Below, one piece after another: positions 1 to 64,000 of a DNA stretch of 64,000 nt. Both the position numbers and the translations under genes were made by a program. Position 1 is the stretch's first letter. Each line of letters starts with the position of its first letter. The stretch comes from Candidatus Thiodictyon syntrophicum (GTDB lineage Bacteria > Pseudomonadota > Gammaproteobacteria > Chromatiales > Chromatiaceae): assembly GCF_002813775.1 (NCBI RefSeq), contig NZ_CP020370.1:2815501-2879500 (forward strand), written 5' to 3'. The notes beneath the pieces were generated by a model. That model saw only the letters and a list, made by a program, of their open reading frames with translations. It ran no database searches and was not told the DNA's origin.

Positions 1-654
1 GCCGACCAGCACCGGGTCACGCAACTCCCCCCGCTGCACGGCCGCGGCATCCACCACATAGGCGACCGGGCGACCGGCGGCGTCCGCGCGGAACAGCAGC
101 ACACCGCTCTGCTTGGCGAGCGGGTCGAACCCCTGGGCCAGGGCGATCGCCTGCAGCAGGCTGGTCTCACCCTGGAGCGGGAAGACCCCGGAGCGCTTGA
201 CCGACCCCAACACCGTCACCTGTTGGTTCGCGGACTCCTTCAGGTCCAGGTCCACCCGCGGGTCTTGCAGATAGTCCTTACGCAGCAGGGCGGCGATGCG
301 CGCCGCCGCCTCCCGGGGGGTCAGGCCGGCGACGGCCACCGGCCCGAGCAGCGGCAGGAGGATGCGGCCGTCGGCATCGACCCGCTCCTCGCTCGACAGC
401 TCATCCACCTGAAAGACCTGGACCCGGACCAGGTCGGCGGGTCTGATCCGGCCGGTCTGGCGCGCGGCGGGTGCGGGCGGCGGACCCTGGAGCGCCGGCA
501 CCCAGCGCCCGGGCCCCGCCGTGTCCGGCGCCGCGTGCCGGTCGCCGCGCCCGCGCGGCCAGTCGTCGTCGGTGACGTTGCCGCCGGCCGCGGCGCAGAG
601 GCCCGCGGCCCCCGCGAACAGCAGGGCAATCGGCAGCCGGGACTGGTGTTTCAT
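1..654 (-). CDS. Polysaccharide export protein (Wza/SLBB type), partial
   Basis: Partial gene: the frame is open from the ATG at 654 down to the left window edge, giving 218 codons. The N-terminus is a signal peptide ([18 protein letters not shown]...CAAA), followed by a Pro/Ala-rich linker. A Poly_export-type segment follows ([19 protein letters not shown], then [15 protein letters not shown] and [14 protein letters not shown]), and then the start of an SLBB domain ([15 protein letters not shown]). Members of this family form the outer-membrane/periplasmic part of capsule or exopolysaccharide export machines (Wza, GumB, EpsA types). The gene is divergent from ilvD, with about 170 bp between the starts. 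No exopolysaccharide partners are visible because the gene leaves the window. The family call is from motif recognition; the exact export system is unknown. Confidence 0.85.
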
Positions 655-821
655 CGCGGCGTTCTCCGGCGGTGGGTGGGGCCCTGCCCCTGAGGCATCT
701 GGTGTATAGTCCGCTGCTTTCGTTCGCGGTTCAATCGCTAAGGACCGACCCCGGCGGCGCTTGCCCAGGGTCAGGGCAGACGAGGACCGCGCGCGGTGGC
801 ACCGACCAGCGAGAGACCATC

Positions 822-2675
822 ATGCCCCAGTATCGTTCCCGCACCACCACCCACGGCCGCAACATGGCCGGCGCCCGCGCCCTGTGGCGCGCCACCGGCA
901 TGACCGACGGTGACTTCGACAAGCCCATCATCGCGGTGGCCAATTCATTCACCCAGTTTGTCCCCGGTCATGTGCATCTGAAGGATCTGGGCCAGTTGGT
1001 CGCGCGCGAGATCGAGCGTGCCGGCGGTGTTGCCAAGGAATTCAACACCATCGCCATCGACGACGGCATTGCCATGGGCCACGGCGGCATGCTCTATTCG
1101 CTCCCGTCGCGCGACATCATCGCCGACTCGGTGGAGTACATGGTCAATGCCCACTGCGCCGACGCGCTGGTGTGTATCTCCAACTGCGACAAGATCACCC
1201 CCGGGATGCTGATGGCGGCGCTGCGGCTCAACATCCCCACGGTGTTCGTCTCCGGCGGCCCGATGGAGGCCGGCAAGGTGCACCTGGCGGGCAAGGGTGA
1301 CCTCAAGCTCGACCTGGTGGACGCCATGGTCACGGCCGCCGACGCCCGCGAGAGCGACGCGGACGTGGCCGCGATCGAGCGCTCGGCCTGCCCGACCTGC
1401 GGCTCCTGTTCCGGGATGTTCACCGCCAACTCCATGAACTGTCTCACCGAGGCCCTGGGGCTCAGCCTGCCCGGCAACGGTAGCCTGCTCGCCACCCATG
1501 CCGACCGGGAGCAATTGTTCCTGGAGGCCGGGCGCCTCGTGGTCGACCTGGCGCGGCGCTGGTACGAGCAGGAGGACGCCGCCGTCCTGCCGCGGGCCAT
1601 TGCGAGCTTCGACGCCTTCGAGAACGCCATGAGCCTGGACATCGCCATGGGCGGCTCCACCAACACCGTGCTGCACCTGTTGGCGGCGGCCCACGAGGCG
1701 CGGGTGGACTTCAGCATGGCGGACATGGACGCCTTGAGCCGCCGGGTGCCGAACCTGTGCAAGGTCGCCCCCTCCACCCAGAAGTACCACATGGAGGACG
1801 TACACCGTGCGGGCGGGGTCATCGGTATCCTGGGTGAACTGGACCGGGCCGGACTGCTGCACCGCGACTGCCCCACGGTCTATGCGCGCTCCCTGGGTGA
1901 CGCCCTGGACGCCTGGGACATCGCCCGCGACACGGCTGCCGACGCGGCGCGCACCCGCTATCTGGCCGCCCCCGGCGGCGTCCCCACCCAGGTCGCCTTC
2001 AGTCAGTCGAGCCGTTGGCCGGACCTGGATCTCGACCGGGCCGACGGCTGCATCCGCGACCTGGCGCACGCCTATTCACTGGACGGCGGACTGGCCGTGC
2101 TCTACGGCAATCTCGCGGAGCACGGGTGCATCGTCAAGACCGCCGGGGTCGACGCCGCCAACCTGACCTTCAGCGGGCCGGCGCGGGTCTGCGAGAGCCA
2201 GGAGGCGGCGGTGGCGGCGATCCTGGCGGACCGCATCCTGCCGGGCGAGGTGGTGCTGATCCGCTACGAGGGCCCCAAGGGCGGTCCGGGGATGCAGGAG
2301 ATGCTTTATCCCACCAGCTATCTCAAGTCCAAGGGGCTGGGCAAGGCCTGCGCCCTGGTCACCGACGGGCGCTTCTCCGGCGGCACCTCCGGGCTCTCCA
2401 TCGGCCACGTCTCGCCGGAGGCGGCCGAGGGCGGCCTGATCGGGCTGGTGGAGGAGGGCGACCGCATCGAGATCGACATCCCCAACCGGCGCATCGCGCT
2501 GCTGGTCGCCCCCGCGGTCCTGGAGGCGCGCCGCGAGGCCATGAACGCCCGCGGCCGGGACGCCTGGCGGCCGGTTCACCGCCAGCGCGAGGTCTCAGCG
2601 GCGCTGCGCGCCTATGCCGCGCTGACCACCAGTGCGGCGCGGGGGGCGGTGCGGGACCTGACGCAACTGGATTAG
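822..2675 (+). CDS. ilvD: Dihydroxy-acid dehydratase IlvD
   Basis: Dehydrates 2,3-dihydroxy-isovalerate and its methylvalerate homologue to the 2-oxo acids, the third common step of valine and isoleucine synthesis. The frame opens further upstream, but the ATG at 822 gives 617 residues, matching the usual length of about 616 and the conserved start [19 protein letters not shown]. The Fe-S cluster cysteines are visible in [13 protein letters not shown] (about residue 120) and in [18 protein letters not shown] (about residue 190). The C-terminal signatures [12 protein letters not shown] and [10 protein letters not shown] are present. The TAG stop codon lies inside a REP palindrome that begins at that point. 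No other branched-chain gene is adjacent, so it appears to be transcribed alone. Confidence 0.97.
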
Positions 2676-2767
2676 GGTGCGCCGCGCGCACCTCCCCGCG
2701 GGCGCGGCCGGTGTGCGATCTCTTGGTCTTATCGGGCCTTTGAAGAGGTGCGCACGGCGCACCCTAC
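2673..2767. repeat. REP pair (REPIN) upstream of the RAYT gene
   Basis: Two palindromic units face each other: TAGGGTGCGCCGCGCGCACC at 2673-2692 and GGTGCGCACGGCGCACCCTA at 2747-2766, about 55 bp apart. The whole 95 bp can fold into one long hairpin. The TAG of the left unit is the ilvD stop codon. The same structure recurs at 3348-3443 and 38513-38603. The pair lies immediately 5' of the RAYT gene, as expected for a REP system. Confidence 0.9.
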
Positions 2768-2790
2768 GACCATTTGCGGGGACAGCCATC

Positions 2791-3351
2791 ATGTCGGATT
2801 ACCATCGCATTCGGATGCCCGGCGGTTCGTATTTCTTTACGCTTTCGTTATACGACCGACGGGCGGCGGTCCTTACCGACGAGCAGGTGCGTGCGGCGCT
2901 CCGCGAGGCGGTGCTGACCGTGCGCCGCGAGCGGCCATTCCATGTCGATGCCTGGGTGCTGATGCCGGACCACCTTCATTGCATCTGGACCCTGCCGGAG
3001 GGCGATGCGGACTACAGCGTTCGCTGGTCCCAAATCAAACGCCTGGTGACCCAGTCGGCGCCGATTCCCGGTCTGAGGCCGCGGTCCGAATCACGGATGC
3101 GGCGCCGCGAAGGCAATCTTTGGCAGCGCCGCTTCTGGGAGCATCTGATTCGCGACGACCAGGATTTCGAGCGCCATTTCGACTATGTCCATTGGAACCC
3201 GGTAAAGCACGGTTATACCGTCGCCGCCCGGGATTGGCCTTGGTCGACCTTTTCGCGCAGCGTCGGTGCGGGACTCTATCCGGAGCATTGGGGTGAACTG
3301 GCTCCGGAGTTCGGCGACGGCGATTTCGGTGAGCCGCCCTGGTTCCGGTAG
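2791..3351 (+). CDS. REP-associated tyrosine transposase (RAYT, Y1_Tnp)
   Basis: A 186-residue single-strand DNA transposase of the IS200/IS605-related RAYT group, thought to mobilise or process REP palindromes. The start ATG at 2791 gives MSDYHRIRMPGGSYFFTLSL, the usual RAYT opening. The HUH metal-binding motif is DHLHCIW (about residue 60), and the catalytic tyrosine lies in FDYVHWNPVKHG (about residue 135). The gene is flanked on both sides by identical-type REP pairs (2673-2767 and 3348-3443), the classic RAYT arrangement. Its TAG stop is part of the downstream REP. An upstream in-frame extension runs through the REP and is not believed. Typical family length is 150-220 residues, so it looks intact. 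Confidence 0.93.
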   Translation: MSDYHRIRMPGGSYFFTLSLYDRRAAVLTDEQVRAALREAVLTVRRERPFHVDAWVLMPDHLHCIWTLPEGDADYSVRWSQIKRLVTQSAPIPGLRPRSESRMRRREGNLWQRRFWEHLIRDDQDFERHFDYVHWNPVKHGYTVAARDWPWSTFSRSVGAGLYPEHWGELAPEFGDGDFGEPPWFR

Positions 3352-3443
3352 GGTGCGCCGTGCGCACCTTGCGGCGATTGGGGATGAACTGTGGTCTTGT
3401 AGTCAACTTGGGCCTCGGAAGAGGTGCGCACGGCGCACCCTAC
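3348..3443. repeat. REP pair (REPIN) downstream of the RAYT gene
   Basis: TAGGGTGCGCCGTGCGCACC at 3349-3368 faces GGTGCGCACGGCGCACCCTA at 3423-3442. The intervening 54 bp differ from those of the upstream pair, although GAAGAGGTGCGCAC is shared. The left unit supplies the stop codon of the RAYT gene. Confidence 0.9.
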
Positions 3444-3479
3444 GGGTCGTCGCAACCTGTTGCATTGCGCCGCCGGAGC

Positions 3480-3642
3480 AATGGCGTCGATCGTCCTGGG
3501 TGGGCGGCCGTTTCTGAAGCTCGATCGCCCCGGGGTCGCGCTGCTGGGGCCATCGCCCTGATCGCCACCGCGGCGGTGTCGGAGCCGGCGGTATCGGCGG
3601 CCATCCACGCGCCGACCTTTATCCTGCTGTTCTCCAGCGATT
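3480..3642 (+). pseudogene. Broken 5' fragment of a duplicated permease gene
   Basis: About 155 bp match the beginning of the intact permease gene at 5079 (from its sixteenth or so codon). The tracts TTTCTGAAGCTCGATCG, GGGGTCGC, CTGCTGGGG.CCATCGCCCTG and CCTGATCCTCCTGTTCTCC-like sequence appear in the same order. One G is missing in the CTGCTGGGGG tract, so the frame is shifted, and similarity stops abruptly after TTCTCC (about 3639). It is therefore a truncated, frameshifted duplicate, not a working gene. The rest of 3444-3882 holds no convincing coding sequence; 3755-3785 carries a GGCTTCAGCCGGC-type repeat also seen near 28950-29020. Confidence 0.75.
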
Positions 3643-3882
3643 TCACGCCCGCCGCCCGACAGGGCTTTTCCACCTTGCCGGCTGACATGCAGGCGCACGG
3701 TGCACGCAGCGTCGGCTTGCCGGAAACCCGCGGGCCGCAACAGGTCCGCGCAACCCTGAGGTCGACGGCTTCAGCCGGCGGCACCGGCCAAAAAAACGCG
3801 CCGCTCAGGGCGGTCGACAGCCATGCTTTCCTCGCCTGAACGCCGGGGTCCCCCGGTCACTTTCGACTCATGCGAGGTTATC

Positions 3883-4845
3883 ATGTCACAGGTCAGTTTG
3901 CTGCCGTTGGTCGTGCTTGGTCTGTCGTTCACCAACCACGTCGCCGCCGCGCCGAAATCAATCGTTGAAATCACGGGGCACATCGCGCGTGATACGCTGT
4001 GGTCCGCTGACCATATCTATGTGGTTACCGGTGAGATACATGTCCGCGCCGGTGTGCAATTGGTCATCAGCGACCACAGCACGATCCTGATCAAGAATGG
4101 GGATTATCCGACCCCCGCGGGCAACGTCACCGGGAAATCGGCGCTGATCTTCGATTCCGGATCGCAGCTCACTGCCCGCACGGTGTATCTCAAGGCCGGC
4201 GGCGCCGATAACAACATCGCGGCGTATGCCGATAACGCGGGGGTGTCGTTTTTGGGCTCGGCGAGCATTGCGGAAAAGGATAAGTTGGCCGTCACCTTCA
4301 CCACCAGACCCTCCCGTTTCAGCGCTGACGCACTCTATGCCTCCTACCTTGGGCACGCTGATTCATTACGGCCCGCTGAATCCGCCGCGACTAAGGATGA
4401 CGACGCCGGCGATGACATCGATGCCATCAACATCATTGCCGTGACCGGCAGCGAATGGGAGATCGGCGAACTGCACTCGCAATACAGCGGCGATGACGGG
4501 GTGGATATCGAGAACTCGGACCTGACCCTGCGGGATCTGACCGTCACCACCCCCAACGAAGACGGCGTGAATATCACCAGCAGCCGGGTCAGCATCACGG
4601 GTTCCCTGGTCATCGCCATGACGAGCACGGGCGCCGACGACCGCGATATCTTCGACATGGAATGGGATGACGGCCGTCCCTTTCTCCGGCTGATGCGCAA
4701 CTGCAAGGTCGATATCACCGGCGTCTTCGGTGACGAGATGACCATGATCTCAGATGATCTGCCGCAGCCGCGCGGCGAGGACGCCTATTCATTCGACGGG
4801 CGCCTGCGCTCTGGCCAGACCTATATCTACGCCCACGGCGACTGA
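3883..4845 (+). CDS. Secreted protein of unknown function, probable beta-helix
   Basis: Not recognised as a named family. It has 320 residues from the ATG at 3883. The start was chosen because it yields a clean signal peptide (MSQVSLLPLVVLGLSFTNHVAAA, A-x-A cleavage site), whereas the longer frame from 3823 does not. The mature part is rich in short beta-strand periods with Asp/Asn turns (GDDGVDIENSDLTLRDLTV, NEDGVNITSSRVSITGSLV), as in right-handed parallel beta-helix proteins, and is strongly acidic. An envelope or extracellular location is inferred. It stands alone between the broken permease fragment and a hairpin repeat (4891-4942). Confidence 0.7.
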   Translation: MSQVSLLPLVVLGLSFTNHVAAAPKSIVEITGHIARDTLWSADHIYVVTGEIHVRAGVQLVISDHSTILIKNGDYPTPAGNVTGKSALIFDSGSQLTARTVYLKAGGADNNIAAYADNAGVSFLGSASIAEKDKLAVTFTTRPSRFSADALYASYLGHADSLRPAESAATKDDDAGDDIDAINIIAVTGSEWEIGELHSQYSGDDGVDIENSDLTLRDLTVTTPNEDGVNITSSRVSITGSLVIAMTSTGADDRDIFDMEWDDGRPFLRLMRNCKVDITGVFGDEMTMISDDLPQPRGEDAYSFDGRLRSGQTYIYAHGD

Positions 4846-4890
4846 ACTCCCGGCGGGCGCCGGCGACTGACTGAGCCCTTGCGGTAACCC

Positions 4891-4942
4891 GTCGCGGCCT
4901 GGGGGCCGCTCCTACGTGTAGGAGCGGCCCCCAGGCCGCGAC
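4891..4942. repeat. Inverted REP pair, GTAGGAGCGGCC family
   Basis: GTCGCGGCCTGGGGGCCGCT... at 4891-4915 and its near-perfect inverse GTAGGAGCGGCCCCCAGGCC... at 4918-4942 are separated by 2 bp, forming a 25-bp stem. A second copy of the same arrangement is at 51343-51395. It probably also ends transcription of the secreted-protein gene just upstream. Confidence 0.85.
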
Positions 4943-5078
4943 GAATGCACCGGCCACCTTTGCGGGCCCAGGTACCAGCCGCCGCGGCGACGGGTGCGGG
5001 ATCGGGCGCAGATTGCGGACCGATCGCGACGTTCAGTGGGGGTAAACTCGCTGCTTCCATGTTACCCCGGCGCCGCGC

Positions 5079-6350
5079 ATGACCCCCGTGATCCTCACCG
5101 TCTTCGCCCTGACCTACCTGGGCATGATCCTGGGCGGGCTACCGTTTCTGAAGCTCGATCGGACCGGGGTCGCACTGCTGGGGGCCATCGCCCTGGTCGC
5201 CACCGAGGCAGTGTCGGAGCAAGCGGCGCTGGCCGCCATCCATGCCCCGACCCTGATCCTCCTGTTCTCCTTCATGGTGGTGTCAGCCCAGTTGCGCCTG
5301 GGCGGTTTCTATGACTGGGCGGCGCGCCGCCTGGGGGCGCTCCCGGTGCGCCCCCTGGTCCTCCTGGGGGCACTGATCGCGGTGGCGGCCAGTCTGTCGG
5401 CAGTCTTCAGCAACGACATCGTCTGCCTGGCCATGGCCCCGGTGCTGGCGGATCTGTGTATCGCCCGGCGGCTCGACCCGGTGCCCTTTCTGCTGGCGCT
5501 CGCCTGCGCCGCCAACCTGGGCTCCGCCGCCACCCTGATCGGCAACCCCCAGAACATGCTGATCGGGGAAACCCTGCACTTATCCTTCCCCGGGTACCTG
5601 GCGCAGGCCGCGCTGCCGGTGGTGCTGGGATTGCTGGTGACCTGGGGGCTGATCGGGCTCCTGACCTGGGGGCGCTGGGAACTGCCGGCTGGAGTGCCCG
5701 CCCCGTCGGTCCATTCAGACGAGCGAGGACCCAACACCGCCGGCCACCCGGAACCCGGTCGCCCCCTGAACCGCTGGCAGAGTGCCAAGGGACTGGTCGT
5801 TGCCGCCCTGCTCTTTGCCGCCTTTCTGTTCGTCCCCTGGCCGCGGGACCTGATGGCCCTGGCCGGTGCCGGCCTGTTGCTGACGAGTCGGCGGCTGCAC
5901 TCGCGCCGGATGCTGGGGCTGGTGGACTGGGAACTGCTGGTCCTCTTCATGGGGCTCTTCATCATCAATGGGGCCTTGCAGCAGACCGGACTCCCGGCCC
6001 AGGCGGTGGCGGGGCTTGCCGCCGCCGGGGTCGACCTGCAGGCCCCGGCACCCCTTTTCGCCGCCAGCTTCCTGCTCAGCAACCTGGTTTCAAACGTCCC
6101 CGCCGTGATGCTCCTGCTGCCCTTGGCGTCGGCCCACCCGCAGGGCGCAACGCTGCTCGCACTCTCCAGCACCCTGGCGGGCAACCTGTTCATCGTCGGC
6201 AGTATCGCCAACATCATCGTCGTACAGGCGGCCGAGCGGCGCGGCATCCGCATCAGTTGGCGACGCCACGCGCGGGTGGGCGTACCGGTGACGGTCGCGA
6301 CCCTGGGTATCGCGGCGGTCAGTTTGTGGCTTGGGGTGGGGGCGCCCTGA
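5079..6350 (+). CDS. SLC13/ArsB-type anion permease
   Basis: A 423-residue inner-membrane transporter of the ion transporter superfamily (SLC13/CitMHS/ArsB group). About ten to twelve hydrophobic segments run throughout. Two re-entrant-type signatures are visible: FSNDIVCLAMAPV (about residue 110) with GSAATLIGNPQNMLIG (about residue 150), and a C-terminal counterpart SNLVSNVPAVMLLLPLA with LAGNLFIVGSIANIIVVQAA. The substrate cannot be read from sequence; arsenite, dicarboxylate and sulfate are family possibilities. The ATG at 5079 starts directly in the first membrane helix. A broken duplicate of its 5' end lies 1.5 kb upstream. Confidence 0.85.
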   Translation: MTPVILTVFALTYLGMILGGLPFLKLDRTGVALLGAIALVATEAVSEQAALAAIHAPTLILLFSFMVVSAQLRLGGFYDWAARRLGALPVRPLVLLGALIAVAASLSAVFSNDIVCLAMAPVLADLCIARRLDPVPFLLALACAANLGSAATLIGNPQNMLIGETLHLSFPGYLAQAALPVVLGLLVTWGLIGLLTWGRWELPAGVPAPSVHSDERGPNTAGHPEPGRPLNRWQSAKGLVVAALLFAAFLFVPWPRDLMALAGAGLLLTSRRLHSRRMLGLVDWELLVLFMGLFIINGALQQTGLPAQAVAGLAAAGVDLQAPAPLFAASFLLSNLVSNVPAVMLLLPLASAHPQGATLLALSSTLAGNLFIVGSIANIIVVQAAERRGIRISWRRHARVGVPVTVATLGIAAVSLWLGVGAP

Positions 6351-6574
6351 ATCGGCGCCGTACATTGGGGGACGGGAATGTGCCAATCACGATGGTTCGG
6401 AAACAAGGATCTCAGCCTTGATTCATAACCGCTTGGTGATATGCTGCGTATCAACTGATACCGGAGCAGGCAGGATGTTCCATGGACTTCCCGCCTGAGT
6501 TGCCGCTGGATCGGCATCAGTATCCCGCTGGGCGTCTCGATCACGGACCTCGCTGCAACCTTTCGACTCCCCCG

Positions 6575-6994
6575 TCAGGATGAGTGTCGTAGCAGAATAG
6601 TGAGTCCCGCTTGGGTGAAATGATGATCAGTGGTGAAGACCTGTCCGATTCCAAAGTCGGATGCGACAACGATGCTGATTGAATCCGTAAGACTCCAATC
6701 CTTGTCCGACATTTTCCTGAACAGCGCCAGCCCATTTTCAAGCAAGCGGGAGTCCAGCGGAACACAGCGCCAACGAGGCGATTGGCGAGCCGTCTGGATC
6801 AGCCGTAGGGCCACGCCCTTATACGCGGCTCGGCTAAAGGTGTTGCCGACTTCAAACAGAACCGCATCCGTAGTGACAAAACGGCATCCTGTCAATGTAA
6901 GTTGACGGCTAACCTGGATCGCTTGAGCATGCCATTGGTCATCCTTGTTGCCGAGTGCAACCAGCGCGGCGGTGTCGACGAAAATCGTCTTCAT
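6575..6994 (-). CDS. PIN-domain toxin (VapC-like)
   Basis: 139-residue PIN ribonuclease, the toxin of a type II pair. The acidic active-site residues are seen at FVDTAALVAL (first Asp, residue 6), in FEVGNTF (Glu near 48), in SLTDSISIVVA (Asp near 103) and in FTTDHHF (Asp near 121). It starts one base into the stop codon of the upstream small gene (TGATG overlap), so translation is probably coupled. PIN toxins cut RNA and are held inactive by the partner antitoxin. Confidence 0.85.
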   Translation of the reverse strand: MKTIFVDTAALVALGNKDDQWHAQAIQVSRQLTLTGCRFVTTDAVLFEVGNTFSRAAYKGVALRLIQTARQSPRWRCVPLDSRLLENGLALFRKMSDKDWSLTDSISIVVASDFGIGQVFTTDHHFTQAGLTILLRHSS

Positions 6995-7212
6995 CAGATG
7001 GCGCCGAGGTAGTGGTCATGGCGCTCGGCAAGGTCCGTGATGCCAGTATCCGCCGCGATCCCTTCGATTTCCTCCAAGAGCAGCCACCATTCGTCCTGGC
7101 TCAGGCCGCCGGTCAGGGATTCGGCCAGTAGGTCAATGACGAATCCCTGTGGGTCCGGTAGTGCCGCCAGCTTTTGTCCTAATTGATCCGGGATATCTAA
7201 TGTGATCTGCAT
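6994..7212 (-). CDS. Antitoxin partner of the PIN toxin
   Basis: 72 residues. Its small size, coupling to the PIN gene and N-terminus MQITLDIPDQLGQKLAAL are typical of antitoxins and related small partners of PIN-domain proteins. The C-terminal half (LSQDEWWLLLEEIEGIAADT) is acidic and would wrap the toxin. It was identified mainly by context; I do not recognise a precise family. Confidence 0.7.
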   Translation of the reverse strand: MQITLDIPDQLGQKLAALPDPQGFVIDLLAESLTGGLSQDEWWLLLEEIEGIAADTGITDLAERHDHYLGAI

Positions 7213-7675
7213 GTCGACCCCTCGCTATTACACATGAAGCGTCTTGACTTGTTGGACATTGGTTGCGCGTTACCTTTCGGAAAGGGTTCCGGACGCCGGG
7301 TGACGCGCCCGAACTTGCTGCTATCTGCAGAGTTTCGGGAGCAAGTCGCACCAGGCATCGCGCCTCATAGGCCCCACGCGCGAGCTGCAGTCCGATGTTG
7401 CCGCTCGTGATCGCTGACTCGAGAGCCTGGCTCAGACTACCGCGGACATCGTTCGTCATCAGGGGGAATTCATGGAACTCGCCGAAGTCGGGCTCGAGAC
7501 TAAAGTCGCGGTCAGCAAAGACGGCGAAGACACCCGGCTCATCCAGTGGGATAAGGCGTTTGTTGCCGGTCGCTGCGGGGACCTTCGCTACTTCTGGTTC
7601 GAGCGTTCCCTGATCGGCAGGAAGCTGCCGCTGATGGCGCGCTTTGCGGGGTGGTCTATTCCCTCGCTTGGTCAT
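7133..7675 (-). CDS. Uncharacterised gene with a strong RBS, C-terminus doubtful
   Basis: The start is well supported: GGAGGA sits 5 bases before the ATG at 7675. The first ~145 residues look protein-like (LIPLDEPGVFAVFADRDFSL, LMTNDVRGSLSQALESAI), with a basic N-terminus. The last ~40 residues (Thr/Gly/Arg-rich) overlap the start of the antitoxin gene and look like read-through in a wrong frame. The gene may therefore be 3'-truncated or frameshifted near 7270. No function recognised. Confidence 0.4.
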   Translation of the reverse strand: MTKRGNRPPRKARHQRQLPADQGTLEPEVAKVPAATGNKRLIPLDEPGVFAVFADRDFSLEPDFGEFHEFPLMTNDVRGSLSQALESAITSGNIGLQLARGAYEARCLVRLAPETLQIAASSGASPGVRNPFRKVTRNQCPTSQDASCVIARGRHADHIRYPGSIRTKAGGTTGPTGIRH

Positions 7676-7713
7676 CGACTTCCTCCGAAACTAAGTCAGG
7701 GTGGAACTCCTTC

Positions 7714-7768
7714 GGAGTCCAAGGCTTCAGCCTTGGTCCGCCCATCCAAGGCTGAAGCCTTGGACTCC
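7714..7768. repeat. Inverted repeat, possible terminator
   Basis: GGAGTCCAAGGCTTCAGCC.. at 7714-7736 and its inverse at 7746-7768 form a 23-bp stem with a 9-base loop. Each arm itself contains the palindrome CCAAGGCTTCAGCCTTGG. It lies between the unknown gene and the end of the gas vesicle operon, and could stop transcription from both sides. Confidence 0.75.
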
Positions 7769-7906
7769 AAAGCTCTTTCTACTTGCGTCTGTTTGCGTTC
7801 ATTCGCGGCCCCGTCCCTTCCGGGCGCCCAAACAAGGACCGGCGCGCCCCGGATTACCCAGGACGCACCGGTCAGGTCCCCCCCGACTTTAGTACCTATC
7901 GCCTGC

Positions 7907-10069
7907 TCAGCGGATGCGCACGCCGTCGACGGCGGTCGTCAGGTCGGCCATCGTGACCTGGACCACCAGGTCCTTCGGGTCCGACTCCTCGCCGATTGAG
8001 GCGACCGCTCGGCGCACGGCCGCGAGCGCGGCGCGGGCGCAGACGGCGGCGACCTCGGCCCCGCTGAATCCGGCACTCGCCTTCACCAGTGCCCCGATGT
8101 CGATCTCCCCGGTTACCGGCTTGCCCTTCAGGTGAACCTTGAAGATCTCCTGGCGCCCCTCGTCGTCCGGCAGCGGGATGCGGATGATTTCATCGAAACG
8201 TCCGGGCCGCAGGATCGCCGGGTCCAGCATGTCCGCCCGGTTGGTCGCGCCCAAGACCAGCACCCCGCGCAGGTCTTCGATCCCGTCCATCTCGGACAGG
8301 AACTGGCTTAAGACCCGCTCGCCGACCGGGTTGTCGCTGCCGCTGCCGCCACGGGCCGGGACCAGGGCGTCGATCTCATCGAAGAACATGATGCAGGGGG
8401 CGGCCTGACGGGCCTTGTGGAAGATCTCACGCACGCCGCGTTCGGATTCGCCCACATACTTGGACATCAGGGCCGGCCCCTTTACCGAGATCACGTTGAC
8501 CTGGGTCTCATTGGCGACCGCCTTGGCCAGCATGGTCTTGCCACAGCCGGGCGGGCCGTCCAGCAGGATGCCCTTGGGCGGGCGCACCCCGGCCTGCTCA
8601 AACAGGTGCGGGTACTTGAGCGGCCAGGTCACGGCCTCGCGCAGGAGTTCCTTGGTCTCGTGCAGGCCGCCCACGTCCTCCCATTTGACATTGGGGATCT
8701 CGACGAAGACCTCGCGGATGGCGGACGGCTCCACCTCATGCAGGGCGTCGAGGAAGTCGTCCATGCGCACTTCAAGCTGGGCCAGGCGCTCATAGGGCAC
8801 CGCGTCCAGGCCCAGGTCCAGTTCGGGCATCAGGCGGCGGAGGCAGCTCATCGCGGCCTCACGGCACAGTCCCTGCAAGTCCGCGCCCACGAAGCCGTGA
8901 GTCACGTCCGCCAGTTGGCGCATGCTGACGTCTTGGGCGAGCGGCATCCCGCGGCTGTGGATGTCCAGGATCTCCAGGCGGCCGTCCCGGTCCGGGATGG
9001 GGATCTCGATCTCCCGGTCGAAACGCCCGGGCCGGCGTAGCGCCGGGTCGATGCTGTTGGGGATGTTGGTGGCGGCGATGACGATCAGGTTCTGGCGCGC
9101 ATTGAGCCCGTCCATGAGGGCCAGCAACTGGGCCACCACGCGCTTCTCGACCTCGCCCAGGGTGCCTTCGCGCTTGGGGGCAATGGCGTCGATCTCGTCC
9201 AGGAAGATGATGCTCGGCCCCTTGGCCGCGGCCTCCTGGAAGATCTTGCGCAGGTGCGCCTCGCTCTCTCCGTAGAACTTGTGGATGATCTCCGGTCCGC
9301 TCACGGAGAAGAAGTTCGCCTCGGCCTCGGCGGCGATGGTGCGTGCGATCAGGGTCTTGCCGCATCCGGGCGGGCCGTACATCATCACCCCCTTGGGGGC
9401 GTCGATGCCGAGCCGGTCGAAGAGTTCCGGATAGCGCAGCGGCAGCTCGATCATCTCGCGGATGCGCTGGAGCTGGGGCTTCAAACCGCCGATGTCCTCG
9501 TAAGACACGGGATTGGGCCCGGCGTTGGCGGCCGCACCCTTCTGGCCCTTGGGTCCGCTGATCACCAGTTGGGTGGTCGGGTTGATGATGACGGTGCCGC
9601 GCGGGGCGGTGCCGACCACGCGGAAGTCGGTGGAGCGGCTGCCGAAGAGGGTTACCCGCACCCGGTCGCCCTCGCGCACCGGCAGGCCGTCGAGCAGGCT
9701 GCCGATGTAGGGCAGGTCGCGCTCGCTGGGGGTGACGGTGGTGGGGGCGAGCGTGATGCGCTCGGCCGGGGCGTGCTCCGTTACGCGCAGGAGCACGAAT
9801 TCATCGAGCCCGGCGCCGGCGTTGTCGCGGCTGATGCCATCGAGTTGCACCCGGCCCTGACCGCGGATCTCCTTGAAGGCCGGCAGTACCTTGGCCACCG
9901 CACGGCGCTTGCCCTCGACCTCCACGATGTCGCCGATGGCCACGCCCAGGCGGGCCATGTCGGCGGGGTCCATGCGCGCGAAGGCGCGCCCCACGTCCTT
10001 GCTCAGGGCCTCCGAGACCTTCAGCCTCAATTCGCCGTTGTCGCTCATCGGCTTACTCTTATGTGGCAT
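7907..10069 (-). CDS. Cdc48/VAT-type AAA+ ATPase, gas vesicle cluster
   Basis: 720 residues with the full Cdc48 (p97/VAT) architecture. The N-terminal double-psi barrel and Cdc48-2 region span residues ~10-190 (LKVSEALSKDVGRAFARMD at the start). AAA domain D1 spans ~205-440, with Walker A GPPGCGKT and Walker B IIFLDEIDAI. D2 spans ~470-720, with a second GPPGCGKT and IMFFDEIDAL. Arg-finger regions ATNIPNSIDPALRRPGRFD and ATNRADMLDPAILRPGRFD are intact. It is a hexameric unfoldase by family knowledge. It is the last gene of the gas vesicle operon; its ATG at 10069 overlaps the end of the Hsp20 gene, with an alternative start at 10048 (MSDNGELRL). A role in gas vesicle assembly or turnover is inferred from position only. 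Confidence 0.92.
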   Translation of the reverse strand: MPHKSKPMSDNGELRLKVSEALSKDVGRAFARMDPADMARLGVAIGDIVEVEGKRRAVAKVLPAFKEIRGQGRVQLDGISRDNAGAGLDEFVLLRVTEHAPAERITLAPTTVTPSERDLPYIGSLLDGLPVREGDRVRVTLFGSRSTDFRVVGTAPRGTVIINPTTQLVISGPKGQKGAAANAGPNPVSYEDIGGLKPQLQRIREMIELPLRYPELFDRLGIDAPKGVMMYGPPGCGKTLIARTIAAEAEANFFSVSGPEIIHKFYGESEAHLRKIFQEAAAKGPSIIFLDEIDAIAPKREGTLGEVEKRVVAQLLALMDGLNARQNLIVIAATNIPNSIDPALRRPGRFDREIEIPIPDRDGRLEILDIHSRGMPLAQDVSMRQLADVTHGFVGADLQGLCREAAMSCLRRLMPELDLGLDAVPYERLAQLEVRMDDFLDALHEVEPSAIREVFVEIPNVKWEDVGGLHETKELLREAVTWPLKYPHLFEQAGVRPPKGILLDGPPGCGKTMLAKAVANETQVNVISVKGPALMSKYVGESERGVREIFHKARQAAPCIMFFDEIDALVPARGGSGSDNPVGERVLSQFLSEMDGIEDLRGVLVLGATNRADMLDPAILRPGRFDEIIRIPLPDDEGRQEIFKVHLKGKPVTGEIDIGALVKASAGFSGAEVAAVCARAALAAVRRAVASIGEESDPKDLVVQVTMADLTTAVDGVRIR

Positions 10070-10589
10070 TGGATTTTACCTTGGGGCACTTGACCTCGAC
10101 CACGCCGTTGTTGCAGGTAATGGTCAGACCCTCATTGGTGCAGTGGGCAGGGAGCACGATCTCCTTGTAATAGGAGCGCTCGCCCTTACCGGCGCGCAGC
10201 GTCAGGATGTCCTCTGCCACCTCGACCGATACGGCCTCGACCGCCACCCCCGGCATCTCGGCCACCAGGTGTACCTGATCGGGTTCGTCGAAAATGTCGA
10301 TGACCGGCTCCCGGACCTCCTGGACCACGGCATGCCCCGTGATCTTGTCCCGCTTGATATTGCCGAAGGGCTCCACCTTCACCTCGTCGCGGTCGCCGCC
10401 GATCCCGCTGCGGACGGTGAACCCATACATCCCCTTGAAGTTCTTGCCGTCGCCGCCCTGGACCTCGAAGTTGCCCTCGCGCTTGAGCTGATCGCCCTTC
10501 TCGGCCAATTCACTGAGCTTCTCGACCAGTGTGGAGAGTCCACCGAGAAAACCATCCACCGACCCTGCCTGACGTTTGCGGTTAATCAT
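10059..10589 (-). CDS. gvpH: GvpH-like Hsp20 protein
   Basis: 176 residues. The N-terminus is gas-vesicle specific (DGFLGGLSTLVEKLSELAEKG). It is followed by a charged segment and an alpha-crystallin/Hsp20 domain at about residues 90-173 (EPVIDIFDEPDQVHLVAEMPGV, ending in NNGVVEVKCPKV). Hsp20-type Gvp proteins (GvpH) act as chaperones for the sticky vesicle proteins. Followed directly, with an 11-base overlap, by the Cdc48-type ATPase, so a small heat-shock protein and an unfoldase are co-translated. Confidence 0.85.
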   Translation of the reverse strand: MINRKRQAGSVDGFLGGLSTLVEKLSELAEKGDQLKREGNFEVQGGDGKNFKGMYGFTVRSGIGGDRDEVKVEPFGNIKRDKITGHAVVQEVREPVIDIFDEPDQVHLVAEMPGVAVEAVSVEVAEDILTLRAGKGERSYYKEIVLPAHCTNEGLTITCNNGVVEVKCPKVKSNAT

Positions 10590-10734
10590 CTGTCGTTACC
10601 TCGTTAGTGGGCGATCGGCGGTCAACCGCCGGCCTTCAGCCTGATGCGCCGTGTTGCTTGTTCGATGCGATCCGCTGCTGCCGGCGTGTGGGCGCGGACC
10701 GTCTTGGCTCCGGGGTGTCCGGGCCCCGCGGGAT

Positions 10735-11427
10735 TCAGTGAGGACCTTCGTCCTCCGGCTGGGCGGCGACCGTATCCGACCCGACCGGCGTACCCAGTGG
10801 ATAGGCGACCTGGATGTCCGGGTCCAGCCAGGGGGTGATGTCGTGGAGCATCCCCAGGAACAGGATGCCCAGGTCCCCAGGGGCCAGGGTCGAGTTGATC
10901 CGTTCGGCGATGAAGCGGTCACGTGCCTTGAGCAGTACCCGGGCGTGCATCTGCAGGGCGTCGCGTGCGTCGCCGTCCAGCGCCCCTTGTCCCGGGTCCA
11001 GCAGGCGCTTGGCCAGGTTGTATTCCTGGAGCAACAGGGGCGCGGATTCGGTTCCCATCAGCAGGGCGCCGCGGGTGTGCAGGCGCAGCAGGATGCGGTG
11101 GTTGCGGCTGCCCTTGTAGGTCATCTCCTTGACGATATCGAGTTCGTGTTCGCAGATGGGTAGCCCGTCCTGATAGAGCCGGGTGCGCTCCGGATTGAGA
11201 TCCATGCCCTCGATGAGCCGCTCGATCTCGTTCCACATCTGATCGACCGTGTGCACCCGGCGTCGCCAGGCCTCAGCGCCCAGGGCGGTGCGGGCGGCCG
11301 ACTGCACGGGCTTACCCAAGGCGCCCAGGTCCACGACGCTGTGGATGACCGGGCAATAGATCAGGGCGCGCGGCTCGGTGAGCGCGTGGGAGCCGGGTTC
11401 CTGGTCCCGTTTGGCGGTGCCGGACAT
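10735..11427 (-). CDS. Gas vesicle cluster protein of unknown function (230 aa)
   Basis: Not matched to a named Gvp family. It is probably soluble, with no signal peptide or membrane segment. The middle (VDQMWNEIERLIEGMDLNP, YQDGLPICEHELDIVKEM, SRNHRILLRLHTRGALLMG, LLLQEYNLAKRLL) is alpha-helical. It lies between gvpJ and gvpH in an unbroken operon, so a gas vesicle role is likely by context. It might be an assembly or regulatory accessory. The 145 bp before gvpH contain only short G+C-rich dyads. Confidence 0.7.
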   Translation of the reverse strand: MSGTAKRDQEPGSHALTEPRALIYCPVIHSVVDLGALGKPVQSAARTALGAEAWRRRVHTVDQMWNEIERLIEGMDLNPERTRLYQDGLPICEHELDIVKEMTYKGSRNHRILLRLHTRGALLMGTESAPLLLQEYNLAKRLLDPGQGALDGDARDALQMHARVLLKARDRFIAERINSTLAPGDLGILFLGMLHDITPWLDPDIQVAYPLGTPVGSDTVAAQPEDEGPH

Positions 11428-11448
11428 GGCGGTGCTGGCCTTGAAGGT

Positions 11449-11829
11449 CTAAACGGGGACCTCGGCGGAGGCGGACTGCTTCAGCAGCAGGGCCTCCAGC
11501 CGGGCCAACCGATCCTCCAGCGCGGTGGTGTCCTGCACCGGCGGCGCCAATGCGGGGGCGGCTTGGGCGGCCGGCAGGGTGCCGGTCGCGTCCTTGCTGG
11601 TCAGCCCCTTGAACATGGCGTTGTCGGACCACCAGTCGATACCCATCTCGCGCGCCTTGTCGACGGAGCAGATGACCAGCCGCAATTGGATGGTGAGCAG
11701 CTCGATATCCACCAGTTTGATGCGGATATCGCCGGCGATGACGATGCCCTTGTCCAGGACGCGCTCCAGCAGGTCGGCGACACTGGTGCTGTTGGTGGAG
11801 TGGGTGAGGGTGGCGCGTTGCATGGACAT
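11449..11829 (-). CDS. gvpJ: Gas vesicle protein GvpJ (GvpA family, long tail)
   Basis: 126 residues. Residues ~14-62 are the GvpA/J/M core (SVADLLERVLDKGIVIAGDI, KLVDIELLTIQLRLVICSV): a helix, then the amphipathic beta hairpin that lines the shell. GvpJ proteins are minor shell or tip components needed to start assembly. A non-core C-terminal tail follows, Ala/Pro-rich and then ending in a leucine-rich helix (LEDRLARLEALLLK), which is usual for GvpJ but not GvpA. Ten bases separate it from gvpK. Confidence 0.88.
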   Translation of the reverse strand: MSMQRATLTHSTNSTSVADLLERVLDKGIVIAGDIRIKLVDIELLTIQLRLVICSVDKAREMGIDWWSDNAMFKGLTSKDATGTLPAAQAAPALAPPVQDTTALEDRLARLEALLLKQSASAEVPV

Positions 11830-11839
11830 GGTGGCAATC

Positions 11840-12265
11840 TCAAAAAAGCTTTCCGAGCGGGCCGAGGTCGAGGTTCAGGTCCTCTTCCTCGAGGTCGAAG
11901 AGGCGGCGCAGGCGATCGATCTCTTCGGTCTGCCGCATCAGGGTCAGACCCACCTGCTCGATCTCGTCGTCACTCAGGTCACCGCTGTCCATGCGTCGGA
12001 TCGCCTGGCGCTCCAGCAGCACATGCAGCAGTTTTACCAGGGTCAGCACCAACTGGCCCAGGCCCTTTTGTACACGTTCGGGATCGATGTCGATGCGGCG
12101 ACTGGTCGCGGCGACCTTGGTCTCCAAGAGGTCCGCCAGCAGGTTGATCGGGCGCGCGGTCTCCGGCGCCCCGGTCGGGTCGGCCGCCGGTGGGACCTTG
12201 GGTACCGCCTTGGCCGTGACCGGTGCCGCGGTGGGGGTGGTGTGCAGCGATCGAATGCTAGCCAT
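11840..12265 (-). CDS. gvpK: Gas vesicle protein GvpK
   Basis: 141 residues. A ~38-residue Ala/Pro/Thr-rich leader is followed by the GvpK domain: ERVQKGLGQLVLTLVKLLHV, ERQAIRRMDSGDL, EIEQVGLTLMRQTEEIDRL, and the acidic end FDLEEEDLNLDLGPLG. GvpK is one of the proteins required for vesicle formation; its biochemical role is unsettled. It overlaps the preceding gvpJ/M-type gene by 8 bases. Confidence 0.93.
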   Translation of the reverse strand: MASIRSLHTTPTAAPVTAKAVPKVPPAADPTGAPETARPINLLADLLETKVAATSRRIDIDPERVQKGLGQLVLTLVKLLHVLLERQAIRRMDSGDLSDDEIEQVGLTLMRQTEEIDRLRRLFDLEEEDLNLDLGPLGKLF

Positions 12266-12479
12266 GGGCGAACTCCCGCCGTGCGGTCGCGACCGAGGTG
12301 AGTACCAGTTGCAGGCTGAGATAGAGCAGGTCCACGTTGGCGACGGCGATGGTCAGTTCGCCGGAGACCACGGCCCCCTTGTTCAGGATGCGGTCCAAGG
12401 CCTCGCACAACGAGACCCGCTGGAGGTCCTGAAAGCTGTCCGCGGGGGTCTCGGCCCGTTCACCAATTGCGAGCATCAT
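12258..12479 (-). CDS. Small GvpA-family protein (GvpM/GvpS type)
   Basis: 73 residues with the GvpA-family core SLCEALDRILNKGAVVSGEL and TIAVANVDLLYLSLQLVLTS. Compared with GvpA, the K-V-S-L-V-G-I-E-L strand is replaced by TIAVANVDLLYLSLQL, the pattern of GvpM/GvpS minor proteins. A 20-residue polar N-terminal extension precedes the core. It overlaps gvpG by 4 bases (ATGA) and gvpK by 8, so translation is coupled. The M, J or S label cannot be decided by eye. Confidence 0.8.
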   Translation of the reverse strand: MMLAIGERAETPADSFQDLQRVSLCEALDRILNKGAVVSGELTIAVANVDLLYLSLQLVLTSVATARREFAHG

Positions 12480-12832
12480 GACCGCAGCGGCTCCTGTGTG
12501 GCGGGGTCGGATACCAGGGCGGGCACCTCGCGGGCTTCCTCGTATTCGTCTCCATCCTCTTCCTCATCGTCATCGTCATCGTCCTCATCGGACCCTTCGG
12601 CATCGGCCTTGGCATCCAGGGCGTCGAGTTCATCGAGCAAGGTCTGTTCCCGGTCGTCAAAGACCTCCTCGGTGATCTCGCCTTGCTCCAGTGACACATA
12701 GAGCGCGCTCAGGGACGCCATGATCCCGTCGCGTCGCGAGCGCTGTTCCTCCTTGGCCGCGTTTTCGATCTCGCGAAAGACCCAGAGGATTCCCTTGACG
12801 GGAGCGGCCAGCAGATCGTCGACCAGCAACAC
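12476..12832 (-). CDS. gvpG: Gas vesicle protein GvpG
   Basis: 118 residues. Residues 1-70 match the GvpG pattern (MLLVDDLLAAPVKGILWVFR, then coiled-coil up to LLDELDALDAKAD). The family is ~80-90 residues; this one adds a long, almost purely Asp/Glu stretch at about residues 79-98 and a short variable tail. GvpG is an essential accessory, thought to interact with GvpF/L in nucleation. It starts 74 bases after the stop of the GvpF/L gene. Confidence 0.9.
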   Translation of the reverse strand: MLLVDDLLAAPVKGILWVFREIENAAKEEQRSRRDGIMASLSALYVSLEQGEITEEVFDDREQTLLDELDALDAKADAEGSDEDDDDDDEEEDGDEYEEAREVPALVSDPATQEPLRS

Positions 12833-12906
12833 GGAACACCTCCAATGGGCACGGCCGGGTGCGGATGGGCACCGGCCGCCAGGTCAGCTTGGGAAGGGCC
12901 GGGCGC

Positions 12907-13674
12907 TCACAATCGGATGTCCATTTCCACGAAGTTGTGCGGTGCCCAGGGCCCGTTGAAATCAAAGGCATAATTGTTGTCGAAGGGGCGTGCCGCCTGC
13001 AGCACCGCCTGTTCGAAGCGCTCCAGATCGGCGCGGTTCACCAGACAGGCCAGATTCATGATCTCCTTTTCAGTGCGGCACTTGTTGCGCTTGAGTTCGC
13101 GGCAACAACTGCGCATCACGGCCTCGACCTGCTCGGTGTACTTCTCCCGGTCCTGCTCCAGCAGGCGCTCGAAGCTGCGCCCCAGGGTGATCATCTGGTC
13201 CTGGGTCAGGTTACCGCCGTCGCGGAAATAGTCGTCGCGCAGTTCCTGCAGCTCCGGGTGGGCGCCGACGAAGAACTCAAAGATGTTGGGAACGTCCCAG
13301 GTCATGCGCAGACCCATCTCCACGCCATCGTTCACCCGCGCCAACTGGTCCAGAAAGGCCGTCCGGTTATCCTTCAGAATTTTCGAGATGGCGGCATCGT
13401 CGTCCGCCACCAGACCGAACGCGGCCGGCAGGGGGGTGAGGTCGCGCAGCAGTTGCTTCAGCACCTCCTGGTGTGCCGCCATGTTACGCCGTTGGGGGCG
13501 GATGCGCGCGCTGTTGAGATCGCTGACCACCGCGGCGACGCGCCCGTCGCCCATGGTATAGACCTCGGTCTCCTCCAGTCCGATGTTCCCCAGACTCCGC
13601 CGGCCCTGGTCGGGGATGATCGCGTAGATATAGTGCCCGACCGCCGCGGTCTGCTGGCTTGCCTCTTGCATCAT
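12907..13674 (-). CDS. Gas vesicle protein GvpF/GvpL (first copy)
   Basis: 255 residues from the ATG at 13674. That start was preferred because AGAGG lies about 5 bases upstream, while the in-frame ATG at 13701 has no such site. GvpL_GvpF family hallmarks: GHYIYAIIPDQG at the start, VYTMGDGRVAAVVSDLNSA, MAAHQEVLKQLL, PAAFGLVADDDAAI, and the C-terminal FNGPWAPHNFVEMDI. These proteins bind GvpA and act at the nucleation stage. Two further family members lie in the regulatory operon at 19187 and 19927. Confidence 0.92.
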   Translation of the reverse strand: MMQEASQQTAAVGHYIYAIIPDQGRRSLGNIGLEETEVYTMGDGRVAAVVSDLNSARIRPQRRNMAAHQEVLKQLLRDLTPLPAAFGLVADDDAAISKILKDNRTAFLDQLARVNDGVEMGLRMTWDVPNIFEFFVGAHPELQELRDDYFRDGGNLTQDQMITLGRSFERLLEQDREKYTEQVEAVMRSCCRELKRNKCRTEKEIMNLACLVNRADLERFEQAVLQAARPFDNNYAFDFNGPWAPHNFVEMDIRL

Positions 13675-13738
13675 TTGACCTCTTGCGCAGGTGGCGGCCA
13701 CGGGCCGCGCCTGGCTTCAATGGTGGTTTCGATGGGTC

Positions 13739-13942
13739 CTAGCCGGGGTGGGCGGGGCGCGCCTTGAGCGCCGCGGCCGGGGCCGGGGCCTTGGGGGTGG
13801 CCTCCATGGAGCGCAATTGCCCCTCCTCGACGCGGACCGTCATCAGACTCTTGCACACCGCACAACGCAGGGGGCCCTGGTAGTCGTGATAGGCCTCGCT
13901 GAGTTCGATAGAGTGACCGCAATACATACAATGAATAAGCAT
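13739..13942 (-). CDS. Small zinc-ribbon protein in the gvp operon
   Basis: 67 residues. Two CxxC knuckles, HCMYCGHSIELSE and RCAVCKSLMTV, 23 residues apart make a likely zinc ribbon. The C-terminal tail is Ala/Pro-rich. The start (MLIHCMYCG) is well placed between its neighbours. Such mini-ribbons are often protein-binding or regulatory; no specific function is known to me. The operon position suggests co-expression with the vesicle genes. Confidence 0.75.
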   Translation of the reverse strand: MLIHCMYCGHSIELSEAYHDYQGPLRCAVCKSLMTVRVEEGQLRSMEATPKAPAPAAALKARPAHPG

Positions 13943-13968
13943 CAGTGTTTCTCCGCCGTCGTTAGGAT

Positions 13969-14379
13969 TCAGTAGCGAATCTTAACGGGTTCGGCGCTAA
14001 CCGTCTCGGTCGGTGGCGTCTGCGCCGCGGCGCGGGGGCGGGTGCGCCGGGGGTCACCCTGCGGTGATCCTCGCGACGGGCGCGCGCCCGCCGCCTGGGC
14101 GCCGTCAGCAAGTGCCGCCGCCGGTATCTGTGCGGGGATGGACTCGACCCCCAGAAGGCCCAGCAGTTGCTCCTTTTCCCGGTCGATCTCCGCACAACGC
14201 GCATCGATGTTGGTCACCCGCAGCATCGCGCTGAGGCGCTCCTGCTTCCGACGGTGGCGTTCCGTCTCCAACGCGAACAGGCGCATATACATCTTGTGGG
14301 GTGTGAGAAGGTCGTCGGCCTTGCCCGCGAGGGTCTTGATGTCACGCACGGTGCGTGACGGCTGAGTGAACTTGGGCAT
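13969..14379 (-). CDS. Coiled-coil protein of unknown function in the gvp operon
   Basis: 136 residues. The N-terminal 80 residues are helical and highly charged (RTVRDIKTLAGKADDLLTP, ETERHRRKQERLSAMLRVT, IDREKEQLLGLLGV), typical of a coiled coil. The C-terminal third is a low-complexity Ala/Pro/Arg tail. No named Gvp family recognised. It starts one base after the gvpN stop codon region (gvpN ends at 14381), so it is tightly coupled. A role beside GvpN/GvpC is inferred by context only. Confidence 0.65.
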   Translation of the reverse strand: MPKFTQPSRTVRDIKTLAGKADDLLTPHKMYMRLFALETERHRRKQERLSAMLRVTNIDARCAEIDREKEQLLGLLGVESIPAQIPAAALADGAQAAGARPSRGSPQGDPRRTRPRAAAQTPPTETVSAEPVKIRY

Positions 14380-14380
14380 G

Positions 14381-15364
14381 TCAGCTCTCCGCTTCGACGG
14401 CCTTGGGTCGGCGTGACCGGCCGCTGATGCGCGCGATCACCTCGTCGGCCGGTGATTCGGTCAGACTGTTGCCGTCGCGCCGGACCTTGGCGGAGTCCAT
14501 GTCCAGGATGTCGCGGCAGATGTCGCGGAAGAAGGTGTTGTCGGCACGGGCGCTGAGCTTGCGGCTGGCCATCACGCGCGCGATGGCGATACAGGCCCGC
14601 AGGGTCGGGCGATGGTGGTTGACGCTCTGGCCGCGCAGTTCGCGCACGATGTCGACCACGATGGCCGCCTCGCTCGCGGGCAGACCGGACTTGGCCTGGG
14701 TGACACGGATCTCGGTCTCCCGGTCATAGTGACCGATCTTCATGGTGATCATGCGGTCCATCAGGGCGTCCTGCGTCTTGTGGGTGCCCGCGTATTCCTC
14801 CGGATTGGAGGTGAAGATCACCCGAAACTCGGGGTGGACCTGGAGATAGCCCGCGCCCTGGTGGCGCCGGTTGGGGAGATTTAAGATGCCCTCGCCCAGG
14901 ATGCTCAGGAAGAGGTTGTTGACCTCCGGGCGGGAGCGGTTGAATTCGTCATAGATCAGGGTCTCACCGTTGATACAGGCGGTGGTGACCCGGTTGTCGA
15001 TCCAGAAGGTGCGGACCTCTTCCTCGGTCTTGACCACGGAGTGGATATAGTTGTCCACCAAGGTGTTGCGGCGGTAGCCGTTGTCCTGGCCGACCAGATC
15101 GGCGACCCCGAACTCGTCGTTGCCGTGGATCAGCTTGACCGGGCGCCCGCGCTTGGCGGCGGCATGAAAGGCCAGGGTGGTCTTGCCGGTGCCGGCGGGA
15201 CCGGCCAGGTGCACCGGGTAGCCGGCGTCGAGATAGGCCGAGGCACGGTCGGCCAGGGATTCGACCAATGGCGTGCAGACGAACTCTTCGCTCGCCTCGG
15301 GCTGCACGTTGTCACTGTTCACCGTGGGGACCTCTGACGCCTGTTCGAGGTTCTGGACGCTCAT
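14381..15364 (-). CDS. gvpN: Gas vesicle AAA+ ATPase GvpN
   Basis: 327 residues from the ATG at 15364, preferred over 15421 because AGGA precedes it and the upstream 19 residues are not conserved-looking. MoxR-type AAA+ protein: Walker A GPAGTGKTT (about residue 65), Walker B ETLIYDEFNRS (about 140), and sensor region VIFTSNPEEYAG (about 190). GvpN is needed for vesicles to reach full size. It lies directly after gvpC and its stem-loops. Confidence 0.93.
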   Translation of the reverse strand: MSVQNLEQASEVPTVNSDNVQPEASEEFVCTPLVESLADRASAYLDAGYPVHLAGPAGTGKTTLAFHAAAKRGRPVKLIHGNDEFGVADLVGQDNGYRRNTLVDNYIHSVVKTEEEVRTFWIDNRVTTACINGETLIYDEFNRSRPEVNNLFLSILGEGILNLPNRRHQGAGYLQVHPEFRVIFTSNPEEYAGTHKTQDALMDRMITMKIGHYDRETEIRVTQAKSGLPASEAAIVVDIVRELRGQSVNHHRPTLRACIAIARVMASRKLSARADNTFFRDICRDILDMDSAKVRRDGNSLTESPADEVIARISGRSRRPKAVEAES

Positions 15365-15495
15365 CGATTCTTGTCCTGGCTTGAAGGGCGCGCGGCCCCG
15401 CGACTCGGCGGCTGATCCCACGCGGCGGTTTGAATACTGATTCGTTCGGTCTAAGTGCCGACCCCGTCGGGGTCCGTCCCTGGACCACTCACGCG

Positions 15496-15548
15496 CTGCC
15501 GACAGCGGCAGTCACCGGTCCGGCAGCGCTGACGCAGGGTGCCGGACC
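15496..15548 (-). terminator. Paired stem-loops between gvpC and gvpN
   Basis: Just after the gvpC stop codon: GGTCCGGCA (15517-15525) pairs with TGCCGGACC (15540-15548), a 9-bp perfect stem with a 14-base loop. A second, smaller stem CTGCCG...CGGCAG follows at 15496-15511. No T-run follows, so this is more likely an attenuator or RNA-protecting structure than a full terminator. Confidence 0.5.
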
Positions 15549-15554
15549 CCTAGT

Positions 15555-16289
15555 CTACTGCATGGACTCGTCGCTTGCGCCGCGGGATGGGCGTACCTCG
15601 TCCAAGGTCGGCTTCTCGGCCGGCTTCATGACCGCCTCAGCCGGCGCCGCCGCCTTGTGCCGCGGCTTGGCCGCCGCCGGCTTGGCCGCTTCCGGTGCTG
15701 CCTGCTGGGGCTTGGCCCGTGCCGGGGCCGCGGCCTTGGGGGCCGCACCGCGCCAGGCCGCCCGACCCGCACTGCGCTCACCGGCGAAGTCACCGACCAG
15801 TTGCATGGTGTCGCGCTGGATGTCGGCCACGGCACCGACGATGCCGGAGACGAAGGACTGACCGGCGGCCCGCACCTCCATCGCCATCACGCCGCGCGCG
15901 TGCTTGAAACCGTCCTGCAGCGCGGCGACCTCGTCACGCATCTGCGCATTCGACTGGGCACGCTCGTCGCGCGCCTGCGCCGCAGACTCGGCCAGTGCCT
16001 CGCGCACGCTCGCCTGACGCTCGGCCGCGGCGACCCGGATGTCGGCGACGGCGCCGCCCAGGCGGGCCAGAAAGGCGTTGCGATCCGAGCGGGCGGACTC
16101 TGCCATGTCGGCATGTTCGGCCCGGAAATCGGCCTGCAGGGTTCCGACCGTGTTCTTCAAGTCACTGATGAAGGCGTGTGCGGCCTCCGTGACTTCTTGG
16201 CGGGTGTCGGCGATCAGGGTTTGACGGGCGATGCGCTCGGACTCGATCTCGTCGCGCAGCCGCCCCATATCTTCAGTAAAACGGCCCAT
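15555..16289 (-). CDS. gvpC: Gas vesicle outer scaffold protein GvpC
   Basis: 244 residues. A helical repeat region at residues ~1-160 has units of roughly 30-35 residues, each beginning F-(I/L/V)-x-x-(L/I): FISDLKNTVGTLQADF, FLARLGGAVADIRVAA, FVSGIVGAVADIQRDTM. This is the ladder that GvpC uses to bind the GvpA ribs and stiffen the shell. A long Ala/Pro/Lys tail follows. The start MGRFTEDMGRLRDEI fits. It lies after gvpA behind a stem-loop, as in many gas vesicle operons, which would allow much more GvpA than GvpC. Confidence 0.88.
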   Translation of the reverse strand: MGRFTEDMGRLRDEIESERIARQTLIADTRQEVTEAAHAFISDLKNTVGTLQADFRAEHADMAESARSDRNAFLARLGGAVADIRVAAAERQASVREALAESAAQARDERAQSNAQMRDEVAALQDGFKHARGVMAMEVRAAGQSFVSGIVGAVADIQRDTMQLVGDFAGERSAGRAAWRGAAPKAAAPARAKPQQAAPEAAKPAAAKPRHKAAAPAEAVMKPAEKPTLDEVRPSRGASDESMQ

Positions 16290-16393
16290 GGCTTGCTCCT
16301 CGTACTAATTGCGAATCTCGGACCCGGAGCAGGCGGGTTCCCGCGCAGCCGTAAAACCGGGTTCGGCGCGGCTTGCCACCTGACCCGGCACAA

Positions 16394-16435
16394 GGTGCCG
16401 CTCAGGGTCGATGCCTAAGGCATCGGAGCGGCACC
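16394..16435 (-). promoter_or_regulatory. Stem-loop between gvpA and gvpC
   Basis: GGTGCCGCT (16394-16402) pairs with AGCGGCACC (16427-16435). Inside it, GATGCC/GGCATC make a second stem closed by TAA. It lies 20 bases after the gvpA stop with no T-run behind it. Its likely job, by analogy with other gas vesicle operons, is to protect gvpA mRNA or reduce read-through into gvpC. Confidence 0.65.
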
Positions 16436-16455
16436 CCATTGGCGCGAGAGCGCGA

Positions 16456-16674
16456 TCAGGCCGGCGCCGCCGCCGGGGCGGTGAGGCCAATCGCTTCGGC
16501 ATACTTCAGGTAGGTCTCAACCGAGGCGATGACCACACGGGCTTCCACGGCGAGCAGCTCGATACCGACGAGCGAGACCTTCAACCACGCATCAATCACG
16601 ATGCCCTTGTCCAGAATGCGGTCAACAACTTCGGCCAGGCTGGAGGAATCGGTGGAGTTGGCGACTTTTGCCAT
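16456..16674 (-). CDS. gvpA: Major gas vesicle shell protein GvpA
   Basis: 72 residues from the ATG at 16674, which has GAGG 8 bases upstream and gives the canonical start [20 protein letters not shown]; the frame opens earlier at 16704 but that extension is not GvpA-like. The core ([40 protein letters not shown]) is nearly textbook. GvpA polymerises into the rib-and-cone shell that keeps gas in and water out. It is the first gene of the operon, preceded by a sigma-54 promoter and followed by a stem-loop. Confidence 0.98.
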
Positions 16675-16868
16675 TTTCTTTACCCTCTGAGAGTGATTTG
16701 ACATGCACGTGATGTGCGCCGAAAGCGAACCTACCGGGCCTGGGTCACATTGCGCCTCCCTGCGCCCCCACCCCGCCGGGGGAGTCCCCTGATCCGCTTG
16801 ATACTGCCGGCGGGCTCAGGGCTTCCCGGTGTGGCATCCTGCCGACTCGGTCGCTTGATGGGTATAAA

Positions 16869-16883
16869 GCATCTGGCGTGCCA
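16869..16883 (-). promoter_or_regulatory. Sigma-54 (-24/-12) promoter of gvpA
   Basis: On the minus strand the sequence reads TGGCACGCCAGATGC. GG and GC are exactly 10 bases apart, and the -24 block TGGCACG is a perfect match to the sigma-54 consensus; the -12 block ATGC differs from TTGC at one base. Transcription would start near 16857, giving a ~180-base leader. An NtrC-type activator gene lies in the operon next door. Confidence 0.85.
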
Positions 16884-16989
16884 GAAGCAGGTTTCTTCGA
16901 CAGGGATTAATAACTCGTTAAAAAACAGACATCAATGCTCGTCAGGGAGGGCTGGTGGCGGCGTATCCAGGGGGCGGACCAGAGGCTTT

Positions 16990-17028
16990 TATGGAATGCG
17001 TTCCATAGCTCTGGCGTTGGCTCCATAG
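16990..17028 (-). promoter_or_regulatory. Possible activator-binding dyad upstream of gvpA
   Basis: TATGGAA-TGCG-TTCCATA at 16990-17007 is a perfect 7-bp dyad, with a further CTCCATAG half-site at 17021-17028. It is about 135-150 bp upstream of the predicted start site, the normal distance for an NtrC-family enhancer. The binding protein is inferred, not shown. Confidence 0.55.
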
Positions 17029-17125
17029 CGAATCCGAGGATGCGTCAAGGTTTCGGCTTACGGCGCCCGCAGCAGCCGGAAATAGCGTATCACGTAGCAA
17101 GGATGCGATAGTCTGAAAGCACTTG

Positions 17126-17235
17126 GACAGGATTAACAGGATTTTTCAGGATTGACAGGATTGCGAACGCGGCGAATCCAATCATCCGCACTCATCACAG
17201 TCCTGTTAATCCTGCGAAATGCTGTTAATCCTGTC
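17126..17235. repeat. Inverted AGGATT-type repeat pair
   Basis: GACAGGATTAACAGGATT... at 17126-17162 faces its approximate inverse (..CTGTTAATCC.., 17198-17235). Each arm is itself an iteration of CAGGATT. It lies between the 3' end of the regulatory operon and the gvpA promoter region and may insulate the two. Two other iterated inverted pairs of this kind are at 52647-52789 and 59675-59738. Confidence 0.8.
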
Positions 17236-17285
17236 TACTTGCATCCAGCCGGTATTGTGCCTGAGGCCTGGCGTGTAGCCTCTGA

Positions 17286-17717
17286 TCAGTCCGTCCCGAT
17301 CGCCGCAATCCGGTCGATCAGGGCCAGGATCTCACCATGCAGGAAGGGCTTGGCGACGAAACCCTGAATCAGGCCGCTCTGCAGCGCCTGGTCGACGGCC
17401 GGGTCATCGGCGAAGAAATAGCCGGAGATCAGGACCACGAAGGGGTCACCCAGGAGATCGCGCAGGTGCTTGATCAGGACCATCCCCGACATGTCCGGGA
17501 GCTTGGCGTCGACAAAGACGGCGCGATAGGGGGTGTGGTGGCTGAGATCGATGGCCTCCTGGGCGCACAGTGCGTGATGCACCGGGAAGCCGCGGCGGGC
17601 AATCAGACGCCCCAGGATCCAGTTGATGTCGGGTTCGTCATCGACGGTGAGAAAGGCGGGAGCGATGCGGACGCCGGTGGCGCCGCCCGCTGCCGCTGAT
17701 TCGTCCGGACCTGACAT
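17286..17717 (-). CDS. Single-domain response regulator
   Basis: 143 residues: a CheY-like receiver after a ~20-residue polar leader. The acidic pair is in LTVDDEPDINWIL (about residue 26), the phosphorylated Asp in AVFVDAKLPDMSGM (about 70), and the conserved Lys in GFVAKPF (about 123). No output domain. It is the last gene of the regulatory operon, one base after the histidine kinase stop, so it may be a phosphate sink or intermediate for that kinase. Confidence 0.88.
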   Translation of the reverse strand: MSGPDESAAAGGATGVRIAPAFLTVDDEPDINWILGRLIARRGFPVHHALCAQEAIDLSHHTPYRAVFVDAKLPDMSGMVLIKHLRDLLGDPFVVLISGYFFADDPAVDQALQSGLIQGFVAKPFLHGEILALIDRIAAIGTD

Positions 17718-17718
17718 C

Positions 17719-19224
17719 CTAAGCCAGCGGTAAATGGACGACGAAGCAGGTGCCGATCCCGGGGGCGCTCTCTACCTCGATACGTCCATGGTGCTGTTGG
17801 ATGATCGAATAGCAGATGGACAGGCCCAGGCCGGTGCCCTTGCCGACCGGGGAGCGGGTATAGAAGGGGTCGAAGATCTTGCCGATGTCCGCGGCATCGA
17901 TCCCGACGCCGGTGTCGATCACATGCACCAGGACCTCGTCGCCGTCGCGATCCAGCGTCAGGGTGAGCAGGCCGCCATTGGGCATGGAGGCGATGGCGTT
18001 GAGCAGGATGTTGATGAACGCCTGCTCCAGCAGGCTCGGCACCCCGCGCACCCACAGGGGTTGCTCGCAAAACTGGGTCTCGACATCGAGCTGGTTGAGG
18101 TGGGCCTGATGGTTGACCACCGACAGGGCCTGGGTGAGCAGGGCGAGCGGGTCGACCCGGGTCATCTTGTCGCCGCCCGCGGGGCGGGCGAAGCGCAACA
18201 GGTTCTCGATGATCTCGGAGGCCTTGTGAACCCCGGCGATGGTCTTCTGCACACACTCGCGGCGCAAATCCGGTGCCAGGTCCTCATCCAGGAGGAACTG
18301 TGCGGCGGATGAGCAAACCGCCAAGGGGTTGCGGATCTCGTGGGCGATGCCGCCGGCCATCACGCCCAAGGCGGCGAGTTTCTGCGATTGGAGCAACTGG
18401 GCTTCCAGCCGGTGGCGTTCGGTCAGGTCGCGTCCGGCGGCGACCATGCCGGTGGTCTCACCGTCGGCATTGAGCATGGGTGCCAGGGTCCAGGACACCG
18501 CGATGCGCTCCTCCGACAGGGTGGTCAGGGCCCACTCTGCGGTCCGACTGGCGGCCATGGCGGGGCCGCCGCCCAAGGCCTGTTCAATCTCCGGCCGGTC
18601 CGCGGGGGCGAAGAACTCCGGCAGGCGCCGGCCGATCGCCTCGCACGCCTGATACCCGGTGAGCCGCTCTGCCGCCTTGTTCCAACTGAGGATGCGGCCG
18701 CGGTTGTCGGTCGAGAGCAGGATGTCGCTGGCGCTCTCCACCACGCTTGCGAGGTGGCGCTCCACCCGCTGGATATCCTGGCTCAAGCGCACCTGCTCGG
18801 TGATGTCTTCCATCAGGAACAGGGCGTATTGGACCTGATCGTTCCAGTTGAACGGCAGGGCGCGAAAGTAATAGGTCCGCATGGGCACGCCGGGGGCGCG
18901 GAAGGTCATGCGCTGGGAGGGGCTCTGCTCGTTGCGCTCGAAGACCCGGCGTACGCAGTCGAGGATGCGGGTGCGCTCCACGATGGTCGGCGGAAAGACG
19001 TCTTCAAAGCGATGGCCGATGGTATCGCGGGGCGTACGATTGCCCTTTTGCAGGAAGTTGCGATTAGCCATGGCGATGCGCAGGCGGCTGTCGACCAACA
19101 GGATCGATGACGGAATCGCATCGAACAGGGTACGAAACAGGTTCTCATAGGGTTCGCGGGCGTTGCCACCGTCCGCGAGGCCCGGTTCAAGCCAGGGACC
19201 GGAGGTCATCATCGATCGCTCCAA
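17719..19224 (-). CDS. PAS histidine kinase (NtrB-like)
   Basis: 501 residues, no membrane segments, so cytoplasmic. Two PAS domains span about residues 25-145 and 155-275 (SSILLVDSRLRIAMANRNF; DILLSTDNRGRILSWNKAAE). HisKA spans about 285-350 with H-box GGIAHEIRNPLA. The ATPase domain has N-box NILLNAIASM, G1 DTGVGID and G2 GTGLGLS. It is in one operon with an NtrC-type regulator and a stand-alone receiver, so it is likely the sensor that controls them. Redox or light sensing is only a guess, since no cofactor ligand is obvious. It overlaps the upstream GvpF/L gene by up to 38 bases; in-frame ATGs at 19212 and 19209 are alternative starts. Confidence 0.9.
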   Translation of the reverse strand: MERSMMTSGPWLEPGLADGGNAREPYENLFRTLFDAIPSSILLVDSRLRIAMANRNFLQKGNRTPRDTIGHRFEDVFPPTIVERTRILDCVRRVFERNEQSPSQRMTFRAPGVPMRTYYFRALPFNWNDQVQYALFLMEDITEQVRLSQDIQRVERHLASVVESASDILLSTDNRGRILSWNKAAERLTGYQACEAIGRRLPEFFAPADRPEIEQALGGGPAMAASRTAEWALTTLSEERIAVSWTLAPMLNADGETTGMVAAGRDLTERHRLEAQLLQSQKLAALGVMAGGIAHEIRNPLAVCSSAAQFLLDEDLAPDLRRECVQKTIAGVHKASEIIENLLRFARPAGGDKMTRVDPLALLTQALSVVNHQAHLNQLDVETQFCEQPLWVRGVPSLLEQAFINILLNAIASMPNGGLLTLTLDRDGDEVLVHVIDTGVGIDAADIGKIFDPFYTRSPVGKGTGLGLSICYSIIQQHHGRIEVESAPGIGTCFVVHLPLA

Positions 19225-19930
19225 CGAAGTTGTAGGGCGGCCAGGGGCCGGTGATCAGGCCTGACCCCGGGACCGCGGAGGGGTCCCGCCGCAACGCCTC
19301 CACGAAGGCCCCGCTCTGCTCGCGGGGGACCAGGAAATAGAGCGAGAGCAGGGAGCGCCCGCCGATCTGACCGAACTCCTGATGCAGATCACGGTAGAGT
19401 CCGGCCACGATCCGCTCGATCGCACCGCGTGCCTCAGCGGCCCGGGCGGCGGCGAGGGCCTCGTCGTCGAGGCGCCGCCGGATCACCGCCAGGTGGCCGT
19501 GACCGGGGCCGCGGTCCTTGAGTCCCTCGGCCTCCGGGGCGGGCCCGGGTGCCGCCGCCGTCGCGGTCGGCGACGCGGCCTTGGGGAGCATCAGACGGAT
19601 GCCGATCTCGACGCAATCGTCCAGATGATCCAGCATGGTCAGCAGCCGCGCCTGGTGTCCGGTGAGTAGTTTGCGTACCGCGGCATCGGAGGTGAAGACG
19701 CAGCCGAAGCGCATGGGGATCAGGGGCGCGTCACAGTGCAGGCACGCGATCAGGTCCGCGTAGCCCTGGAGTTGTGCGCTGTCCGCCGCACGGACCTGAT
19801 CCGGGTCCACGTCGGCGACGACCGCCCGCAGCCCGTCCACGCCGATCCCCCGCAGCCCCCCGGGCAGGGGCGCGCAGCGCGGCGGGTCGCGCAGGATGCA
19901 ATGGAGCATAGGACGCCTGCCGACCGTCAT
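19187..19930 (-). CDS. GvpF/GvpL family protein (second copy)
   Basis: 247 residues from the ATG at 19930, which overlaps the preceding stop as ATGA; the longer frame to 19942 is less likely. Family signs: MLHCILRD start, GLRAVVADVDPDQV, CDAPLIPMRFGCVFTSD, LDHLDDCVEIGIRL, and the end PGSGLITGPWPPYNFVGAI. A ~30-residue Ala/Pro/Thr insert sits mid-protein. Lying between a sigma-54 activator gene and a histidine kinase gene is unusual for a structural Gvp protein. Confidence 0.88.
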   Translation of the reverse strand: MTVGRRPMLHCILRDPPRCAPLPGGLRGIGVDGLRAVVADVDPDQVRAADSAQLQGYADLIACLHCDAPLIPMRFGCVFTSDAAVRKLLTGHQARLLTMLDHLDDCVEIGIRLMLPKAASPTATAAAPGPAPEAEGLKDRGPGHGHLAVIRRRLDDEALAAARAAEARGAIERIVAGLYRDLHQEFGQIGGRSLLSLYFLVPREQSGAFVEALRRDPSAVPGSGLITGPWPPYNFVGAIDDDLRSLA

Positions 19931-20691
19931 GGTGCCCCACAAAAGCTGTAGAGCGGCCAGGGTCCGGAGCAGTGCAGTTGCAGCCCGTCCTCCAGATAGG
20001 GGGCTTGGGCGCGCTCGATCGCCGCGTGCAGGGCCGCGGCACCGCCGGGGGCCACCAGGCAGGCCCAGTTGGCGACCGCCGGGTCGCGTGCGGGGCGGGT
20101 CATAACGGCCTCGCTGCAGCGGCGCAACTGCGGGTCCAGGTCCGCGATCACCGCGCTGAGCCAGGGGCCGATGGCACGCTGCGCCTCCACCTTGCGCCGT
20201 TGCTGCTCAAGATAGCCGCGACCGCCGACGATGGTGTCCGCGGCGTCCGCAAAGCCTTCGCGCAGGCGCGCCGCCGTGGCCTGGTCGCGGTCCAGCAGGG
20301 CCTTGACCGCCCATTCTTCGCGCCCCGGCATGCGGGCGAAGAAGTCGAGCAGGGTGTGGCGGCGACGGGCGGCCTCCAGGGCCAGGGCCCCGACGGAGGA
20401 GAACAGGGTGCCGAAGGGGAGGGGGAAGACCGTGGTGGCGGACATCGCGCGCGTGATGACCAGATCGTGGGCCTCGACCCGCGGCAGCAGCCACTTGAGG
20501 TCGGCCAGGCGCTCCTCCGCCTGCGCGCCCGCGAAGCGCTCCGCGGGGCAGTCACTCAAGACCGCCTTCAGCCCTGCCGCGGCGCCGATGTAGACCGGCT
20601 CCTCCCAACCACAGTCGCCGAGCCCCAAAGCGGCCGCCTGATCGATCTGAAGTGAGGCCGGCGCGAAACAGAACGCGTAAATCGCGCGCAT
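19927..20691 (-). CDS. GvpF/GvpL family protein (third copy)
   Basis: 254 residues. Hallmarks are MRAIYAFCFAPASLQID at the start, VYIGAAAGLKAVLSD, FPLPFGTLFSSVGAL, and the C-terminal LQLHCSGPWPLYSFCGAP. It is more divergent than the operon copy at 12907. It lies between the NtrC-type regulator (21 bases away) and the second GvpF/L copy (ATGA overlap). Confidence 0.87.
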   Translation of the reverse strand: MRAIYAFCFAPASLQIDQAAALGLGDCGWEEPVYIGAAAGLKAVLSDCPAERFAGAQAEERLADLKWLLPRVEAHDLVITRAMSATTVFPLPFGTLFSSVGALALEAARRRHTLLDFFARMPGREEWAVKALLDRDQATAARLREGFADAADTIVGGRGYLEQQRRKVEAQRAIGPWLSAVIADLDPQLRRCSEAVMTRPARDPAVANWACLVAPGGAAALHAAIERAQAPYLEDGLQLHCSGPWPLYSFCGAP

Positions 20692-20712
20692 TGCCCATCC
20701 CGGTCTTTTGTC

Positions 20713-22098
20713 TTAGGCGCTCAATCCGTAGGTCTTGAGCTTCGTATGGACCGTCTTATAGTCCACTTGGAGCATACGCGCAACCGCCGCCTTGTTCCCG
20801 CGCGAGCGCTGCAGGGCCTCGAACAACACCTGGCGCTCCACGTCCGCCATGCGCGTGCGCACAATCTCCTTCAGCGACAGACCCGTTTGGTAAACCACGT
20901 TGTCGGCCGCCGTCGGCGTGCGCTCGGGCCCGGCGTCCGGCAGTGCCAGGTGGTGGGTATCGATCGTGAAGTTTGCGATCAGCACCGCCCGGCGGACGAT
21001 GCTGCGCAACTGGCGCACATTCCCCGGCCAGTGGTAGGCGAGCAGGGCCGCCGCGGCCTCCTCGGTGAAACTGCCGACCTGCTTGCCCAGTTCCCGATTG
21101 GCCTCGGCGAGGAACTGCGCGGCGATGTGCAGGATATCCTGGGCGCGGGCGCGCAGGGGCGGGACCGCCACGCGGTAGTCGCACAGGCGGTAGAGCAGGT
21201 CCTCGCGGAAGGTCCCCTTGCTGACCGCCTCAGTCAGGTCCTGGTTGCTGGCCGAGATCAGCCGCACGTCCACCGGGACCGGCTTGGTTCCGCCGACGCG
21301 GTAAATGACCCGCTCCTGGAGTACACGCAACAGTCGCGCCTGCGCGGACCAGGCCAGGTTGCCGATCTCGTCGAGCAACAGGGTCCCGCCATGGGCGGCC
21401 TCGAACTTGCCCGGCTGTTGCCGCTCCGCGCCGGTGAAGGCGCCGCGCTCATGGCCGAACAATTCGTTTTCGATCAAGGTGTCAGGGATGGTGCCGCAAT
21501 CCACGGCGACGAAGGGATGACTGGCGCGGGGGCTGAGATCATGAATGGCGCGGGCCACCACCTCCTTGCCCGCGCCGGTCTCACCGAACAGGCTCACGGC
21601 GAAATTCGTCGGCGCCACCCGTTCCACGTCCTCGATCGTGCGCGTGATCGCCGGGCTGGTCCCCATCCGGGCGCGCAATCCGAGCGTGGCGCTCGGGATC
21701 ATGGGGGCCTGCTGACGGCACGCCAAGGCCTCGCGCACCTTGTTCAGCAAGCCTTGGTTGTCGAAGGGCTTGGAGAGATAATCAAAGGCGCCTTCTTTGA
21801 TGGCGACCACCGCCCCGGCCAGATCCGCGAAGCCGGTCAACAGGATAACCGGCAGGTGGGGGCTCGCGACCTTGAGTCGGCGCAGGAGATCCAGCCCCGT
21901 CATGTCCGGCAGCCGATAGTCCAGGATGGCCAGGCGCGGACCGCAGGTGCGGGCCAGACACAGACCCTCGCCGGCGTCCTGCGCGGTGATGACCCGAAAG
22001 CCGGCGCGCTGCAGTACCAGTTGGAGGATGCGGCGCATACTCTCGTCATCATCCACGACCAGGATAACGTCTGACGACTCGCTCATTTCCCCGTTCAT
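20713..22098 (-). CDS. NtrC-family sigma-54 response regulator
   Basis: 461 residues. Receiver at residues ~10-125: acidic cluster VVDDDES, phospho-Asp in LAILDYRLPDMTG, Lys in DYLSKPF. Sigma-54 AAA+ domain at ~140-375: Walker A GETGAGKE, GAFTGA loop in ELFGHERGAFTGAERQ, Walker B TLLLDEIG, and NVRQL. Fis-type DNA-binding helix at ~420-461: RGNKAAVARMLQVDYKTVH. All parts needed for an active, phosphorylation-controlled enhancer-binding protein are present. It heads the operon with two GvpF/L genes and the kinase, and a sigma-54 promoter lies in front of gvpA, so gvpA is its probable target. In-frame start at 22098; MSESSD at 22086 is an alternative. Confidence 0.93.
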   Translation of the reverse strand: MNGEMSESSDVILVVDDDESMRRILQLVLQRAGFRVITAQDAGEGLCLARTCGPRLAILDYRLPDMTGLDLLRRLKVASPHLPVILLTGFADLAGAVVAIKEGAFDYLSKPFDNQGLLNKVREALACRQQAPMIPSATLGLRARMGTSPAITRTIEDVERVAPTNFAVSLFGETGAGKEVVARAIHDLSPRASHPFVAVDCGTIPDTLIENELFGHERGAFTGAERQQPGKFEAAHGGTLLLDEIGNLAWSAQARLLRVLQERVIYRVGGTKPVPVDVRLISASNQDLTEAVSKGTFREDLLYRLCDYRVAVPPLRARAQDILHIAAQFLAEANRELGKQVGSFTEEAAAALLAYHWPGNVRQLRSIVRRAVLIANFTIDTHHLALPDAGPERTPTAADNVVYQTGLSLKEIVRTRMADVERQVLFEALQRSRGNKAAVARMLQVDYKTVHTKLKTYGLSA

Positions 22099-22869
22099 GC
22101 TGTAGTCCTGGACTAGTTGCCTGAGTGCGCGCTCCCGCTGGCGGGAGGCCTACCGGTCTGAAGCCGGCGTACTCTCTGTTTCCGATAATGACCGCGGTTG
22201 GCCGTAGGCGGTCGGTCCGCGCCTCATTCGTCGGCACACCCGCTGCCCCGGCGGTCCGCCGTGCGATGCCCGGCAATGACATCCGGGTTCCGGCCACTCA
22301 CCTGCCGACGGTAGGCCAATCCCGAGCGATCCCAGGGCCGCAGACTCGTTACGAGACTATGAACCATTCGGTGCCCGAGATACGTAAACTTTGGTAAATC
22401 CGGGGCGGGATCGGGCGTGGAAACGGTTAAGTTTGGTAAATCCGCGGGCTCAGGGGGACCGCCGCCTTGCCGCCGGATGCGCGCTAAGCCCCTGGTTCGA
22501 TGGGTTCACGGTGCCGGCCGGGCCTGGGGGCGCGGGCGTCCCGCCCGCCTGGCGAGTCCAGCGCCCGGCCCCACGCGTGACGGCGGTCGGCGCCATGATC
22601 AAGTCGCTACGACAACGCAATCCTTCAAGCCGATTGACTAGTCCTGTTGTGTATCGAGTTAAGAAAATTGGACAGCGCCCACTTGCGAGAGTTCCCCGTT
22701 TCTGCTAAACCACGCCCAACACCGGCTAGTCGGCACCTGGCGATCCGTGGACTCAGGGGCCGACCCGGGCCGACCCGTTGTCTGATTCACCAGCGCAACG
22801 CCACGGGGCCGGCAATCCAAGGTCCCCGCGCTCTTGTGCATTCGCACGGCAGCCGAGAGGGCACATAGC
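22099..22869. other. Intergenic region upstream of the regulatory operon
   Basis: About 770 bp with no convincing gene; the small frames here have no recognisable sequence. A direct repeat, AACTTTGGTAAATCCG at 22387-22402 and AAGTTTGGTAAATCCG at 22430-22445, is spaced about four helical turns apart. A G+C-rich palindrome GCGGGCGTCCCGCCCGC lies at about 22531-22547; its like recurs at the 3' end of the alpha-2-macroglobulin gene. Confidence 0.5.
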
Positions 22870-23105
22870 GTGGAATGCCCCCCGAACCGCGGCCTGCTCT
22901 TCCCGCTGGCCTTGGCCGTTGCACCCGCGGTCCTCGCGGTCAGCCTGACCAACGGCGACTTCGCCACCGGTGACTTCACCGGCTGGCCCCGCGACACCGA
23001 CGGCGGCCCCGGTGGCCGTCCGGGTTTCAGCATCGTCGGCCCCACCGGCGCCGATGCCGCCCAACTCCAGGCGGACTACTGGTCCAACCCCGGCAATACC
23101 GCCTG
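22870..23105 (+). pseudogene. Truncated secreted protein gene
   Basis: From a possible GTG at 22870 the frame encodes a hydrophobic leader (GLLFPLALAVAPAVLAVSL), then LTNGDFATGDFTGW and FSIVGPTGADAAQLQADYW. NGDFxTGDFTGW is a common opening of exported proteins that carry a C-terminal sorting signal. The protein-like sequence ends at about GNTAW (23105), where dispersed repeat sequence takes over, so only the 5' end survives. Confidence 0.55.
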
Positions 23106-23170
23106 GGAAAGGACCCGAAGCAAAGCGGATTCAAGCGCAAGGGCCTGGGTCTCAGGTACGAAATACGATT

Positions 23171-23338
23171 CCGGAGAAAACGTTTCGGACGTGGCGAACG
23201 CCCCGTGCGCCCCGCCGCGGGCCTCTCGCCTCTCGTTCCCACGCGAAAGCAGGGGAATTCCGCGCGGGCGCTCCGCGTCCCCTTTGGCTACTGGACGCGG
23301 AGCGCCCGCCCTTGCTCCCACGCAGGAACCTGGGAGCC
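23171..23338. repeat. Composite dispersed repeats
   Basis: 23171-23205 contains GGAGAAAACGTTTCGGACGT.., which has a near copy at 40421-40450. 23234-23338 is a composite of the GGGCGCTCCGCGTCC / GGACGCGGAGCGCCC inverted pair and TCCCACGC-type outer arms; similar composites lie at 26824-26924 and 55036-55084. Confidence 0.7.
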
Positions 23339-23444
23339 GGCATGGCTCAACTTAGCGGCATATTGGGTTTCCCCGCCGGTTTTCCCTTCGGTAAGAACCG
23401 GCAGGCGGCTGCGGGGCCCGCGGGGGCGAGAGGCCCCTGCTCCG

Positions 23445-24671
23445 TCAGCCGCCGTGGCGCTTGCGGTAACCCTCGAGGAAGCGCCCGATCCGTCCTATGG
23501 CATCGCCCAGGTCGTCGGTATTGGGCAGGAAGACGACGCGCAGGTGGTCCGGGTGCGGCCAGTTGAAGCCGCTGCCCTGCACCAACAGCACCTTGGCCTC
23601 CAACAGCAGGTCCAGGATAAATTGCTGGTCGTTGATGATGGGGTAGACCTTGGGGTCCAGCCGGGGGAACAGGTACAGGGCCGCCTGGGGCTTGTGGCAG
23701 GTCACACCGGGGATGGCGGTCAGCAGTTCGTGGGCCAGGTCGCGCTGCTTGCACAGGCGCCCGTGGGGGGCGACCAGGTCGTCGATGCTCTGATAACCGC
23801 CGAGCGCCGTCTGGATGGCGTATTGGGCCGGGACATTGGCGCACAGGCGCATGGAGGCGAGGATGTCCAGCCCCTCGATGTAGTCGCGGGCCTGGCGCTT
23901 CTCCCCGGACACGATCGCCCAACCGGCGCGGTAGCCGCAGGCACGGTAGTTCTTGGACAGGCCGTTGAAGGTCACGAACAGCACGTCCTCGGCGAGCGAC
24001 GCGATGGAGGTATGGGTGGCGCCGTCGTAGAGCACCTTGTCGTAGATCTCGTCGGCATAGACGATCAACTGATGGGTGCGGGCGATCTCCACGATCTCCC
24101 GCAGCAGGTCCACCGGGTAGAGCGCGCCGGTGGGATTGTTGGGGTTGATGATGACGATGGCGCGCGTCGACGAGGTGATCTTGGCGCGGATGTCGTTCAG
24201 ATCCGGCAGCCAGCCCGCCCCCTCGTCGCAGAGATAGTGACAGGGGGTACCGCCCGCGAGCGACACGGCGGCGGTCCACAGTGGATAGTCGGGCGCCGGC
24301 ACCAGCACCTCGTCGCCGCTGTCGAGCAAGGCCCCCATGGTCATCACGATCAGTTCCGAGACCCCGTTGCCGATGTAGATGTCCCCCACCTGGACCGCCG
24401 CGATCTGCTTCTCCTGGGTGTAGTGCATGATCGCCTTGCGGGCGGCGAAGAGCCCCTTGGACTCGATATAGCCGGCGGCGTTGGGCAGGTTGTGGATGAC
24501 GTCGCGCACGATCTCGTCCGGCGCCTCGAAGCCGAAGACGGCCGGATTGCCGATGTTGAGCTTGATGATGTGGTGGCCTTCCTCCTCCATCTGGTAGGCG
24601 CGGGCCATCACCGGGCCGCGGATGTCGTAGCAGACATTGGCCAGTTTGGCGGACTTGAGGACGGGCTGCAT
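23445..24671 (-). CDS. alaA: Alanine/2-oxo acid aminotransferase AlaA
   Basis: 408 residues from the ATG at 24671 (start MQPVLKSAKLANVCYDIRGP, as in AlaA); the longer frame is Pro/Ala-rich and not conserved. Fold-type I PLP enzyme: LNIGNPAVFGFEAPDEI near the start, YIGNGVSELI, INPNNPTGALYP with the PLP-binding Asn and Tyr (YADEIYDKVLYDG), catalytic Lys in FNGLSKNYRACGYRAGW, and the carboxylate-binding Arg in LRVVFLPNTDDL. It makes alanine from pyruvate using glutamate. Monocistronic by layout. Confidence 0.93.
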   Translation of the reverse strand: MQPVLKSAKLANVCYDIRGPVMARAYQMEEEGHHIIKLNIGNPAVFGFEAPDEIVRDVIHNLPNAAGYIESKGLFAARKAIMHYTQEKQIAAVQVGDIYIGNGVSELIVMTMGALLDSGDEVLVPAPDYPLWTAAVSLAGGTPCHYLCDEGAGWLPDLNDIRAKITSSTRAIVIINPNNPTGALYPVDLLREIVEIARTHQLIVYADEIYDKVLYDGATHTSIASLAEDVLFVTFNGLSKNYRACGYRAGWAIVSGEKRQARDYIEGLDILASMRLCANVPAQYAIQTALGGYQSIDDLVAPHGRLCKQRDLAHELLTAIPGVTCHKPQAALYLFPRLDPKVYPIINDQQFILDLLLEAKVLLVQGSGFNWPHPDHLRVVFLPNTDDLGDAIGRIGRFLEGYRKRHGG

Positions 24672-24823
24672 GGCGGGTGACTTCCAATGGGTGGGGGCGC
24701 CGGGTGCGGCCCGGCGGACCGCCCCGGGGGCGCGTGACAAGCCGACCAAGGTACCCGATCGAGCCCGCGCCGGGCAAATGGCGAAACCGCCCGGGCGCCG
24801 TGGCGGGACCCGGGTCCCGGCCC

Positions 24824-25141
24824 TCAGGGGATGTAGCCCGGGGCGTTCGGCCCAAGGTTCTTCTCGCCGTGGATGGCCGCGTCGCGAGGGTCGACCGTCA
24901 CCTGCGGCACGCCGCCCTCATTGGTGGTGCCGTCGCTGAAATCCTGGACGTCCTCGCCGATGGCCGGTCCGCCGCGTCCTTGCGGGCCCGGCTCGATGAC
25001 CTGGCGGACGTCCACCTCGATCCCCTGGGTGGTGACGATCTCCTCGGCGGCGGCCCCGGCGGCGGTCAGACCGAGCGCCAGCAGCAGGGGCCCGACGGCG
25101 GCGAATGTCAGGTTCTTGGGGCTCGGGTTGTTGGATGTCAC
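24824..25141 (-). CDS. Small secreted protein of unknown function
   Basis: 105 residues. A signal peptide (LTFAAVGPLLLALGLTAAGAAAEE, A-x-A site) is followed by a short acidic mature part (IVTTQGIEVDVRQVIEP, DVQDFSDGTTNEGGVPQVTV). No cysteines and no family recognised. An AGGAGG-like stretch just upstream of the start supports expression. Probably periplasmic. Confidence 0.65.
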   Translation of the reverse strand: MTSNNPSPKNLTFAAVGPLLLALGLTAAGAAAEEIVTTQGIEVDVRQVIEPGPQGRGGPAIGEDVQDFSDGTTNEGGVPQVTVDPRDAAIHGEKNLGPNAPGYIP

Positions 25142-25382
25142 TTTGCACCTCCTGGGTTGATCGAGCGAAGGAGGCAGAATGTAGCCCGAAACCAGGATGC
25201 GCGACAGCCCAAGTTGCCCTGGTGCGCGCCGAACGCGTGGGACAACCCGTCGTCGCCGCCCCGCCCCGCGGCGGTCAAGGCGCTACCTTGAGGGAGGGAC
25301 CCGGCGGGGGCGGCTTCAGCCGCGCCGGAGCCCTCCGGGCGCCGCGCAACGGCGCCGGACACCGGCAGTTGCGTGGCCGCCC

Positions 25383-25586
<204 letters not shown>

Positions 25587-25712
25587 CCCACGGTGCCTGC
25601 GGTAACGTCGCGGCGCACCGAAGCAATGTCGGCTGCCGGGTCGATCGGTGAGTGCCAACGGTGACTGGAACCCCGGCCGTCCGTTGTTGCAGTAACGGCA
25701 AGGCCCAATGAT

Positions 25713-26192
25713 ATGAGCGACATCAGCGAACTTTACCGCAGCGATTATTCCGCATGGGCGCAGCGCAATGCCGCGCTGCTGCGTGCCGGTGACTTCGCGG
25801 CACTGGATATCGCGCACCTGTTGGAAGAACTCGACGACATGGGAAAGAGCGAGCAGCGGGAGCTGGAAAATCGCCTGACGATGCTGCTCGCCCATTTGCT
25901 GAAATGGGAATATCAGTTGCCGACCCTCTCCGCCCGCTGGCGGGAATTCGACGGGCGCAGTTGGCGTGCGACCATCATCGCGCAGCGTGACCGCCTCGCC
26001 AAGCGGCTGAGCAAGTCCCCGGGCCTGCAGGCCAGCCTTCCGGCCACGCTTGCCGAGGCCTATGACGATGCCGCCCGGTTGGCGAGCAAAGAGACGCAAC
26101 TGCCGCGCGCGACCTTTCCCGCCACATGCCCCTACAGCATTGCGCAGATCCTGGACGACGGGTTTTATCCCGGTCCTGAGGCATCGCCGTGA
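25713..26192 (+). CDS. DUF29 family protein
   Basis: 159 residues matching the DUF29 pattern: an N-terminal SELYRSDYSAWAQRNAALLR, the core DIAHLLEELDDMGKSEQREL, LLAHLLKWEYQ, and C-terminal FPATCPYSIAQILDDGFYP. Function unknown; the family is common in cyanobacteria and purple bacteria and often lies near mobile elements. Here it lies between the two MITE copies. A second member is at 54385-54822. Confidence 0.85.
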   Translation: MSDISELYRSDYSAWAQRNAALLRAGDFAALDIAHLLEELDDMGKSEQRELENRLTMLLAHLLKWEYQLPTLSARWREFDGRSWRATIIAQRDRLAKRLSKSPGLQASLPATLAEAYDDAARLASKETQLPRATFPATCPYSIAQILDDGFYPGPEASP

Positions 26193-26349
26193 GCCGGGCT
26201 GTTCCGGCGCCCGCGGCTACCCTTCACGTCCACGCGAGCCTGGGGATGGCGATGAACCCTCTTCGGAGGGCGCCTGCTCTCGCGGCGTATTGCCACGCAA
26301 TCGTCGTAGTGGCGCAACGGGCCGCGGCTGCTCAGGCGCTAGAGAACGG

Positions 26350-26682
26350 CTATCGGTTTGCCAGCTCAAGGATCTCCTCTCCCATCAAGGAACACCCGTT
26401 CGGCATGACAGAAAAGATGAAGCGCATCCGGTACCTGCCATGGGGACTGACATAAGCGTCAATCTCCAGGACGGTGAATGTCTGCTTTGGATTCGCCGGA
26501 TTGCGCAGCGGTGATTTCAGTCTCGGACCTTCAAAGCCCATGCGCTCTTCAAACCCTTTGCCCAGGTGAAAGGCGAGTAGCTGCGGGGCCCGCTCCTGCG
26601 CCTGTGCGGCACAGGGCGGCTCAGCGGCCCGTGCGGACAAGCAGCCGGATTGCAGCAGGAGTGCGCAGATCAGGTGTTTCAT
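26350..26682 (-). CDS. Small exported protein of unknown function
   Basis: 110 residues. Signal peptide MKHLICALLLQSGCLSARAAE, then a mature part with ~85 residues (LLAFHLGKGFEERMGFEG, KQTFTVLEIDAYVSPHGRYR, FIFSVMPNGCSLMGEEILEL) and two cysteines. It resembles small periplasmic proteins of unknown role. No partner gene is seen. Confidence 0.65.
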   Translation of the reverse strand: MKHLICALLLQSGCLSARAAEPPCAAQAQERAPQLLAFHLGKGFEERMGFEGPRLKSPLRNPANPKQTFTVLEIDAYVSPHGRYRMRFIFSVMPNGCSLMGEEILELANR

Positions 26683-26823
26683 CGTTGGGTTTCGCTCGAA
26701 ACGTCAAACGGCGGGGCTGGTGACGCGCCGCCTCACACTTATTGGGTTTCCGGTTGAAACTTCAAGACCTGGTCAGCGTTCAACGCCGCGACCAGCCCTG
26801 GCTCGGGGCTTGTCCTCATCTGG

Positions 26824-26924
26824 CTCCCACGCTCCAGCGTGGGAGCAAGAGCGGGCGCTCCGCGTCCGGTCGGTAGCCTGGACGCGGAGCGCCCGCCCGG
26901 TATTCCCACGCAGGAGCGTGGGAA
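26824..26924. repeat. Composite palindromic repeat
   Basis: Nested pairs: outer CTCCCACGCTCCAGCGTGGG (26824-26843) and TTCCCACGCAGGAGCGTGGG (26903-26922), inner GGGCGCTCCGCGTCC (26853-26867) and GGACGCGGAGCGCCC (26880-26894). The whole can fold back on itself. Related copies at 23234-23338 and 55036-55084. Confidence 0.8.
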
Positions 26925-26984
26925 CGAGAAGAATACTTGCATAGTCTCGGGGCCTGGGAACAAGAAAGACGAAAAGATGATTTG

Positions 26985-27545
26985 TCATGTTAGGAACCTG
27001 CCAATCATCTTCTGAAACTCGGCCTTCGATGCCAGGCACAGCAGCCCAGGGTTGGCGTCGTGATTGGCGTCGGCCAGGTGTTTGCGGAAGCGCTCCCCGG
27101 CCTTGCCGATCTGGGGCGCAACCTCGGTCAGCCAGATAGCGGTTTCAACGGCTTCGATCTGGCAGAAGAAGGGGCGCAGGCCGCTGAACGGGTGATGCCG
27201 CCAGTAAGTCAGTAGGCGCGCCGTCTCCGGGGTGACCCGCCGGTGGTTGGGATCGGGGTCCAGCCGCCAGCGGTCGACCTTCCGGCGGACGGCGTTGATG
27301 ACGGCGGTGCGGTCGTAGCGCTGGGTCTGCGTGCTCAGTCCCTTGCCGTCATCGAAGAGCAGCTCACCCTGCTTGGGTGCGCCCTGCTGCTTTCGCGGCT
27401 TGGGGATCGGGGTGATGAAGTCCGCGCAACGCCGGGTTTCGAGGGTCTTCCGGGTCGGTTGGCCCCGATCGTCCAGTTCCCAGTGGCGGGCCGGGCAGGC
27501 GTAGGGCGAGTTGAGGATCGGCCGGTCGACGAAGGGGTTGCTCAC
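26985..27545 (-). pseudogene. Truncated 5' end of a type III-like restriction enzyme (BPTD_3080 type)
   Basis: 186 codons. The N-terminus MSNPFVDRPILNSPYACPAR, HWELDDRGQPT, then KVDRWRLDPDPNHRRVTPET, ARLLTYWRHHPFSGLRPFFC, QIEAVETAIWLTEVAPQIGK and FRKHLADANHDANPGLLCLA match, from memory, the start of large (about 1,000-residue) DEAD-type restriction endonucleases. In the intact family the next residues lead into the Walker A motif. Here the frame ends 15 residues later (ASKAEFQKMIGRFLT), so all helicase and nuclease parts are gone. It lies 79 bases from the MITE. Confidence 0.7.
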
Positions 27546-27624
27546 GGGGGTTACCTGGCGTTCACATCCGGCGAAGGTGGAGAATACACGACCCTGGGTA
27601 TGGGAGGGTGTTCCGGATAGCGCC

Positions 27625-27863
27625 GGGCGCGATCAGAACTGATGTGTTAGCGCACATCTCGTGGGGTACGCATCGCGTACCCGCCAAGCTGCGGCGACCG
27701 CCGGAGCCGGGTACGCGATGCGCCTGCAGCTACCGGACGTTTCCACGGACCGGGCGTCGTTGTCGTTGTCGTTGTCGTGATCGTGGTCGGATTGTTCGAT
27801 TACGACAACGACAACGATAGCGTACCCGGGATCTCGGTCACCACATCAGTTCTGATCGCACCC
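27625..27863. mobile_element. MITE-like element with terminal inverted repeats
   Basis: 239 bp bounded by inverted GCGATCAGAACTGATGTG (left 27629-27646; right, inverted, 27842-27859), flanked on each side by GGGC/GGGT. No coding capacity. It contains a REP-like GTACGCATCGCGTACC palindrome and a TCGTTGTC / ACGACAAC inverted iteration (about 27756-27818). A second, inverted and shortened copy is at 25383-25586. Confidence 0.8.
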
Positions 27864-27979
27864 GATGGTGCCGTCGCGCTGCGCCCTGCATCTTCGGCCG
27901 GTTCCGCGGTTAAACTGGCGGGTCTGCGACGCGCATCGCCCCGACCAACACCAGACCAGCGAGACAGCAAGGCCACCAG

Positions 27980-28852
27980 ATGACAAAACTCAAACTCGGT
28001 ATCCCCAAGGGCAGCCTGGAGGAGGCGACCCTGGCCCTCTTCAAGCAGGCGGGCTGGACCATCGCCCCGCGCTCGCGCAACTACTATCCGGAGGTCGACG
28101 ACCCGGAACTGGCCTGCGCCCTGGTGCGCGCCCAGGAGATGGCCCCCTATGTGGCCAGCGGTACCCTGGACCTGGGGCTGACCGGGCTCGACTGGATCCT
28201 GGAGACCGAGGCCCAGGTGGCGGAGGTCTGTACCCTCACCTATTCAAAGAGTTCCAATCAGCCCAGCCGCTGGGTACTCCTGGTGCGGGAGGAGTCGCCG
28301 GTGCGCTCGCTGGCGGATCTGGACGGCTGCAAGGTGGCCACTGAGCTGGTGGGCTTCACCCGCCGCTATTTCGCTGAGCACGGGGTGCGCGCCACGGTGG
28401 AGTTCAGTTGGGGGGCGACCGAGGCCAAGGTGGTCGAGGGCCTGGTGGACGCGGCGGTGGAGATCACCGAGACCGGCAGCACCATCCGCGCCCACGGGCT
28501 GCGGATCGTGGAGGACCTGCTGTTCACCGAGACCCGCCTGATCGCCAACCCGGCGGCCATGGCCGACCCCGCCAAGCGGGCCAAGATCGACCAGATCGCC
28601 ATGATGCTCCAGGCCGCGCTGGCGGCGCGCCACAAGGTGGCGCTCAAGCTCAACTGCCGCGCCGCCCAGATCGACGCGATCGTGGCCCTGCTGCCGAGCC
28701 TGCACGCCCCCACGGTAAGCCACCTCTATGACCGCGAATGGCTGGCGGTGGAGACCATCGTCGATACCGCGTCCGTGCGGGTGCTGATCCCGCGCCTGCG
28801 CGCCGCCGGGGCCGAGGGCATTCTGGAATACGAACTGCGCAAGATGCTCTAG
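27980..28852 (+). CDS. hisG: ATP phosphoribosyltransferase, long form HisG
   Basis: 290 residues. Catalyses the first step of histidine synthesis, joining ATP and PRPP. Start LKLGIPKGSLEEATLALFKQ; signature ETGSTIRAHGLRIVEDLLFT at about residue 155-175; C-terminal regulatory (ACT-like) domain at ~215-290 (HKVALKLNCRAAQIDAIVAL), making it the long, hexameric, feedback-inhibited type that needs no HisZ. ATG at 27980 with GAGACAGCAAGG upstream. No other his genes adjacent. Confidence 0.95.
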   Translation: MTKLKLGIPKGSLEEATLALFKQAGWTIAPRSRNYYPEVDDPELACALVRAQEMAPYVASGTLDLGLTGLDWILETEAQVAEVCTLTYSKSSNQPSRWVLLVREESPVRSLADLDGCKVATELVGFTRRYFAEHGVRATVEFSWGATEAKVVEGLVDAAVEITETGSTIRAHGLRIVEDLLFTETRLIANPAAMADPAKRAKIDQIAMMLQAALAARHKVALKLNCRAAQIDAIVALLPSLHAPTVSHLYDREWLAVETIVDTASVRVLIPRLRAAGAEGILEYELRKML

Positions 28853-28854
28853 TT

Positions 28855-28882
28855 CGCGGTCGCCGCAGTAGCGGCGACCGCG
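28855..28882 (+). terminator. Terminator hairpin after hisG
   Basis: CGCGGTCGCCGC-AGTA-GCGGCGACCGCG: a perfect 12-bp stem with a 4-base loop, two bases after the hisG stop, followed by TTCGTTAGTCGTTTT. A good intrinsic terminator, though the T-run is interrupted. Confidence 0.8.
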
Positions 28883-28952
28883 TTCGTTAGTCGTTTTGAG
28901 GCCTCGAGACGGTGCAGCGGCGTCGCGCGGCGGCGCCCGCGGGCGGGCGCGG

Positions 28953-29095
28953 GGCCGGCTGAAGCCGCGACCTCCTGGGCGATCAGGCCCGAACTGGAGG
29001 TCGAGGCTTCAGCCGGACGGGGGCGCCAAAGTCGCGCCGGGAATTCTTGCACCGTCTCTGCGCGTGGGGGTCTCGTAGGGTCCGCTGTGCGGACC
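28953..29095. repeat. GGCTGAAGCC repeat pair and single REP
   Basis: GGCCGGCTGAAGCCGCGACC (from 28953) and GAGGTCGAGGCTTCAGCCGG (ending at about 29018) face each other. At 29075-29095 is a solitary REP of the GTAGGGT family with the arms TCCGC/GCGGA, ten bases from the stop codon of the glycosyltransferase gene. Confidence 0.75.
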
Positions 29096-29104
29096 GGTGC
29101 CCTA

Positions 29105-30181
29105 TCAGCCCCGCAGCCAGGGTTCCAGCAAATCCGCACTCTCCTCGATCCCGCCAGGCGCCACCGGCGCCGGCCGCCCGGCGGCCAGCAGCGCCGCGAT
29201 CGGCTCGGCCACCCGCCCGGCCGCGAAGTCCGCTAGACTCAGCTCCCGCGTGGGGACCACCGTCCCCAGCCAGGCATCGAGCGCCGCCGCCTCCGGCCAG
29301 TCCTCACGGGGCAGGTGCAGTACCGGCACGCCGTTGCAGGCGGCCTCGGCATAGGTGCCATACCCGGGCTTGCCCAGGATCAGGTCGACCGAGCCCAGTA
29401 CGTCCAGCACCTCGAGCCCGTGCTCGCCCAGGGCCGCGGCGTCGCGCCGGCGCGGTCCCGGGAGGTCCTGCACCAACCAGTGGACTTGGTCCTGCTCCGG
29501 CCAGTCCCGCAAGGGGTCGAGACCCTCGAAGCCGCCGAACTGCATCAGCGCCAGCGGCCGGTCCGCGGGACAACCGAAGCGCCGCCGCAGCTCGGCCCGG
29601 CGGTCCGGAGCGCGGCGGGCGATGGGGCCGACAGTCCGCGCGTTCGGCAGCCACTGCATCGCCATGGCGGGCACCGGGCGGATGAACAGGTCCGCCTGCG
29701 CATAGACCCGCCGCAGATGCGCGAGGAGCGCGTCCGGCACCTGGTCGCGCAGCGGGCACTCGCGCAGGATGTCGTACCAGGTGAAGGAGCACAGTCCCAC
29801 CGCCGGGATGCCGAGCCGCCGCGCCGCCTCCAGCGGCAGCCAGGGCACGTCGGCCAGCACCAGGTCCGGCGCCAGGTCGCGCAGGGTCGCCAGTTGGCGT
29901 TGCAGATGCCGCTCGTAGTCGGCCTCGAACGCGATCTGGGCGGCCAGGCTCTCCTCCCAGCGGGTGACCAGGGGTCCGTCCATGATGAGCCCCGGGTCGG
30001 CGGGTTCATGCAGTAGGGTAAATCCCGGCGGCAGCCGACGGCGGGCCAAGGCGGGGTCGATGTCCGACTGGAGTGTCACCCGCAGCCCCGGCACCCGCCG
30101 GGCGAGGGCCTCCACCACCGGCGATGACTGGGCCAGGTGCCCATAGCCATGGGCGGTGACGGCGAGCAAGAGGTGGGGCAT
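29105..30181 (-). CDS. GT-B glycosyltransferase-like protein
   Basis: 358 residues in a MurG/UGT-like two-domain fold. N-terminal LLLAVTAHGYGHLAQSSPVV (the GHxx loop) is followed by LVLADVPWLPLEAARRLGIP. The C-terminal half has LALMQFGGFEGLDPL and the donor-sugar signature DLILGKPGYGTYAEAACNG, then VPVLHLPREDWPEAAALDAW. No membrane segment, so cytoplasmic. Substrate unknown; related proteins are annotated as hypothetical or glycosyl transferases. Monocistronic. Confidence 0.75.
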   Translation of the reverse strand: MPHLLLAVTAHGYGHLAQSSPVVEALARRVPGLRVTLQSDIDPALARRRLPPGFTLLHEPADPGLIMDGPLVTRWEESLAAQIAFEADYERHLQRQLATLRDLAPDLVLADVPWLPLEAARRLGIPAVGLCSFTWYDILRECPLRDQVPDALLAHLRRVYAQADLFIRPVPAMAMQWLPNARTVGPIARRAPDRRAELRRRFGCPADRPLALMQFGGFEGLDPLRDWPEQDQVHWLVQDLPGPRRRDAAALGEHGLEVLDVLGSVDLILGKPGYGTYAEAACNGVPVLHLPREDWPEAAALDAWLGTVVPTRELSLADFAAGRVAEPIAALLAAGRPAPVAPGGIEESADLLEPWLRG

Positions 30182-30285
30182 GGGGAGGAGCGCTCCGGTG
30201 GGTTGGCGCCCAGGTTACCAGGCTTCCTGGCGGGCGGGGCCGCTTTGGTATACTTTGTCCATTCTCATCCGCACCGAGATTTACC

Positions 30286-30540
30286 ATGTTGACCGTAACT
30301 GCGACTGAGCTGCAACGGCATTTCGGGCGTTATCGGGGCAGTGCCCTGCGGGAGCCGGTGGCGATCACCGCGGACGGCCGAGAGAACCTGGTCCTGCTTT
30401 CCGCGGAAGAATACCGACGGCTAAAGCGCCGGGATCAAGAGGCATTGTCGGTGGAGTCGCTGAGCGACGCCGAGCTGACGGCGATTACCCAGGCCCGAGT
30501 ACCGGAATCCTACGCGCACCTCGACAGCGAACTGGACTGA
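30286..30540 (+). CDS. Phd/YefM-family antitoxin
   Basis: 84 residues: MLTVTATELQRHFGRYRGSA, then PVAITADGRENLVLLSAEEY is the Phd/YefM DNA-binding fold; an acidic flexible tail (VESLSDAELTAIT, YAHLDSELD) follows. The stop is five bases before the toxin gene start. Family proteins neutralise the toxin and repress their own operon. Confidence 0.88.
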   Translation: MLTVTATELQRHFGRYRGSALREPVAITADGRENLVLLSAEEYRRLKRRDQEALSVESLSDAELTAITQARVPESYAHLDSELD

Positions 30541-30545
30541 CGCCG

Positions 30546-30983
30546 GTGCCCCTGCCCGAGCCCCATCCGGGACTGGTCATCGGCTACCGCTACCTGTGGG
30601 ACGCCGAGGCGCAGGCGGGACATGAAGAGGGTCGTAAGAATCGTCCCTGCATTGTCGTCCTCACGGTGATGCAAGCGCAGGGTGGGCCGGTCGTCACGGT
30701 CGCGCCCATTACCCATGCGGCGCCCCGGGACCCGGATTGCGCGGTCGAGGTCCCTCTGTCGACCAAACGGCGGTTGGGACTCGACGCGGAACGCTCCTGG
30801 GTCTTGGTGTCAGAGGTCAATCGATTCGTCTGGCCCGGTCCCGACCTGGTGCCGATCTCGCGTGCCGCGCCCGGGCGGTACGACTACGGTGTCCTACCGC
30901 CGCGCCTGTTCGCCCAGGTTGTCGAGCGGCTTGTCACCGTCGCGCGATCACGGAAGGCGAAAACGGACGTTCGCACCGACTGA
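30546..30983 (+). CDS. PemK/MazF-like toxin
   Basis: 145 residues from the GTG at 30546. MazF/PemK-type endoribonuclease core: GLVIGYRYLWDAE, EEGRKNRPCIVVLTVM (the GR..RP.VV motif) and VVTVAPITHA. A long variable C-terminal half (SWVLVSEVNRFVWPGPDLVP) is common in this subgroup. Cotranscribed with the Phd-type antitoxin just upstream. Confidence 0.82.
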   Translation: MPLPEPHPGLVIGYRYLWDAEAQAGHEEGRKNRPCIVVLTVMQAQGGPVVTVAPITHAAPRDPDCAVEVPLSTKRRLGLDAERSWVLVSEVNRFVWPGPDLVPISRAAPGRYDYGVLPPRLFAQVVERLVTVARSRKAKTDVRTD

Positions 30984-31151
30984 GCGGGTGAACGAGCAGG
31001 GCGAAGCGGTCAGCGCGTCTCTTGGGCGCAAGGACTCCCGGGCGGTGTGGGACGCGGTTGCAAACCCCGTCGCGCCGAGCGTCACGAGAAAATCGCCCAA
31101 GTCTGGGGATATACTGGGCCAAGCCGACCGCCAGTGACGAGTCCAACCGAC

Positions 31152-31397
31152 ATGTATCAAGACCATCTGTTGCAACGCATCACCACCCGCCCCGATGTAT
31201 TTGGCGGCAAGCCGATCATCCGCGACCTGCGCATTTCGGTCGAGTTGGTCTTGAGCCTCTTGGCACAAGGGGAGTCCTATGCGTCGATCCTCGACGACTA
31301 CCCAGGACTGGACCAGGCCGACATCAATGCCTGTCTCGCCTATGCCCATGCGGTCGTTGCCCATGACCGCATCGATCGCATCGCGGTTGCCGGGTGA
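31152..31397 (+). CDS. DUF433 antitoxin
   Basis: 81 residues from the ATG at 31152. DUF433 pattern: ITTRPDVFGGKPIIRDLRIS, VELVLSLLAQGESYASILDD, YPGLDQADINACLAYAHAVV. DUF433 proteins are winged-helix antitoxins that pair with DUF5615 PIN-like toxins (VapB45/VapC45 type). The stop overlaps the toxin's GTG start (GTGA). Confidence 0.88.
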   Translation: MYQDHLLQRITTRPDVFGGKPIIRDLRISVELVLSLLAQGESYASILDDYPGLDQADINACLAYAHAVVAHDRIDRIAVAG

Positions 31398-31750
31398 AGT
31401 TCCTGGTTGACCGTTGTGCCGGGCACCGTCTCGCGCAATGGCTGCGTGGGCAGGGCCACGACGTGCGTGAGGCGACCGAGGTCAGCCCGGACCCCGGCGA
31501 CCAGGCGTTGTTGCGCTGGGCGGTCCGCGAGGGCCGCGTGCTCGTCACCATCGACTGCGACTTTGGACTCCTGGTCTTCCACCGGGACGAACCCCATGCT
31601 GGGATCGTGCGCCTGCCGGATGTCCCGGCCGGGCAGCGCATCGCCCTGATGGCGCAACTGATTGAACGCTATGCGGCCGATCTTGCCGACCGGGCCATCC
31701 TCACGGTCGGGACGGAGCGCGTGCGTGTCTCGCGGACACCGCGCAACTGA
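31394..31750 (+). CDS. DUF5615 PIN-like toxin
   Basis: 118 residues from the GTG at 31394. MKFLVDRCAGHRLAQWLRGQ, HDVREATEVSPDPGDQALL, RVLVTIDCDFGLLVFHR show the Mut7-C/DUF5615 PIN-like arrangement, with Asp residues at positions 6 and about 55-57. Translationally coupled to the DUF433 antitoxin upstream. Confidence 0.86.
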   Translation: MKFLVDRCAGHRLAQWLRGQGHDVREATEVSPDPGDQALLRWAVREGRVLVTIDCDFGLLVFHRDEPHAGIVRLPDVPAGQRIALMAQLIERYAADLADRAILTVGTERVRVSRTPRN

Positions 31751-31806
31751 TCCCCCGTCGGGCTGAAACCCATCTGAGACTATGAGGCGAGGCGACCAAT
31801 AGCCTC

Positions 31807-32103
31807 CTATCGCAGCAGATACCTGTCGATGCTCATGGCGCCGTGGAAGACGCCAAGAACTTCCGCGGCATCGTGCCTGACCAGGTAGGCAATTCTGTAG
31901 TGCCCATAGAGCAGGATGCGTATTTCTCCGTCGGGGTCGTCACAGTACTTGTACCCGATGTCCGGGAACGACTTCAGGATCTGTGCTTGCTCGTAGATGC
32001 CCGCAATGACGCGGCGCGCCGCTGCCGGGTCGTCCCGAGCGATATAATCGCGGATGTCCTCAAGCCACCTGACCGCCTCGTCGGTCCATCTCAGCTCTGC
32101 CAT
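31807..32103 (-). CDS. ParE/RelE-family toxin
   Basis: 98 residues. ParE pattern: LRWTDEAVRWLEDIRDYIAR, DDPAAARRVIAGIYEQAQIL, FPDIGYKYCDDP, IRILLYGHYRIAYLVRHD. ParE toxins poison gyrase; RelE members cut mRNA; the sequence fits ParE better (no RelE-type catalytic set seen). Overlaps its antitoxin gene by 13 bases. Confidence 0.87.
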   Translation of the reverse strand: MAELRWTDEAVRWLEDIRDYIARDDPAAARRVIAGIYEQAQILKSFPDIGYKYCDDPDGEIRILLYGHYRIAYLVRHDAAEVLGVFHGAMSIDRYLLR

Positions 32104-32276
32104 TCCCCGATCCTGCGCTTGAGTTCTTCATTGGAGATGACCCTACCCTGGCGCGAGTCATCCAGTCCGCGGGTGATGGTCTGCTCGAAGGCCAATTCGC
32201 GCATGATCTCCTCATACGAGGCATCATCCGGCTGCTTGCGAATCACTTCCGCCATTTGCTCTTTGATTGCGGACAT
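32091..32276 (-). CDS. Antitoxin partner of ParE
   Basis: 61 residues from the ATG at 32276 (MSAIKEQMAEVIRKQPDDAS); the frame to 32291 adds 5 doubtful residues. Sequence EEIMRELAFEQTITRGLDDS and RVISNEELKRRIGEW is typical of small antitoxins encoded just before ParE genes. It follows an orphan HTH gene by 11 bases. Confidence 0.8.
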   Translation of the reverse strand: MSAIKEQMAEVIRKQPDDASYEEIMRELAFEQTITRGLDDSRQGRVISNEELKRRIGEWQS

Positions 32277-32287
32277 TGGACACCTCG

Positions 32288-32629
32288 TCAATCGTCATGG
32301 ATAAAGATTTCATCGTACAGTGTGCACAAGCCGCCGTCCGTGCCAAGCTCCAACAGCCCAAGATCGACCAGATTGGTCACATCTCTATGCACATTCGTAT
32401 AGTCCCGGCCCAGCGCGTTGACGAGTTGCCGAATCGAGATCCCATCATGGGCCGCGACCTGGCGCAGCAGGTCGAGTCGCTTCTTGGTGATCGTCGAGAA
32501 CAGCTCGTGCAGACTGCCGAAGGCGAGTCTGGGTGTCACCGCTTCCCCGGTCTCGAGCGCGTGCCATACTTCGGCACAGGCGCGCAATGCGGCATCCGGC
32601 CTCAACACGCTGATCTCGATTTTATTCAT
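32288..32629 (-). CDS. HTH protein, HVO_A0114/TumA-like, probably an orphan antitoxin
   Basis: 113 residues from the second ATG (32629), chosen over 32635 because GAG lies upstream and TAATG couples it to the preceding stop. Winged helix: LFSTITKKRLDLLRQVAAHD, ISIRQLVNALGRDYTNVHRD, VTNLVDLGLLELGTDG. Proteins of this type are usually the antitoxin of a TumE (DUF6516) toxin encoded directly upstream. No such toxin is present; instead the remnant of a PIN gene precedes it. Confidence 0.75.
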   Translation of the reverse strand: MNKIEISVLRPDAALRACAEVWHALETGEAVTPRLAFGSLHELFSTITKKRLDLLRQVAAHDGISIRQLVNALGRDYTNVHRDVTNLVDLGLLELGTDGGLCTLYDEIFIHDD

Positions 32630-32670
32630 TACCATCTCAGGAAGACATGCGTATCCAACAACAGGGTCAT
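32629..32670 (-). pseudogene. 13-codon remnant of a PIN-domain toxin gene
   Basis: Starts in an ATGA overlap with the stop of the DUF2281 antitoxin gene and reads MTLLLDTHVFLRW then TAA. MxLLLDTHxxLW is the usual start of PIN toxins that pair with DUF2281 antitoxins. Everything after residue 13 is missing, replaced by the HTH gene, whose ATG overlaps this TAA. Confidence 0.75.
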
Positions 32671-32894
32671 TGATAGTCCTTGAAGTCTTCCAGCGGTGCG
32701 TCGAAATCCGGCGCCATCCAGACCTGCCCCCGCGCGAAGCCGGGCTGACGTGGCCCGTCGGTTACCTCAGGCCCCCCCGCGCGGCTGGATTGTCGCTCCT
32801 TCTGCTCCAGGAACTCCACGAAGTCCAACACGGTGCCGAGTGTCGGCTCCGGCAGTTGCTTGAGATGCTCGTAGACAAGTTCTGCAGTCGTCAT
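32667..32894 (-). CDS. DUF2281-type antitoxin without toxin
   Basis: 75 residues: TTAELVYEHLKQLPEPTLGT, VLDFVEFLEQKER, and the tail DFDAPLEDFKDYQ, which is the standard C-terminus of DUF2281 (VapB-like) antitoxins. The coupled PIN toxin has been reduced to 13 codons, so this antitoxin is an orphan. Confidence 0.85.
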   Translation of the reverse strand: MTTAELVYEHLKQLPEPTLGTVLDFVEFLEQKERQSSRAGGPEVTDGPRQPGFARGQVWMAPDFDAPLEDFKDYQ

Positions 32895-33110
32895 GGTTTA
32901 CACTCCGGATCGATCGGCTGTCGGCACTGGTCCCTGGTTAACAAAGCCTCGCTTGGGAACCCGAACGCGGCACCGCTGCTTCCCGAGCCGACGTCACGCG
33001 AAGTAGCGCTTCGCGGATGCGCTCTCAAGGAGACCTTGGGAACGAGCTGACAGGTTCGGGACGCGGGAAATACGCCGTCCCGGTCGAGGCTGCCGACAGG
33101 GGCAATATTC

Positions 33111-33368
33111 TCACAGTCCTGTCATCAGCGACATGGCCGCCGCCAGCTTGTCCTCGATGTCGGCGGTCCCCGGCAGTTTCACATAGTTGGGGTGCCCCTG
33201 CCACAGGTCGCCCAGCAGCAGGTCCAGTTGCCGGGCCTGATCGAGGTCCTCGGGACGGTGCGCGAGGGGGTAGCGGAGGTAGGCGTGCGGGACGCGCACC
33301 GCGGCGCTTTCCAGGTGAATGACCAGGGCGTAGCGGCGGTAGTGGTCGGCGAGGCTGGTCCCGGTCAT
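33111..33368 (-). CDS. Small protein of unknown function
   Basis: 85 residues from the ATG at 33368: MTGTSLADHYRRYALVIHLE, VPHAYLRYPLAHRPEDLDQA, LLLGDLWQGHPNYVKLPG, IEDKLAAAMSLMTG. Protein-like composition but no family recognised. It overlaps the stop of the ORF upstream by 4 bases (ATGA). It could be the end of a degraded larger gene. The ~215 bp between it and the DUF2281 gene start hold nothing recognisable. Confidence 0.45.
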   Translation of the reverse strand: MTGTSLADHYRRYALVIHLESAAVRVPHAYLRYPLAHRPEDLDQARQLDLLLGDLWQGHPNYVKLPGTADIEDKLAAAMSLMTGL

Positions 33369-33658
33369 GGCGAAGAATGACTCGCGTGAATGGCGAAACT
33401 CTGCCAGAAGGCGCAGGGGTCGAGCGTTCGCCGGTGCGAGATTAGCAGATCGATGCCGGAGCCGGCCAAGGCTCGCGACAGGACCGACTCGCTGGCCGCC
33501 TGGATGGCGACCGGGGCGCACTGGAATTCGGGCGAGCGCGGGCTCATGCGCACGAGGCGTATGCTTTGGATTCCCTCGTCGAGTGCGGCAAGCGACGGAT
33601 GCCTGTGCGGGTCCCCTTGGGAGCAGCGCACGAAGGTACCCTTTCCGCTGTCGGCCAC
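33365..33658 (-). CDS. Uncertain ORF downstream of the HEAT-repeat gene
   Basis: 97 codons from a GTG: FVRCSQGDPHRHPSLAALDE, IRLVRMSPRSPEFQCAPVAI, SRALAGSGIDLLISHRRTL. It lies 60 bases after the HEAT-repeat gene and is coupled by ATGA to the next small gene, which argues for reality. Weak start and unclear composition argue against it. Could be a gene fragment. Confidence 0.3.
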   Translation of the reverse strand: MADSGKGTFVRCSQGDPHRHPSLAALDEGIQSIRLVRMSPRSPEFQCAPVAIQAASESVLSRALAGSGIDLLISHRRTLDPCAFWQSFAIHASHSSP

Positions 33659-33717
33659 TCGTCATGGCAATGACGTTCGTTAGACCAACCCTGCGTTTGT
33701 TGCACAGCACTCCGGCA

Positions 33718-35790
33718 TCAGAAGTCCCTGGAAACGCCATTTCCCAGTGTCGGAGGATCGGGAAATTGCATTCCGATACCCACATCGCGGTGCGTGTGCC
33801 AATCCCCCGCAACTTCGATTAGCCCGTCCGCGTGCGGCTTCCTAACCAAGGTTGCCACCTGGTGCCAGCGGTTGTGTAGTGTATTTGGTGATCGGATAGC
33901 GATGTGCTTGAGGGCCTCGGCGGCAGCGCGTCTATGATCGTGCCTACCGCGTTGCAGCGCCATAGTTAAAGGCTCGATGGCCCGAGCGTCGTCGCATTCT
34001 CCGAGACGGGACATGTCGTTTTCATCTCCTATAACAAAGTCGCTCCAATGTCGCTCACCGAAACGCGAGAGGGCCTTAGCAACAGCGGAACGAACAGACC
34101 CGTCGGCATCTCCAAGCGATTGGATAAGCGGTGCAATTGCTGAGGTATTACCGAGTTGCGCCAACGCATTAGCAACTGCGCAACGCGCGTCCCCGTACAA
34201 GTATCCAAGGGCGCTGATAAGGGGAGCGACGGCTCGGGCATCGCCCAATTGCCCCAATATATCTGCAGCTCCTTTGATCTCCTCATCATGATAATACTCG
34301 GGTTCTCGGCGCAAAACCCAGATAAGAGCTTCTATAGCGCGGGCGTCGCCCGTGTGGGCCAAGCCGGTCACGTCGACAGCATTCTCGTTGACAAAATTTT
34401 TCCATACCGGTTCGCCGAGACATTCGAGTGCAGCGGCGGCGGCCCGACGAACATCGCGATACTGATCACCGAGCAGCCGGATGAGCGGCTCGACGGCACT
34501 TGTGTCGTGCAGTTTCGCCAGTGATTCGGCCGCGGCGTGGCGAACATCGCGATCGGCATCCCCTAAGGCAATGATTAGGGGCGCAACGCTACGCGTATCT
34601 TTCGTTTCCCCCAGCGCCTCGGCAGCGGCACGCCTTGTATCCCTATAGGTATGCGTCAACGCCCGGATGAGATGCTCGACGGCGCACGTACCGGCAAATT
34701 GCCCTAGCGTCCTTACTGCTGTCTCCGAGATTGAGCAGTTACCCGAATCTTCCAGCAACCTAGAGAGTGGACTGACCGCGCGCGGATCGCCGAGTTTCCC
34801 GAGCGATTCGGCGGCAGCTCGGACTAGTCCACTTTCGGTACTCGCCAATGCCTCGATCAGCGACGGGACTGCACGTTCATCTCCCAAATCTCCTAGTGCC
34901 TTTGCAGCATTTATGACTGTTTCTGCGTCTCTCCAACTTCCCTTTATCAGGGCTTGATTAACCCATCTCCGCTCGTTCTCGCCTTCAAATTGAACGCTTC
35001 TCCTATGTATCTTGCATTCGATGATTCGGCTGAGAATTCCAACGCCACGCGCATCGCCGAGTTTAGCCAGCACCCGCCCGGCGGCGACGTTACCCCATTC
35101 GGCAGCGCGAATGAGTGGCGCGACGACACGTATATCGCCGCAGTCCGCGAGATGGTCAATATCGTCATCGCGTCCTTTAACCGATCTAATCCACTTCGGT
35201 TCTCCTAAGCGTTGAAGCGATCTTGCAGCAATTCGTCGCAGTTCGCTCGCGTTCGCAACCAAGGCATCGATCAGAGGCTCGATGGCGCTCACATCGCCTA
35301 GCTCCCCCAAAGCTTCTGCCGCGACGTATGCTATACCACCACCAGAGTTCAGTAGCCCGATGAGCGGTACTACTGCGCGCCTATCTCCCAGTTGTCCCAG
35401 CGCTTTCGCGGCCGCAGCGCGGACACCCTCATCAGTCTCCGAGACATCGAGCCTACTAAGGAGTGGTTCGACAGCCCGGATGTCACCAAAAGTTCCGAGT
35501 AATTCGGCGGCGTGGTAGCGAGCACTTGGTCGAAAACTATTCGAATCGATTACTCCGAGAATAAGGGCATCAATCACGACGGCACGATCTAGACGCGCCA
35601 GCGCTGCATAAACGGCCTCAGAAAGATAGTGCAGTGCCAGTGCCTTGACCAGCGGTACTGCTGCCCGCGGATCGCCAAGTATCGCTAGGGTGTCAATTGA
35701 CGCCATGGCTTTGTCCGGTCCGGATGTTCTCTCGTACCGGCTGGGATCGATTCGCCTGCAATGCCACCATAGCTTCAGTTTACTAAACAC
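33718..35790 (-). CDS. HEAT-repeat protein next to a radical SAM enzyme
   Basis: 690 residues, almost entirely PBS-lyase/HEAT-type repeats of ~31 residues (e.g. LGDRRAVVPLIGLL, ALGELGDVSAIEPLIDAL, AAAESLGKLGDPRAVSPL, AAAEALGETKDTRSVAPL); about 15-18 units can be counted. Several units carry a longer insert ending LGEPKWxxxV / FGERHWSDFV. The N-terminal ~25 residues are basic. Such superhelical scaffolds bind peptides or proteins. A+T content is visibly higher here than in neighbouring genes, suggesting a different origin. Its ATG overlaps the radical SAM gene by 8 bases. Confidence 0.88.
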   Translation of the reverse strand: MFSKLKLWWHCRRIDPSRYERTSGPDKAMASIDTLAILGDPRAAVPLVKALALHYLSEAVYAALARLDRAVVIDALILGVIDSNSFRPSARYHAAELLGTFGDIRAVEPLLSRLDVSETDEGVRAAAAKALGQLGDRRAVVPLIGLLNSGGGIAYVAAEALGELGDVSAIEPLIDALVANASELRRIAARSLQRLGEPKWIRSVKGRDDDIDHLADCGDIRVVAPLIRAAEWGNVAAGRVLAKLGDARGVGILSRIIECKIHRRSVQFEGENERRWVNQALIKGSWRDAETVINAAKALGDLGDERAVPSLIEALASTESGLVRAAAESLGKLGDPRAVSPLSRLLEDSGNCSISETAVRTLGQFAGTCAVEHLIRALTHTYRDTRRAAAEALGETKDTRSVAPLIIALGDADRDVRHAAAESLAKLHDTSAVEPLIRLLGDQYRDVRRAAAAALECLGEPVWKNFVNENAVDVTGLAHTGDARAIEALIWVLRREPEYYHDEEIKGAADILGQLGDARAVAPLISALGYLYGDARCAVANALAQLGNTSAIAPLIQSLGDADGSVRSAVAKALSRFGERHWSDFVIGDENDMSRLGECDDARAIEPLTMALQRGRHDHRRAAAEALKHIAIRSPNTLHNRWHQVATLVRKPHADGLIEVAGDWHTHRDVGIGMQFPDPPTLGNGVSRDF

Positions 35791-38251
35791 TTGGACAATC
35801 CTCCACGCACCGATTCAACGGGAGATCGAGATATTCGCGAGCCGTCTGGAGGAGGTGTTGACTTCGGGCCTTCAATACTTCGCACTCCGACGACTCCGAA
35901 CCAATCGTCTGCCAAGTCGTATTTCCGTTCCAAGCCCAGTAGCCGCCTCCACAAAGATACCGCATATCGCACGTATCGCAAATCAGGTTGCCATAGATTT
36001 TGCATTTCGTTAAGTCCATAAGCCCGGCGCGGCCGATAACAGCCTGAAGTTCCTCGGCGAGCACGTTGCCCTGATACGTCTGCGCTCCATGATCGGGATA
36101 CCACCACGGAAACGCTTCCCCCGACGGTTCGACATGGAGATTCTGCCCCAGCCCGCACCCGGCCACCGGCTGGAATCCACCGGCGATCAGGTCCATCGGA
36201 TCGGTGTGAGCGCCGAGCGCCACTGCGGTCGGTGGCTCGCCCCACTCGCCCGCCCGCCCGAGTGAGAGAATCGACCGGAAGCGGACGCGCTTGATCCCCA
36301 GTCGCTGCGCCAGATCGCGCGCGGCGGCGCCGGGTGCGCCGTCGCTGTCGGACCGGCGCATGGTTGCGGCTAAGTATAGCTTCGCCGCGCCCGGCATTTG
36401 GGCCATTCCCTGTTGATAAACCCCAAGGTTGCGAACTACCGCCGCATCGCTCCCCGGCTCGCGGCGGGCATCGTGCGTAGCCTCATCGCCATCCATGCTG
36501 ACCACGAGTTGGTCGATGGCTAGGGCGACTTGACGCAACAGGTCTATCCCCGGCGGCAGGGCCAGGTTGCTGCGCAGCACCAGGTGTATCGGCGAGGTCC
36601 AGTCGCGTGCCTGGGTGAGTGCCTCCAGCAGGGCGTCCCACTCCCGGTGCATCAGCGGTTCGCTGCCGGTCAGGACCACTTGGCGTACGCTGACCTCTTT
36701 GGCCTCCCGCAGCAGTCGCGCCGCGTCGGCGACTGCCAGGTCCGGCTGTTCCCGATCCTGCGAATCGGCCCGCCCGTAGCAGTGGTCGCACCGGAGCTGA
36801 CACCGCCAGGTGACGTGCAGATAAAGGTTGTTGAGCCGCCGCGTCGGCGGATAAAGCTCCTGCCATAGGGCGTTCAGCGACGCCTCGCCGGACACCTGGG
36901 TGCGGCAGATGCCCATGTGCACCAGGCGCGCGGCGACGGCGGGCAGGTCCGGCCCGCGGGCCAACTCGACGGCGGCGACGATGCGCTTGGCGGTGCGGGC
37001 GGCCTGCCGCGGGTGCGGCCCGGGGCGGACCAGTTCGATCAAGGGTCCGCGGCGCAGCAGCGGGTGGCCGCGGCCGTCCCAGGGGCGGGCGGCAACGGCC
37101 TCGATGTTCTCGGGGGCCGCCATCTCGGTGGTAAGGCGCCGTTGGAGGTGGTCGAAGAGTGCGCGATAGGCCGGGCAATGGGGGTCGCGCACCGGGTCGC
37201 CGCCGCCGGCCCAGGCGTTGTAGGGACAGCCGCCGCGGCAGTAGGGCAGGTGCGGGCAGTCGCCGCAGCCCTGTTCTGATCGGGCGGCGACCCGGGCTTG
37301 CCGTTCGGCGAGTCGGCGGGCGGCCGGGGCGGCGAGCAGGTCGGCGAGAGTAGGGCGGTCGGCCAGGTGCCCGAGGCGCCAGTCCGGGTGGCCGCAGAAG
37401 CGCTGGCAGGGGTAGATGGCGCCTTGGGGGTCGATGACGAGGAACTGGCCCAGGCAGTCGCGGAAGGTGCAGACCTGGCCCTCGCCGCTGCCGAGCGAGC
37501 GGCAGACCTGATCCAGGGAGGGGATGGCGAGTTCGCGCCGGTGGTGGATGTAATGGTCGGCCAGGGCGCACAGAAGACGCCCGTAGTCGGCCGGCGGCAG
37601 TGTGTGCCGGGGATCGCCGCCCACGAGCGGGGGCAGGGCAGGGTGGATGGAGAAGCCCAGTTGCTCGTTGTTGAAAAAGTCGAAGACCTCGCGCCAGCGC
37701 GGGGCACTGGCGGGGGTGAAGGTGGCGATGCAGCCGGGCTGGAGGCCGTGCGCCTGGGCGCGGCGGATGCCGGCCAGGGTCCGGGCGAAATAGCCGGGGC
37801 CGCGCTGGGCGTCGGTGATCGGCTCGGGGCCGTCGAGGCTGGTGCCGATCTCGACCTGGTGTTCGCGAAACAGGCGGCAGAGGTCGTCGTCGAGCAGCCA
37901 GAGGTTGCTTTGGATGGCGACTTTGAGTCGGTCCGAGCCCGGGGTTGCACCCAGCCGTTCGCGTAGGCCCGTGAACAACTGGCGGAGCCGTGCGGGTCCG
38001 GCCATCAGGGGCTCGCCGCCGTGGAGGGTAACGCTGACCTTGGTCATCCGCTGCTCGGTGGCGATGCGGGCGACGAATTCGACGGCCGCTTCCGCGACTG
38101 CCTCGGACATGATCGGGCCTTGGTGCGGGCCGAAGCAGTAGCCGCACCGCGCCGGGCAGGCCAGCGACGGAAGTATCATGAAATGCGGCTGCGGCGGGCA
38201 GTCACCCCCGGGTTCGGGCCTGTGCAAGTCGGCGGTGGGCACGGGGGGCAT
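35783..38251 (-). CDS. Two-core radical SAM/SPASM protein, probable peptide maturase
   Basis: 822 residues from the ATG at 38251 (AGGA eight bases upstream; the longer frame to 38350 is unlikely). It holds two complete radical SAM units. Unit 1 is residues ~20-400: CX3CX2C CPARCGYC at Cys32/36/39, VTLHGGEPLMAG, and a SPASM-type end with CLGQFLVIDPQGAIYPC, CGDCPHLPYCRGGCP. Unit 2 is ~470-822: CQLRCDHC at Cys484/488/491, VVLTGSEPLMHREWDAL, and SPASM-type CGLGQNLHVEPSG, CDTCDMRYLCGGGYWAW. SPASM proteins modify ribosomal peptides or proteins using extra Fe-S clusters. It resembles, from memory, CbpB-like peptide-modifying enzymes. No obvious precursor peptide is seen beside it; the overlapping HEAT-repeat gene is the only clear partner. 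Confidence 0.88.
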   Translation of the reverse strand: MPPVPTADLHRPEPGGDCPPQPHFMILPSLACPARCGYCFGPHQGPIMSEAVAEAAVEFVARIATEQRMTKVSVTLHGGEPLMAGPARLRQLFTGLRERLGATPGSDRLKVAIQSNLWLLDDDLCRLFREHQVEIGTSLDGPEPITDAQRGPGYFARTLAGIRRAQAHGLQPGCIATFTPASAPRWREVFDFFNNEQLGFSIHPALPPLVGGDPRHTLPPADYGRLLCALADHYIHHRRELAIPSLDQVCRSLGSGEGQVCTFRDCLGQFLVIDPQGAIYPCQRFCGHPDWRLGHLADRPTLADLLAAPAARRLAERQARVAARSEQGCGDCPHLPYCRGGCPYNAWAGGGDPVRDPHCPAYRALFDHLQRRLTTEMAAPENIEAVAARPWDGRGHPLLRRGPLIELVRPGPHPRQAARTAKRIVAAVELARGPDLPAVAARLVHMGICRTQVSGEASLNALWQELYPPTRRLNNLYLHVTWRCQLRCDHCYGRADSQDREQPDLAVADAARLLREAKEVSVRQVVLTGSEPLMHREWDALLEALTQARDWTSPIHLVLRSNLALPPGIDLLRQVALAIDQLVVSMDGDEATHDARREPGSDAAVVRNLGVYQQGMAQMPGAAKLYLAATMRRSDSDGAPGAAARDLAQRLGIKRVRFRSILSLGRAGEWGEPPTAVALGAHTDPMDLIAGGFQPVAGCGLGQNLHVEPSGEAFPWWYPDHGAQTYQGNVLAEELQAVIGRAGLMDLTKCKIYGNLICDTCDMRYLCGGGYWAWNGNTTWQTIGSESSECEVLKARSQHLLQTAREYLDLPLNRCVEDCPSV

Positions 38252-38673
38252 CCGGTGTTTCCTGCGAATGGCGGCATTTGAGAGTCTAGACCAGGGCCGG
38301 GAGGGGGGATAGGCGTCTTGGCCGGATTGGCAACAATGATTGCGCGCCATGCCCGGTTACTGGTTCAGGCTGGCTTGGTCCGCCAGGTGAGCATACTCAT
38401 AGGTCTGTGCCAGGTCGGGAGGGCGAAGGTCCGCGTAGCGGACCCTACGGGTGCGCAGTCAAAGCCCAGTACCGACGATGGAAATGCTCCGACCATTGAC
38501 TGCGCCGTGACCCTAGGGTGCGCCGTGCGCACCATGGCGCCAGCCGAAACCCTGGCCGCGGCGAGCAACCGCAGCGTCTCAAGGTGCGCACGGCGCACCC
38601 TACGCCAATGGTCCGAGCAATTTCGTTAGCTGATACCAGGTTTCGCCGGTTCGGCAGTTGATGGCGAGAGGTG
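38252..38673. repeat. REP cluster upstream of the radical SAM gene
   Basis: No gene seen. Contains a single REP (arms GGTCCGC/GCGGACC, 38428-38448) and a REP pair at 38513-38603: TAGGGTGCGCCGTGCGCACC at 38514-38533 and GGTGCGCACGGCGCACCCTA at 38583-38602. The pair matches the two copies around the RAYT gene, 35 kb away. Confidence 0.88.
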
Positions 38674-39942
38674 CTAACCGTCCCGATAGCCCTCAAGGCA
38701 ATAAGGATTGAGAAACTGCCGCTGCCACAGCGCCCGCCGCTCGGCGATGGCGAGCCCCGCCGCGTCGCAAACCGACTCCCACTCACGGCCGATGACAGCG
38801 ATCTGATGGTCGATCAGTGCCCGCGCCGGTGCGGCACCGAGCCCAAAGGCGGGCGCCGCGGCGAGACAGGCGGTCAGCCGGCTGTCACGGCGCTCGCCCG
38901 TCAACAGCATCGCCTGGCTCGCCTCCCCGCCGGTGCGCAACTGTGGGCAGAGGTCATAGGCCGGTGTGAGCCGATAGGTACGCCCGTCCCAGAAGGCGGC
39001 GTGATTGCGCGCATGGTCGTCGGTGTTGCCGCAGAGCACATTGAACACCATGCGTCCGTAGAGTTCGTCGAGTGTCCGGCGTGCATCGGCAAAGTCCCGG
39101 CGGACCCGGTGGGCCAGGTCCTCGTAGCTCGCATAGCGTGCCTCCATCTCACGCAGTCCGAGCAGGGTGAGGGCGGATAGCATCGCCCGGCGCTGCCAGC
39201 CATCGTCGCGGCGGACGCGGTCGAAGCGCTCGATCAGCAGCACCTCGCGGCCCAGGGAGCGGGTCAGGGCGACCGGGGCGACCTCCAGGCCCGCCAGGCT
39301 GGCCAGGCCCATGGCCAGGAATTCGGCCTTGACGAAGTTAGAAATGTCGTTGCTGGTGGAGAACTTGGCGATGTACTTGCGGGTGTCGGCGGTCAGCAGG
39401 GCCTTGGGTCTCGCGCCGCCGACCGAGGTGCCGTGCTGGAGGGCCAGGGCCAATGCGGGGGACAGGGGTTCGCCGTGCTCCAGGCGCAGGGCCGCATCCA
39501 GCAGATCATCCAGACTGGCCTCCGCGGATTCGCGCGGGCGGTAGTGTGATGACGATGCCTGGAAATCCAGGGCGCCGATGCGCTCCGATCCCGACTCCAG
39601 CAGATAGGTCAGTTCGTTCAGGTCCACCAGCGCGGCGTCCTGGCCCTGGCGTCCGGTCAGCCGGTTGATGATGACCCGGCGTCCCCAGGCGTCGGGCGCT
39701 GCATCGCGCAGACAGGAGGGCAGGTCGTCGTCCCGCTGGCGCTGCTCGCCCGCTTGCAGCGGCAGTTCGTCCGGGAAAAGGCTGATCGCATCCTCCCGCC
39801 GCAGATAGGATCGGCCATAGGCGAAGCCATGACCGCCGCGGGCATCCCGGCGCAGGACGCCCGCCACCACCGGCGCCTGGGAGCCCGGCAGCCAGACCCA
39901 GACATAGGCCCGATTGGCTTTGACGTCGGCCTCAGAAGTCAT
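38674..39942 (-). CDS. hipA: HipA-type toxin kinase
   Basis: 422 residues from the ATG at 39942 (MTSEADVKANRAYVWVWLPG). HipA architecture: N-terminal couple domain with FAYGRSYLRREDAISLFPDE, ATP-binding GGARPKALLTADTRKYIAKF (the catalytic Lys pair), LLIERFDRV, catalytic loop MVFNVLCGNTDDHARNHAAF (Asp and Asn), and metal-binding TPAYDLCPQ. HipA phosphorylates glutamyl-tRNA synthetase in E. coli. It overlaps hipB by 11 bases. Confidence 0.93.
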   Translation of the reverse strand: MTSEADVKANRAYVWVWLPGSQAPVVAGVLRRDARGGHGFAYGRSYLRREDAISLFPDELPLQAGEQRQRDDDLPSCLRDAAPDAWGRRVIINRLTGRQGQDAALVDLNELTYLLESGSERIGALDFQASSSHYRPRESAEASLDDLLDAALRLEHGEPLSPALALALQHGTSVGGARPKALLTADTRKYIAKFSTSNDISNFVKAEFLAMGLASLAGLEVAPVALTRSLGREVLLIERFDRVRRDDGWQRRAMLSALTLLGLREMEARYASYEDLAHRVRRDFADARRTLDELYGRMVFNVLCGNTDDHARNHAAFWDGRTYRLTPAYDLCPQLRTGGEASQAMLLTGERRDSRLTACLAAAPAFGLGAAPARALIDHQIAVIGREWESVCDAAGLAIAERRALWQRQFLNPYCLEGYRDG

Positions 39943-40273
39943 CGTTGACGGGTTCCTCACCCGGGCGGCGCACCCGGGAGGGCAGCAGCGTCAGTTTTTC
40001 CTGCTGGCGGGTCAGTTCGCGGTCCAGTCCCCGCGGCGATTCCTGCCCGAACAACGGGAGGTCCACCAGGGCGGCGGCTTCAAAGAAGGTGCCGATGGCG
40101 ACGCCGGGTTCGCCGCGGGTGATGCGGCGGATGGTGACCGCGCCCACGCCGACCCGCTCGGCCAGCGTCTCCCGGGACCAGCCCTTGCGAATCCGGCCTT
40201 CCTCGATCAGGCCGCCCAAGAGGCGAAGGGCCTGGCGGGTGGTGGGGGAGAGCATGCGGTTGGTGATGGGCAC
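39932..40273 (-). CDS. hipB: HipB-type antitoxin, XRE family
   Basis: 113 residues from a GTG at 40273, or 107 from the ATG at 40255. HTH_XRE at about residues 20-75: LGGLIEEGRIRKGWSRETLA, ERVGVGAVTIRRITRGEPGV. Extended tail to residue 113. It pairs with and represses the hipA gene downstream. Confidence 0.88.
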   Translation of the reverse strand: MPITNRMLSPTTRQALRLLGGLIEEGRIRKGWSRETLAERVGVGAVTIRRITRGEPGVAIGTFFEAAALVDLPLFGQESPRGLDRELTRQQEKLTLLPSRVRRPGEEPVNDDF

Positions 40274-40525
40274 CTGTCACTCAATCGACGGTTAAGGCAT
40301 TAAGTGATCAAATTGTATCGGAAGGCGTTTGGCGCGACCAGTGGCGTGGTCTCAGATGTTGGACTGGGCATTCGCCGCGTTCGGAGGTGTTAATTGCCCA
40401 CCTACCCGGCGCGCGGGCCCGGGGAAAACGTTCCGGACGGGGCGAACGAGATTGGGCAAGTATTCGGATCGTGCCCGGTGCCTGGCGTAGACTGTCAGCC
40501 AAGTCGGAACCAAGGGGTCAGGGGG

Positions 40526-42022
40526 ATGGTCGGCAGACGCTACAAGCAGGGCACGGCACGCGGGTACGAGGCACGGTTGCCGCGGCGCATCGAAGACTTT
40601 GTGGGCGCGGACAATCCGGTGCGCGCGATCGACGCCTACGTGGCCACCTTGGACCTGGCGGCGCTCGGGTTCGTGAACGCGGGCGGGGCGCTGCGCTGCG
40701 GGCAACCGGCGTTCGCCCCGGCGGCCTTGCTCAAGCTCTACATCGCCGGCTACCTGGATCGGGTGCACAGTTCGCGGCGCCTGGCGCGCGAGTGCCGCCG
40801 CAATCTGGAGTTCATGTGGTTGCTGGAGGGCCTCACCCCGGGCTACCGCACGATCGCCGCCTTCCGCCAGTTCAACGGCCCGGCGCTGCGGGCGGTGTGC
40901 AAGGACTTCATCCTCCTGTGCAAGGACCTGGACCTGCTCGGCGGGGAGGAGATCGGCATCGACGGTGCCTTCTTCAACGCCAGTGCCAGCGACGCCAGCG
41001 TCATCACCAAGACCACACTGGAGAGGCGACTCAAGCAGATCGAGTGCGACATCGCGGCCTACCATCAAGACCTGGAGACCCAGGATGCCCAAGAACGGGG
41101 GTTGCCTGAGGACCTGAGCAAGACCCCGGAGTTGGCCGCCAAGATCGTGAAGCTCCAGGCGCGCCAAGCGCAGCACGCGGCCCTGCTCAAGCAGTTGGCG
41201 GACAGCGGGGACACCCAGATCTCGCGTACCGACCCCGATGCCCGCGCCTTGCGCAAGGGCGGCCAGCAGCTGGTCGGCTACAACGTCCAGGACTGCGTCG
41301 ATGGCAAGCACCGGCTGATCGTCCATGACGAGGTGACCAACGCCGGCAACGACACCCAGCAGTTGGCCCCGCAAGCCCTCGCTGCCAAAGCGGTGTTGGC
41401 GGTCGAGAAACTGACCGCCGCGGCGGATGCCGGCTATTTCAACGAGGCGCAGTTGGCCGCGTGTGCGCAGGCCAACATCACCGTCTACGTCCCGGTTCCC
41501 GACTACGCGCAGGGCCTGACCGCGCAGGGGCGCTTGAGCGGGGCGAACTTCCAGTACCTGCCGGACACCGATGTCTATCTGTGCCCCGGCAAACAAGAAC
41601 TGCACCAGTATGGCACGCCGCACCGCCGCGCCGGCACCGGCACCCTCTACACGCGTTACAGCCGCCCGCCCGGCGCCTGTCAAGACTGCCCGCTCAAGGC
41701 CTCCTGCCTGCCCGCGAGCGGGCGGCGCCAGGTCGAGCGCTCCGAGCATGCGCCGGTCGTGGACGCGTTGCGCCAACGCATGGCGACGGAGGGACCCGCG
41801 CGCATGCGCCAGCGCGCCGGGCTGGTCGAACACCCCTTCGGCACCCTCAAGCGCTGGTTCGGCTGGGACCACTTCCTAGTGCGCGGCTTTGAGAAAGTCT
41901 GGGGTGAGATGAGCCTGATGGTGCTCGGCTACAATCTCACGCGGGTGATCCACATTCTCGGTGTGCAGGCGTTTCGGGATTACTGCGCCCAGCGTTTGTC
42001 CAGCCGCCTGCTGCCCATCTAG
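40526..42022 (+). CDS. IS1182-family transposase
   Basis: 498 residues from the ATG at 40526 (AGGGG tract before it). IS1182/IS5-type DDE transposase: N-terminal DUF772-like IEDFVGADNPVRAIDAYVA, FAPAALLKLYIAGYLDRVHS, RRNLEFMWLLEGLTPGYRTI; first Asp in EIGIDGAFFNASAS; second Asp in TAAADAGYFNEAQ; a central coiled-coil insert at ~170-250; cysteine cluster ACQDCPLKASCL; Glu region GLVEHPFGTLKRWFGWDHFL. Appears intact. Ends of the element and target duplication could not be fixed by eye. Confidence 0.9.
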   Translation: MVGRRYKQGTARGYEARLPRRIEDFVGADNPVRAIDAYVATLDLAALGFVNAGGALRCGQPAFAPAALLKLYIAGYLDRVHSSRRLARECRRNLEFMWLLEGLTPGYRTIAAFRQFNGPALRAVCKDFILLCKDLDLLGGEEIGIDGAFFNASASDASVITKTTLERRLKQIECDIAAYHQDLETQDAQERGLPEDLSKTPELAAKIVKLQARQAQHAALLKQLADSGDTQISRTDPDARALRKGGQQLVGYNVQDCVDGKHRLIVHDEVTNAGNDTQQLAPQALAAKAVLAVEKLTAAADAGYFNEAQLAACAQANITVYVPVPDYAQGLTAQGRLSGANFQYLPDTDVYLCPGKQELHQYGTPHRRAGTGTLYTRYSRPPGACQDCPLKASCLPASGRRQVERSEHAPVVDALRQRMATEGPARMRQRAGLVEHPFGTLKRWFGWDHFLVRGFEKVWGEMSLMVLGYNLTRVIHILGVQAFRDYCAQRLSSRLLPI

Positions 42023-42469
42023 GCAGGGATGGTGACTTCATCGATAGGCTTCTGTTTTCTTTCAAATAGCAGCCTCGGAGACGAATTTTGACGGCCAGTC
42101 GATCGCGCCCGCGCCGCTCGCCCGCGACGAAACCGGGCGGCGCCAGGAGCCGCCAGGCACGCGGTGGCACGCCCCCTGGCGAACACACCATGAATACTTT
42201 CACAATCTCGAATGCCCCGTCCGGCCCGAGCCGCAACGGCTACTGGGAGCGCCGCACCCCAGTGCGGCTCGGCCCCGGCTCAACCCGCACCGCCAGGGTT
42301 GTCTGCGAGATCGCGCCGCACTGGGGTGCGGCGCTCCCAGGGCGTCCCGGGCGCCGTTCGCGGCGGGACGCCGCTCCCACGGGGTTTCTTGTCGCGACGC
42401 CCGTGCGGGGGCGGTGCCGACTCACCTATACTGAGCGGGCCTCCGCCCACCTCCCCACAGGAGTCCCCC
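42023..42469. repeat. Spacer with an inverted repeat pair
   Basis: No gene supported. The main element is CTGGGAGCGCCGCACCCCAG.. at 42243-42268 and its perfect inverse at 42315-42340, each arm itself palindromic (GCCGCACCCCAGTGCGGC). A GGCGTCCCGGGCGCC-type palindrome follows at about 42341-42375. GGAG at 42459-42463 is the ribosome site of the next gene. Confidence 0.75.
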
Positions 42470-45400
42470 ATGCACGGTTTCAGGTTCCGCCCGCGTGCCG
42501 ATCGGTACGCCTTGCTCCTTCTTTTGGTGCTGGCCGTGCTGCTGCCTGCCTGGGTCCTGGCCGCGCCGGGGCCGGCGGCGGGCGCGGGGCCGACGCCTGC
42601 CCCGAGTGCGGCGCCCGGCCCCGCCCGGCAACTGCTCCTGATGCAGGACGCGGACTATTTCGGCCGTGATATCGAGGTCCTGAAGGAGGTCGCACTGGAC
42701 GACTGCACCGCGGCCTGTCTCGCGACCCCGGCCTGCCGCGCCTTCACCTACAACAGCAAGGCGCGCTGGTGCTTCCTGAAGGACCAGTTCCGCGACCTGC
42801 GGACCTTCCCGGGGGCCGTCTCCGGGCGGGTCCTGGAGGGGGCGGCGGCGACGCTGGCGCAGCGGCGCGCGGCGGAACTGGGCTTCCTCCCGCCCGACGC
42901 ACTGGACGCGGCCAGGAAGCTGGCGGCCGGGCTCGCGGCCCTGGTGCCCCCGGAGTCCACGAAGGAACTGAAGGGGCAGGGGGTGGACGAGGTCAGCGCC
43001 GCCGCCCGCGCCGCGCGCGGGATGGGCAACGGCGAGCAGGCGGTGGTGCTCGCGGCGGCGGCGGTGCGGCTGGCCCCGGATGATCCGGGCCTGTGGCTCG
43101 GCCTCGCGCAGGCGCTGGAGGCGGCCACGCCCGAGGGCTATGAACTGCGTTCTCAGCGCAAGGCGCAGGCGAGCGCGGCGGCGGTCAATGCCTATCTGCT
43201 GGCCCCGACCGAGGCGCAGCGCACCCCCGCGCTCCTGGCCCTGGGCCGGACCCTGAAGAACCGCGAGCAGTGGCGCCCGGCCATCGGCGCCCTGGCCGCC
43301 GCGCTCGCCCTGCGGACCGATCCGGCGGTACAGGCGGACCTGGCCAAGCTGCGGGCCGATCATGGCTTTCGTGTCACCGAGCACCGGGTGGAGGCGGAGA
43401 GCCCGACGCCACGGATCTGTATCGAGTTCTCGGAGCCCCTGGCGCGGCTCAACCCCAACCTGGCGGACTTCGTGAAGGCGACTGATGGGAACGCGGGCGC
43501 GGGCGGGGCCAACACCGGGGCCGGGCTCCCGGTCGACCCGCAGGAGCGCCAGGTCTGTATCGATGGCGTCAGTCACGGCGGCCGCTATACGATCCAGGTC
43601 CGCAAGGGGCTGCCGGCCGCGAGCGGCGAGACCCTGGCCAAGACCGTCGACCTGGATATCCGGGTCGGTAACCGCACCCCGGCGGCGCATTTCCTGGGTC
43701 GCGCTTATGTCCTGCCCCGGGGCGGTGAGGCGACGATCCCGGTGGTCTCGGTCAATGCCGACCGGCTGGCGGCCAAGGTCTACCGCATCGGCGACCGCTC
43801 CATCGCCCAGGCCCTGGGGGACGGCCCCTTCCTCAAGTCGCTGAGCGGCTATGAGGCGGGGCAGATCGCCGACCAGACGGGCGAGACGATCTGGACCGGC
43901 ACCATCGAGATCCAGGCGGAGTTGAATCGGGATGTCACCACCGCGGTCCCGGTCGGCACCCTGGTGCCGGATCTCAAACCCGGGGTCTATGCCCTGACCG
44001 CGAGCCCCACCCGCACCCTGACCCCGGGCCAGCAGGAGCAGGACTGCGAAGAGGGGTGCGGCGAGTCCGCCGCCACCCAGTGGTTCGTGGTCTCGGACCT
44101 GGGCCTCACCGCGCTCACCGGCAACGATGGGCTCCACACCCTGGTGCGTTCCCTCTCCAGCACCGCCCCGGTGGCCGGGGCAAAGCTGCGGCTCATCGCC
44201 CGCAACAACGATGTGCTGGGCACCGCGGACACCGATGCCGCCGGCTATGCGCGCTTCGAGCCGGGCCTGCTGCGCGGCACCGGCGGCAATGCCCCCCTGC
44301 TGATGACGGCGGAGGCGGCGGACGGGGACTACGGCTTTCTGGACCTGACCCGCACCCCCTTCGACCTCACCGACCGCGGGGTCGAGGGCCGGCCCGCGCC
44401 CAAGCCGCTCGATGTCTTCCTGGTGCCCGAGCGCGGGGTCTACCGCCCCGGTGAGACGGTCCACCTGACCGCCCTGGTCCGCGACCCGCAGGTGCGCGCC
44501 GTCGCCGACCTGCCCCTGACGCTCGTCATCCGCCGTCCGGACGGGGTGGAGCGCGAGCGTCTGCTGGTCAAGGACCAGGGGCTGGGCGGGCACCTGGCCG
44601 ATGTCGCCCTGACCGGCGGGGCCATGCGCGGCACCTGGCGCGTCCTGGCCTATTCTGATCCCAAGGGTGAGCCGATCGGCCAGACGACCTTCCTGGTGGA
44701 GGACTTCGAGCCCGAGCGGCTGGACTTTGCCCTGACGGCCCCCGGGACCGGTGCCGGGCTCGACCCTCGCGCCGCGACCGCCCTGCCGATCACGGCGCGC
44801 TTCCTCTACGGCGCCCCCGCGGCTGGGCTCCAGGTCGAGGGCGAGCTCGCGGTCAAGGTGGCCGAGGGGCTCGCCGCCTGGCCGGGCTACCGCTTCGGGC
44901 TGGTCGACGACGTGCCCGAGGCGACCCAGCAGCCCCTGGACGCCGTGACCACGGACGCCCAAGGCGCCGCCCTGGTGCAGGTCCTGCTGCCGGAACTCGT
45001 GCCCACCAGCCGGCTCCTCACCGCCGACCTGGCGGTGCGGGTGCTGGACGCGGGCGGGCGCCCGGTCGAGCGCAACCTGACCCTGCCGGTCCTGGACGGG
45101 CAGGCGCGCCTGGGCGTGCGCCCGACCTTCGAGGGCGAGGCCCCGGAGGGCGGGACCGCCGGGTTCGAGGTGATCGCGCTCGGCAAGGACGGGGCGCGCC
45201 GCGCGGCGACCGGGGTCGCCTGGACCCTGGAGCGGGTCGAGACCAATTTCCAATGGTATCGCAAGGACGACGGGACCTATGACTATGAGCCGGTCGAGCG
45301 CACCAAGCGGGTGGCGAGCGGCACCCTCAAGCTGGACGCGACGAGCACCGGACGCATCGAGACCCCGGTGCAGTGGGGCGCCTACCGCCTGCGCCTGGCC

Positions 45401-48160
45401 GCCGACGGGCTCCTGTCCGTCAGCATGAACTTCGAGGCCGGCTGGTATGTGACCCCCAAGGCGGCGGACACCCCGGACCAGCTCAAGGTGTCGCTGGACA
45501 AGGCGACCTACCGGGTCGGCAACCGGGCGCGCGTCCACATCGAACCCCATACGGGGCAGGGCGGTCAGGGCGGCGAGCCCGGTCTGGCCCTGGTGATGGT
45601 GGTGGACGACCGGGTGATCGCCATGCATGCGGTGCAGGTCCCGGCCACCGGCACCACGCTCGACCTGCCGGTCACGGCCGACTGGGGGCCCGGGGCATAC
45701 GTGACCGCGGTCCTCTACCGGCCCATGGACCTGGAGGCCCGGCGGATGCCCGGGCGCGCCATCGGCCTGGCCTGGGCCGGGGTGGACCCGCAGGAGCGGC
45801 GGCTCGCCATCGAGCTTGCGGTGGAGCCCGGCCAGCGCCCCCGCGGCACCATGCCGGTGCGCGTGGCCGTCACCAATCTGGAGCCCGGCACCGAGGCCTT
45901 CGTGACCCTGGCCGCGGTGGATCAGGGCATTCTCAATGTCACCGGCTACAAGCCGCCGGAGCCGGACGCCTGGTACTTCGGCCAGCGCCGCCTGGGGCTG
46001 GAGGTCCGTGACCTCTATGGCCAGTTGATCGACCGGATGCAGGGCGCGCCGGGGGTGGTGCGCTCCGGCGGTGACGGCGGTCTCGCCAAGCTCCTGGCCC
46101 CGCCCCCCAGCGAGGAACTGATGGCCTATTTCTCCGGCGTGGTGCGGCTCGACGATCAGGGCCAGGCGGTGATCCAGGTCCCGATCCCGGACTTCAACGG
46201 CACCGTGCGGCTCATGGCGATGGCCTGGACCGCGGTCGGCGTCGGCCACGGCCTGGCGGACGCCCTGGTGCGCGACCCGGTGGTGGTCAGCGCCAGCCTG
46301 CCGCGCTTCCTCGCCCCCGCCGATCGCAGCCGCCTGCTGCTCGGCCTCACCCTGGTCGAGGCCGAGGACACCGCGGGCGCCGCGCCCCAGGGCGGTGAGG
46401 TAACGGTCGCGGTCAGCACCGAACATGGACTCATCACGGCCGACCCCGCCGCCGCGACCCAGCGCCTGACCCTGGCCCCCAGCGTGCGGACCGAGGTACA
46501 GGTCCCCCTGACCGCCGACACCGTCGGCGACGAGACCATTCTGGTGCAGGTCACGACCCCCGCCGGCCAGGTCCTGACCAAGCATCTCAAGCTCGGCGTG
46601 CGCACCAATGCCCCCGCGACCTTCAGCAGCACCGCGCACCTGCTGGCCCCCGGGGCCGCGCCCCTGACGCTGACCCCGGACCTGCTGGGCGATTTCGTGA
46701 CCGGCACCGGGGCCGTCCTCGCCTCCGTCAGCCGCGCCGGGCGCCTGGACATCGCCGGCATTCTGCGCGGGCTCGACCGCTATCCGCACGGCTGCACCGA
46801 GCAGCTCGTGAGTCGCGCCCTGCCGCTCCTGTACCTGGACCAGGTCGCCCTGGCCGCGGGCTTGAGCGGCGATCCCGCCGTGCCCCCGCGCATCCGCGAG
46901 GCCGTCACCCGGGTCCTGGCCAATGCCGGGGCGGACGGGCGCTTCGGCCTCTGGGCGCCGGGCGGTGAGGACCTGTGGCTGGACGCCTTCGCCACCGACT
47001 TCCTCACCCGGGCGCGGGAGCGCGGCTTCGAGGTCCCCCAACCGGCCCTGGACGCGGCACTCGATAACCTCAAGAACGCCGCCGCCTACAGCACCCCGAC
47101 GCCCTCCGATGTCTATGCGCTCTATGTGCTGGCCCGCAACGGCCGCGCCTCCATCGGCGACCTGCGCTACCTGGCCGACGAGCGCCTGAAGGACCTGGGC
47201 AGCCCCATGGCGAAGGCGCAGGTGGGTGCCGCGCTGGCGCTCTACGGCGACCGCACCCGGGCGGACGCGGCGCTCACGGCCGCCGCCGCGGACCTGGACC
47301 GCTCGGTCCCGCTGGTCGGGGCCGGGACCTGGCGCGCCGATTACGGCTCCACGCTGCGCGACGCCGCCGCAGTGCTCGCCCTGGCGGCGGAGTCCGGCAG
47401 CGACTCCGTGGATCTCCGCGCGCTCGCCGGCCGGGTCCAGGACGGTGTCGCCCGGGCGCGCTACCGCAGCACCCAGGAGGACACCTGGCTCCTGCTCGCC
47501 GCGCAGGCGCTCAACAAGGGCAAGGACGGCCTGCGCCTGGAGGTCGACGGCAAGCCGGTCGAGGGCGCCTGGTTCGGCCGCTTCGACGCGGCGCGCCTCG
47601 CCGCCGCCCCGGTCCTGATCCGCAACCTGGGGACCAAGCCGGTGGACGCCATGGTCGCGGCGCTCGGCGTGCCGCGCGTCGCCCCGCCCGCCGGGGGCAA
47701 CGGCTATGTCATCGAGCGCGCCTACTATGACCTGGACGGCAAGCGGGTCGAACTGACCGAGGTGCCCCAGGGCAAGCGGCTGCTTGCGGTGGTCACGGTG
47801 CGGGCGGACGCACAGGGTCAGGCGCGGCTCATCGTCGATGACCCCCTGCCCGCCGGGCTGGAGATCGACAACCCCAACCTGATGCGCTCCGCCGATGTCG
47901 CCCGGGTCCCGGGGCTCGACCTGCTGGAAAACCCCGCCCACCAGGAGTTCCGCAGCGACCGCTTCGTCGCCGCCATCGAGCGCGACGCCGATGACCCGGC
48001 CGAGTTCCAACTCGGCTACCTGATCCGCGCCGTCACCCCCGGCACCTACGCCCAGCCGCCCGCGTCGGTCGAGGATATGTACGACCCCAGCCGGCGGGCC
48101 TGGACCGAGGCCGGGAGTGCGAGCGTGGTGGGGAGCGTGGGCGTCCCGCCCGCGCGGTAA
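42470..48160 (+). CDS. Bacterial alpha-2-macroglobulin with PAN domain and thioester
   Basis: 1,896 residues from the ATG at 42470 (ACAGGAG six bases before). Signal peptide LLLLLVLAVLLPAWVLAA without a lipobox. A PAN/apple-like module follows at ~45-115 (LDDCTAACLATPACRAFTYN, WCFLKD), then macroglobulin domains. The thioester motif GCTEQ has its Cys at residue 1442, with YPHGCTEQLVSRALPLLYL, and a complement-like helical domain after it. The type resembles YfhM, a periplasmic protease trap. YfhM is usually paired with penicillin-binding protein PbpC, which is not next door here. The last residues (VGVPPAR) are encoded by a GGGCGTCCCGCCCGC palindrome also seen elsewhere in the window. Confidence 0.93.
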   Translation: MHGFRFRPRADRYALLLLLVLAVLLPAWVLAAPGPAAGAGPTPAPSAAPGPARQLLLMQDADYFGRDIEVLKEVALDDCTAACLATPACRAFTYNSKARWCFLKDQFRDLRTFPGAVSGRVLEGAAATLAQRRAAELGFLPPDALDAARKLAAGLAALVPPESTKELKGQGVDEVSAAARAARGMGNGEQAVVLAAAAVRLAPDDPGLWLGLAQALEAATPEGYELRSQRKAQASAAAVNAYLLAPTEAQRTPALLALGRTLKNREQWRPAIGALAAALALRTDPAVQADLAKLRADHGFRVTEHRVEAESPTPRICIEFSEPLARLNPNLADFVKATDGNAGAGGANTGAGLPVDPQERQVCIDGVSHGGRYTIQVRKGLPAASGETLAKTVDLDIRVGNRTPAAHFLGRAYVLPRGGEATIPVVSVNADRLAAKVYRIGDRSIAQALGDGPFLKSLSGYEAGQIADQTGETIWTGTIEIQAELNRDVTTAVPVGTLVPDLKPGVYALTASPTRTLTPGQQEQDCEEGCGESAATQWFVVSDLGLTALTGNDGLHTLVRSLSSTAPVAGAKLRLIARNNDVLGTADTDAAGYARFEPGLLRGTGGNAPLLMTAEAADGDYGFLDLTRTPFDLTDRGVEGRPAPKPLDVFLVPERGVYRPGETVHLTALVRDPQVRAVADLPLTLVIRRPDGVERERLLVKDQGLGGHLADVALTGGAMRGTWRVLAYSDPKGEPIGQTTFLVEDFEPERLDFALTAPGTGAGLDPRAATALPITARFLYGAPAAGLQVEGELAVKVAEGLAAWPGYRFGLVDDVPEATQQPLDAVTTDAQGAALVQVLLPELVPTSRLLTADLAVRVLDAGGRPVERNLTLPVLDGQARLGVRPTFEGEAPEGGTAGFEVIALGKDGARRAATGVAWTLERVETNFQWYRKDDGTYDYEPVERTKRVASGTLKLDATSTGRIETPVQWGAYRLRLAADGLLSVSMNFEAGWYVTPKAADTPDQLKVSLDKATYRVGNRARVHIEPHTGQGGQGGEPGLALVMVVDDRVIAMHAVQVPATGTTLDLPVTADWGPGAYVTAVLYRPMDLEARRMPGRAIGLAWAGVDPQERRLAIELAVEPGQRPRGTMPVRVAVTNLEPGTEAFVTLAAVDQGILNVTGYKPPEPDAWYFGQRRLGLEVRDLYGQLIDRMQGAPGVVRSGGDGGLAKLLAPPPSEELMAYFSGVVRLDDQGQAVIQVPIPDFNGTVRLMAMAWTAVGVGHGLADALVRDPVVVSASLPRFLAPADRSRLLLGLTLVEAEDTAGAAPQGGEVTVAVSTEHGLITADPAAATQRLTLAPSVRTEVQVPLTADTVGDETILVQVTTPAGQVLTKHLKLGVRTNAPATFSSTAHLLAPGAAPLTLTPDLLGDFVTGTGAVLASVSRAGRLDIAGILRGLDRYPHGCTEQLVSRALPLLYLDQVALAAGLSGDPAVPPRIREAVTRVLANAGADGRFGLWAPGGEDLWLDAFATDFLTRARERGFEVPQPALDAALDNLKNAAAYSTPTPSDVYALYVLARNGRASIGDLRYLADERLKDLGSPMAKAQVGAALALYGDRTRADAALTAAAADLDRSVPLVGAGTWRADYGSTLRDAAAVLALAAESGSDSVDLRALAGRVQDGVARARYRSTQEDTWLLLAAQALNKGKDGLRLEVDGKPVEGAWFGRFDAARLAAAPVLIRNLGTKPVDAMVAALGVPRVAPPAGGNGYVIERAYYDLDGKRVELTEVPQGKRLLAVVTVRADAQGQARLIVDDPLPAGLEIDNPNLMRSADVARVPGLDLLENPAHQEFRSDRFVAAIERDADDPAEFQLGYLIRAVTPGTYAQPPASVEDMYDPSRRAWTEAGSASVVGSVGVPPAR

Positions 48161-48171
48161 AGGTGGTACTC

Positions 48172-48313
48172 GTGACACCGCTCCAGCGGTGTCACGTCTG
48201 TGTCAGGCGCTGTGCGCCCTGAGGCTAAGGTGCCGACCGAACCATGGCGGGCGCCGCTTCGCCCGGGCCGCACAGCGGCCAACACATGGGTGACACCGCT
48301 GGAGCGGTGTCAC
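48172..48313. repeat. GTGACACCGCT repeat pair
   Basis: Two 24-bp palindromes, GTGACACCGCTCCAGCGGTG.. at 48172-48195 and GTGACACCGCTGGAGCGGTG.. at 48290-48313, bracket ~95 bp. No gene here. The second lies ten bases from the end of the PIN gene and may serve as a terminator for both converging genes. Confidence 0.8.
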
Positions 48314-48323
48314 CAGAACCCAA

Positions 48324-48761
48324 TCACGCCGAACCGGCACCCCCGATGTCCCCAAGAACGACGAGGCTCAATCCCGCCACACGGTCGAAACGCTTGTCGT
48401 TGGTCAGGAACAGGCAGCCGCCTTCCGGCACGGCCAGGGCGCAGGCGGCCTGAATGGCGTCCGGGGTGCGCAATCCAGTCTGGGAGCGGACGCGCAATGC
48501 GGCCTCGATCACTTCGGGCGTGATCTCCACGAGGCTCAGATCGCGGGCTGCGAAAAAGGCCCGATAATCGTCGATCAGACCCTGGTCGCCGTCACGTAGT
48601 GGTTTGACCAGACATTCGAGTACGCTCAGACGGGACATCGCAAGCCGCGCCCGCGGATGGCGCTCATGAGCCTGGCGAAGCGCCGCGACCACCTGACCGT
48701 GAAAAGGCTCCTTGGCCTCGATGAGATAGATCAAGGCGCAGGCGTCGAGAAAGATGGTCAC
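48324..48761 (-). CDS. PIN-domain toxin (VapC-like)
   Basis: 145 residues: MTIFLDACALIYLIEAKEPF (first Asp), MSRLSVLECLVKPLRDGD (Glu), LRTPDAIQAACALAV (Asp), FLTNDKRFDRVAGL (Asp). All four PIN acidic positions are present. Overlaps its antitoxin gene by 4 bases. Confidence 0.92.
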   Translation of the reverse strand: MTIFLDACALIYLIEAKEPFHGQVVAALRQAHERHPRARLAMSRLSVLECLVKPLRDGDQGLIDDYRAFFAARDLSLVEITPEVIEAALRVRSQTGLRTPDAIQAACALAVPEGGCLFLTNDKRFDRVAGLSLVVLGDIGGAGSA

Positions 48762-49015
48762 GGCGTCGCGTCCCAGGCATCACGCTCAGCGCTGAGGTCC
48801 GCGTCGATGGCCGATTTGTCCCGGGTGGCGCGGCTCGGCCGTTCGAGCCAATCCCAGGCGCTGGGGCCTGCGGTCAGGCGCTCATAGTCCTCGGTGCTCA
48901 GGACGACATAGCGTGCGCGTTGGTTCTCTATGACCTGAACCGGGCCTTGTCGGAGCAGTTCGTCCACGGCAGACATGCCGCGGCGCTGGATTTCTTGTGC
49001 GGGGATGCTGTTCAT
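48758..49015 (-). CDS. Phd/YefM-family antitoxin
   Basis: 85 residues: MNSIPAQEIQRRGMSAVDEL, GPVQVIENQRARYVVLSTED, YERLTAG. Standard Phd fold followed by a tail. Upstream of and overlapping the PIN toxin. Confidence 0.87.
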   Translation of the reverse strand: MNSIPAQEIQRRGMSAVDELLRQGPVQVIENQRARYVVLSTEDYERLTAGPSAWDWLERPSRATRDKSAIDADLSAERDAWDATP

Positions 49016-49144
49016 TGTTCCCGACTCGTTGGGGGCGGTCGCCCGAAGTGACCTGTCGCTACGAGGATACCAGATACAACCCGTCCTTCCTGGTCACCAA
49101 GCGCCGATGCGTGCGATCCAAACCGATGTGGTCGCTCGAACGCC

Positions 49145-49262
49145 GTAGGATGGGCAAAGCCCGCGCGCAATGGTTGGGTTCGGCATCGACGTTGCGCGGG
49201 CGGGCCCATCCTGCCCGCGCCGACGCCTGGAGGATGGGCACGCTGCGCTTTGCCCATCCTAC
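49145..49262. repeat. GTAGGATGGGC repeat pair
   Basis: GTAGGATGGGCAAAGCCCGC at 49145-49164 and GCTGCGCTTTGCCCATCCTA at 49242-49261 face each other, with a second inner pair of GCGCGGGCGGGCCCATCC-like sequence. The 300 bp between the antitoxin gene and the phage remnant contain only this. Confidence 0.8.
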
Positions 49263-49314
49263 AATCTTGGCGTCACGACTGCTGATTGTGGGTTTATTGT
49301 GGTACGTCCCCTAT

Positions 49315-49461
49315 TTCGCACCTGACCTTGCAGTACCCGATCACCTACAACGGCGACACCCTGGAGGTGCTGACTCGTCGGAACTGCTGGACCTGGAGGT
49401 GCAGGAGCTTTTGGCCTGGCACGCGCAGGCGCGGCGCCTCGCGGCGGCCGGGCGGCGCTAG
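49315..49461 (+). pseudogene. Phage tail assembly chaperone remnants
   Basis: LTLQYPITYNGDTLEVLT (49321-49374) resembles the start of a Mu-like tail assembly protein. Then, after a deletion and a frame change, SELLDLEVQELLAWHAQARRL.. to the TAG at 49459-49461 resembles a GpE-like chaperone end. In tailed phages this gene pair lies directly before the tape measure gene, and a tape measure fragment does follow at 50041. Confidence 0.5.
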
Positions 49462-49550
49462 AAGGGGCCGAACCAGAGGAACAGCAGGCCGGCGATGAGC
49501 AGGATGGAGACGCAGGACAGGAAGGAGTTGAGGGCGTCGAGCAGGGTCAT
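49458..49550 (-). CDS. 30-residue membrane peptide
   Basis: MTLLDALNSFLSCVSILLIA, GLLFLWFGPF: one transmembrane helix. AAGGA lies nine bases before the ATG at 49550. Third gene of a tight minus-strand set with 49565 and 49763. Function unknown; a toxin-like or phage lysis/exclusion peptide is possible. Confidence 0.55.
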   Translation of the reverse strand: MTLLDALNSFLSCVSILLIAGLLFLWFGPF

Positions 49551-49564
49551 GTGGGGTTCATCCT

Positions 49565-49759
49565 TCAGCGGGGCTTCCACCTCGTGAGGGCGTCGCCGAT
49601 GATTCCGGCGAGGCCGATGAGGAGCGCCAGGAGGCCGGTGACGACGCTCACCAGGACAACCATGCCAACGGCGTCCCCCAGGCCGCGCGCCTGCGGCAGG
49701 TGGTGGGCCAGTGGGACCAACCAGAAGATCGCTAAACCGTACCGCATGAACTGCCGCAT
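49565..49759 (-). CDS. Small membrane protein, 64 residues
   Basis: Two hydrophobic stretches: YGLAIFWLVPLAHHLP, and DAVGMVVLVSVVTGLLALLI GLAGI. AAGGGTG precedes the ATG at 49759, four bases after the previous stop. No family recognised. Confidence 0.6.
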   Translation of the reverse strand: MRQFMRYGLAIFWLVPLAHHLPQARGLGDAVGMVVLVSVVTGLLALLIGLAGIIGDALTRWKPR

Positions 49760-49762
49760 GAA

Positions 49763-49984
49763 TCACCCTTTGGACGAGGGATGTTGGAACACGGGGCGCG
49801 ACCGTCCGCGGCGCCAGAGTAGACGCGCCACCCCGGCAGCCGCGCGCAGGTAGAGGCCAAGGACGCCCACGAGCAGCAGGCCCAGGAGCACGGCCTGCCA
49901 GGAGATCAGATAACACAGGGCCAGGGTCGCCGGGACGGCGCCCCAGAGGGCGAGCGACGGGCTGTTCATCCAGGCGTGACGCAT
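49763..49984 (-). CDS. Small membrane protein, 73 residues
   Basis: Two transmembrane segments (LALWGAVPATLALCYLISW; VLLGLLLVGVLGLYLRAAAG) and a basic tail RLLWRRGRSRP. AGAGGAG lies eight bases before the ATG at 49984. First gene of the three-gene set. These genes lie between phage tail-gene remnants but on the opposite strand. Confidence 0.6.
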   Translation of the reverse strand: MRHAWMNSPSLALWGAVPATLALCYLISWQAVLLGLLLVGVLGLYLRAAAGVARLLWRRGRSRPVFQHPSSKG

Positions 49985-50040
49985 GGTCGCGCTCCTCTTT
50001 CACCGACCCGCGGCGCGGGTCCCGATCCTGAGTATAGGCG

Positions 50041-50280
50041 ATGTCCGCGGCCCTGAATCTGGCGGTAGTCCTGACCCTGACAGACCAGCTATCGGCGGGT
50101 CTGCAGGGTATCAGTGAGCGCTTGACGCAAGTGGGCGTGGCCGGAGCCGGGATGCTGGCGGCGATGCGGGTGCCGATCACGGCCTTTGCGGAGGCTGAGG
50201 ATTCGATGACGCGGCTGAAGGTCGCGATGATGCAGGCGGGCGGGGTGGTGCCCAAGGTCTTCGCCGACATCAGCGCGTAG
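50041..50280 (+). pseudogene. Phage tail tape measure, 5' fragment
   Basis: 79 codons: LNLAVVLTLTDQLSAGLQGI, SERLTQVGVAGAG, ITAFAEAEDSMTRLKVAMMQ, AGGVVPKVFADIS. This is the typical start of a Mu/P2-like tape measure protein, with a short internal deletion around residue 45. The frame is cut by a TAG that belongs to a GTAGGGCGGAACGC repeat (50277-50290); hundreds of codons are missing. Confidence 0.75.
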
Positions 50281-50353
50281 GGCGGAACGCGATAGCGGTT
50301 CCGCCTTTCGACGTGCGGGGAAGGCAGAACCGCCTGCGGCGTTCCGCCCTGCG
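50277..50353. repeat. GTAGGGCGGAAC repeat pair
   Basis: GTAGGGCGGAACGCGATAGC at 50277-50296 faces CCTGCGGCGTTCCGCCCTGC at about 50333-50352. The left end supplies the stop of the tape measure fragment. A sister copy is at 50770-50833. Confidence 0.8.
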
Positions 50354-50367
50354 GACCTACAACAGGC

Positions 50368-50488
50368 GGGGCTGATCGACTACAGTTATCGTCTGGACCC
50401 CGGGCGCGCGGCCTTCCTTACCAGCGAGGCCGGGCCGACCGCCGCCATCGTCAACGCCATCGCCGCCGCTATCCGCCGAAACCTATGA
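50368..50488 (+). pseudogene. Phage-type gene 3' fragment
   Basis: Open frame entering from the repeat: AGLIDYSYRLDPGRAAFLTS, EAGPTAAIVNAIAAAIRRNL, stop. Only the last ~40 residues of a gene survive. Its TGA overlaps the next ATG (ATGA), a sign of an old operon. Identity unknown, probably phage. Confidence 0.4.
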
Positions 50489-50706
50489 TTCTTATCAGCC
50501 CACCAGAAATCGCCTCCGGCTTGCCCGCATGGAAGGCCTTCCTTGTCCGGCTGGACGCGAAGCCGTTGCCCGAAGACCAAGGATGGCGCAAGGCCAGGGC
50601 TGATGCGGTCGACAACATCGCATGGTTCGAGTCGTTGCCACCAGACGCGCCCGCGTGGCTACGGCTGGGGCCGACCGCGGTCGCGCCATTTAAGGGTGGA
50701 GTATGA
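50485..50706 (+). CDS. Small protein, phage remnant region
   Basis: 73 residues: MILISPPEIASGLPAWKAFL, RLDAKPLPEDQGWRKARADA, NIAWFESLPPDAPAWLRLGP. Coupled by ATGA overlaps on both sides. No family recognised. Confidence 0.5.
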   Translation: MILISPPEIASGLPAWKAFLVRLDAKPLPEDQGWRKARADAVDNIAWFESLPPDAPAWLRLGPTAVAPFKGGV

Positions 50707-50770
50707 TCGAGCCACCAGGCTCGGGGCTGCTGATCGTCATCGACGGGATCGATGGTGCCGGCAAGCCCGC
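50703..50770 (+). pseudogene. Nucleotide kinase 5' fragment (thymidylate-kinase-like)
   Basis: MIEPPGSGLLIVIDGIDGAG then Lys: the P-loop start of a dTMP-kinase-like protein. The frame runs into the repeat at 50770 right after the P-loop, so the kinase is lost. The open frame continues by chance through the repeat into the next gene. Confidence 0.5.
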
Positions 50771-50833
50771 AGGGCGATCCGCTATCCCCGACGCAGGGGA
50801 TAGCGGAACCGCCTGCGGCGTTCCGCCCTACGG
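50770..50833. repeat. Palindromic repeat, second copy of the 50277 type
   Basis: CAGGGCGATCCGCTATCCCC, then GGGGATAGCGGAACCGCC, TGCGGCGTTCCGCCCTACGG. Matches the right half of 50277-50353. It breaks the kinase-like frame. Confidence 0.75.
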
Positions 50834-50852
50834 ACCTGGCCAACCGCAACCT

Positions 50853-51074
50853 ATGACGACGATTCGCATCAGTCTCAGTGAGAACCCGGACGGCAGCATC
50901 CACGGCTATGGCGGGTGGGTTGAGATGGACGGGGTACGCTACCGCGTGTCCTGGGACGTGGGACCGGATCACCGGCTCCAGGATGGCGTGACCTTCGAAG
51001 CGTTGCTGGCGGCGGCCCGCGCCGGGCAGTGGCTGTATGTCGATGATGACAACCACTGGCGGATCGGCGACTGA
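50853..51074 (+). CDS. Small protein, phage remnant region
   Basis: 73 residues from the ATG at 50853: MTTIRISLSENPDGSIHGYG, GWVEMDGVRYRVSWDVGPDH, FEALLAAARAGQWLYVDDDN. Good protein composition; no family recognised. Its TGA overlaps the next ATG by one base. Confidence 0.5.
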   Translation: MTTIRISLSENPDGSIHGYGGWVEMDGVRYRVSWDVGPDHRLQDGVTFEALLAAARAGQWLYVDDDNHWRIGD

Positions 51075-51253
51075 TGTCCGGCGCCGGCATCCGCATCGAT
51101 GTCACGGTCCAGGACCAGGCGCTGCGCGCGGCGCTCGCGGAGCTGATCGCGAAGGTCCAGGACCCGGCCCCGGCGCTCCTGGAGATCGGCGAGGAGCTGT
51201 TCATCTGGAGCGCAGCGAAATCCAGGTCTTCGCTGCAACTCGCCGATATCTGA
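51074..51253 (+). pseudogene. Phage virion morphogenesis protein, 5' fragment
   Basis: MSGAGIRIDVTVQDQALRAA, LAELIAKVQDPAPALLEIGE, ELFIW: the start of a Mu gpG-like virion morphogenesis protein. From about 51211 the frame runs into a GGAGCGCAGCGAAATCCAGG-type repeat and stops. Its inverse half lies at 51273-51312. Confidence 0.65.
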
Positions 51254-51342
51254 TGTGTCCGCGAGGCCGCCCTCGGATTCCGCTGCGCTCCATCCGGGCT
51301 ACGGCTTGGTCATTCTTCCGGCCACCTTTGCGGGTGTTGCCC

Positions 51343-51509
51343 GTCGCGGCCGGGGGGCCGCTCCTACGCCGTAGGAGCGGCCCCCAGGCCGCGACGGGTT
51401 GCCGCAAGGGCGCGTGGCCGCAGTGATGATCGAGGCGCGAGTCGGCCTTGATCACAAGTCCGGCCATCCCGTGAGACGAGAGGTCGGCGGTCCGCGCAGC
51501 GGACCCTAC
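51343..51509. repeat. GTAGGAGCGGCC pair and single REP
   Basis: 51343-51367 and 51371-51395 are inverse arms of the same type as 4891-4942. At 51489-51509 is a single REP (GGTCCGC...GCGGACCCTAC) whose CTA, read on the minus strand, is the TAG stop of the PP2C gene. Confidence 0.85.
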
Positions 51510-52612
51510 GGGTGGGCTCTGCGCGCGGAGGTTCCGCCGGGCCTGGGTTCCGCGGGACCAGCGGCGGGTCTTTCAGTCGGCTGATCCGGCGTCGCTGGCG
51601 ACAACGCCGGATCGGCGGCTGACCCACTGGTCTTGGGCTGACCCTCAGCCTGGGGCGGATCAGACACCGCGCCCGGGGCGGCCGGCTGGAGATACTTCCA
51701 CCCGAGAGAGAGGCCGAGCAAGGCAGCGAGCAGGAGCGCCAGGAGCGCCGCGATCACCGGGCGTCTGCGCCATGCCGGGCGGGCGCCGGTGGCCGGTGCC
51801 GCCGGGCGCGCCGGGCGGCCGGGCGCGCTCCCGCGCTCATGCCCATCCTCTGCCAGCCCCAGCAGCGCGGCGGTGGCGTTGTCCTGCTCGGGCCGGGCCA
51901 GGGCCCGAACCGCCTGGATCAAGGCGTCGGCGGCGGCCTGCGGGTCTTGCCGCACCAGGGCCTTGAGGTCGGCCTCGGGCAACACGCCGTAGACGCCGTC
52001 GCTCACCAGGAGCAGCCGGTCGCCCGGGGCCAGGTGTACGGGGTGCAGGTTGCGGTCGATCGCCGGGATCTGCGCAAGCCCCAGGAAGCTCGCCAGGGCC
52101 TGGCGGTCGGGGTCCCCGGCCGCCGCCTCCGGGCTCAGGGTGCCGGCCGCGACCTGGCGTAAGAGTTGGTTGGCATAGGTGTGGTCATCCGTGCATTGGA
52201 TCAGGGTGTCGTCCGCGGCCCGATAGTGATAGAGACGGCTGTCGCCCACCCCCACCCAATGCAGTTCGGCCCCGCGCGCGACCAGGGCCACCAGGGTGGT
52301 GCCCACCTCACCCTCGCCCTCGCGGGCGCAGGCGAGTGCATAGACCGCCTGGTTGGCGGCCTGCAGCGACCGCTCCAGGGCCCGGGGGATGGACTCGTCC
52401 GCTTGCTTGGCCCCATAGGCGGCCATCATCCGCTCCACCGCCAGACGGCTCGCCTGGCGCCCGCCGCTCATGCCGCCCATCCCGTCCGCCAGCACCAGCA
52501 GGACGCCGCCATGGGCACGCAGGGCGGGGTGGTCGAAGCCGAGGAAACCAAAGGCGTCCTGCTGCTCGTCGCGGGTCCCTTGCCATTGCGCGTTGCCGGG
52601 TTGGATGTCCAT
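51506..52612 (-). CDS. PP2C-type Ser/Thr phosphatase with membrane anchor
   Basis: 368 residues. PP2C domain at ~10-250: GTRDEQQDAF, LLVLADGMGGMSGG, EVGTTLVALV, VGVGDSRLYHY, LLLVSDGVYGVL, RPEQDNATAAL. These include the metal-binding Asp residues. A single transmembrane helix at ~285-305 (VIAALLALLLAALLGLSLGW) is followed by a Pro/Ala-rich tail outside. It would reverse the work of the kinase at 55195. The stop codon comes from a REP palindrome, so the last few residues may be a repeat-made tail. Confidence 0.9.
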   Translation of the reverse strand: MDIQPGNAQWQGTRDEQQDAFGFLGFDHPALRAHGGVLLVLADGMGGMSGGRQASRLAVERMMAAYGAKQADESIPRALERSLQAANQAVYALACAREGEGEVGTTLVALVARGAELHWVGVGDSRLYHYRAADDTLIQCTDDHTYANQLLRQVAAGTLSPEAAAGDPDRQALASFLGLAQIPAIDRNLHPVHLAPGDRLLLVSDGVYGVLPEADLKALVRQDPQAAADALIQAVRALARPEQDNATAALLGLAEDGHERGSAPGRPARPAAPATGARPAWRRRPVIAALLALLLAALLGLSLGWKYLQPAAPGAVSDPPQAEGQPKTSGSAADPALSPATPDQPTERPAAGPAEPRPGGTSARRAHP

Positions 52613-52646
52613 TGGATGTTTGGGTTAAACCTGGTAAAGAGCGGTT

Positions 52647-52789
52647 ATCCACAGATGGACACAGATTATCACAGATTATTCATTGACTTACACTTGGCCG
52701 GGGGGCTCATCTTGTCGGTGATCGTGCCATCAGCGATAAGCGCATGACAATTCAAAGAAAATCTGTGCTCATCTGTGTTCATCTGTGGA
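52647..52789. repeat. Inverted ATCTGTG-type repeat pair
   Basis: TCCACAGATGGACACAGATT.. at 52647-52677 and ..CTGTGTTCATCTGTGGA at 52760-52789, each an iteration of CAGAT/ATCTG. It fills the gap between the PP2C gene and the FHA-VWA gene and may end the latter's transcript. Confidence 0.8.
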
Positions 52790-52796
52790 TTTTAGG

Positions 52797-54338
52797 CTAG
52801 AGCGCGACGCGCAGTTCGGTCTGGCCGATGCCGATGACATCGCCGTCGCGCAGTGGATGGGCGGTCTCGATGGCGATGCCATTGAGCCGGGTGCCGTTGG
52901 TGGAGCCGAGATCGCGCAGCACCAGACGGCCGTTCGCCAAGACCTCGATCTGCGCGTGCCGGGAGGACACCTCCGCGTCCTCGGTCAGGATCAGGTCGCA
53001 GCCGGGGACGCGCCCGAGCACGGCGCCGGGGGACGCCGTCAGGGTAACCTGCTGGCCGCGCCGCGGGCCGGTCATGAAGGTGGCGCGCAAGGTGGCACGC
53101 GGTACGGGCGGTGCCATGACCGGCGCCGCGACCGGGGCCGGATCGGACGGGGGCCGGGGGCCGCCGTCTTCGATCTGCGGGGGCAGCGGGGCGGCGTCGT
53201 CGATGATGGGCGCGGGCGCGACCTTGCGCCGCCGTGCGAGCACCCAGGCAAGGGCCAACACCGCGAGCAGGGCCGCGCCGCCGGCGAGAGAGGGCCAGGG
53301 GAGCCTTGCCGCCGGTTCAGGCGGGGCCGGGGTTGGTACCACGGGCGCGGGCTCTGCGGGCGGGCCCGGGGGCGGCGCGGCGACAGGGGCGGCGGGTTCC
53401 GGCAACAGCCGCAGGTCGGTGCCCGCGGTCAGGGTCAGGCCCGCGTCGCGCAGGTCGATCTGAAGGCGATGGCGGTTGCCGTCCAAGGGGCAGTCCGGGC
53501 ACTGGAGCTCGGCCCGATAGACCTCCGCGATGCGTGTGCGCATCGCCGCGAAGGCCGCGCCCGGGTCCTCCCGGCCGCCGTCGACGAAGACCCCGCCGGA
53601 GCGGCGGGCGAAGCCGCCCAGGGCGTTGAGCCCCGCCTCGCGGCGGGCGCGGTCACTGACGCTGCTGAAGCCGACGGCATAGATGGGGATCGGGCCTTCC
53701 GCGAGTGCCGCGTAGACCTCCTCGGCACTGATCCCGCCGGGGGCGTCGTCGATCCCGTCGCTCAAGGTCACGATGACCCGCCGCTCCGGCAGGCCCGTTG
53801 CCTGTTGCCGCCCCAGCGCTACGGCGCGGGCCAGGGCCTGATGCAGCGCGGTATGCCCATCGGCAGGCGCCAGACCCGCGATGGCGGCGGTGAGCGCCGC
53901 GGTGTCGGCCGTCGGTGCGACCAGGACCCGAACCTGGTCGCCGAAGCCGATCAGGGCCGCCCGGTCCCCGGTCCCCAGGGCGCCGACCCAATCCTTGAGC
54001 GCCTGGCGGATGCGTGCGAACCGCGGCGCGGACAGGGAGCGCGAGAGATCGACCAGGAACAGATAGACCACCCCGGTCGGTGCCGCGGCGAAGGGGGTCA
54101 GGGTGCGCACCTGGGCCGCGTGCGCGCCGACGGTGGCGTGAAGTTGCCCGGCATCGATCCCGGCCACCGCCGCCCCCGCCTCGTCGCGGACATCCAGATA
54201 GACGCGGATCTCCCGCCCGGCGGCCACCGCCTGGGAGATATGCAGGCTCGCCGGCGGCCCGGCCGCCGCGGTCTGGGCAAGCAGTGCCGCGAGCAAGAGT
54301 GCGCAGCCAATCAAGAGCAAAGGTCGGGCGGCCGGCAT
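52797..54338 (-). CDS. VWA-FHA membrane protein
   Basis: 513 residues from the ATG at 54338 (signal peptide PLLLIGCALLLAALLAQTAA); upstream extension rejected. VWA domain at ~85-260 with MIDAS YLFLVDLSRSLSAP, GDRAALIGFGDQV and VIVTLSDGIDD. Ig-like sequence and a Pro-rich linker follow, then a transmembrane helix at ~350-370 (LAGGAALLAVLALAWVLARR). A C-terminal FHA domain at ~415-513 (AVLGRVPGCDLIL, VSSRHAQIEV, LGSTNGTRLNG) binds phosphothreonine in the cytoplasm, while the VWA lies outside. A membrane-spanning receptor for the local kinase is inferred. Confidence 0.9.
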   Translation of the reverse strand: MPAARPLLLIGCALLLAALLAQTAAAGPPASLHISQAVAAGREIRVYLDVRDEAGAAVAGIDAGQLHATVGAHAAQVRTLTPFAAAPTGVVYLFLVDLSRSLSAPRFARIRQALKDWVGALGTGDRAALIGFGDQVRVLVAPTADTAALTAAIAGLAPADGHTALHQALARAVALGRQQATGLPERRVIVTLSDGIDDAPGGISAEEVYAALAEGPIPIYAVGFSSVSDRARREAGLNALGGFARRSGGVFVDGGREDPGAAFAAMRTRIAEVYRAELQCPDCPLDGNRHRLQIDLRDAGLTLTAGTDLRLLPEPAAPVAAPPPGPPAEPAPVVPTPAPPEPAARLPWPSLAGGAALLAVLALAWVLARRRKVAPAPIIDDAAPLPPQIEDGGPRPPSDPAPVAAPVMAPPVPRATLRATFMTGPRRGQQVTLTASPGAVLGRVPGCDLILTEDAEVSSRHAQIEVLANGRLVLRDLGSTNGTRLNGIAIETAHPLRDGDVIGIGQTELRVAL

Positions 54339-54384
54339 TTGGGGTGTTCTCCGTGTCTCCGTGAGAGGCATTCTTGGGTTCCTA

Positions 54385-54822
54385 TTAAACGGGCCAGAAA
54401 TCCCGGCCCAGGATCTCCTCGGTCGAATAGGGGCAGGCGCTTGGAAAGTCCTCGTCTGCCAGCCCCGTTTCGTCCGCCGCCCATTCCACGGCATCCGGAT
54501 AGGCCTGCGCCAACTCATCGCTCAGAAAGCGGCGCAGGCTGGGGGTCTCTCTGAACAACCGCGCGAGGTCGTTGCGCTGGATGCGGATCGTCCCCCGCCA
54601 ACTGTTGCAGCGCCCCGCGGGTTGGAATTGCCATTTCAGCAAATGGGCGACCAGCACCCGCAGGCGGCGATAGAGTTCCCGGCGTTCATTGCCCATCTCG
54701 GACTCCAACTCCGCGATCAGGTGCGGGACGTCCAGCGCGCCGAGATTGCCGGCTTTGAGCAGGCGCGCCTGTTGTTCAAGCCAGGCGAAGCGGTCGACCT
54801 CATGCAGGATCACGGCAGTCAT
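54385..54822 (-). CDS. DUF29 family protein
   Basis: 145 residues with the DUF29 pattern: VDRFAWLEQQARLLKAGNLG, DVPHLIAELESEMGNERREL, VLVAHLLKWQFQ, FPSACPYSTEEILGRDFWP. Function unknown. Shares about the same layout as the copy at 25713 but is clearly divergent. Confidence 0.88.
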   Translation of the reverse strand: MTAVILHEVDRFAWLEQQARLLKAGNLGALDVPHLIAELESEMGNERRELYRRLRVLVAHLLKWQFQPAGRCNSWRGTIRIQRNDLARLFRETPSLRRFLSDELAQAYPDAVEWAADETGLADEDFPSACPYSTEEILGRDFWPV

Positions 54823-54854
54823 CGCGTCAGCCTCAGTTACAGTAAACCTAAATC

Positions 54855-55084
54855 CGGCAGTTGCTCACGCCAAGGCGCCAAGCTCGCCAAGAAATACAAT
54901 ACGGCAGTCAGGTCGGGTGGACAAGCCAGGTAGGGTGAAAAGCGCAGCGCAGTCCACCAGCCACCGCGCGGTGCTCGCCAAGAAAGCCCATACGGCCGCC
55001 TGGCAATTCCAAGTTTGGGCGGTATCGCGTACACCTGGACGCGGAGCGCCCGCTCGACACTCCCACGCTGGAGCGTGGGAGCGA
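54855..55084. repeat. Several dispersed repeats
   Basis: No gene in 54823-55194. Seen are CGCCAAGGCGCCAAG iterations (about 54866-54890), a GGGTGAAAAGCGCAGCGCAG.CCACC repeat at about 54931-54960, and the GGACGCGGAGCGCCCGC / CTCCCACGCTGGAGCGTGGG composite at 55036-55084. Confidence 0.7.
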
Positions 55085-55194
55085 GACGGGCGCCCCCGGG
55101 TGGTTGCGGGGGGTGGCGGTGCCCGGCTGGAAACCGCCCCGGCTCCGCCCGGGGCGTTTCCAGCCAGGCCCCGCCACCCCTGCCTGCTTGCCGA

Positions 55195-57279
55195 TTACTG
55201 GCCCCGGCCGGGCGGGGAAGACCCTCGGGACAGCCGAAAGCCGAAGAAGTCGTAGCGGCGGCCGGGATCGTCGCCGCCGCGGATCGCCGACCGGCAGCTC
55301 CTGCCGTCGCTGGTCCAACCGCCGCCACGCAGCACGCGCTCGCGGCCCCCAGCGTCCTCCCAAGCACTGCCATCGCCCGGTGCACCCTGATAATTGGTGT
55401 GCCAAGAATCCTGCACCCATTCAACGGCGTTGCCGTGCATATCGTAGAGGCCCCAGCGATTGGCCGGGTAGCTGCCGACCGGCTGGGTCTTTTGCAGCCA
55501 GACGCCGGTCTTGGCGCCGCAATCGGCATAGTCGTAGTTGCCGTTATAGTTGGCCTGTGCGGTGGTGATGCAGTTGCCGGTGCTGAAGGGGGTCGTGGTC
55601 CCCGCCCGTGCGGCGTATTCCCATTCGGCCTCGCTTGGCAGGCGGTACTGCTTGCCGGTCTGGGTGCTCAGCCACTTGACATACCCCTGTGCATCGTCCC
55701 AGGAGACGTTGACGACCGGGCGGGTGCCGCGGCCCCAGCCTTGGTCCTGGGGTCGGTGCGTGCAGCCGCCGGCGCTGACGCAGGCATCCCATTGGTCGAA
55801 GGTCACCTCGTATTTGCCCAACTCGAAGGCCGGGACCTGCACGTGGTGCTGCGGGCCTTCGTTATTGTCGCGCTCCGGTTCTCCCCACGGTGAGCCCATC
55901 AGGAAACTCCCCTCGGCAATGCGAACCATCTCGGGCTCGAAGGGGAGCCGCGCGGGCGGGTCCGGCGCGATGGATTCGGGGGTGACCACGGGTGCGGGTG
56001 GGATTAGCGCCGGTGCCGACGTGTCTGAGTTCGGTGCGGCCACTACCGGGGCCGTGATCGGCGCGACCGGCCCGGCATCGCGCGAGGCGACATAGGCCAC
56101 CGCGGCGATGCCGGCGAGCCCGAGGGCGCCGCCGACGACCCAGGGCCAGGGTCCGGGACCGCCCGACGGCGGCGGTGAACGGCCGGTCTTCCCGCCCTGT
56201 CGAGGCGGAGGCGGTAAGCGGCCGGTCCTCCCGCCCGGACGAGGCGGCGCGGGCGGCGGCGGGGTCGGCCCCGGCCCTTTCTCCACTGCCACCCTGCCCG
56301 CGGTCCCGGCCAATGCCTGCTGCAAGGCCGCCACGCTCTGCGTCCGCTCGTCGGCCGCCATCGCCAGCGCCCGATCGAGCGCGGCGCTGACCGGGGCACT
56401 GATACCGAACGCCGCCGCCGGGCGCAGTGGCTCGCCCTGGGTCCGGTCATGGGCGTCCGGCGGCGTGGTGCCGGTGAGCATCCGGTAGAGCACCGCGGCG
56501 ACCGCGTAGACATCAGTCCAGGGGCCTTGATGGCCGCGGCGGCTGTATTGCTCCAGTGGGGCATAGCCCGGGGTCAACAGCACCGACAGCGAGCGGCTGC
56601 GCTCGCCGGCGACCTGGCGGGCGGCGCCGAAGTCGATCAGCACCGGGCGGGCGTTGCCGCCGCGGGTGGCGGCGAGATAGATGTTCTGGGGCTTGATGTC
56701 GCGGTGTAGCAGGCCTTCTGCATGGACCGCGCGCAGGCCGTCGAGGATCTGCTGCATCAGGGCGAGCGCCTGGGCCTCGGGCAGATGGCTGCCCGGTTGA
56801 CGGTCCAAGTGCTCGGCGAGTGTCAGCCCGGGGTAATACTCCATCACCAGATAGGCGGTGCCGTGGGCGGCGAGGACCTGGTGGATGCGCACGATGTTGG
56901 GATGGTCGAGCCGGGCCAGGGTGCGGGCCTCGGTCTGGAATTGCTCCAGGCCGTGCCGGAAGTTCTGCGCGTCGTCCGTCGAATCGGGGCTGACGGTGGT
57001 GCGGTCGGTCTCGCGCCCGGCGATGTCGCGCGGGAAGTATTCCTTGATCGCGACCCGCCGGTGCAGCCCGAGATCCCAGCCGAGATAGGTGATGCCGAAG
57101 CCGCCGGGCTTGCCGAGTACCCGGCCGACCAGGAACTGCCCGTGCAGCAGGGTGCGCGGGGCCAGGGTCTTGGCCGGGCGCGGCGCCTGCTCGTCATAGC
57201 CGCAGTGGGGGCAGGGGGTGCTGCCGCCGGTCTCCTTGAAGCAGCCGGGGCAGAGGGTCGCCGGGTTGGGGGTCGTCAT
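55195..57279 (-). CDS. Ser/Thr protein kinase fused to FGE-sulfatase domain
   Basis: 694 residues. Zinc ribbon at residues 9-27, CPGCFKETGGSTPCPHCGY. Hanks-type kinase at ~45-310: VLGKPGGFGITYLGWD, VAIKEYFP (catalytic Lys), LLHRDIKPQNIYL (catalytic Asp), LIDFGAARQVAG. A Pro-rich linker and a transmembrane helix follow at ~375-395 (WPWVVGGALGLAGIAAVAYV). Outside is a formylglycine-generating-enzyme-like (SUMF1) domain at ~450-690: EMVRIAEGSFLMGSPWGEPE, YRLPSEAEWEYAARAG, GLYDMHGNAVEWVQD, FFGFRLSR. Such kinases are thought to sense through the outer domain. Probable writer for the FHA readers and PP2C erasers around it. Confidence 0.93.
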   Translation of the reverse strand: MTTPNPATLCPGCFKETGGSTPCPHCGYDEQAPRPAKTLAPRTLLHGQFLVGRVLGKPGGFGITYLGWDLGLHRRVAIKEYFPRDIAGRETDRTTVSPDSTDDAQNFRHGLEQFQTEARTLARLDHPNIVRIHQVLAAHGTAYLVMEYYPGLTLAEHLDRQPGSHLPEAQALALMQQILDGLRAVHAEGLLHRDIKPQNIYLAATRGGNARPVLIDFGAARQVAGERSRSLSVLLTPGYAPLEQYSRRGHQGPWTDVYAVAAVLYRMLTGTTPPDAHDRTQGEPLRPAAAFGISAPVSAALDRALAMAADERTQSVAALQQALAGTAGRVAVEKGPGPTPPPPAPPRPGGRTGRLPPPPRQGGKTGRSPPPSGGPGPWPWVVGGALGLAGIAAVAYVASRDAGPVAPITAPVVAAPNSDTSAPALIPPAPVVTPESIAPDPPARLPFEPEMVRIAEGSFLMGSPWGEPERDNNEGPQHHVQVPAFELGKYEVTFDQWDACVSAGGCTHRPQDQGWGRGTRPVVNVSWDDAQGYVKWLSTQTGKQYRLPSEAEWEYAARAGTTTPFSTGNCITTAQANYNGNYDYADCGAKTGVWLQKTQPVGSYPANRWGLYDMHGNAVEWVQDSWHTNYQGAPGDGSAWEDAGGRERVLRGGGWTSDGRSCRSAIRGGDDPGRRYDFFGFRLSRGSSPPGRGQ

Positions 57280-57381
57280 GCCGCGGTTACTCCTGGTGCA
57301 TTCGTTTGCGATGGTGGACTGCGCTATCGCTTGTCCATCCTACGGGGTCACGGGGCTTGTCCACCCGCAGGACCGCGGCGC

Positions 57382-57975
57382 TCAGCCCGCGGCGGGCGGG
57401 GCCACCGGCCAGGTGAAGCGCTCACCGCAGAAGGGGACGAACAGGAGCTTGCTGGCGCCGAATTCGATGGTGTCGTAGGGGGCCAGGGGCGCGGCGGCCA
57501 GCAGTTCCTCGTCGTTCAGATAGGTCAGGCCGCGGCCGTCGCCGGGGGCGAGGTTGAAGGTGTGACGCTTGGGGTTGTAGCTTAAGACCGCGTGGTTCTC
57601 GCGGCTAATGCTGGTGTCGCCGGCGATGACGATGTCCATGGTCGCGTCGCGGCCGATGAAGTTGCGCTCGCCGTGGACGCGGTAGTCGCGGCCCCGGTCC
57701 GGCCCCTCGATGCAGACCAGCCAGCCGACCACCGGGTCGAGGCCCAGGCGTTTTCTGAAGATGCCGACGGTTTCTTCCGGGTCGCGCCGCGGGCCGCGGC
57801 TGCCGGCGGCGCGGGTCTTGGGGAAGTCCTCGCCGACGGTCTCGGGTGATACGCCGACCGCGTCGGGCGGCCTACCCACGGTTTCCCCGAGATCGATCGG
57901 GACGCCGCAATAGGGGCAGGTGGAGTGGGTGCGCTCGTCGTAGAAGTGTCCCTTGCCGCAGGATTTCATGCCCAT
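57382..57975 (-). CDS. FHA-domain protein with N-terminal zinc knuckle
   Basis: 197 residues from the ATG at 57975 (GAGGGG seven bases upstream). N-terminal zinc site CGKGHFYDERTHSTCPYC with Cys/His ligands; a TVG-containing linker (ETVGRPP, ETVGED, EETVGIF), possible phospho-threonine sites; FHA domain at ~85-190 (NFIGRDATMDIVIAGD, ISRENHAVLSYNPKRHTF, YLNDEELL). The linker threonines may be self-targets of the local kinase. Followed by the kinase gene 102 bp on. Confidence 0.88.
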   Translation of the reverse strand: MGMKSCGKGHFYDERTHSTCPYCGVPIDLGETVGRPPDAVGVSPETVGEDFPKTRAAGSRGPRRDPEETVGIFRKRLGLDPVVGWLVCIEGPDRGRDYRVHGERNFIGRDATMDIVIAGDTSISRENHAVLSYNPKRHTFNLAPGDGRGLTYLNDEELLAAAPLAPYDTIEFGASKLLFVPFCGERFTWPVAPPAAG

Positions 57976-58235
57976 GGTGTCGCCCCTCGTGTGTCCTGTG
58001 TGCCGTGCGTGTTTCTCGCGGGATTTTAGGGGATAGCGGGGGCGGAAGAAAGAACGTCTCTCACGGAACAGCAATTCCCGCTCGGCCGCCGCGAGGTCAA
58101 CCGGGGCGAGCACGCGGCGGCAGGGCGCACAGCCAGGCACAGCAACCCCTCACCGACGCACGGCGATGTTGAAACGGTTGGCTGACGATCCCCCTCAAGA
58201 ACGGCGCTTCGCGCACCCGCGGTCACGGCCGGCGC

Positions 58236-59540
58236 CTACGAGGTGTCGGCGCCCAGGGGGAGCGACGGCGGGGTAATAATGGAGCGGTAGAGGGTTTCCC
58301 AGTCGGGGATCAGGCACAGGTCGAAGCGGGTGCGCAGCTTGCGCCAGAAGCGGGTCTTGCTCTTGGCGGCCGTCACCGCAGTCTGGAACAGTCGGCAGCA
58401 GCGTTGCTGGATCTGATCGATCAGAAACGCCAGCATCATCAGGTGCATGAGCACGGTGCTGAGGTGCTGTTGACCGTGACCGAAGTTGTGCTCGAAGTGG
58501 TAGCCTTGGTTCTTGAGGGTGTTGAAGGTCTCGTTCTCGATCTTCCAGCGTGCGCGGGCACCTCGCATCAGGGTCATGAGGTTGGTCGGCTCGATCCGAA
58601 TGTCCGTGACCCACGCGAAGTGGGTCACGGTGCCGTCGGGGGCGTGCTCCCAGTACTCAAGGAAGTTCACCTCGAGGTCGAAGTTGGCATCGTTGAGGGG
58701 CGCGCCGTTGAGGTAACGGAAGCGGTGGCGGAATCCCTGCCGGTCGGTGAGCGTGGCCTCAGCGGTCTGCGCGGTGGCCTCGACCCAGTCGAACAGGAAC
58801 GTATGGTCGCCCTGCTTAGCGCCGAGAATAAATCGCAGATCAAGTGCTTGCAGATGACGGATGTGCGGCGCGTTGGAGGCCAGCCCGTCTTCGACGACGA
58901 TCAGCTTAAGGTGCGGATGCACCCGGCGCAGCTCGCTGAGCAGGCGCTTGGCCGCATTGCGCTCACAATCGTTTTTCGTCGCTCCGTCGGGTTTGAGGAT
59001 CGGCTCGGGCGCCAGCGGAAAGACCTCCCGGTGATCCGGATGCACCAGCACCGCCCCGAGCATTTGATGGTAGTAGGTCGTGGTGCCGTCGCGGTGATGC
59101 TTCTCTGCACACTGCGGGCAGTGTACCTTCTGCGAGGAGAAGTAGCCGGTGCCGTCGAGCGAGAGCAGGTAGTGGCCGTCGAGGTACTCAAACCCCTCCA
59201 ACCCCTTGCCGCGCTGTAGCTGACTAAACAGGGCCTTGTAGAGCGGACACAGCTCGCTCGGTGCGACCGCATCAAGGCGTTCGCGAAAGCGCGTGTCACA
59301 CGGCGCGCGTTCGACCCCGTAGAGCGCCCGGAGGTTCGCCCGCGTCGTGACCTCCTGGCGGTCGTGCTCGAACTGCAGCAGGGAGGGGTATTTCAGGCCG
59401 AACAGGGCCAGCCCCGACATCAGGTGATCGACCAGCGGGATCGCATGGCCGGGCTCGTCGGGGATTTGGGCAAACACCCGCCGCGCTTCGCGCAGCAGCC
59501 CTTCGGCGCTGAGGTGTTTGCGGGAGAACGGCGCACTCAT
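58236..59540 (-). CDS. IS transposase, DDE type, inside the signalling operon
   Basis: 434 residues. N-terminal IPDEPGHAIPLVDHLMSGLA, LFGLKYPSLLQFEHDRQEV, RANLRALYGVERAPCDTRFR; first Asp in LLSLDGTGYFSS; a zinc pair HCPQCAEKHH; second Asp in LIVVEDGLASNAPHIR; Glu motif ARWKIENETFNTLKNQGYHF. IS4-superfamily-like. It lies between the FHA gene and the PP2C gene, both of which read the same way, so the element has split the cluster. End repeats were not found by eye. Confidence 0.85.
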   Translation of the reverse strand: MSAPFSRKHLSAEGLLREARRVFAQIPDEPGHAIPLVDHLMSGLALFGLKYPSLLQFEHDRQEVTTRANLRALYGVERAPCDTRFRERLDAVAPSELCPLYKALFSQLQRGKGLEGFEYLDGHYLLSLDGTGYFSSQKVHCPQCAEKHHRDGTTTYYHQMLGAVLVHPDHREVFPLAPEPILKPDGATKNDCERNAAKRLLSELRRVHPHLKLIVVEDGLASNAPHIRHLQALDLRFILGAKQGDHTFLFDWVEATAQTAEATLTDRQGFRHRFRYLNGAPLNDANFDLEVNFLEYWEHAPDGTVTHFAWVTDIRIEPTNLMTLMRGARARWKIENETFNTLKNQGYHFEHNFGHGQQHLSTVLMHLMMLAFLIDQIQQRCCRLFQTAVTAAKSKTRFWRKLRTRFDLCLIPDWETLYRSIITPPSLPLGADTS

Positions 59541-59873
59541 CGATACCTGCCTCGCAACCTGAGGTGTGCGCGGCAGTATACTGATTCGCAGCAGAAAGTT
59601 TACGAAAAACTATTTTTCAGGCATTCCCAAGCCTCTGTTGTATCGAAAAATAATCTAGCGGCGGGAATTGCTGCTCACGGAGACACAAAGGCACGGAGAA
59701 AGACAGTTCCGGATCTCCGTGGCTCCGTGTCTCCGTGAGAGGCTTCTTCTCAGCCACCGCGAGACTTCGGGTGCGGATCTGCCACTGGCCGGAACGATGA
59801 TCGAGGGCCGCTCTCGCTCTTGCGCCCCATCTGTTGATTTCGCGGTTAGGGCGGCGCATTCGCTGCTCCTCGG
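59541..59873. other. Spacer with inverted CGGAGAC-type repeat
   Basis: About 330 bp without a gene. TCACGGAGACACAAAGGCAC.. at 59675-59699 and ..GCTCCGTGTCTCCGTGA at 59714-59738 form a hairpin of iterated CGGAG. The left part (59541-59640), A+T-richer, probably includes the right end of the transposable element. Confidence 0.65.
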
Positions 59874-60599
59874 TCAGGCGGCGAAGACGGCCGTGGCGGT
59901 GTAGTTGTCGTGGTCCGGCGCAGCCCGCGCCAACAGGCGTGCGGCCAGGGCCGCCAGCCAGTCGTCGGCGCTCGCGCTCTTGGCCAGCAGCACCTCCATC
60001 TCCCCCTCGGTGACGTACTCCCAGAAACCGTCCGTACAGAGCAGAAAGGCGTCGCCGGACTCCATTGCCACTGGCGTCTCGAGCACCGTGGGCCGCGCCT
60101 CGCCCTCGTTGCCCAGGGTGCGCAGGAGTCGGTTGCGGTCCTCGTGGAAGCGGATCTCGTCGGGGCGGATCTCCCCGGCGCGCGCCAGGGCCTGGGGCAC
60201 GCTGTGGTCGGCGGTCTGAAACCGCAGGCGACCGCCCCGGAAGTGATAAAGCCGGCTGTCGCCCACATGGGCCCAGCGCGCGCGCTCGCCGTCGCTCACC
60301 AGCAGCACTAGGGTGGTGCGCATCCGCTCCAGGCGCGGGTCGCGCGCCTGGTGCTCCTGGATGGCCCGATGGGCGTCCGCGATGGCCTGGGCCAGGGCCG
60401 CGCCGCTCGGCAGCGGCGCCCCGGCCAGCGCGCCCAGCACCCGGTCGACGGCGATCCGCGCGGCCACCTCGCCGCCCGGATGACCGCCCAGCCCGTCGGC
60501 GATGACCCAGCAGCCGTCGCGGTGGGCGGCGGCGTCCTCGTTGGCGTCGCGGCCGCCGGCGCGGCTCAGGGTGGCGGTGCTCAGGGTCAAGGCGCTCAT
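59874..60599 (-). CDS. PP2C-type Ser/Thr phosphatase, soluble
   Basis: 241 residues, no membrane segment. PP2C motifs: GGRDANEDAAA, CWVIADGLGGHPGGEVAA, RTTLVLLVSDGERARWAHVG, DSRLYHFRGG, AFLLCTDGFWEYV, DHDNYTATAVF. Metal-binding Asp residues are all present. Overlaps the trypsin-FHA gene by 4 bases (ATGA). Confidence 0.93.
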   Translation of the reverse strand: MSALTLSTATLSRAGGRDANEDAAAHRDGCWVIADGLGGHPGGEVAARIAVDRVLGALAGAPLPSGAALAQAIADAHRAIQEHQARDPRLERMRTTLVLLVSDGERARWAHVGDSRLYHFRGGRLRFQTADHSVPQALARAGEIRPDEIRFHEDRNRLLRTLGNEGEARPTVLETPVAMESGDAFLLCTDGFWEYVTEGEMEVLLAKSASADDWLAALAARLLARAAPDHDNYTATAVFAA

Positions 60600-61939
60600 G
60601 TCATCCGGACCTCGAAGGCGACCGCGGGCGTGGCCAGGTGAAAACGGTCGCCGGGCTTCAGCGTCACGCGCGCTCCCGCGGGCAGGGGCGCGCCATTGAG
60701 GAAGGTGCCGTGGGTGGACCCGCAGTCTTGCAGGGTGAAGACCCGGCGGGTCCGGTCATAGGCGACCAGGGCGTGACGCTTGCTGACCCGCCCCGCCGCG
60801 GGCGGCAGCACCAACTGCACCTGGGCCGGGTCGCGGCCGATGGCGATGGGACCATCGGCCAATGGCAGTTCGACCCCGGCATAGGGCCCGGCAATGCCGC
60901 GCAACAGCGGCGTACCGGCGGCCGGCGGTGGTGCCGCCGAGTTGGCCGCTGCGATTACGCGCGGTGGGCGCGACAGAGCCCGGGTCACCCCGTCGCGCAC
61001 CGCCGCGCGCCCGTGCGGGGTGGCCGCCAGGGCCACCGCGGTACCCGCCAGCAGCAGTAAGAGCCCGAGCGCCGTCACCAACAGCGGCTCACGGTGCCAG
61101 AGGTCGCCCAGCGCGCCCACCCGGCCGCGACTGACCTGGTACGGGACGCCGAGCCGGTCCAGCAGCGGGAACAGCTCGTCGGCCGCGACCGCCCAACCGA
61201 TCCCCTCCCCCAAGGGGACCCGGTCGACCGCGGGCTTGCCGTCGGCACCGACGGTCACCACGACCGCCAATGGTTTTTGGGTGTTGATGCCGATCACGCG
61301 GCCGTAGTCGTCGAACAGGGGGCCGCCCGAGTTGCCGGGATTGATACTGGCGCTGTGCTGAATCAGTTGGGCCACGCCGGCATTGGTCGGTCTGGGATAG
61401 ATGCGGGTGACCACGCCCGGGTTGGCGCTGGCGTCGAACGGGTCGGCACCCGCGGAATCGTCCGCGGCACCCGGAAAGCCGTAGGCCCGCACCGGGTCAA
61501 GCTTGGCCACGGTGGCGACGGCGGCGAAGCGCACCGCCGGCCGCCCGAGCGGGCGTTGCACCTCAAGCACCGCCAGGTCGCGGTCGGCGTCGTGGGCCTG
61601 GACCCGGGCCTCGATGATATTCGCGTCGCCCTGGCCGAGCAGCACGGCGACCCGGCCGCCCGCCGCGGTGCAGTCCACCACATGCCAATTGGTCGCGACA
61701 TAGGCGCTGCCCCCGCTACCGACGACGAACCCCGACCCGCTGCCGCTCTTGGCCGTATCGCCGCCGGCGGCCAGGCAGACCACGCGCACGGTCGCGGCGT
61801 CCATGTCCGTGCGCCCGCCGGCGGCAACCGGACCCGCGACCAGCAAGGCGCAGGCGAACAGGCTGCCGAGCAGCCCCGTCGGGTGGACCAGCGCAACGCA
61901 GTCCACCACCCTGACGGACTGATCTACCCGGCGGGTCAT
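60596..61939 (-). CDS. Trypsin-like serine protease with membrane helix and FHA domain
   Basis: 447 residues. The short N-terminal stretch at ~10-22 (VVDCVALVHPTGL) is encoded by a GGTGGACTGCGTTGCGCTGG repeat. A signal-like helix (LLGSLFACALLVAGPVAAGG) follows. Trypsin/DegP-like domain at ~50-265 with the full triad: His in YVATNWHVVD, Asp in DADRDLAVLEV, Ser in INPGNSGGPLFDD. Transmembrane helix at ~285-305 (LLVTALGLLLLLAGTAVAL). FHA domain at ~350-447 (IAIGRDPAQVQLVL, RVSKRHALVAY, DCGSTHGTFLNG). So a periplasmic protease is joined to a cytoplasmic phospho-binding module. Confidence 0.92.
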   Translation of the reverse strand: MTRRVDQSVRVVDCVALVHPTGLLGSLFACALLVAGPVAAGGRTDMDAATVRVVCLAAGGDTAKSGSGSGFVVGSGGSAYVATNWHVVDCTAAGGRVAVLLGQGDANIIEARVQAHDADRDLAVLEVQRPLGRPAVRFAAVATVAKLDPVRAYGFPGAADDSAGADPFDASANPGVVTRIYPRPTNAGVAQLIQHSASINPGNSGGPLFDDYGRVIGINTQKPLAVVVTVGADGKPAVDRVPLGEGIGWAVAADELFPLLDRLGVPYQVSRGRVGALGDLWHREPLLVTALGLLLLLAGTAVALAATPHGRAAVRDGVTRALSRPPRVIAAANSAAPPPAAGTPLLRGIAGPYAGVELPLADGPIAIGRDPAQVQLVLPPAAGRVSKRHALVAYDRTRRVFTLQDCGSTHGTFLNGAPLPAGARVTLKPGDRFHLATPAVAFEVRMT

Positions 61940-63327
61940 TCGGTCCCCTTCCCGAAGAGCTTGTCATAGCGGTGATTGTCGCCGGGTTTTTCCTCATAGC
62001 ATTCATCGACCAGGTGCGGGGTGCCGGCAGCGATCAGCTCGCTGACGGTGACGAGGTCGTAACCGCGTTTGCGCAGCGCCGGGATCAGGGTCTTCATGGC
62101 CTCCGCCGTGTGCCAGCCGCGGCCGTTGCCGTGGGCGACGACGATGGCCCCGGGCTTGAGGCTGGCCAGGACCCCCCGGACGATCTGCGCCGCGGACTGA
62201 CCCGCGGCGGGGTCGCCGGTGACGATGCTCCACTGCACCGGATAGAGCCCGGCGGCGGCTACGGCCGCGAGTGAGGTGGCGTTACAGGTGCCATAGGGGT
62301 AGCGGAAGGTCTGGGGCAGGACGGGGATACTGTCGTGCCCCGCGGCGGCATGGGGCTGGGCGCAGGGGCGCGCCAGCAGGTCCTCGCGCAGCAGTTCGTA
62401 TTGGGCCTGGGTCCAGTGGATCTGATCCTCCATTTCCCGACCATCAAGGACGCGCAGGTTGCCGTGGGTCCAGGCGTGGTTGCCGAGCTCGAACAGGGGG
62501 TCCGCCATCAACTGCCGGGTGCGCTCGGGGTGGGAGCGCATCCACTTGCCGCCGGCGTAGAAGGTGGCCTTGGCGTTGGCGGCGCGCAGGGTGTCGACCA
62601 ACTCGCCGTCATAGCCGGTAACCTCGTTCGACTGTTCGCACAGGTCGAAGGTGAGGGCGATGAGCTTGCGGCCGTTGACGGGTGTCACCGAGCGCAGGGA
62701 GCGGGCGAACTCGCCCCCGAGCGGCGGATAGGGATGGCGGGCCAGCAGCCGCTCCGGCGGACTGTGGTCGGCGGGCAGCCGCTGTTTGATCTTGCGCTCG
62801 CCGGGGCGGCCCTTGAGTTGCTCCGGCGTCCAGCAGGCGGCGAGGATGGCCGCGGAGCCGGGTCCGGAGACGGGTTCTGCGACCTGGCCGAGGGGCGGCG
62901 TCACCGGGTCGGGCGCGGGCGCACTCAGGGACTCGGGTGCAGGCACCGCCGTCGACGGCGGGACGGGTTGGACCCTCAGGTCGAGGGACCCCTGGTGCCG
63001 CGGGGGTGGGGCCTCGACGAGCGGCGCAGTCACCGTCGCGGGTGCGGGCACGACCGGAACAGACGTAGGTGCGGGCGCCCAAGGGTCGGTCGGGGCGGGG
63101 CTCGCGATCGGCGGATCACCCGCGGCGGGCGTATGGCCCGCGACCGCTTGGTAGTCGCTCGCGACGCTCGGGTCATCCGCCGCCATGGCCGGTCCCCACA
63201 GGGCAGCCAGGAGCAGGGTCAGGGTTCGGGCGCGTCGGGCCGCCGCGTAGCCGCAGTGGGGGCAGGGGTGCGTGCCGCCAGGGTCGGTGAAACAGCCGGG
63301 GCAGAGTGCGTCGGGGGTTGGGTCCAT
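61936..63327 (-). CDS. Polysaccharide deacetylase with kinase-type zinc ribbon
   Basis: 463 residues. Residues 9-27, CPGCFTDPGGTHPCPHCGY, are nearly the same as the start of the kinase at 55195. Then a signal-like helix (TLTLLLAALWGPAMAAD), a Pro/Ala-rich spacer to ~190, and a NodB-type carbohydrate esterase 4 domain at ~225-450: KLIALTFDLCEQ, ATFYAGGKWMRSHPERTR, ELGNHAWTHGN (HxxxH metal site), FRYPYGTCN, AIVVAHGNGRGWHTAEAMK. Acts on peptidoglycan or exopolysaccharide. Overlaps the protease gene by 4 bases. Confidence 0.9.
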   Translation of the reverse strand: MDPTPDALCPGCFTDPGGTHPCPHCGYAAARRARTLTLLLAALWGPAMAADDPSVASDYQAVAGHTPAAGDPPIASPAPTDPWAPAPTSVPVVPAPATVTAPLVEAPPPRHQGSLDLRVQPVPPSTAVPAPESLSAPAPDPVTPPLGQVAEPVSGPGSAAILAACWTPEQLKGRPGERKIKQRLPADHSPPERLLARHPYPPLGGEFARSLRSVTPVNGRKLIALTFDLCEQSNEVTGYDGELVDTLRAANAKATFYAGGKWMRSHPERTRQLMADPLFELGNHAWTHGNLRVLDGREMEDQIHWTQAQYELLREDLLARPCAQPHAAAGHDSIPVLPQTFRYPYGTCNATSLAAVAAAGLYPVQWSIVTGDPAAGQSAAQIVRGVLASLKPGAIVVAHGNGRGWHTAEAMKTLIPALRKRGYDLVTVSELIAAGTPHLVDECYEEKPGDNHRYDKLFGKGTE

Positions 63328-63591
63328 TTCACCGTCCTCATTTCGTTTCGGGTCCGTGGGCTATTGTAGCTGAGGTCCAGTCGCCGTCGGATCGTTGCTG
63401 GTCGCGGGGCTGTCGGGCTGGGTTAGAATAGCGGGTTGCCAAGGCCGTTCGCCCGCTCGTCGGGCGGGGTCGTTCGGTCGGCATGAAGGTCGACCTGCAC
63501 TGCGCAGGCCAGGCGGGCGAGCGGATGACCAAGCCGCCGCCGTGCCGCTCCAGATAACCCCCAGCCCGAAGACCAGCCGGCCGAACGCACA
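63328..63591. other. Divergent intergenic region
   Basis: 264 bp between two genes reading apart. No gene and no clear promoter box found; the first gene of each strand must be driven from here. Confidence 0.5.
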
Positions 63592-64000
63592 ATGAACCTG
63601 CACGAAACCCTCGAAATCCTGACGGCGAGCGACCTGAAGCTGCTGCGCAAATTGACCCCGATCGCCGACCGCTCCACGCGCAAGGGGGACTTGGTCGCCG
63701 CGCTCGCGCACTACCTGTTGTCCGGCGACCTGGGCCTCGTCTGGGGGCGGCTGTCGGAACTGGAGGTCCAGGCTATCGCCGAGGCGGTCCATTGCTGGGG
63801 CGGGTCCTTCGATGCGGCCCGCTTCGGCGCCAAGTATGGGGCGGTGCCGGGGTTCTTTCAGGTGCGCACCTATTGGTCGACCGCGCGGGGGGAGGACCCG
63901 GAGCCGCCGAGCGTCCTGCCGCTCTTCTTCTATCAAGGCGAGATCCCGGAGGACCTGCGTCCGCGCCTGGCCGCGCTCACCGCGCCGCCGACGGACCGGC
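63592..64000 (+). CDS. Unknown protein, 5' part, possibly helicase-associated
   Basis: Open from the ATG at 63592 to the window edge (136 codons): MNLHETLEILTASDLKLLRK, LTPIADRSTRKGDLVAALAH, LVWGRLSELEVQAIAEAVHC, FDAARFGAKYGAVPGF. The opening resembles N-terminal domains of some large proteins annotated as helicase-associated or XPB-like, but this is from memory and the diagnostic part is beyond the edge. Confidence 0.6.
   Translation, partial: MNLHETLEILTASDLKLLRKLTPIADRSTRKGDLVAALAHYLLSGDLGLVWGRLSELEVQAIAEAVHCWGGSFDAARFGAKYGAVPGFFQVRTYWSTARGEDPEPPSVLPLFFYQGEIPEDLRPRLAALTAPPTDR

Follow-up and report, generated by a model that had tools for sequence, protein, structure and literature searches.

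A tandem operator and a sigma-54 promoter upstream of gvpA in Candidatus Thiodictyon syntrophicum: a predicted enhancer for the NtrC-type activator GvrA

The gas vesicle locus and its regulatory operon

The window analysed here, a 64-kb stretch of the genome of Candidatus Thiodictyon syntrophicum, contains a gas vesicle cluster in which a regulatory operon, spanning window positions 22098 to 17286, lies upstream of the structural gene gvpA on the same strand. A preliminary description of this DNA had placed an NtrC-type activator with an intact GAFTGA loop and a PAS kinase in this neighbouring operon; both were recovered by Pfam, and a lone receiver protein, gvrC, stands beside them. The genes of the operon are the following.

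20713-22098, minus strand: gvrA, NtrC-type activator with a receiver, a sigma-54 AAA+ domain carrying GAFTGA and a Fis-type HTH (Pfam)
19927-20691, minus strand: GvpL/GvpF family gas vesicle gene within the regulatory operon (Pfam 5.1e-40)
19187-19942, minus strand: second GvpL/GvpF family gene (Pfam 4.4e-33)
17719-19224, minus strand: gvrB, PAS histidine kinase (Pfam PAS_4, HisKA, HATPase_c)
17286-17717, minus strand: gvrC, single-domain response regulator (Pfam Response_reg 1.1e-14)

The domains of the activator and the gene order (gvrA, the GvpF genes, kinase, receiver) are those of a Serratia-type operon. GvrA occurs once in the genome, and RpoN likewise gives a single match. The gas vesicle cluster is closed by a CDC48-type AAA ATPase (7907-10069), which occupies the same place in Methylosinus sp. 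C49.

Control of gas vesicles by such an operon is established in Serratia sp. ATCC 39006. There the NtrC-like GvrA controls gvpA1, whose mapped start follows a sigma-54 consensus and whose full expression depends on gvrA, gvrB and gvrC (PMC4982088); an rpoN mutant is reported, citing a thesis, to make no gas vesicles, GvrA being proposed to open the promoter complex (PMC11778176). Low oxygen raises gvpA1 transcription there (PMC6617781). For Thiodictyon syntrophicum Cad16T itself, published work already reports GvrA and GvrC homologues, names THSYN_11850 as the GvrA homologue and counts five GvpA genes (PMC5944118). The earlier suggestion that this control mode is not standard for gas vesicles is thus not supported, in view of the Serratia precedent (PMC4982088, PMC11778176).

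Promoter, tandem operator and leader of gvpA

Between the end of gvrC, about 610 bp upstream on the same strand, and the gvpA coding region, a series of features was delimited, which are listed here in the direction of transcription together with gvpA itself.

17009-17028, minus strand: operator site 1, promoter-distal and weaker, CTATGGAGCCAACGCCAGAG (12 of 16 positions, second-best in the window)
16989-17008, minus strand: operator site 2, promoter-proximal and strong, the dyad CTATGGAACGCATTCCATAA (15 of 16 positions, best in the window)
16918-16936, minus strand: A+T-rich block, weakly conserved, between operator and promoter (alignment block TG.T.TT)
16869-16883, minus strand: sigma-54 -24/-12 element TGGCACG-CCAG-ATGC, TGGCACGCCAGATGC, conserved and with exact GG-N10-GC spacing
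16857, minus strand: predicted gvpA transcription start, 12 nt past the -12 C, from sigma-54 promoter geometry
16827-16857, minus strand: conserved leader start, CAAGCGACCGAGTCGGCAGGATGCCACACCG (first 25 bases with identity 0.93 among the genome's own four copies and 0.84 among 21 sequences)
16833-16843, minus strand: GGC-AGGAY-GCC hairpin in the leader (stem intact in all but 2 of 21, which have one broken pair)
16704-16719, minus strand: second conserved leader block, GCGCACATCACGTGCA, with a GCAC/GTGC hairpin (alignment of 21)
16456-16674, minus strand: gvpA, encoding the gas vesicle structural protein (ATG at 16674, 72 aa; Pfam Gas_vesicle 2.6e-16)

A sigma-54 site had been described about 195 bases before the gvpA ATG, and it is indeed found there: the ATG, at 16672-16674, lies 209 bp downstream of the first T of the -24 and 195 bp downstream of the -12 C, and the GG-N10-GC core stands in a conserved TGGCAC/TGC context. 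All motif scores were computed against general consensus sequences. With two or fewer mismatches allowed, the sigma-54 pattern matches 69 times in the window against 72.5 expected, a chance level at which the -24/-12 match by itself proves nothing, and a better match, with no mismatch, sits inside the kinase gene at 18264-18278. This frequency would fit a reading in which both the -24/-12 element and the dyad are accidental and gvpA transcription comes from a sigma-70 promoter or runs on from the gvr operon, as would the proximity of gvrC on the same strand and a weak sigma-70-like match (9 of 12) on the gvpA strand at 17181-17209, between gvrC and the gvpA promoter. We regard this as very improbable, since the elements are conserved amid near-random spacers and the other gvpA copies of the genome share the module; GvrA being single in the genome, no gvr operon precedes those copies. 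A chance origin of operator and promoter was rejected on the ground of their conservation.

The operator was scored over 16 positions against CTATGGAA-N4-TTCCATAG at every position of the window, and it is recognized as a tandem pair because the two top-scoring positions are exactly 20 bp apart. Its strong site contains a perfect dyad, TATGGAA-CGCA-TTCCATA (16990-17007), which is the sole exact match in the window, one further match with 3 mismatches lying at 50528. The preliminary description had correctly noted this dyad, while its distance of 135-150 bp is valid only when counted from the predicted start near 16857, the actual distance from the -24 T being 107-124 bp, and the second site at 17009-17028 had been overlooked. 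Upstream of gvrA there is no operator within 3 mismatches that would indicate autoregulation.

In the usual NtrC-type enhancer, palindromes stand in tandem at a set distance before a -24/-12 promoter, and enhancers like that of glnA have two dimer sites about 100-140 bp from the start site of a sigma-54 promoter. The gvpA region resembles these in having a sigma-54 -24/-12 element and two predicted dimer sites, paired and palindromic with a fixed spacing, at an upstream distance within the 80-200 bp or so expected of such enhancers, and differs from them in the CTATGGAA-N4-TTCCATAG sequence with its 20-bp spacing, which is found mainly at gvpA promoters in the genomes searched. In a test on 45 upstream regions, 10 of which have a main site scoring below 12 and stand outside the comparison, the best partner site was exactly 20 bp away in 28 of the 35 promoters with a main site of at least 12 (26 upstream, 2 downstream). 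The non-family loci included in this test were 13 of the 35 that had been scored for operator and promoter, picked for GvrA, an operator or a sigma-54 site. Shuffled controls, for this test and for the scoring of operators and promoters, were first-order Markov resamples.

The A+T-rich block at 16918-16936, with an identity of 0.45-0.53 against 0.33-0.35 for the spacers, is a possible IHF bend site, judged by the IHF consensus. Farther upstream, between gvrC and the operator, lies a 106-base imperfect inverted repeat of AGGATTAACAGGATT units (17128-17233); with 82 matches in the genome, often on both strands of one place, it is a dispersed hairpin repeat, and a sub-threshold Rfam match to MIR5020 is taken as an artefact.

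From the predicted start site the gvpA transcript would carry a leader of about 183 nt, whose first block, CAAGCGACCGAG-CGGCAGGA-GCC, is the most conserved stretch of the whole region. The hairpin at 16833-16843 resembles a CsrA/RsmA site; in the GCGCACATCACGTGCA hairpin three of four pairs are invariant and the fourth is GC in 19 and GU in 2 of the 21 sequences. A structured RNA family was considered and rejected: the fold of the 196-nt strand gives a z of -0.96, with 30 of 200 shuffles as good, and the alignment shows hardly any covariation (2 of 13 pairs, covariation term +0.12), so that the leader is claimed only as a conserved sequence with two short, nearly invariant hairpins. One could suppose that this leader is the main point of control, for example through CsrA/RsmA acting on the GGC-AGGAY-GCC hairpin of a constitutive transcript, an idea favoured by the strong conservation of the leader start, by the presence of a CsrA gene in the genome and by the effect of RsmA on Serratia gas vesicles (PMC6617781). 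It leaves the operator and its link to GvrA unexplained, however, the fold is no better than shuffles, and in Serratia RsmA is described as a positive regulator of the gvrA operon (PMC6617781); we give it hardly any weight. Leader control as an added layer is possible.

The module in the genome, the family and beyond

Six genes of the genome have a Gas_vesicle domain, four of them structural gvpA. All four gvpA copies have a sigma-54 element 207-210 bp and a dyad 330-334 bp before the ATG, operator site 2 being kept in each, and among their promoters mean pairwise identity is 0.78-0.79 for the operator sites, 0.81 for the -24/-12 element and 0.93 for the leader start, while the two spacers are near-random at 0.33-0.35. 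Sites of the form TGGAA-N4-TTCCA number 11 in the genome against 9 for the reversed control pattern, and five of the 11 have a sigma-54 site of 11/12 at 109-112 bp; among the other six, only L062 has such a site within 400 bp (9/12, at 269 bp). For two of the three gvpA copies outside the window the next gene resembles the one after the window gvpA. The copy at C1:4496k also has a gvpN-like gene downstream, and the published annotation places a GvpFL gene nearby by locus-tag number (PMC5944118), so that this copy probably heads a partial second gas vesicle cluster and does not stand alone.

A fifth full module lies on pTs485 (G000:C3, 373150-373279), with a 16/16 dyad, TGGCACGCTCCGTGCT at +110 and the same leader start, and it precedes not gvpA but an 80-codon gene (locus L066, 373150-373632). 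G107 has two further examples of this arrangement and G035 has one (L121, L130, L160), the sigma-54 element of L130 and L160 reaching only 9/12. A search of 16 genomes gave 12 places with a relative of the small protein, spread over 6 of them; one of the 12 is marginal (E about 0.01) and has an internal stop. The module is directly upstream at four of the 12, and the locus G142:C188 lies behind a gvpA that carries the module; none of the other seven has an operator scoring 12 or higher in the surrounding 3 kb or so, and the module therefore does not belong to this protein family as a whole. No Pfam family matches the small protein at E up to 1. When the three closest copies are compared, third positions hold only a mild excess of the codon differences (11, 15 and 14, against 5-13 elsewhere), nonsynonymous codons exceed synonymous ones (11:7, 19:12, 16:10), and constraint on a protein is accordingly weakly supported.

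Among 146 genomes of the family, PF00741 is present in 15, the own genome included. GvrA orthologues (E up to 1e-100) occur in 12 of the 16 genomes searched; of the four lacking it, G059, G093 and G115 have gvpA and G079 has none. Lack of conservation in relatives had been named beforehand as what would refute the promoter and the dyad, and the comparison came out in their favour: 27 of 28 gvpA upstream regions from the 12 GvrA-bearing genomes carry both an operator of at least 12/16 and a sigma-54 element of at least 10/12, the sole exception being a divergent gvpA copy (L050, G142:C309) without operator, sigma-54 element or leader. Left out of these counts were L025 (57 bp of upstream DNA only, same gene as L044), two inner tandem gvpA copies of G128, and L081, L106, L107, L109, L113 and L114 (duplicates or too little upstream DNA); the main gvpA of G107 (L116) is not among the 28 either. 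Operator and -24 are 124-128 bp apart in 23 of the 27 and 137, 139, 156 and 280 bp apart in the rest. In the three gvpA genomes without GvrA no operator was found (best 11, 9 and 9 of 16), and one of their loci, L055, has a sigma-54-like site of 10/12. A composite pattern (the dyad, 94-123 bases, TGGCA), searched in all 146 genomes, gave 22 matches in eight genomes against one for the reversed control; 20 fall in six gas-vesicle genomes, 17 before gvpA and three before the small gene, and the last two come from genomes that gave no Gas_vesicle match. In one genus group (L076, L077, L078) the GvrA loop reads GAFTSA in place of GAFTGA, and several other relatives have GAYTGA.

Outside the family, at least 34 loci were surveyed on contigs found with GvpA; among those without GAFTGA, GvrA was sought by BLAST in some, the others being screened for GAFTGA only. 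Among the matches listed, operator and sigma-54 site together stand before gvpA in one Desulfobacterales, two Desulfomonile, one Desulfarculus and one Phycisphaerales contig, all of them MAG contigs of Desulfobacterota and Planctomycetota, with operator-promoter distances of 159 bp, 377 and 215 bp, 137 bp and 140 bp, respectively, a wider scatter than within the family. A Methylumidiphilus contig has the operator with a GT-variant element, TGGCATGTAAGTTGT, judged by eye. Of 11 non-family GvrA loci among the matches listed (L082, L083, L084, L086, L088, L094, L096, L102, L140, L142, L156), ten have a sigma-54-like site of at least 9/12 and five an operator of at least 12/16, so that GvrA and sigma-54 co-occur more widely than the operator does. 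At L102, a GvrA orthologue accompanies a weak operator (12/16) with no sigma-54 site within 300 bp, and L156 (G281) has two diverged dyads, ATATGGAATTGCGTTCC and CTATGGATTCCGATTCCA, whose spacer is one base longer and which are offset by 24 bp, before a 12/12 sigma-54 site. A sigma-54-like site is also present at L109 (Nitrospirae), and the gvpA of the alphaproteobacterium Octadecabacter has neither GvrA nor a sigma-54 site that could be seen.

The distribution bears on whether the dyad might belong to another protein, for instance a repressor or an oxygen or light regulator, with GvrA acting elsewhere or without a specific enhancer. Five of the 11 GvrA loci, from Terriglobia, Acidobacteria, Anaeromyxobacter, Methylosinus and Methylocella (where the GvrA match is partial), have a sigma-54-like site and no recognizable operator, and a sixth, L156, has only its diverged pair, which makes the operator less than universal for GvrA, and on two operator-bearing contigs (L085, L087) no GvrA was found in the contig DNA examined; both observations lean towards another binder. 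Within the family, on the other hand, the operator is present with GvrA in 12 genomes and absent without it in three, tandem palindromes at a fixed distance are the usual form of an NtrC-type enhancer, and L026, L028 and L030 keep a distance of 127 bp from operator to promoter even though their leader is about 60 nt long as against 185. We therefore think another binder unlikely. The Fis-type helix of GvrA is alike in most loci (NKA..AR.L..DYKT); a recognition-helix rule for the operator was rejected, the variable part failing to separate operator-bearing family members (DYKTVHTK, DYKTIHNK, DYKTIYNK) from the operator-less L084 (DYKTIHTK).

The proposed mechanism and its reach

Taking these elements with their spacing, conservation and co-occurrence with GvrA, all of which are plain in the DNA, we infer, with a probability of about 0.87, that gvpA has an enhancer and a sigma-54 promoter, and that GvrA binds the tandem operator and opens the promoter; the binder, its phosphorylation, looping, the part of IHF and the start site are predictions. 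In this mechanism, the GvrB kinase would phosphorylate GvrA, possibly with GvrC as an extra receiver, and phosphorylated GvrA would bind as two adjacent dimers to the two copies of CTATGGAA-N4-TTCCATAG, 20 bp apart. GvrA would then loop over about 120 bp, perhaps with IHF, to RNA polymerase-sigma54 at TGGCACG-N4-ATGC, where its ATP hydrolysis would open the promoter, giving a transcript that starts near 16857 and runs through the conserved leader into gvpA. Of the preliminary description's two-component, sigma-54 control of gvpA, the mechanism is thus well supported by conservation in paralogues and relatives, and its novelty is not supported.

What seems to be new is the operator, the fact that the genome uses it several times, and its occurrence in distantly related bacteria. 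No operator for GvrA was found in the open literature, to which the search was confined, and looking for the word 'enhancer' in PMC4982088, PMC5601083, PMC11778176 and PMC6617781 gave no match; a dispersed five-promoter regulon that includes a non-gvp small gene, and a conserved 5' leader, were likewise not found in the open literature. Serratia 39006 and Thiodictyon are alike in their two-operon plan, in which one operon combines GvpF genes with the NtrC-type GvrA, a kinase and a receiver, and in the sigma-54 consensus before gvpA. Thiodictyon differs in that its enhancer sequence is identified by conservation, in its predicted leader, in its four gvpA copies and non-gvp target, each with its own module, and in its regulatory operon, where 22 bp separate gvrA from the first gvpF gene, with neither gvpH nor gvpZ in between as in Serratia. 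In Cereibacter sphaeroides, CtrA is reported to control gas vesicle genes (PMC11999139); this likeness, drawn from the literature alone, lies in phosphorelay-based transcriptional control of gvp genes, the regulator being CtrA there and GvrA in Thiodictyon.

Since three more gvpA copies and the small non-gvp gene on pTs485 are each preceded by this module, GvrA would drive a dispersed regulon. A wider and more tentative reading, for which the chances are close to even, is that the operator code read by GvrA is ancient and has been retained or passed on together with gas vesicle genes across phyla, and that in Thiodictyon and Lamprocystis this code serves a dispersed regulon of extra gvpA copies, each with its own enhancer, promoter and leader, together with a family of proteins of about 80 residues, distinct from the known gas vesicle genes, whose members in three species have the enhancer, promoter and leader start. 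If this is true, the small protein would count as a new factor associated with flotation, and post-transcriptional control through the leader would be added. With the operator, a control mode known from one enterobacterium becomes a readable DNA code: sequence by itself allows a prediction of the relatives in which GvrA switches flotation and of further genes that may join. The operator also supplies defined DNA with which binding can be tested and GvrA-responsive gas vesicle constructs built. From the dispersed gvpA copies it would seem that this lake-dwelling phototroph raises its gas vesicle yield by gene dosage under one regulator.

At one of these copies (L007, G000:C1:3676166), a plus-strand 12/12 sigma-54 consensus, TGGCACGGGCATTGCT, faces away from gvpA, 316 bp across the same operator and towards a short gene and a histidine kinase-like gene; it is a possible further target of GvrA.
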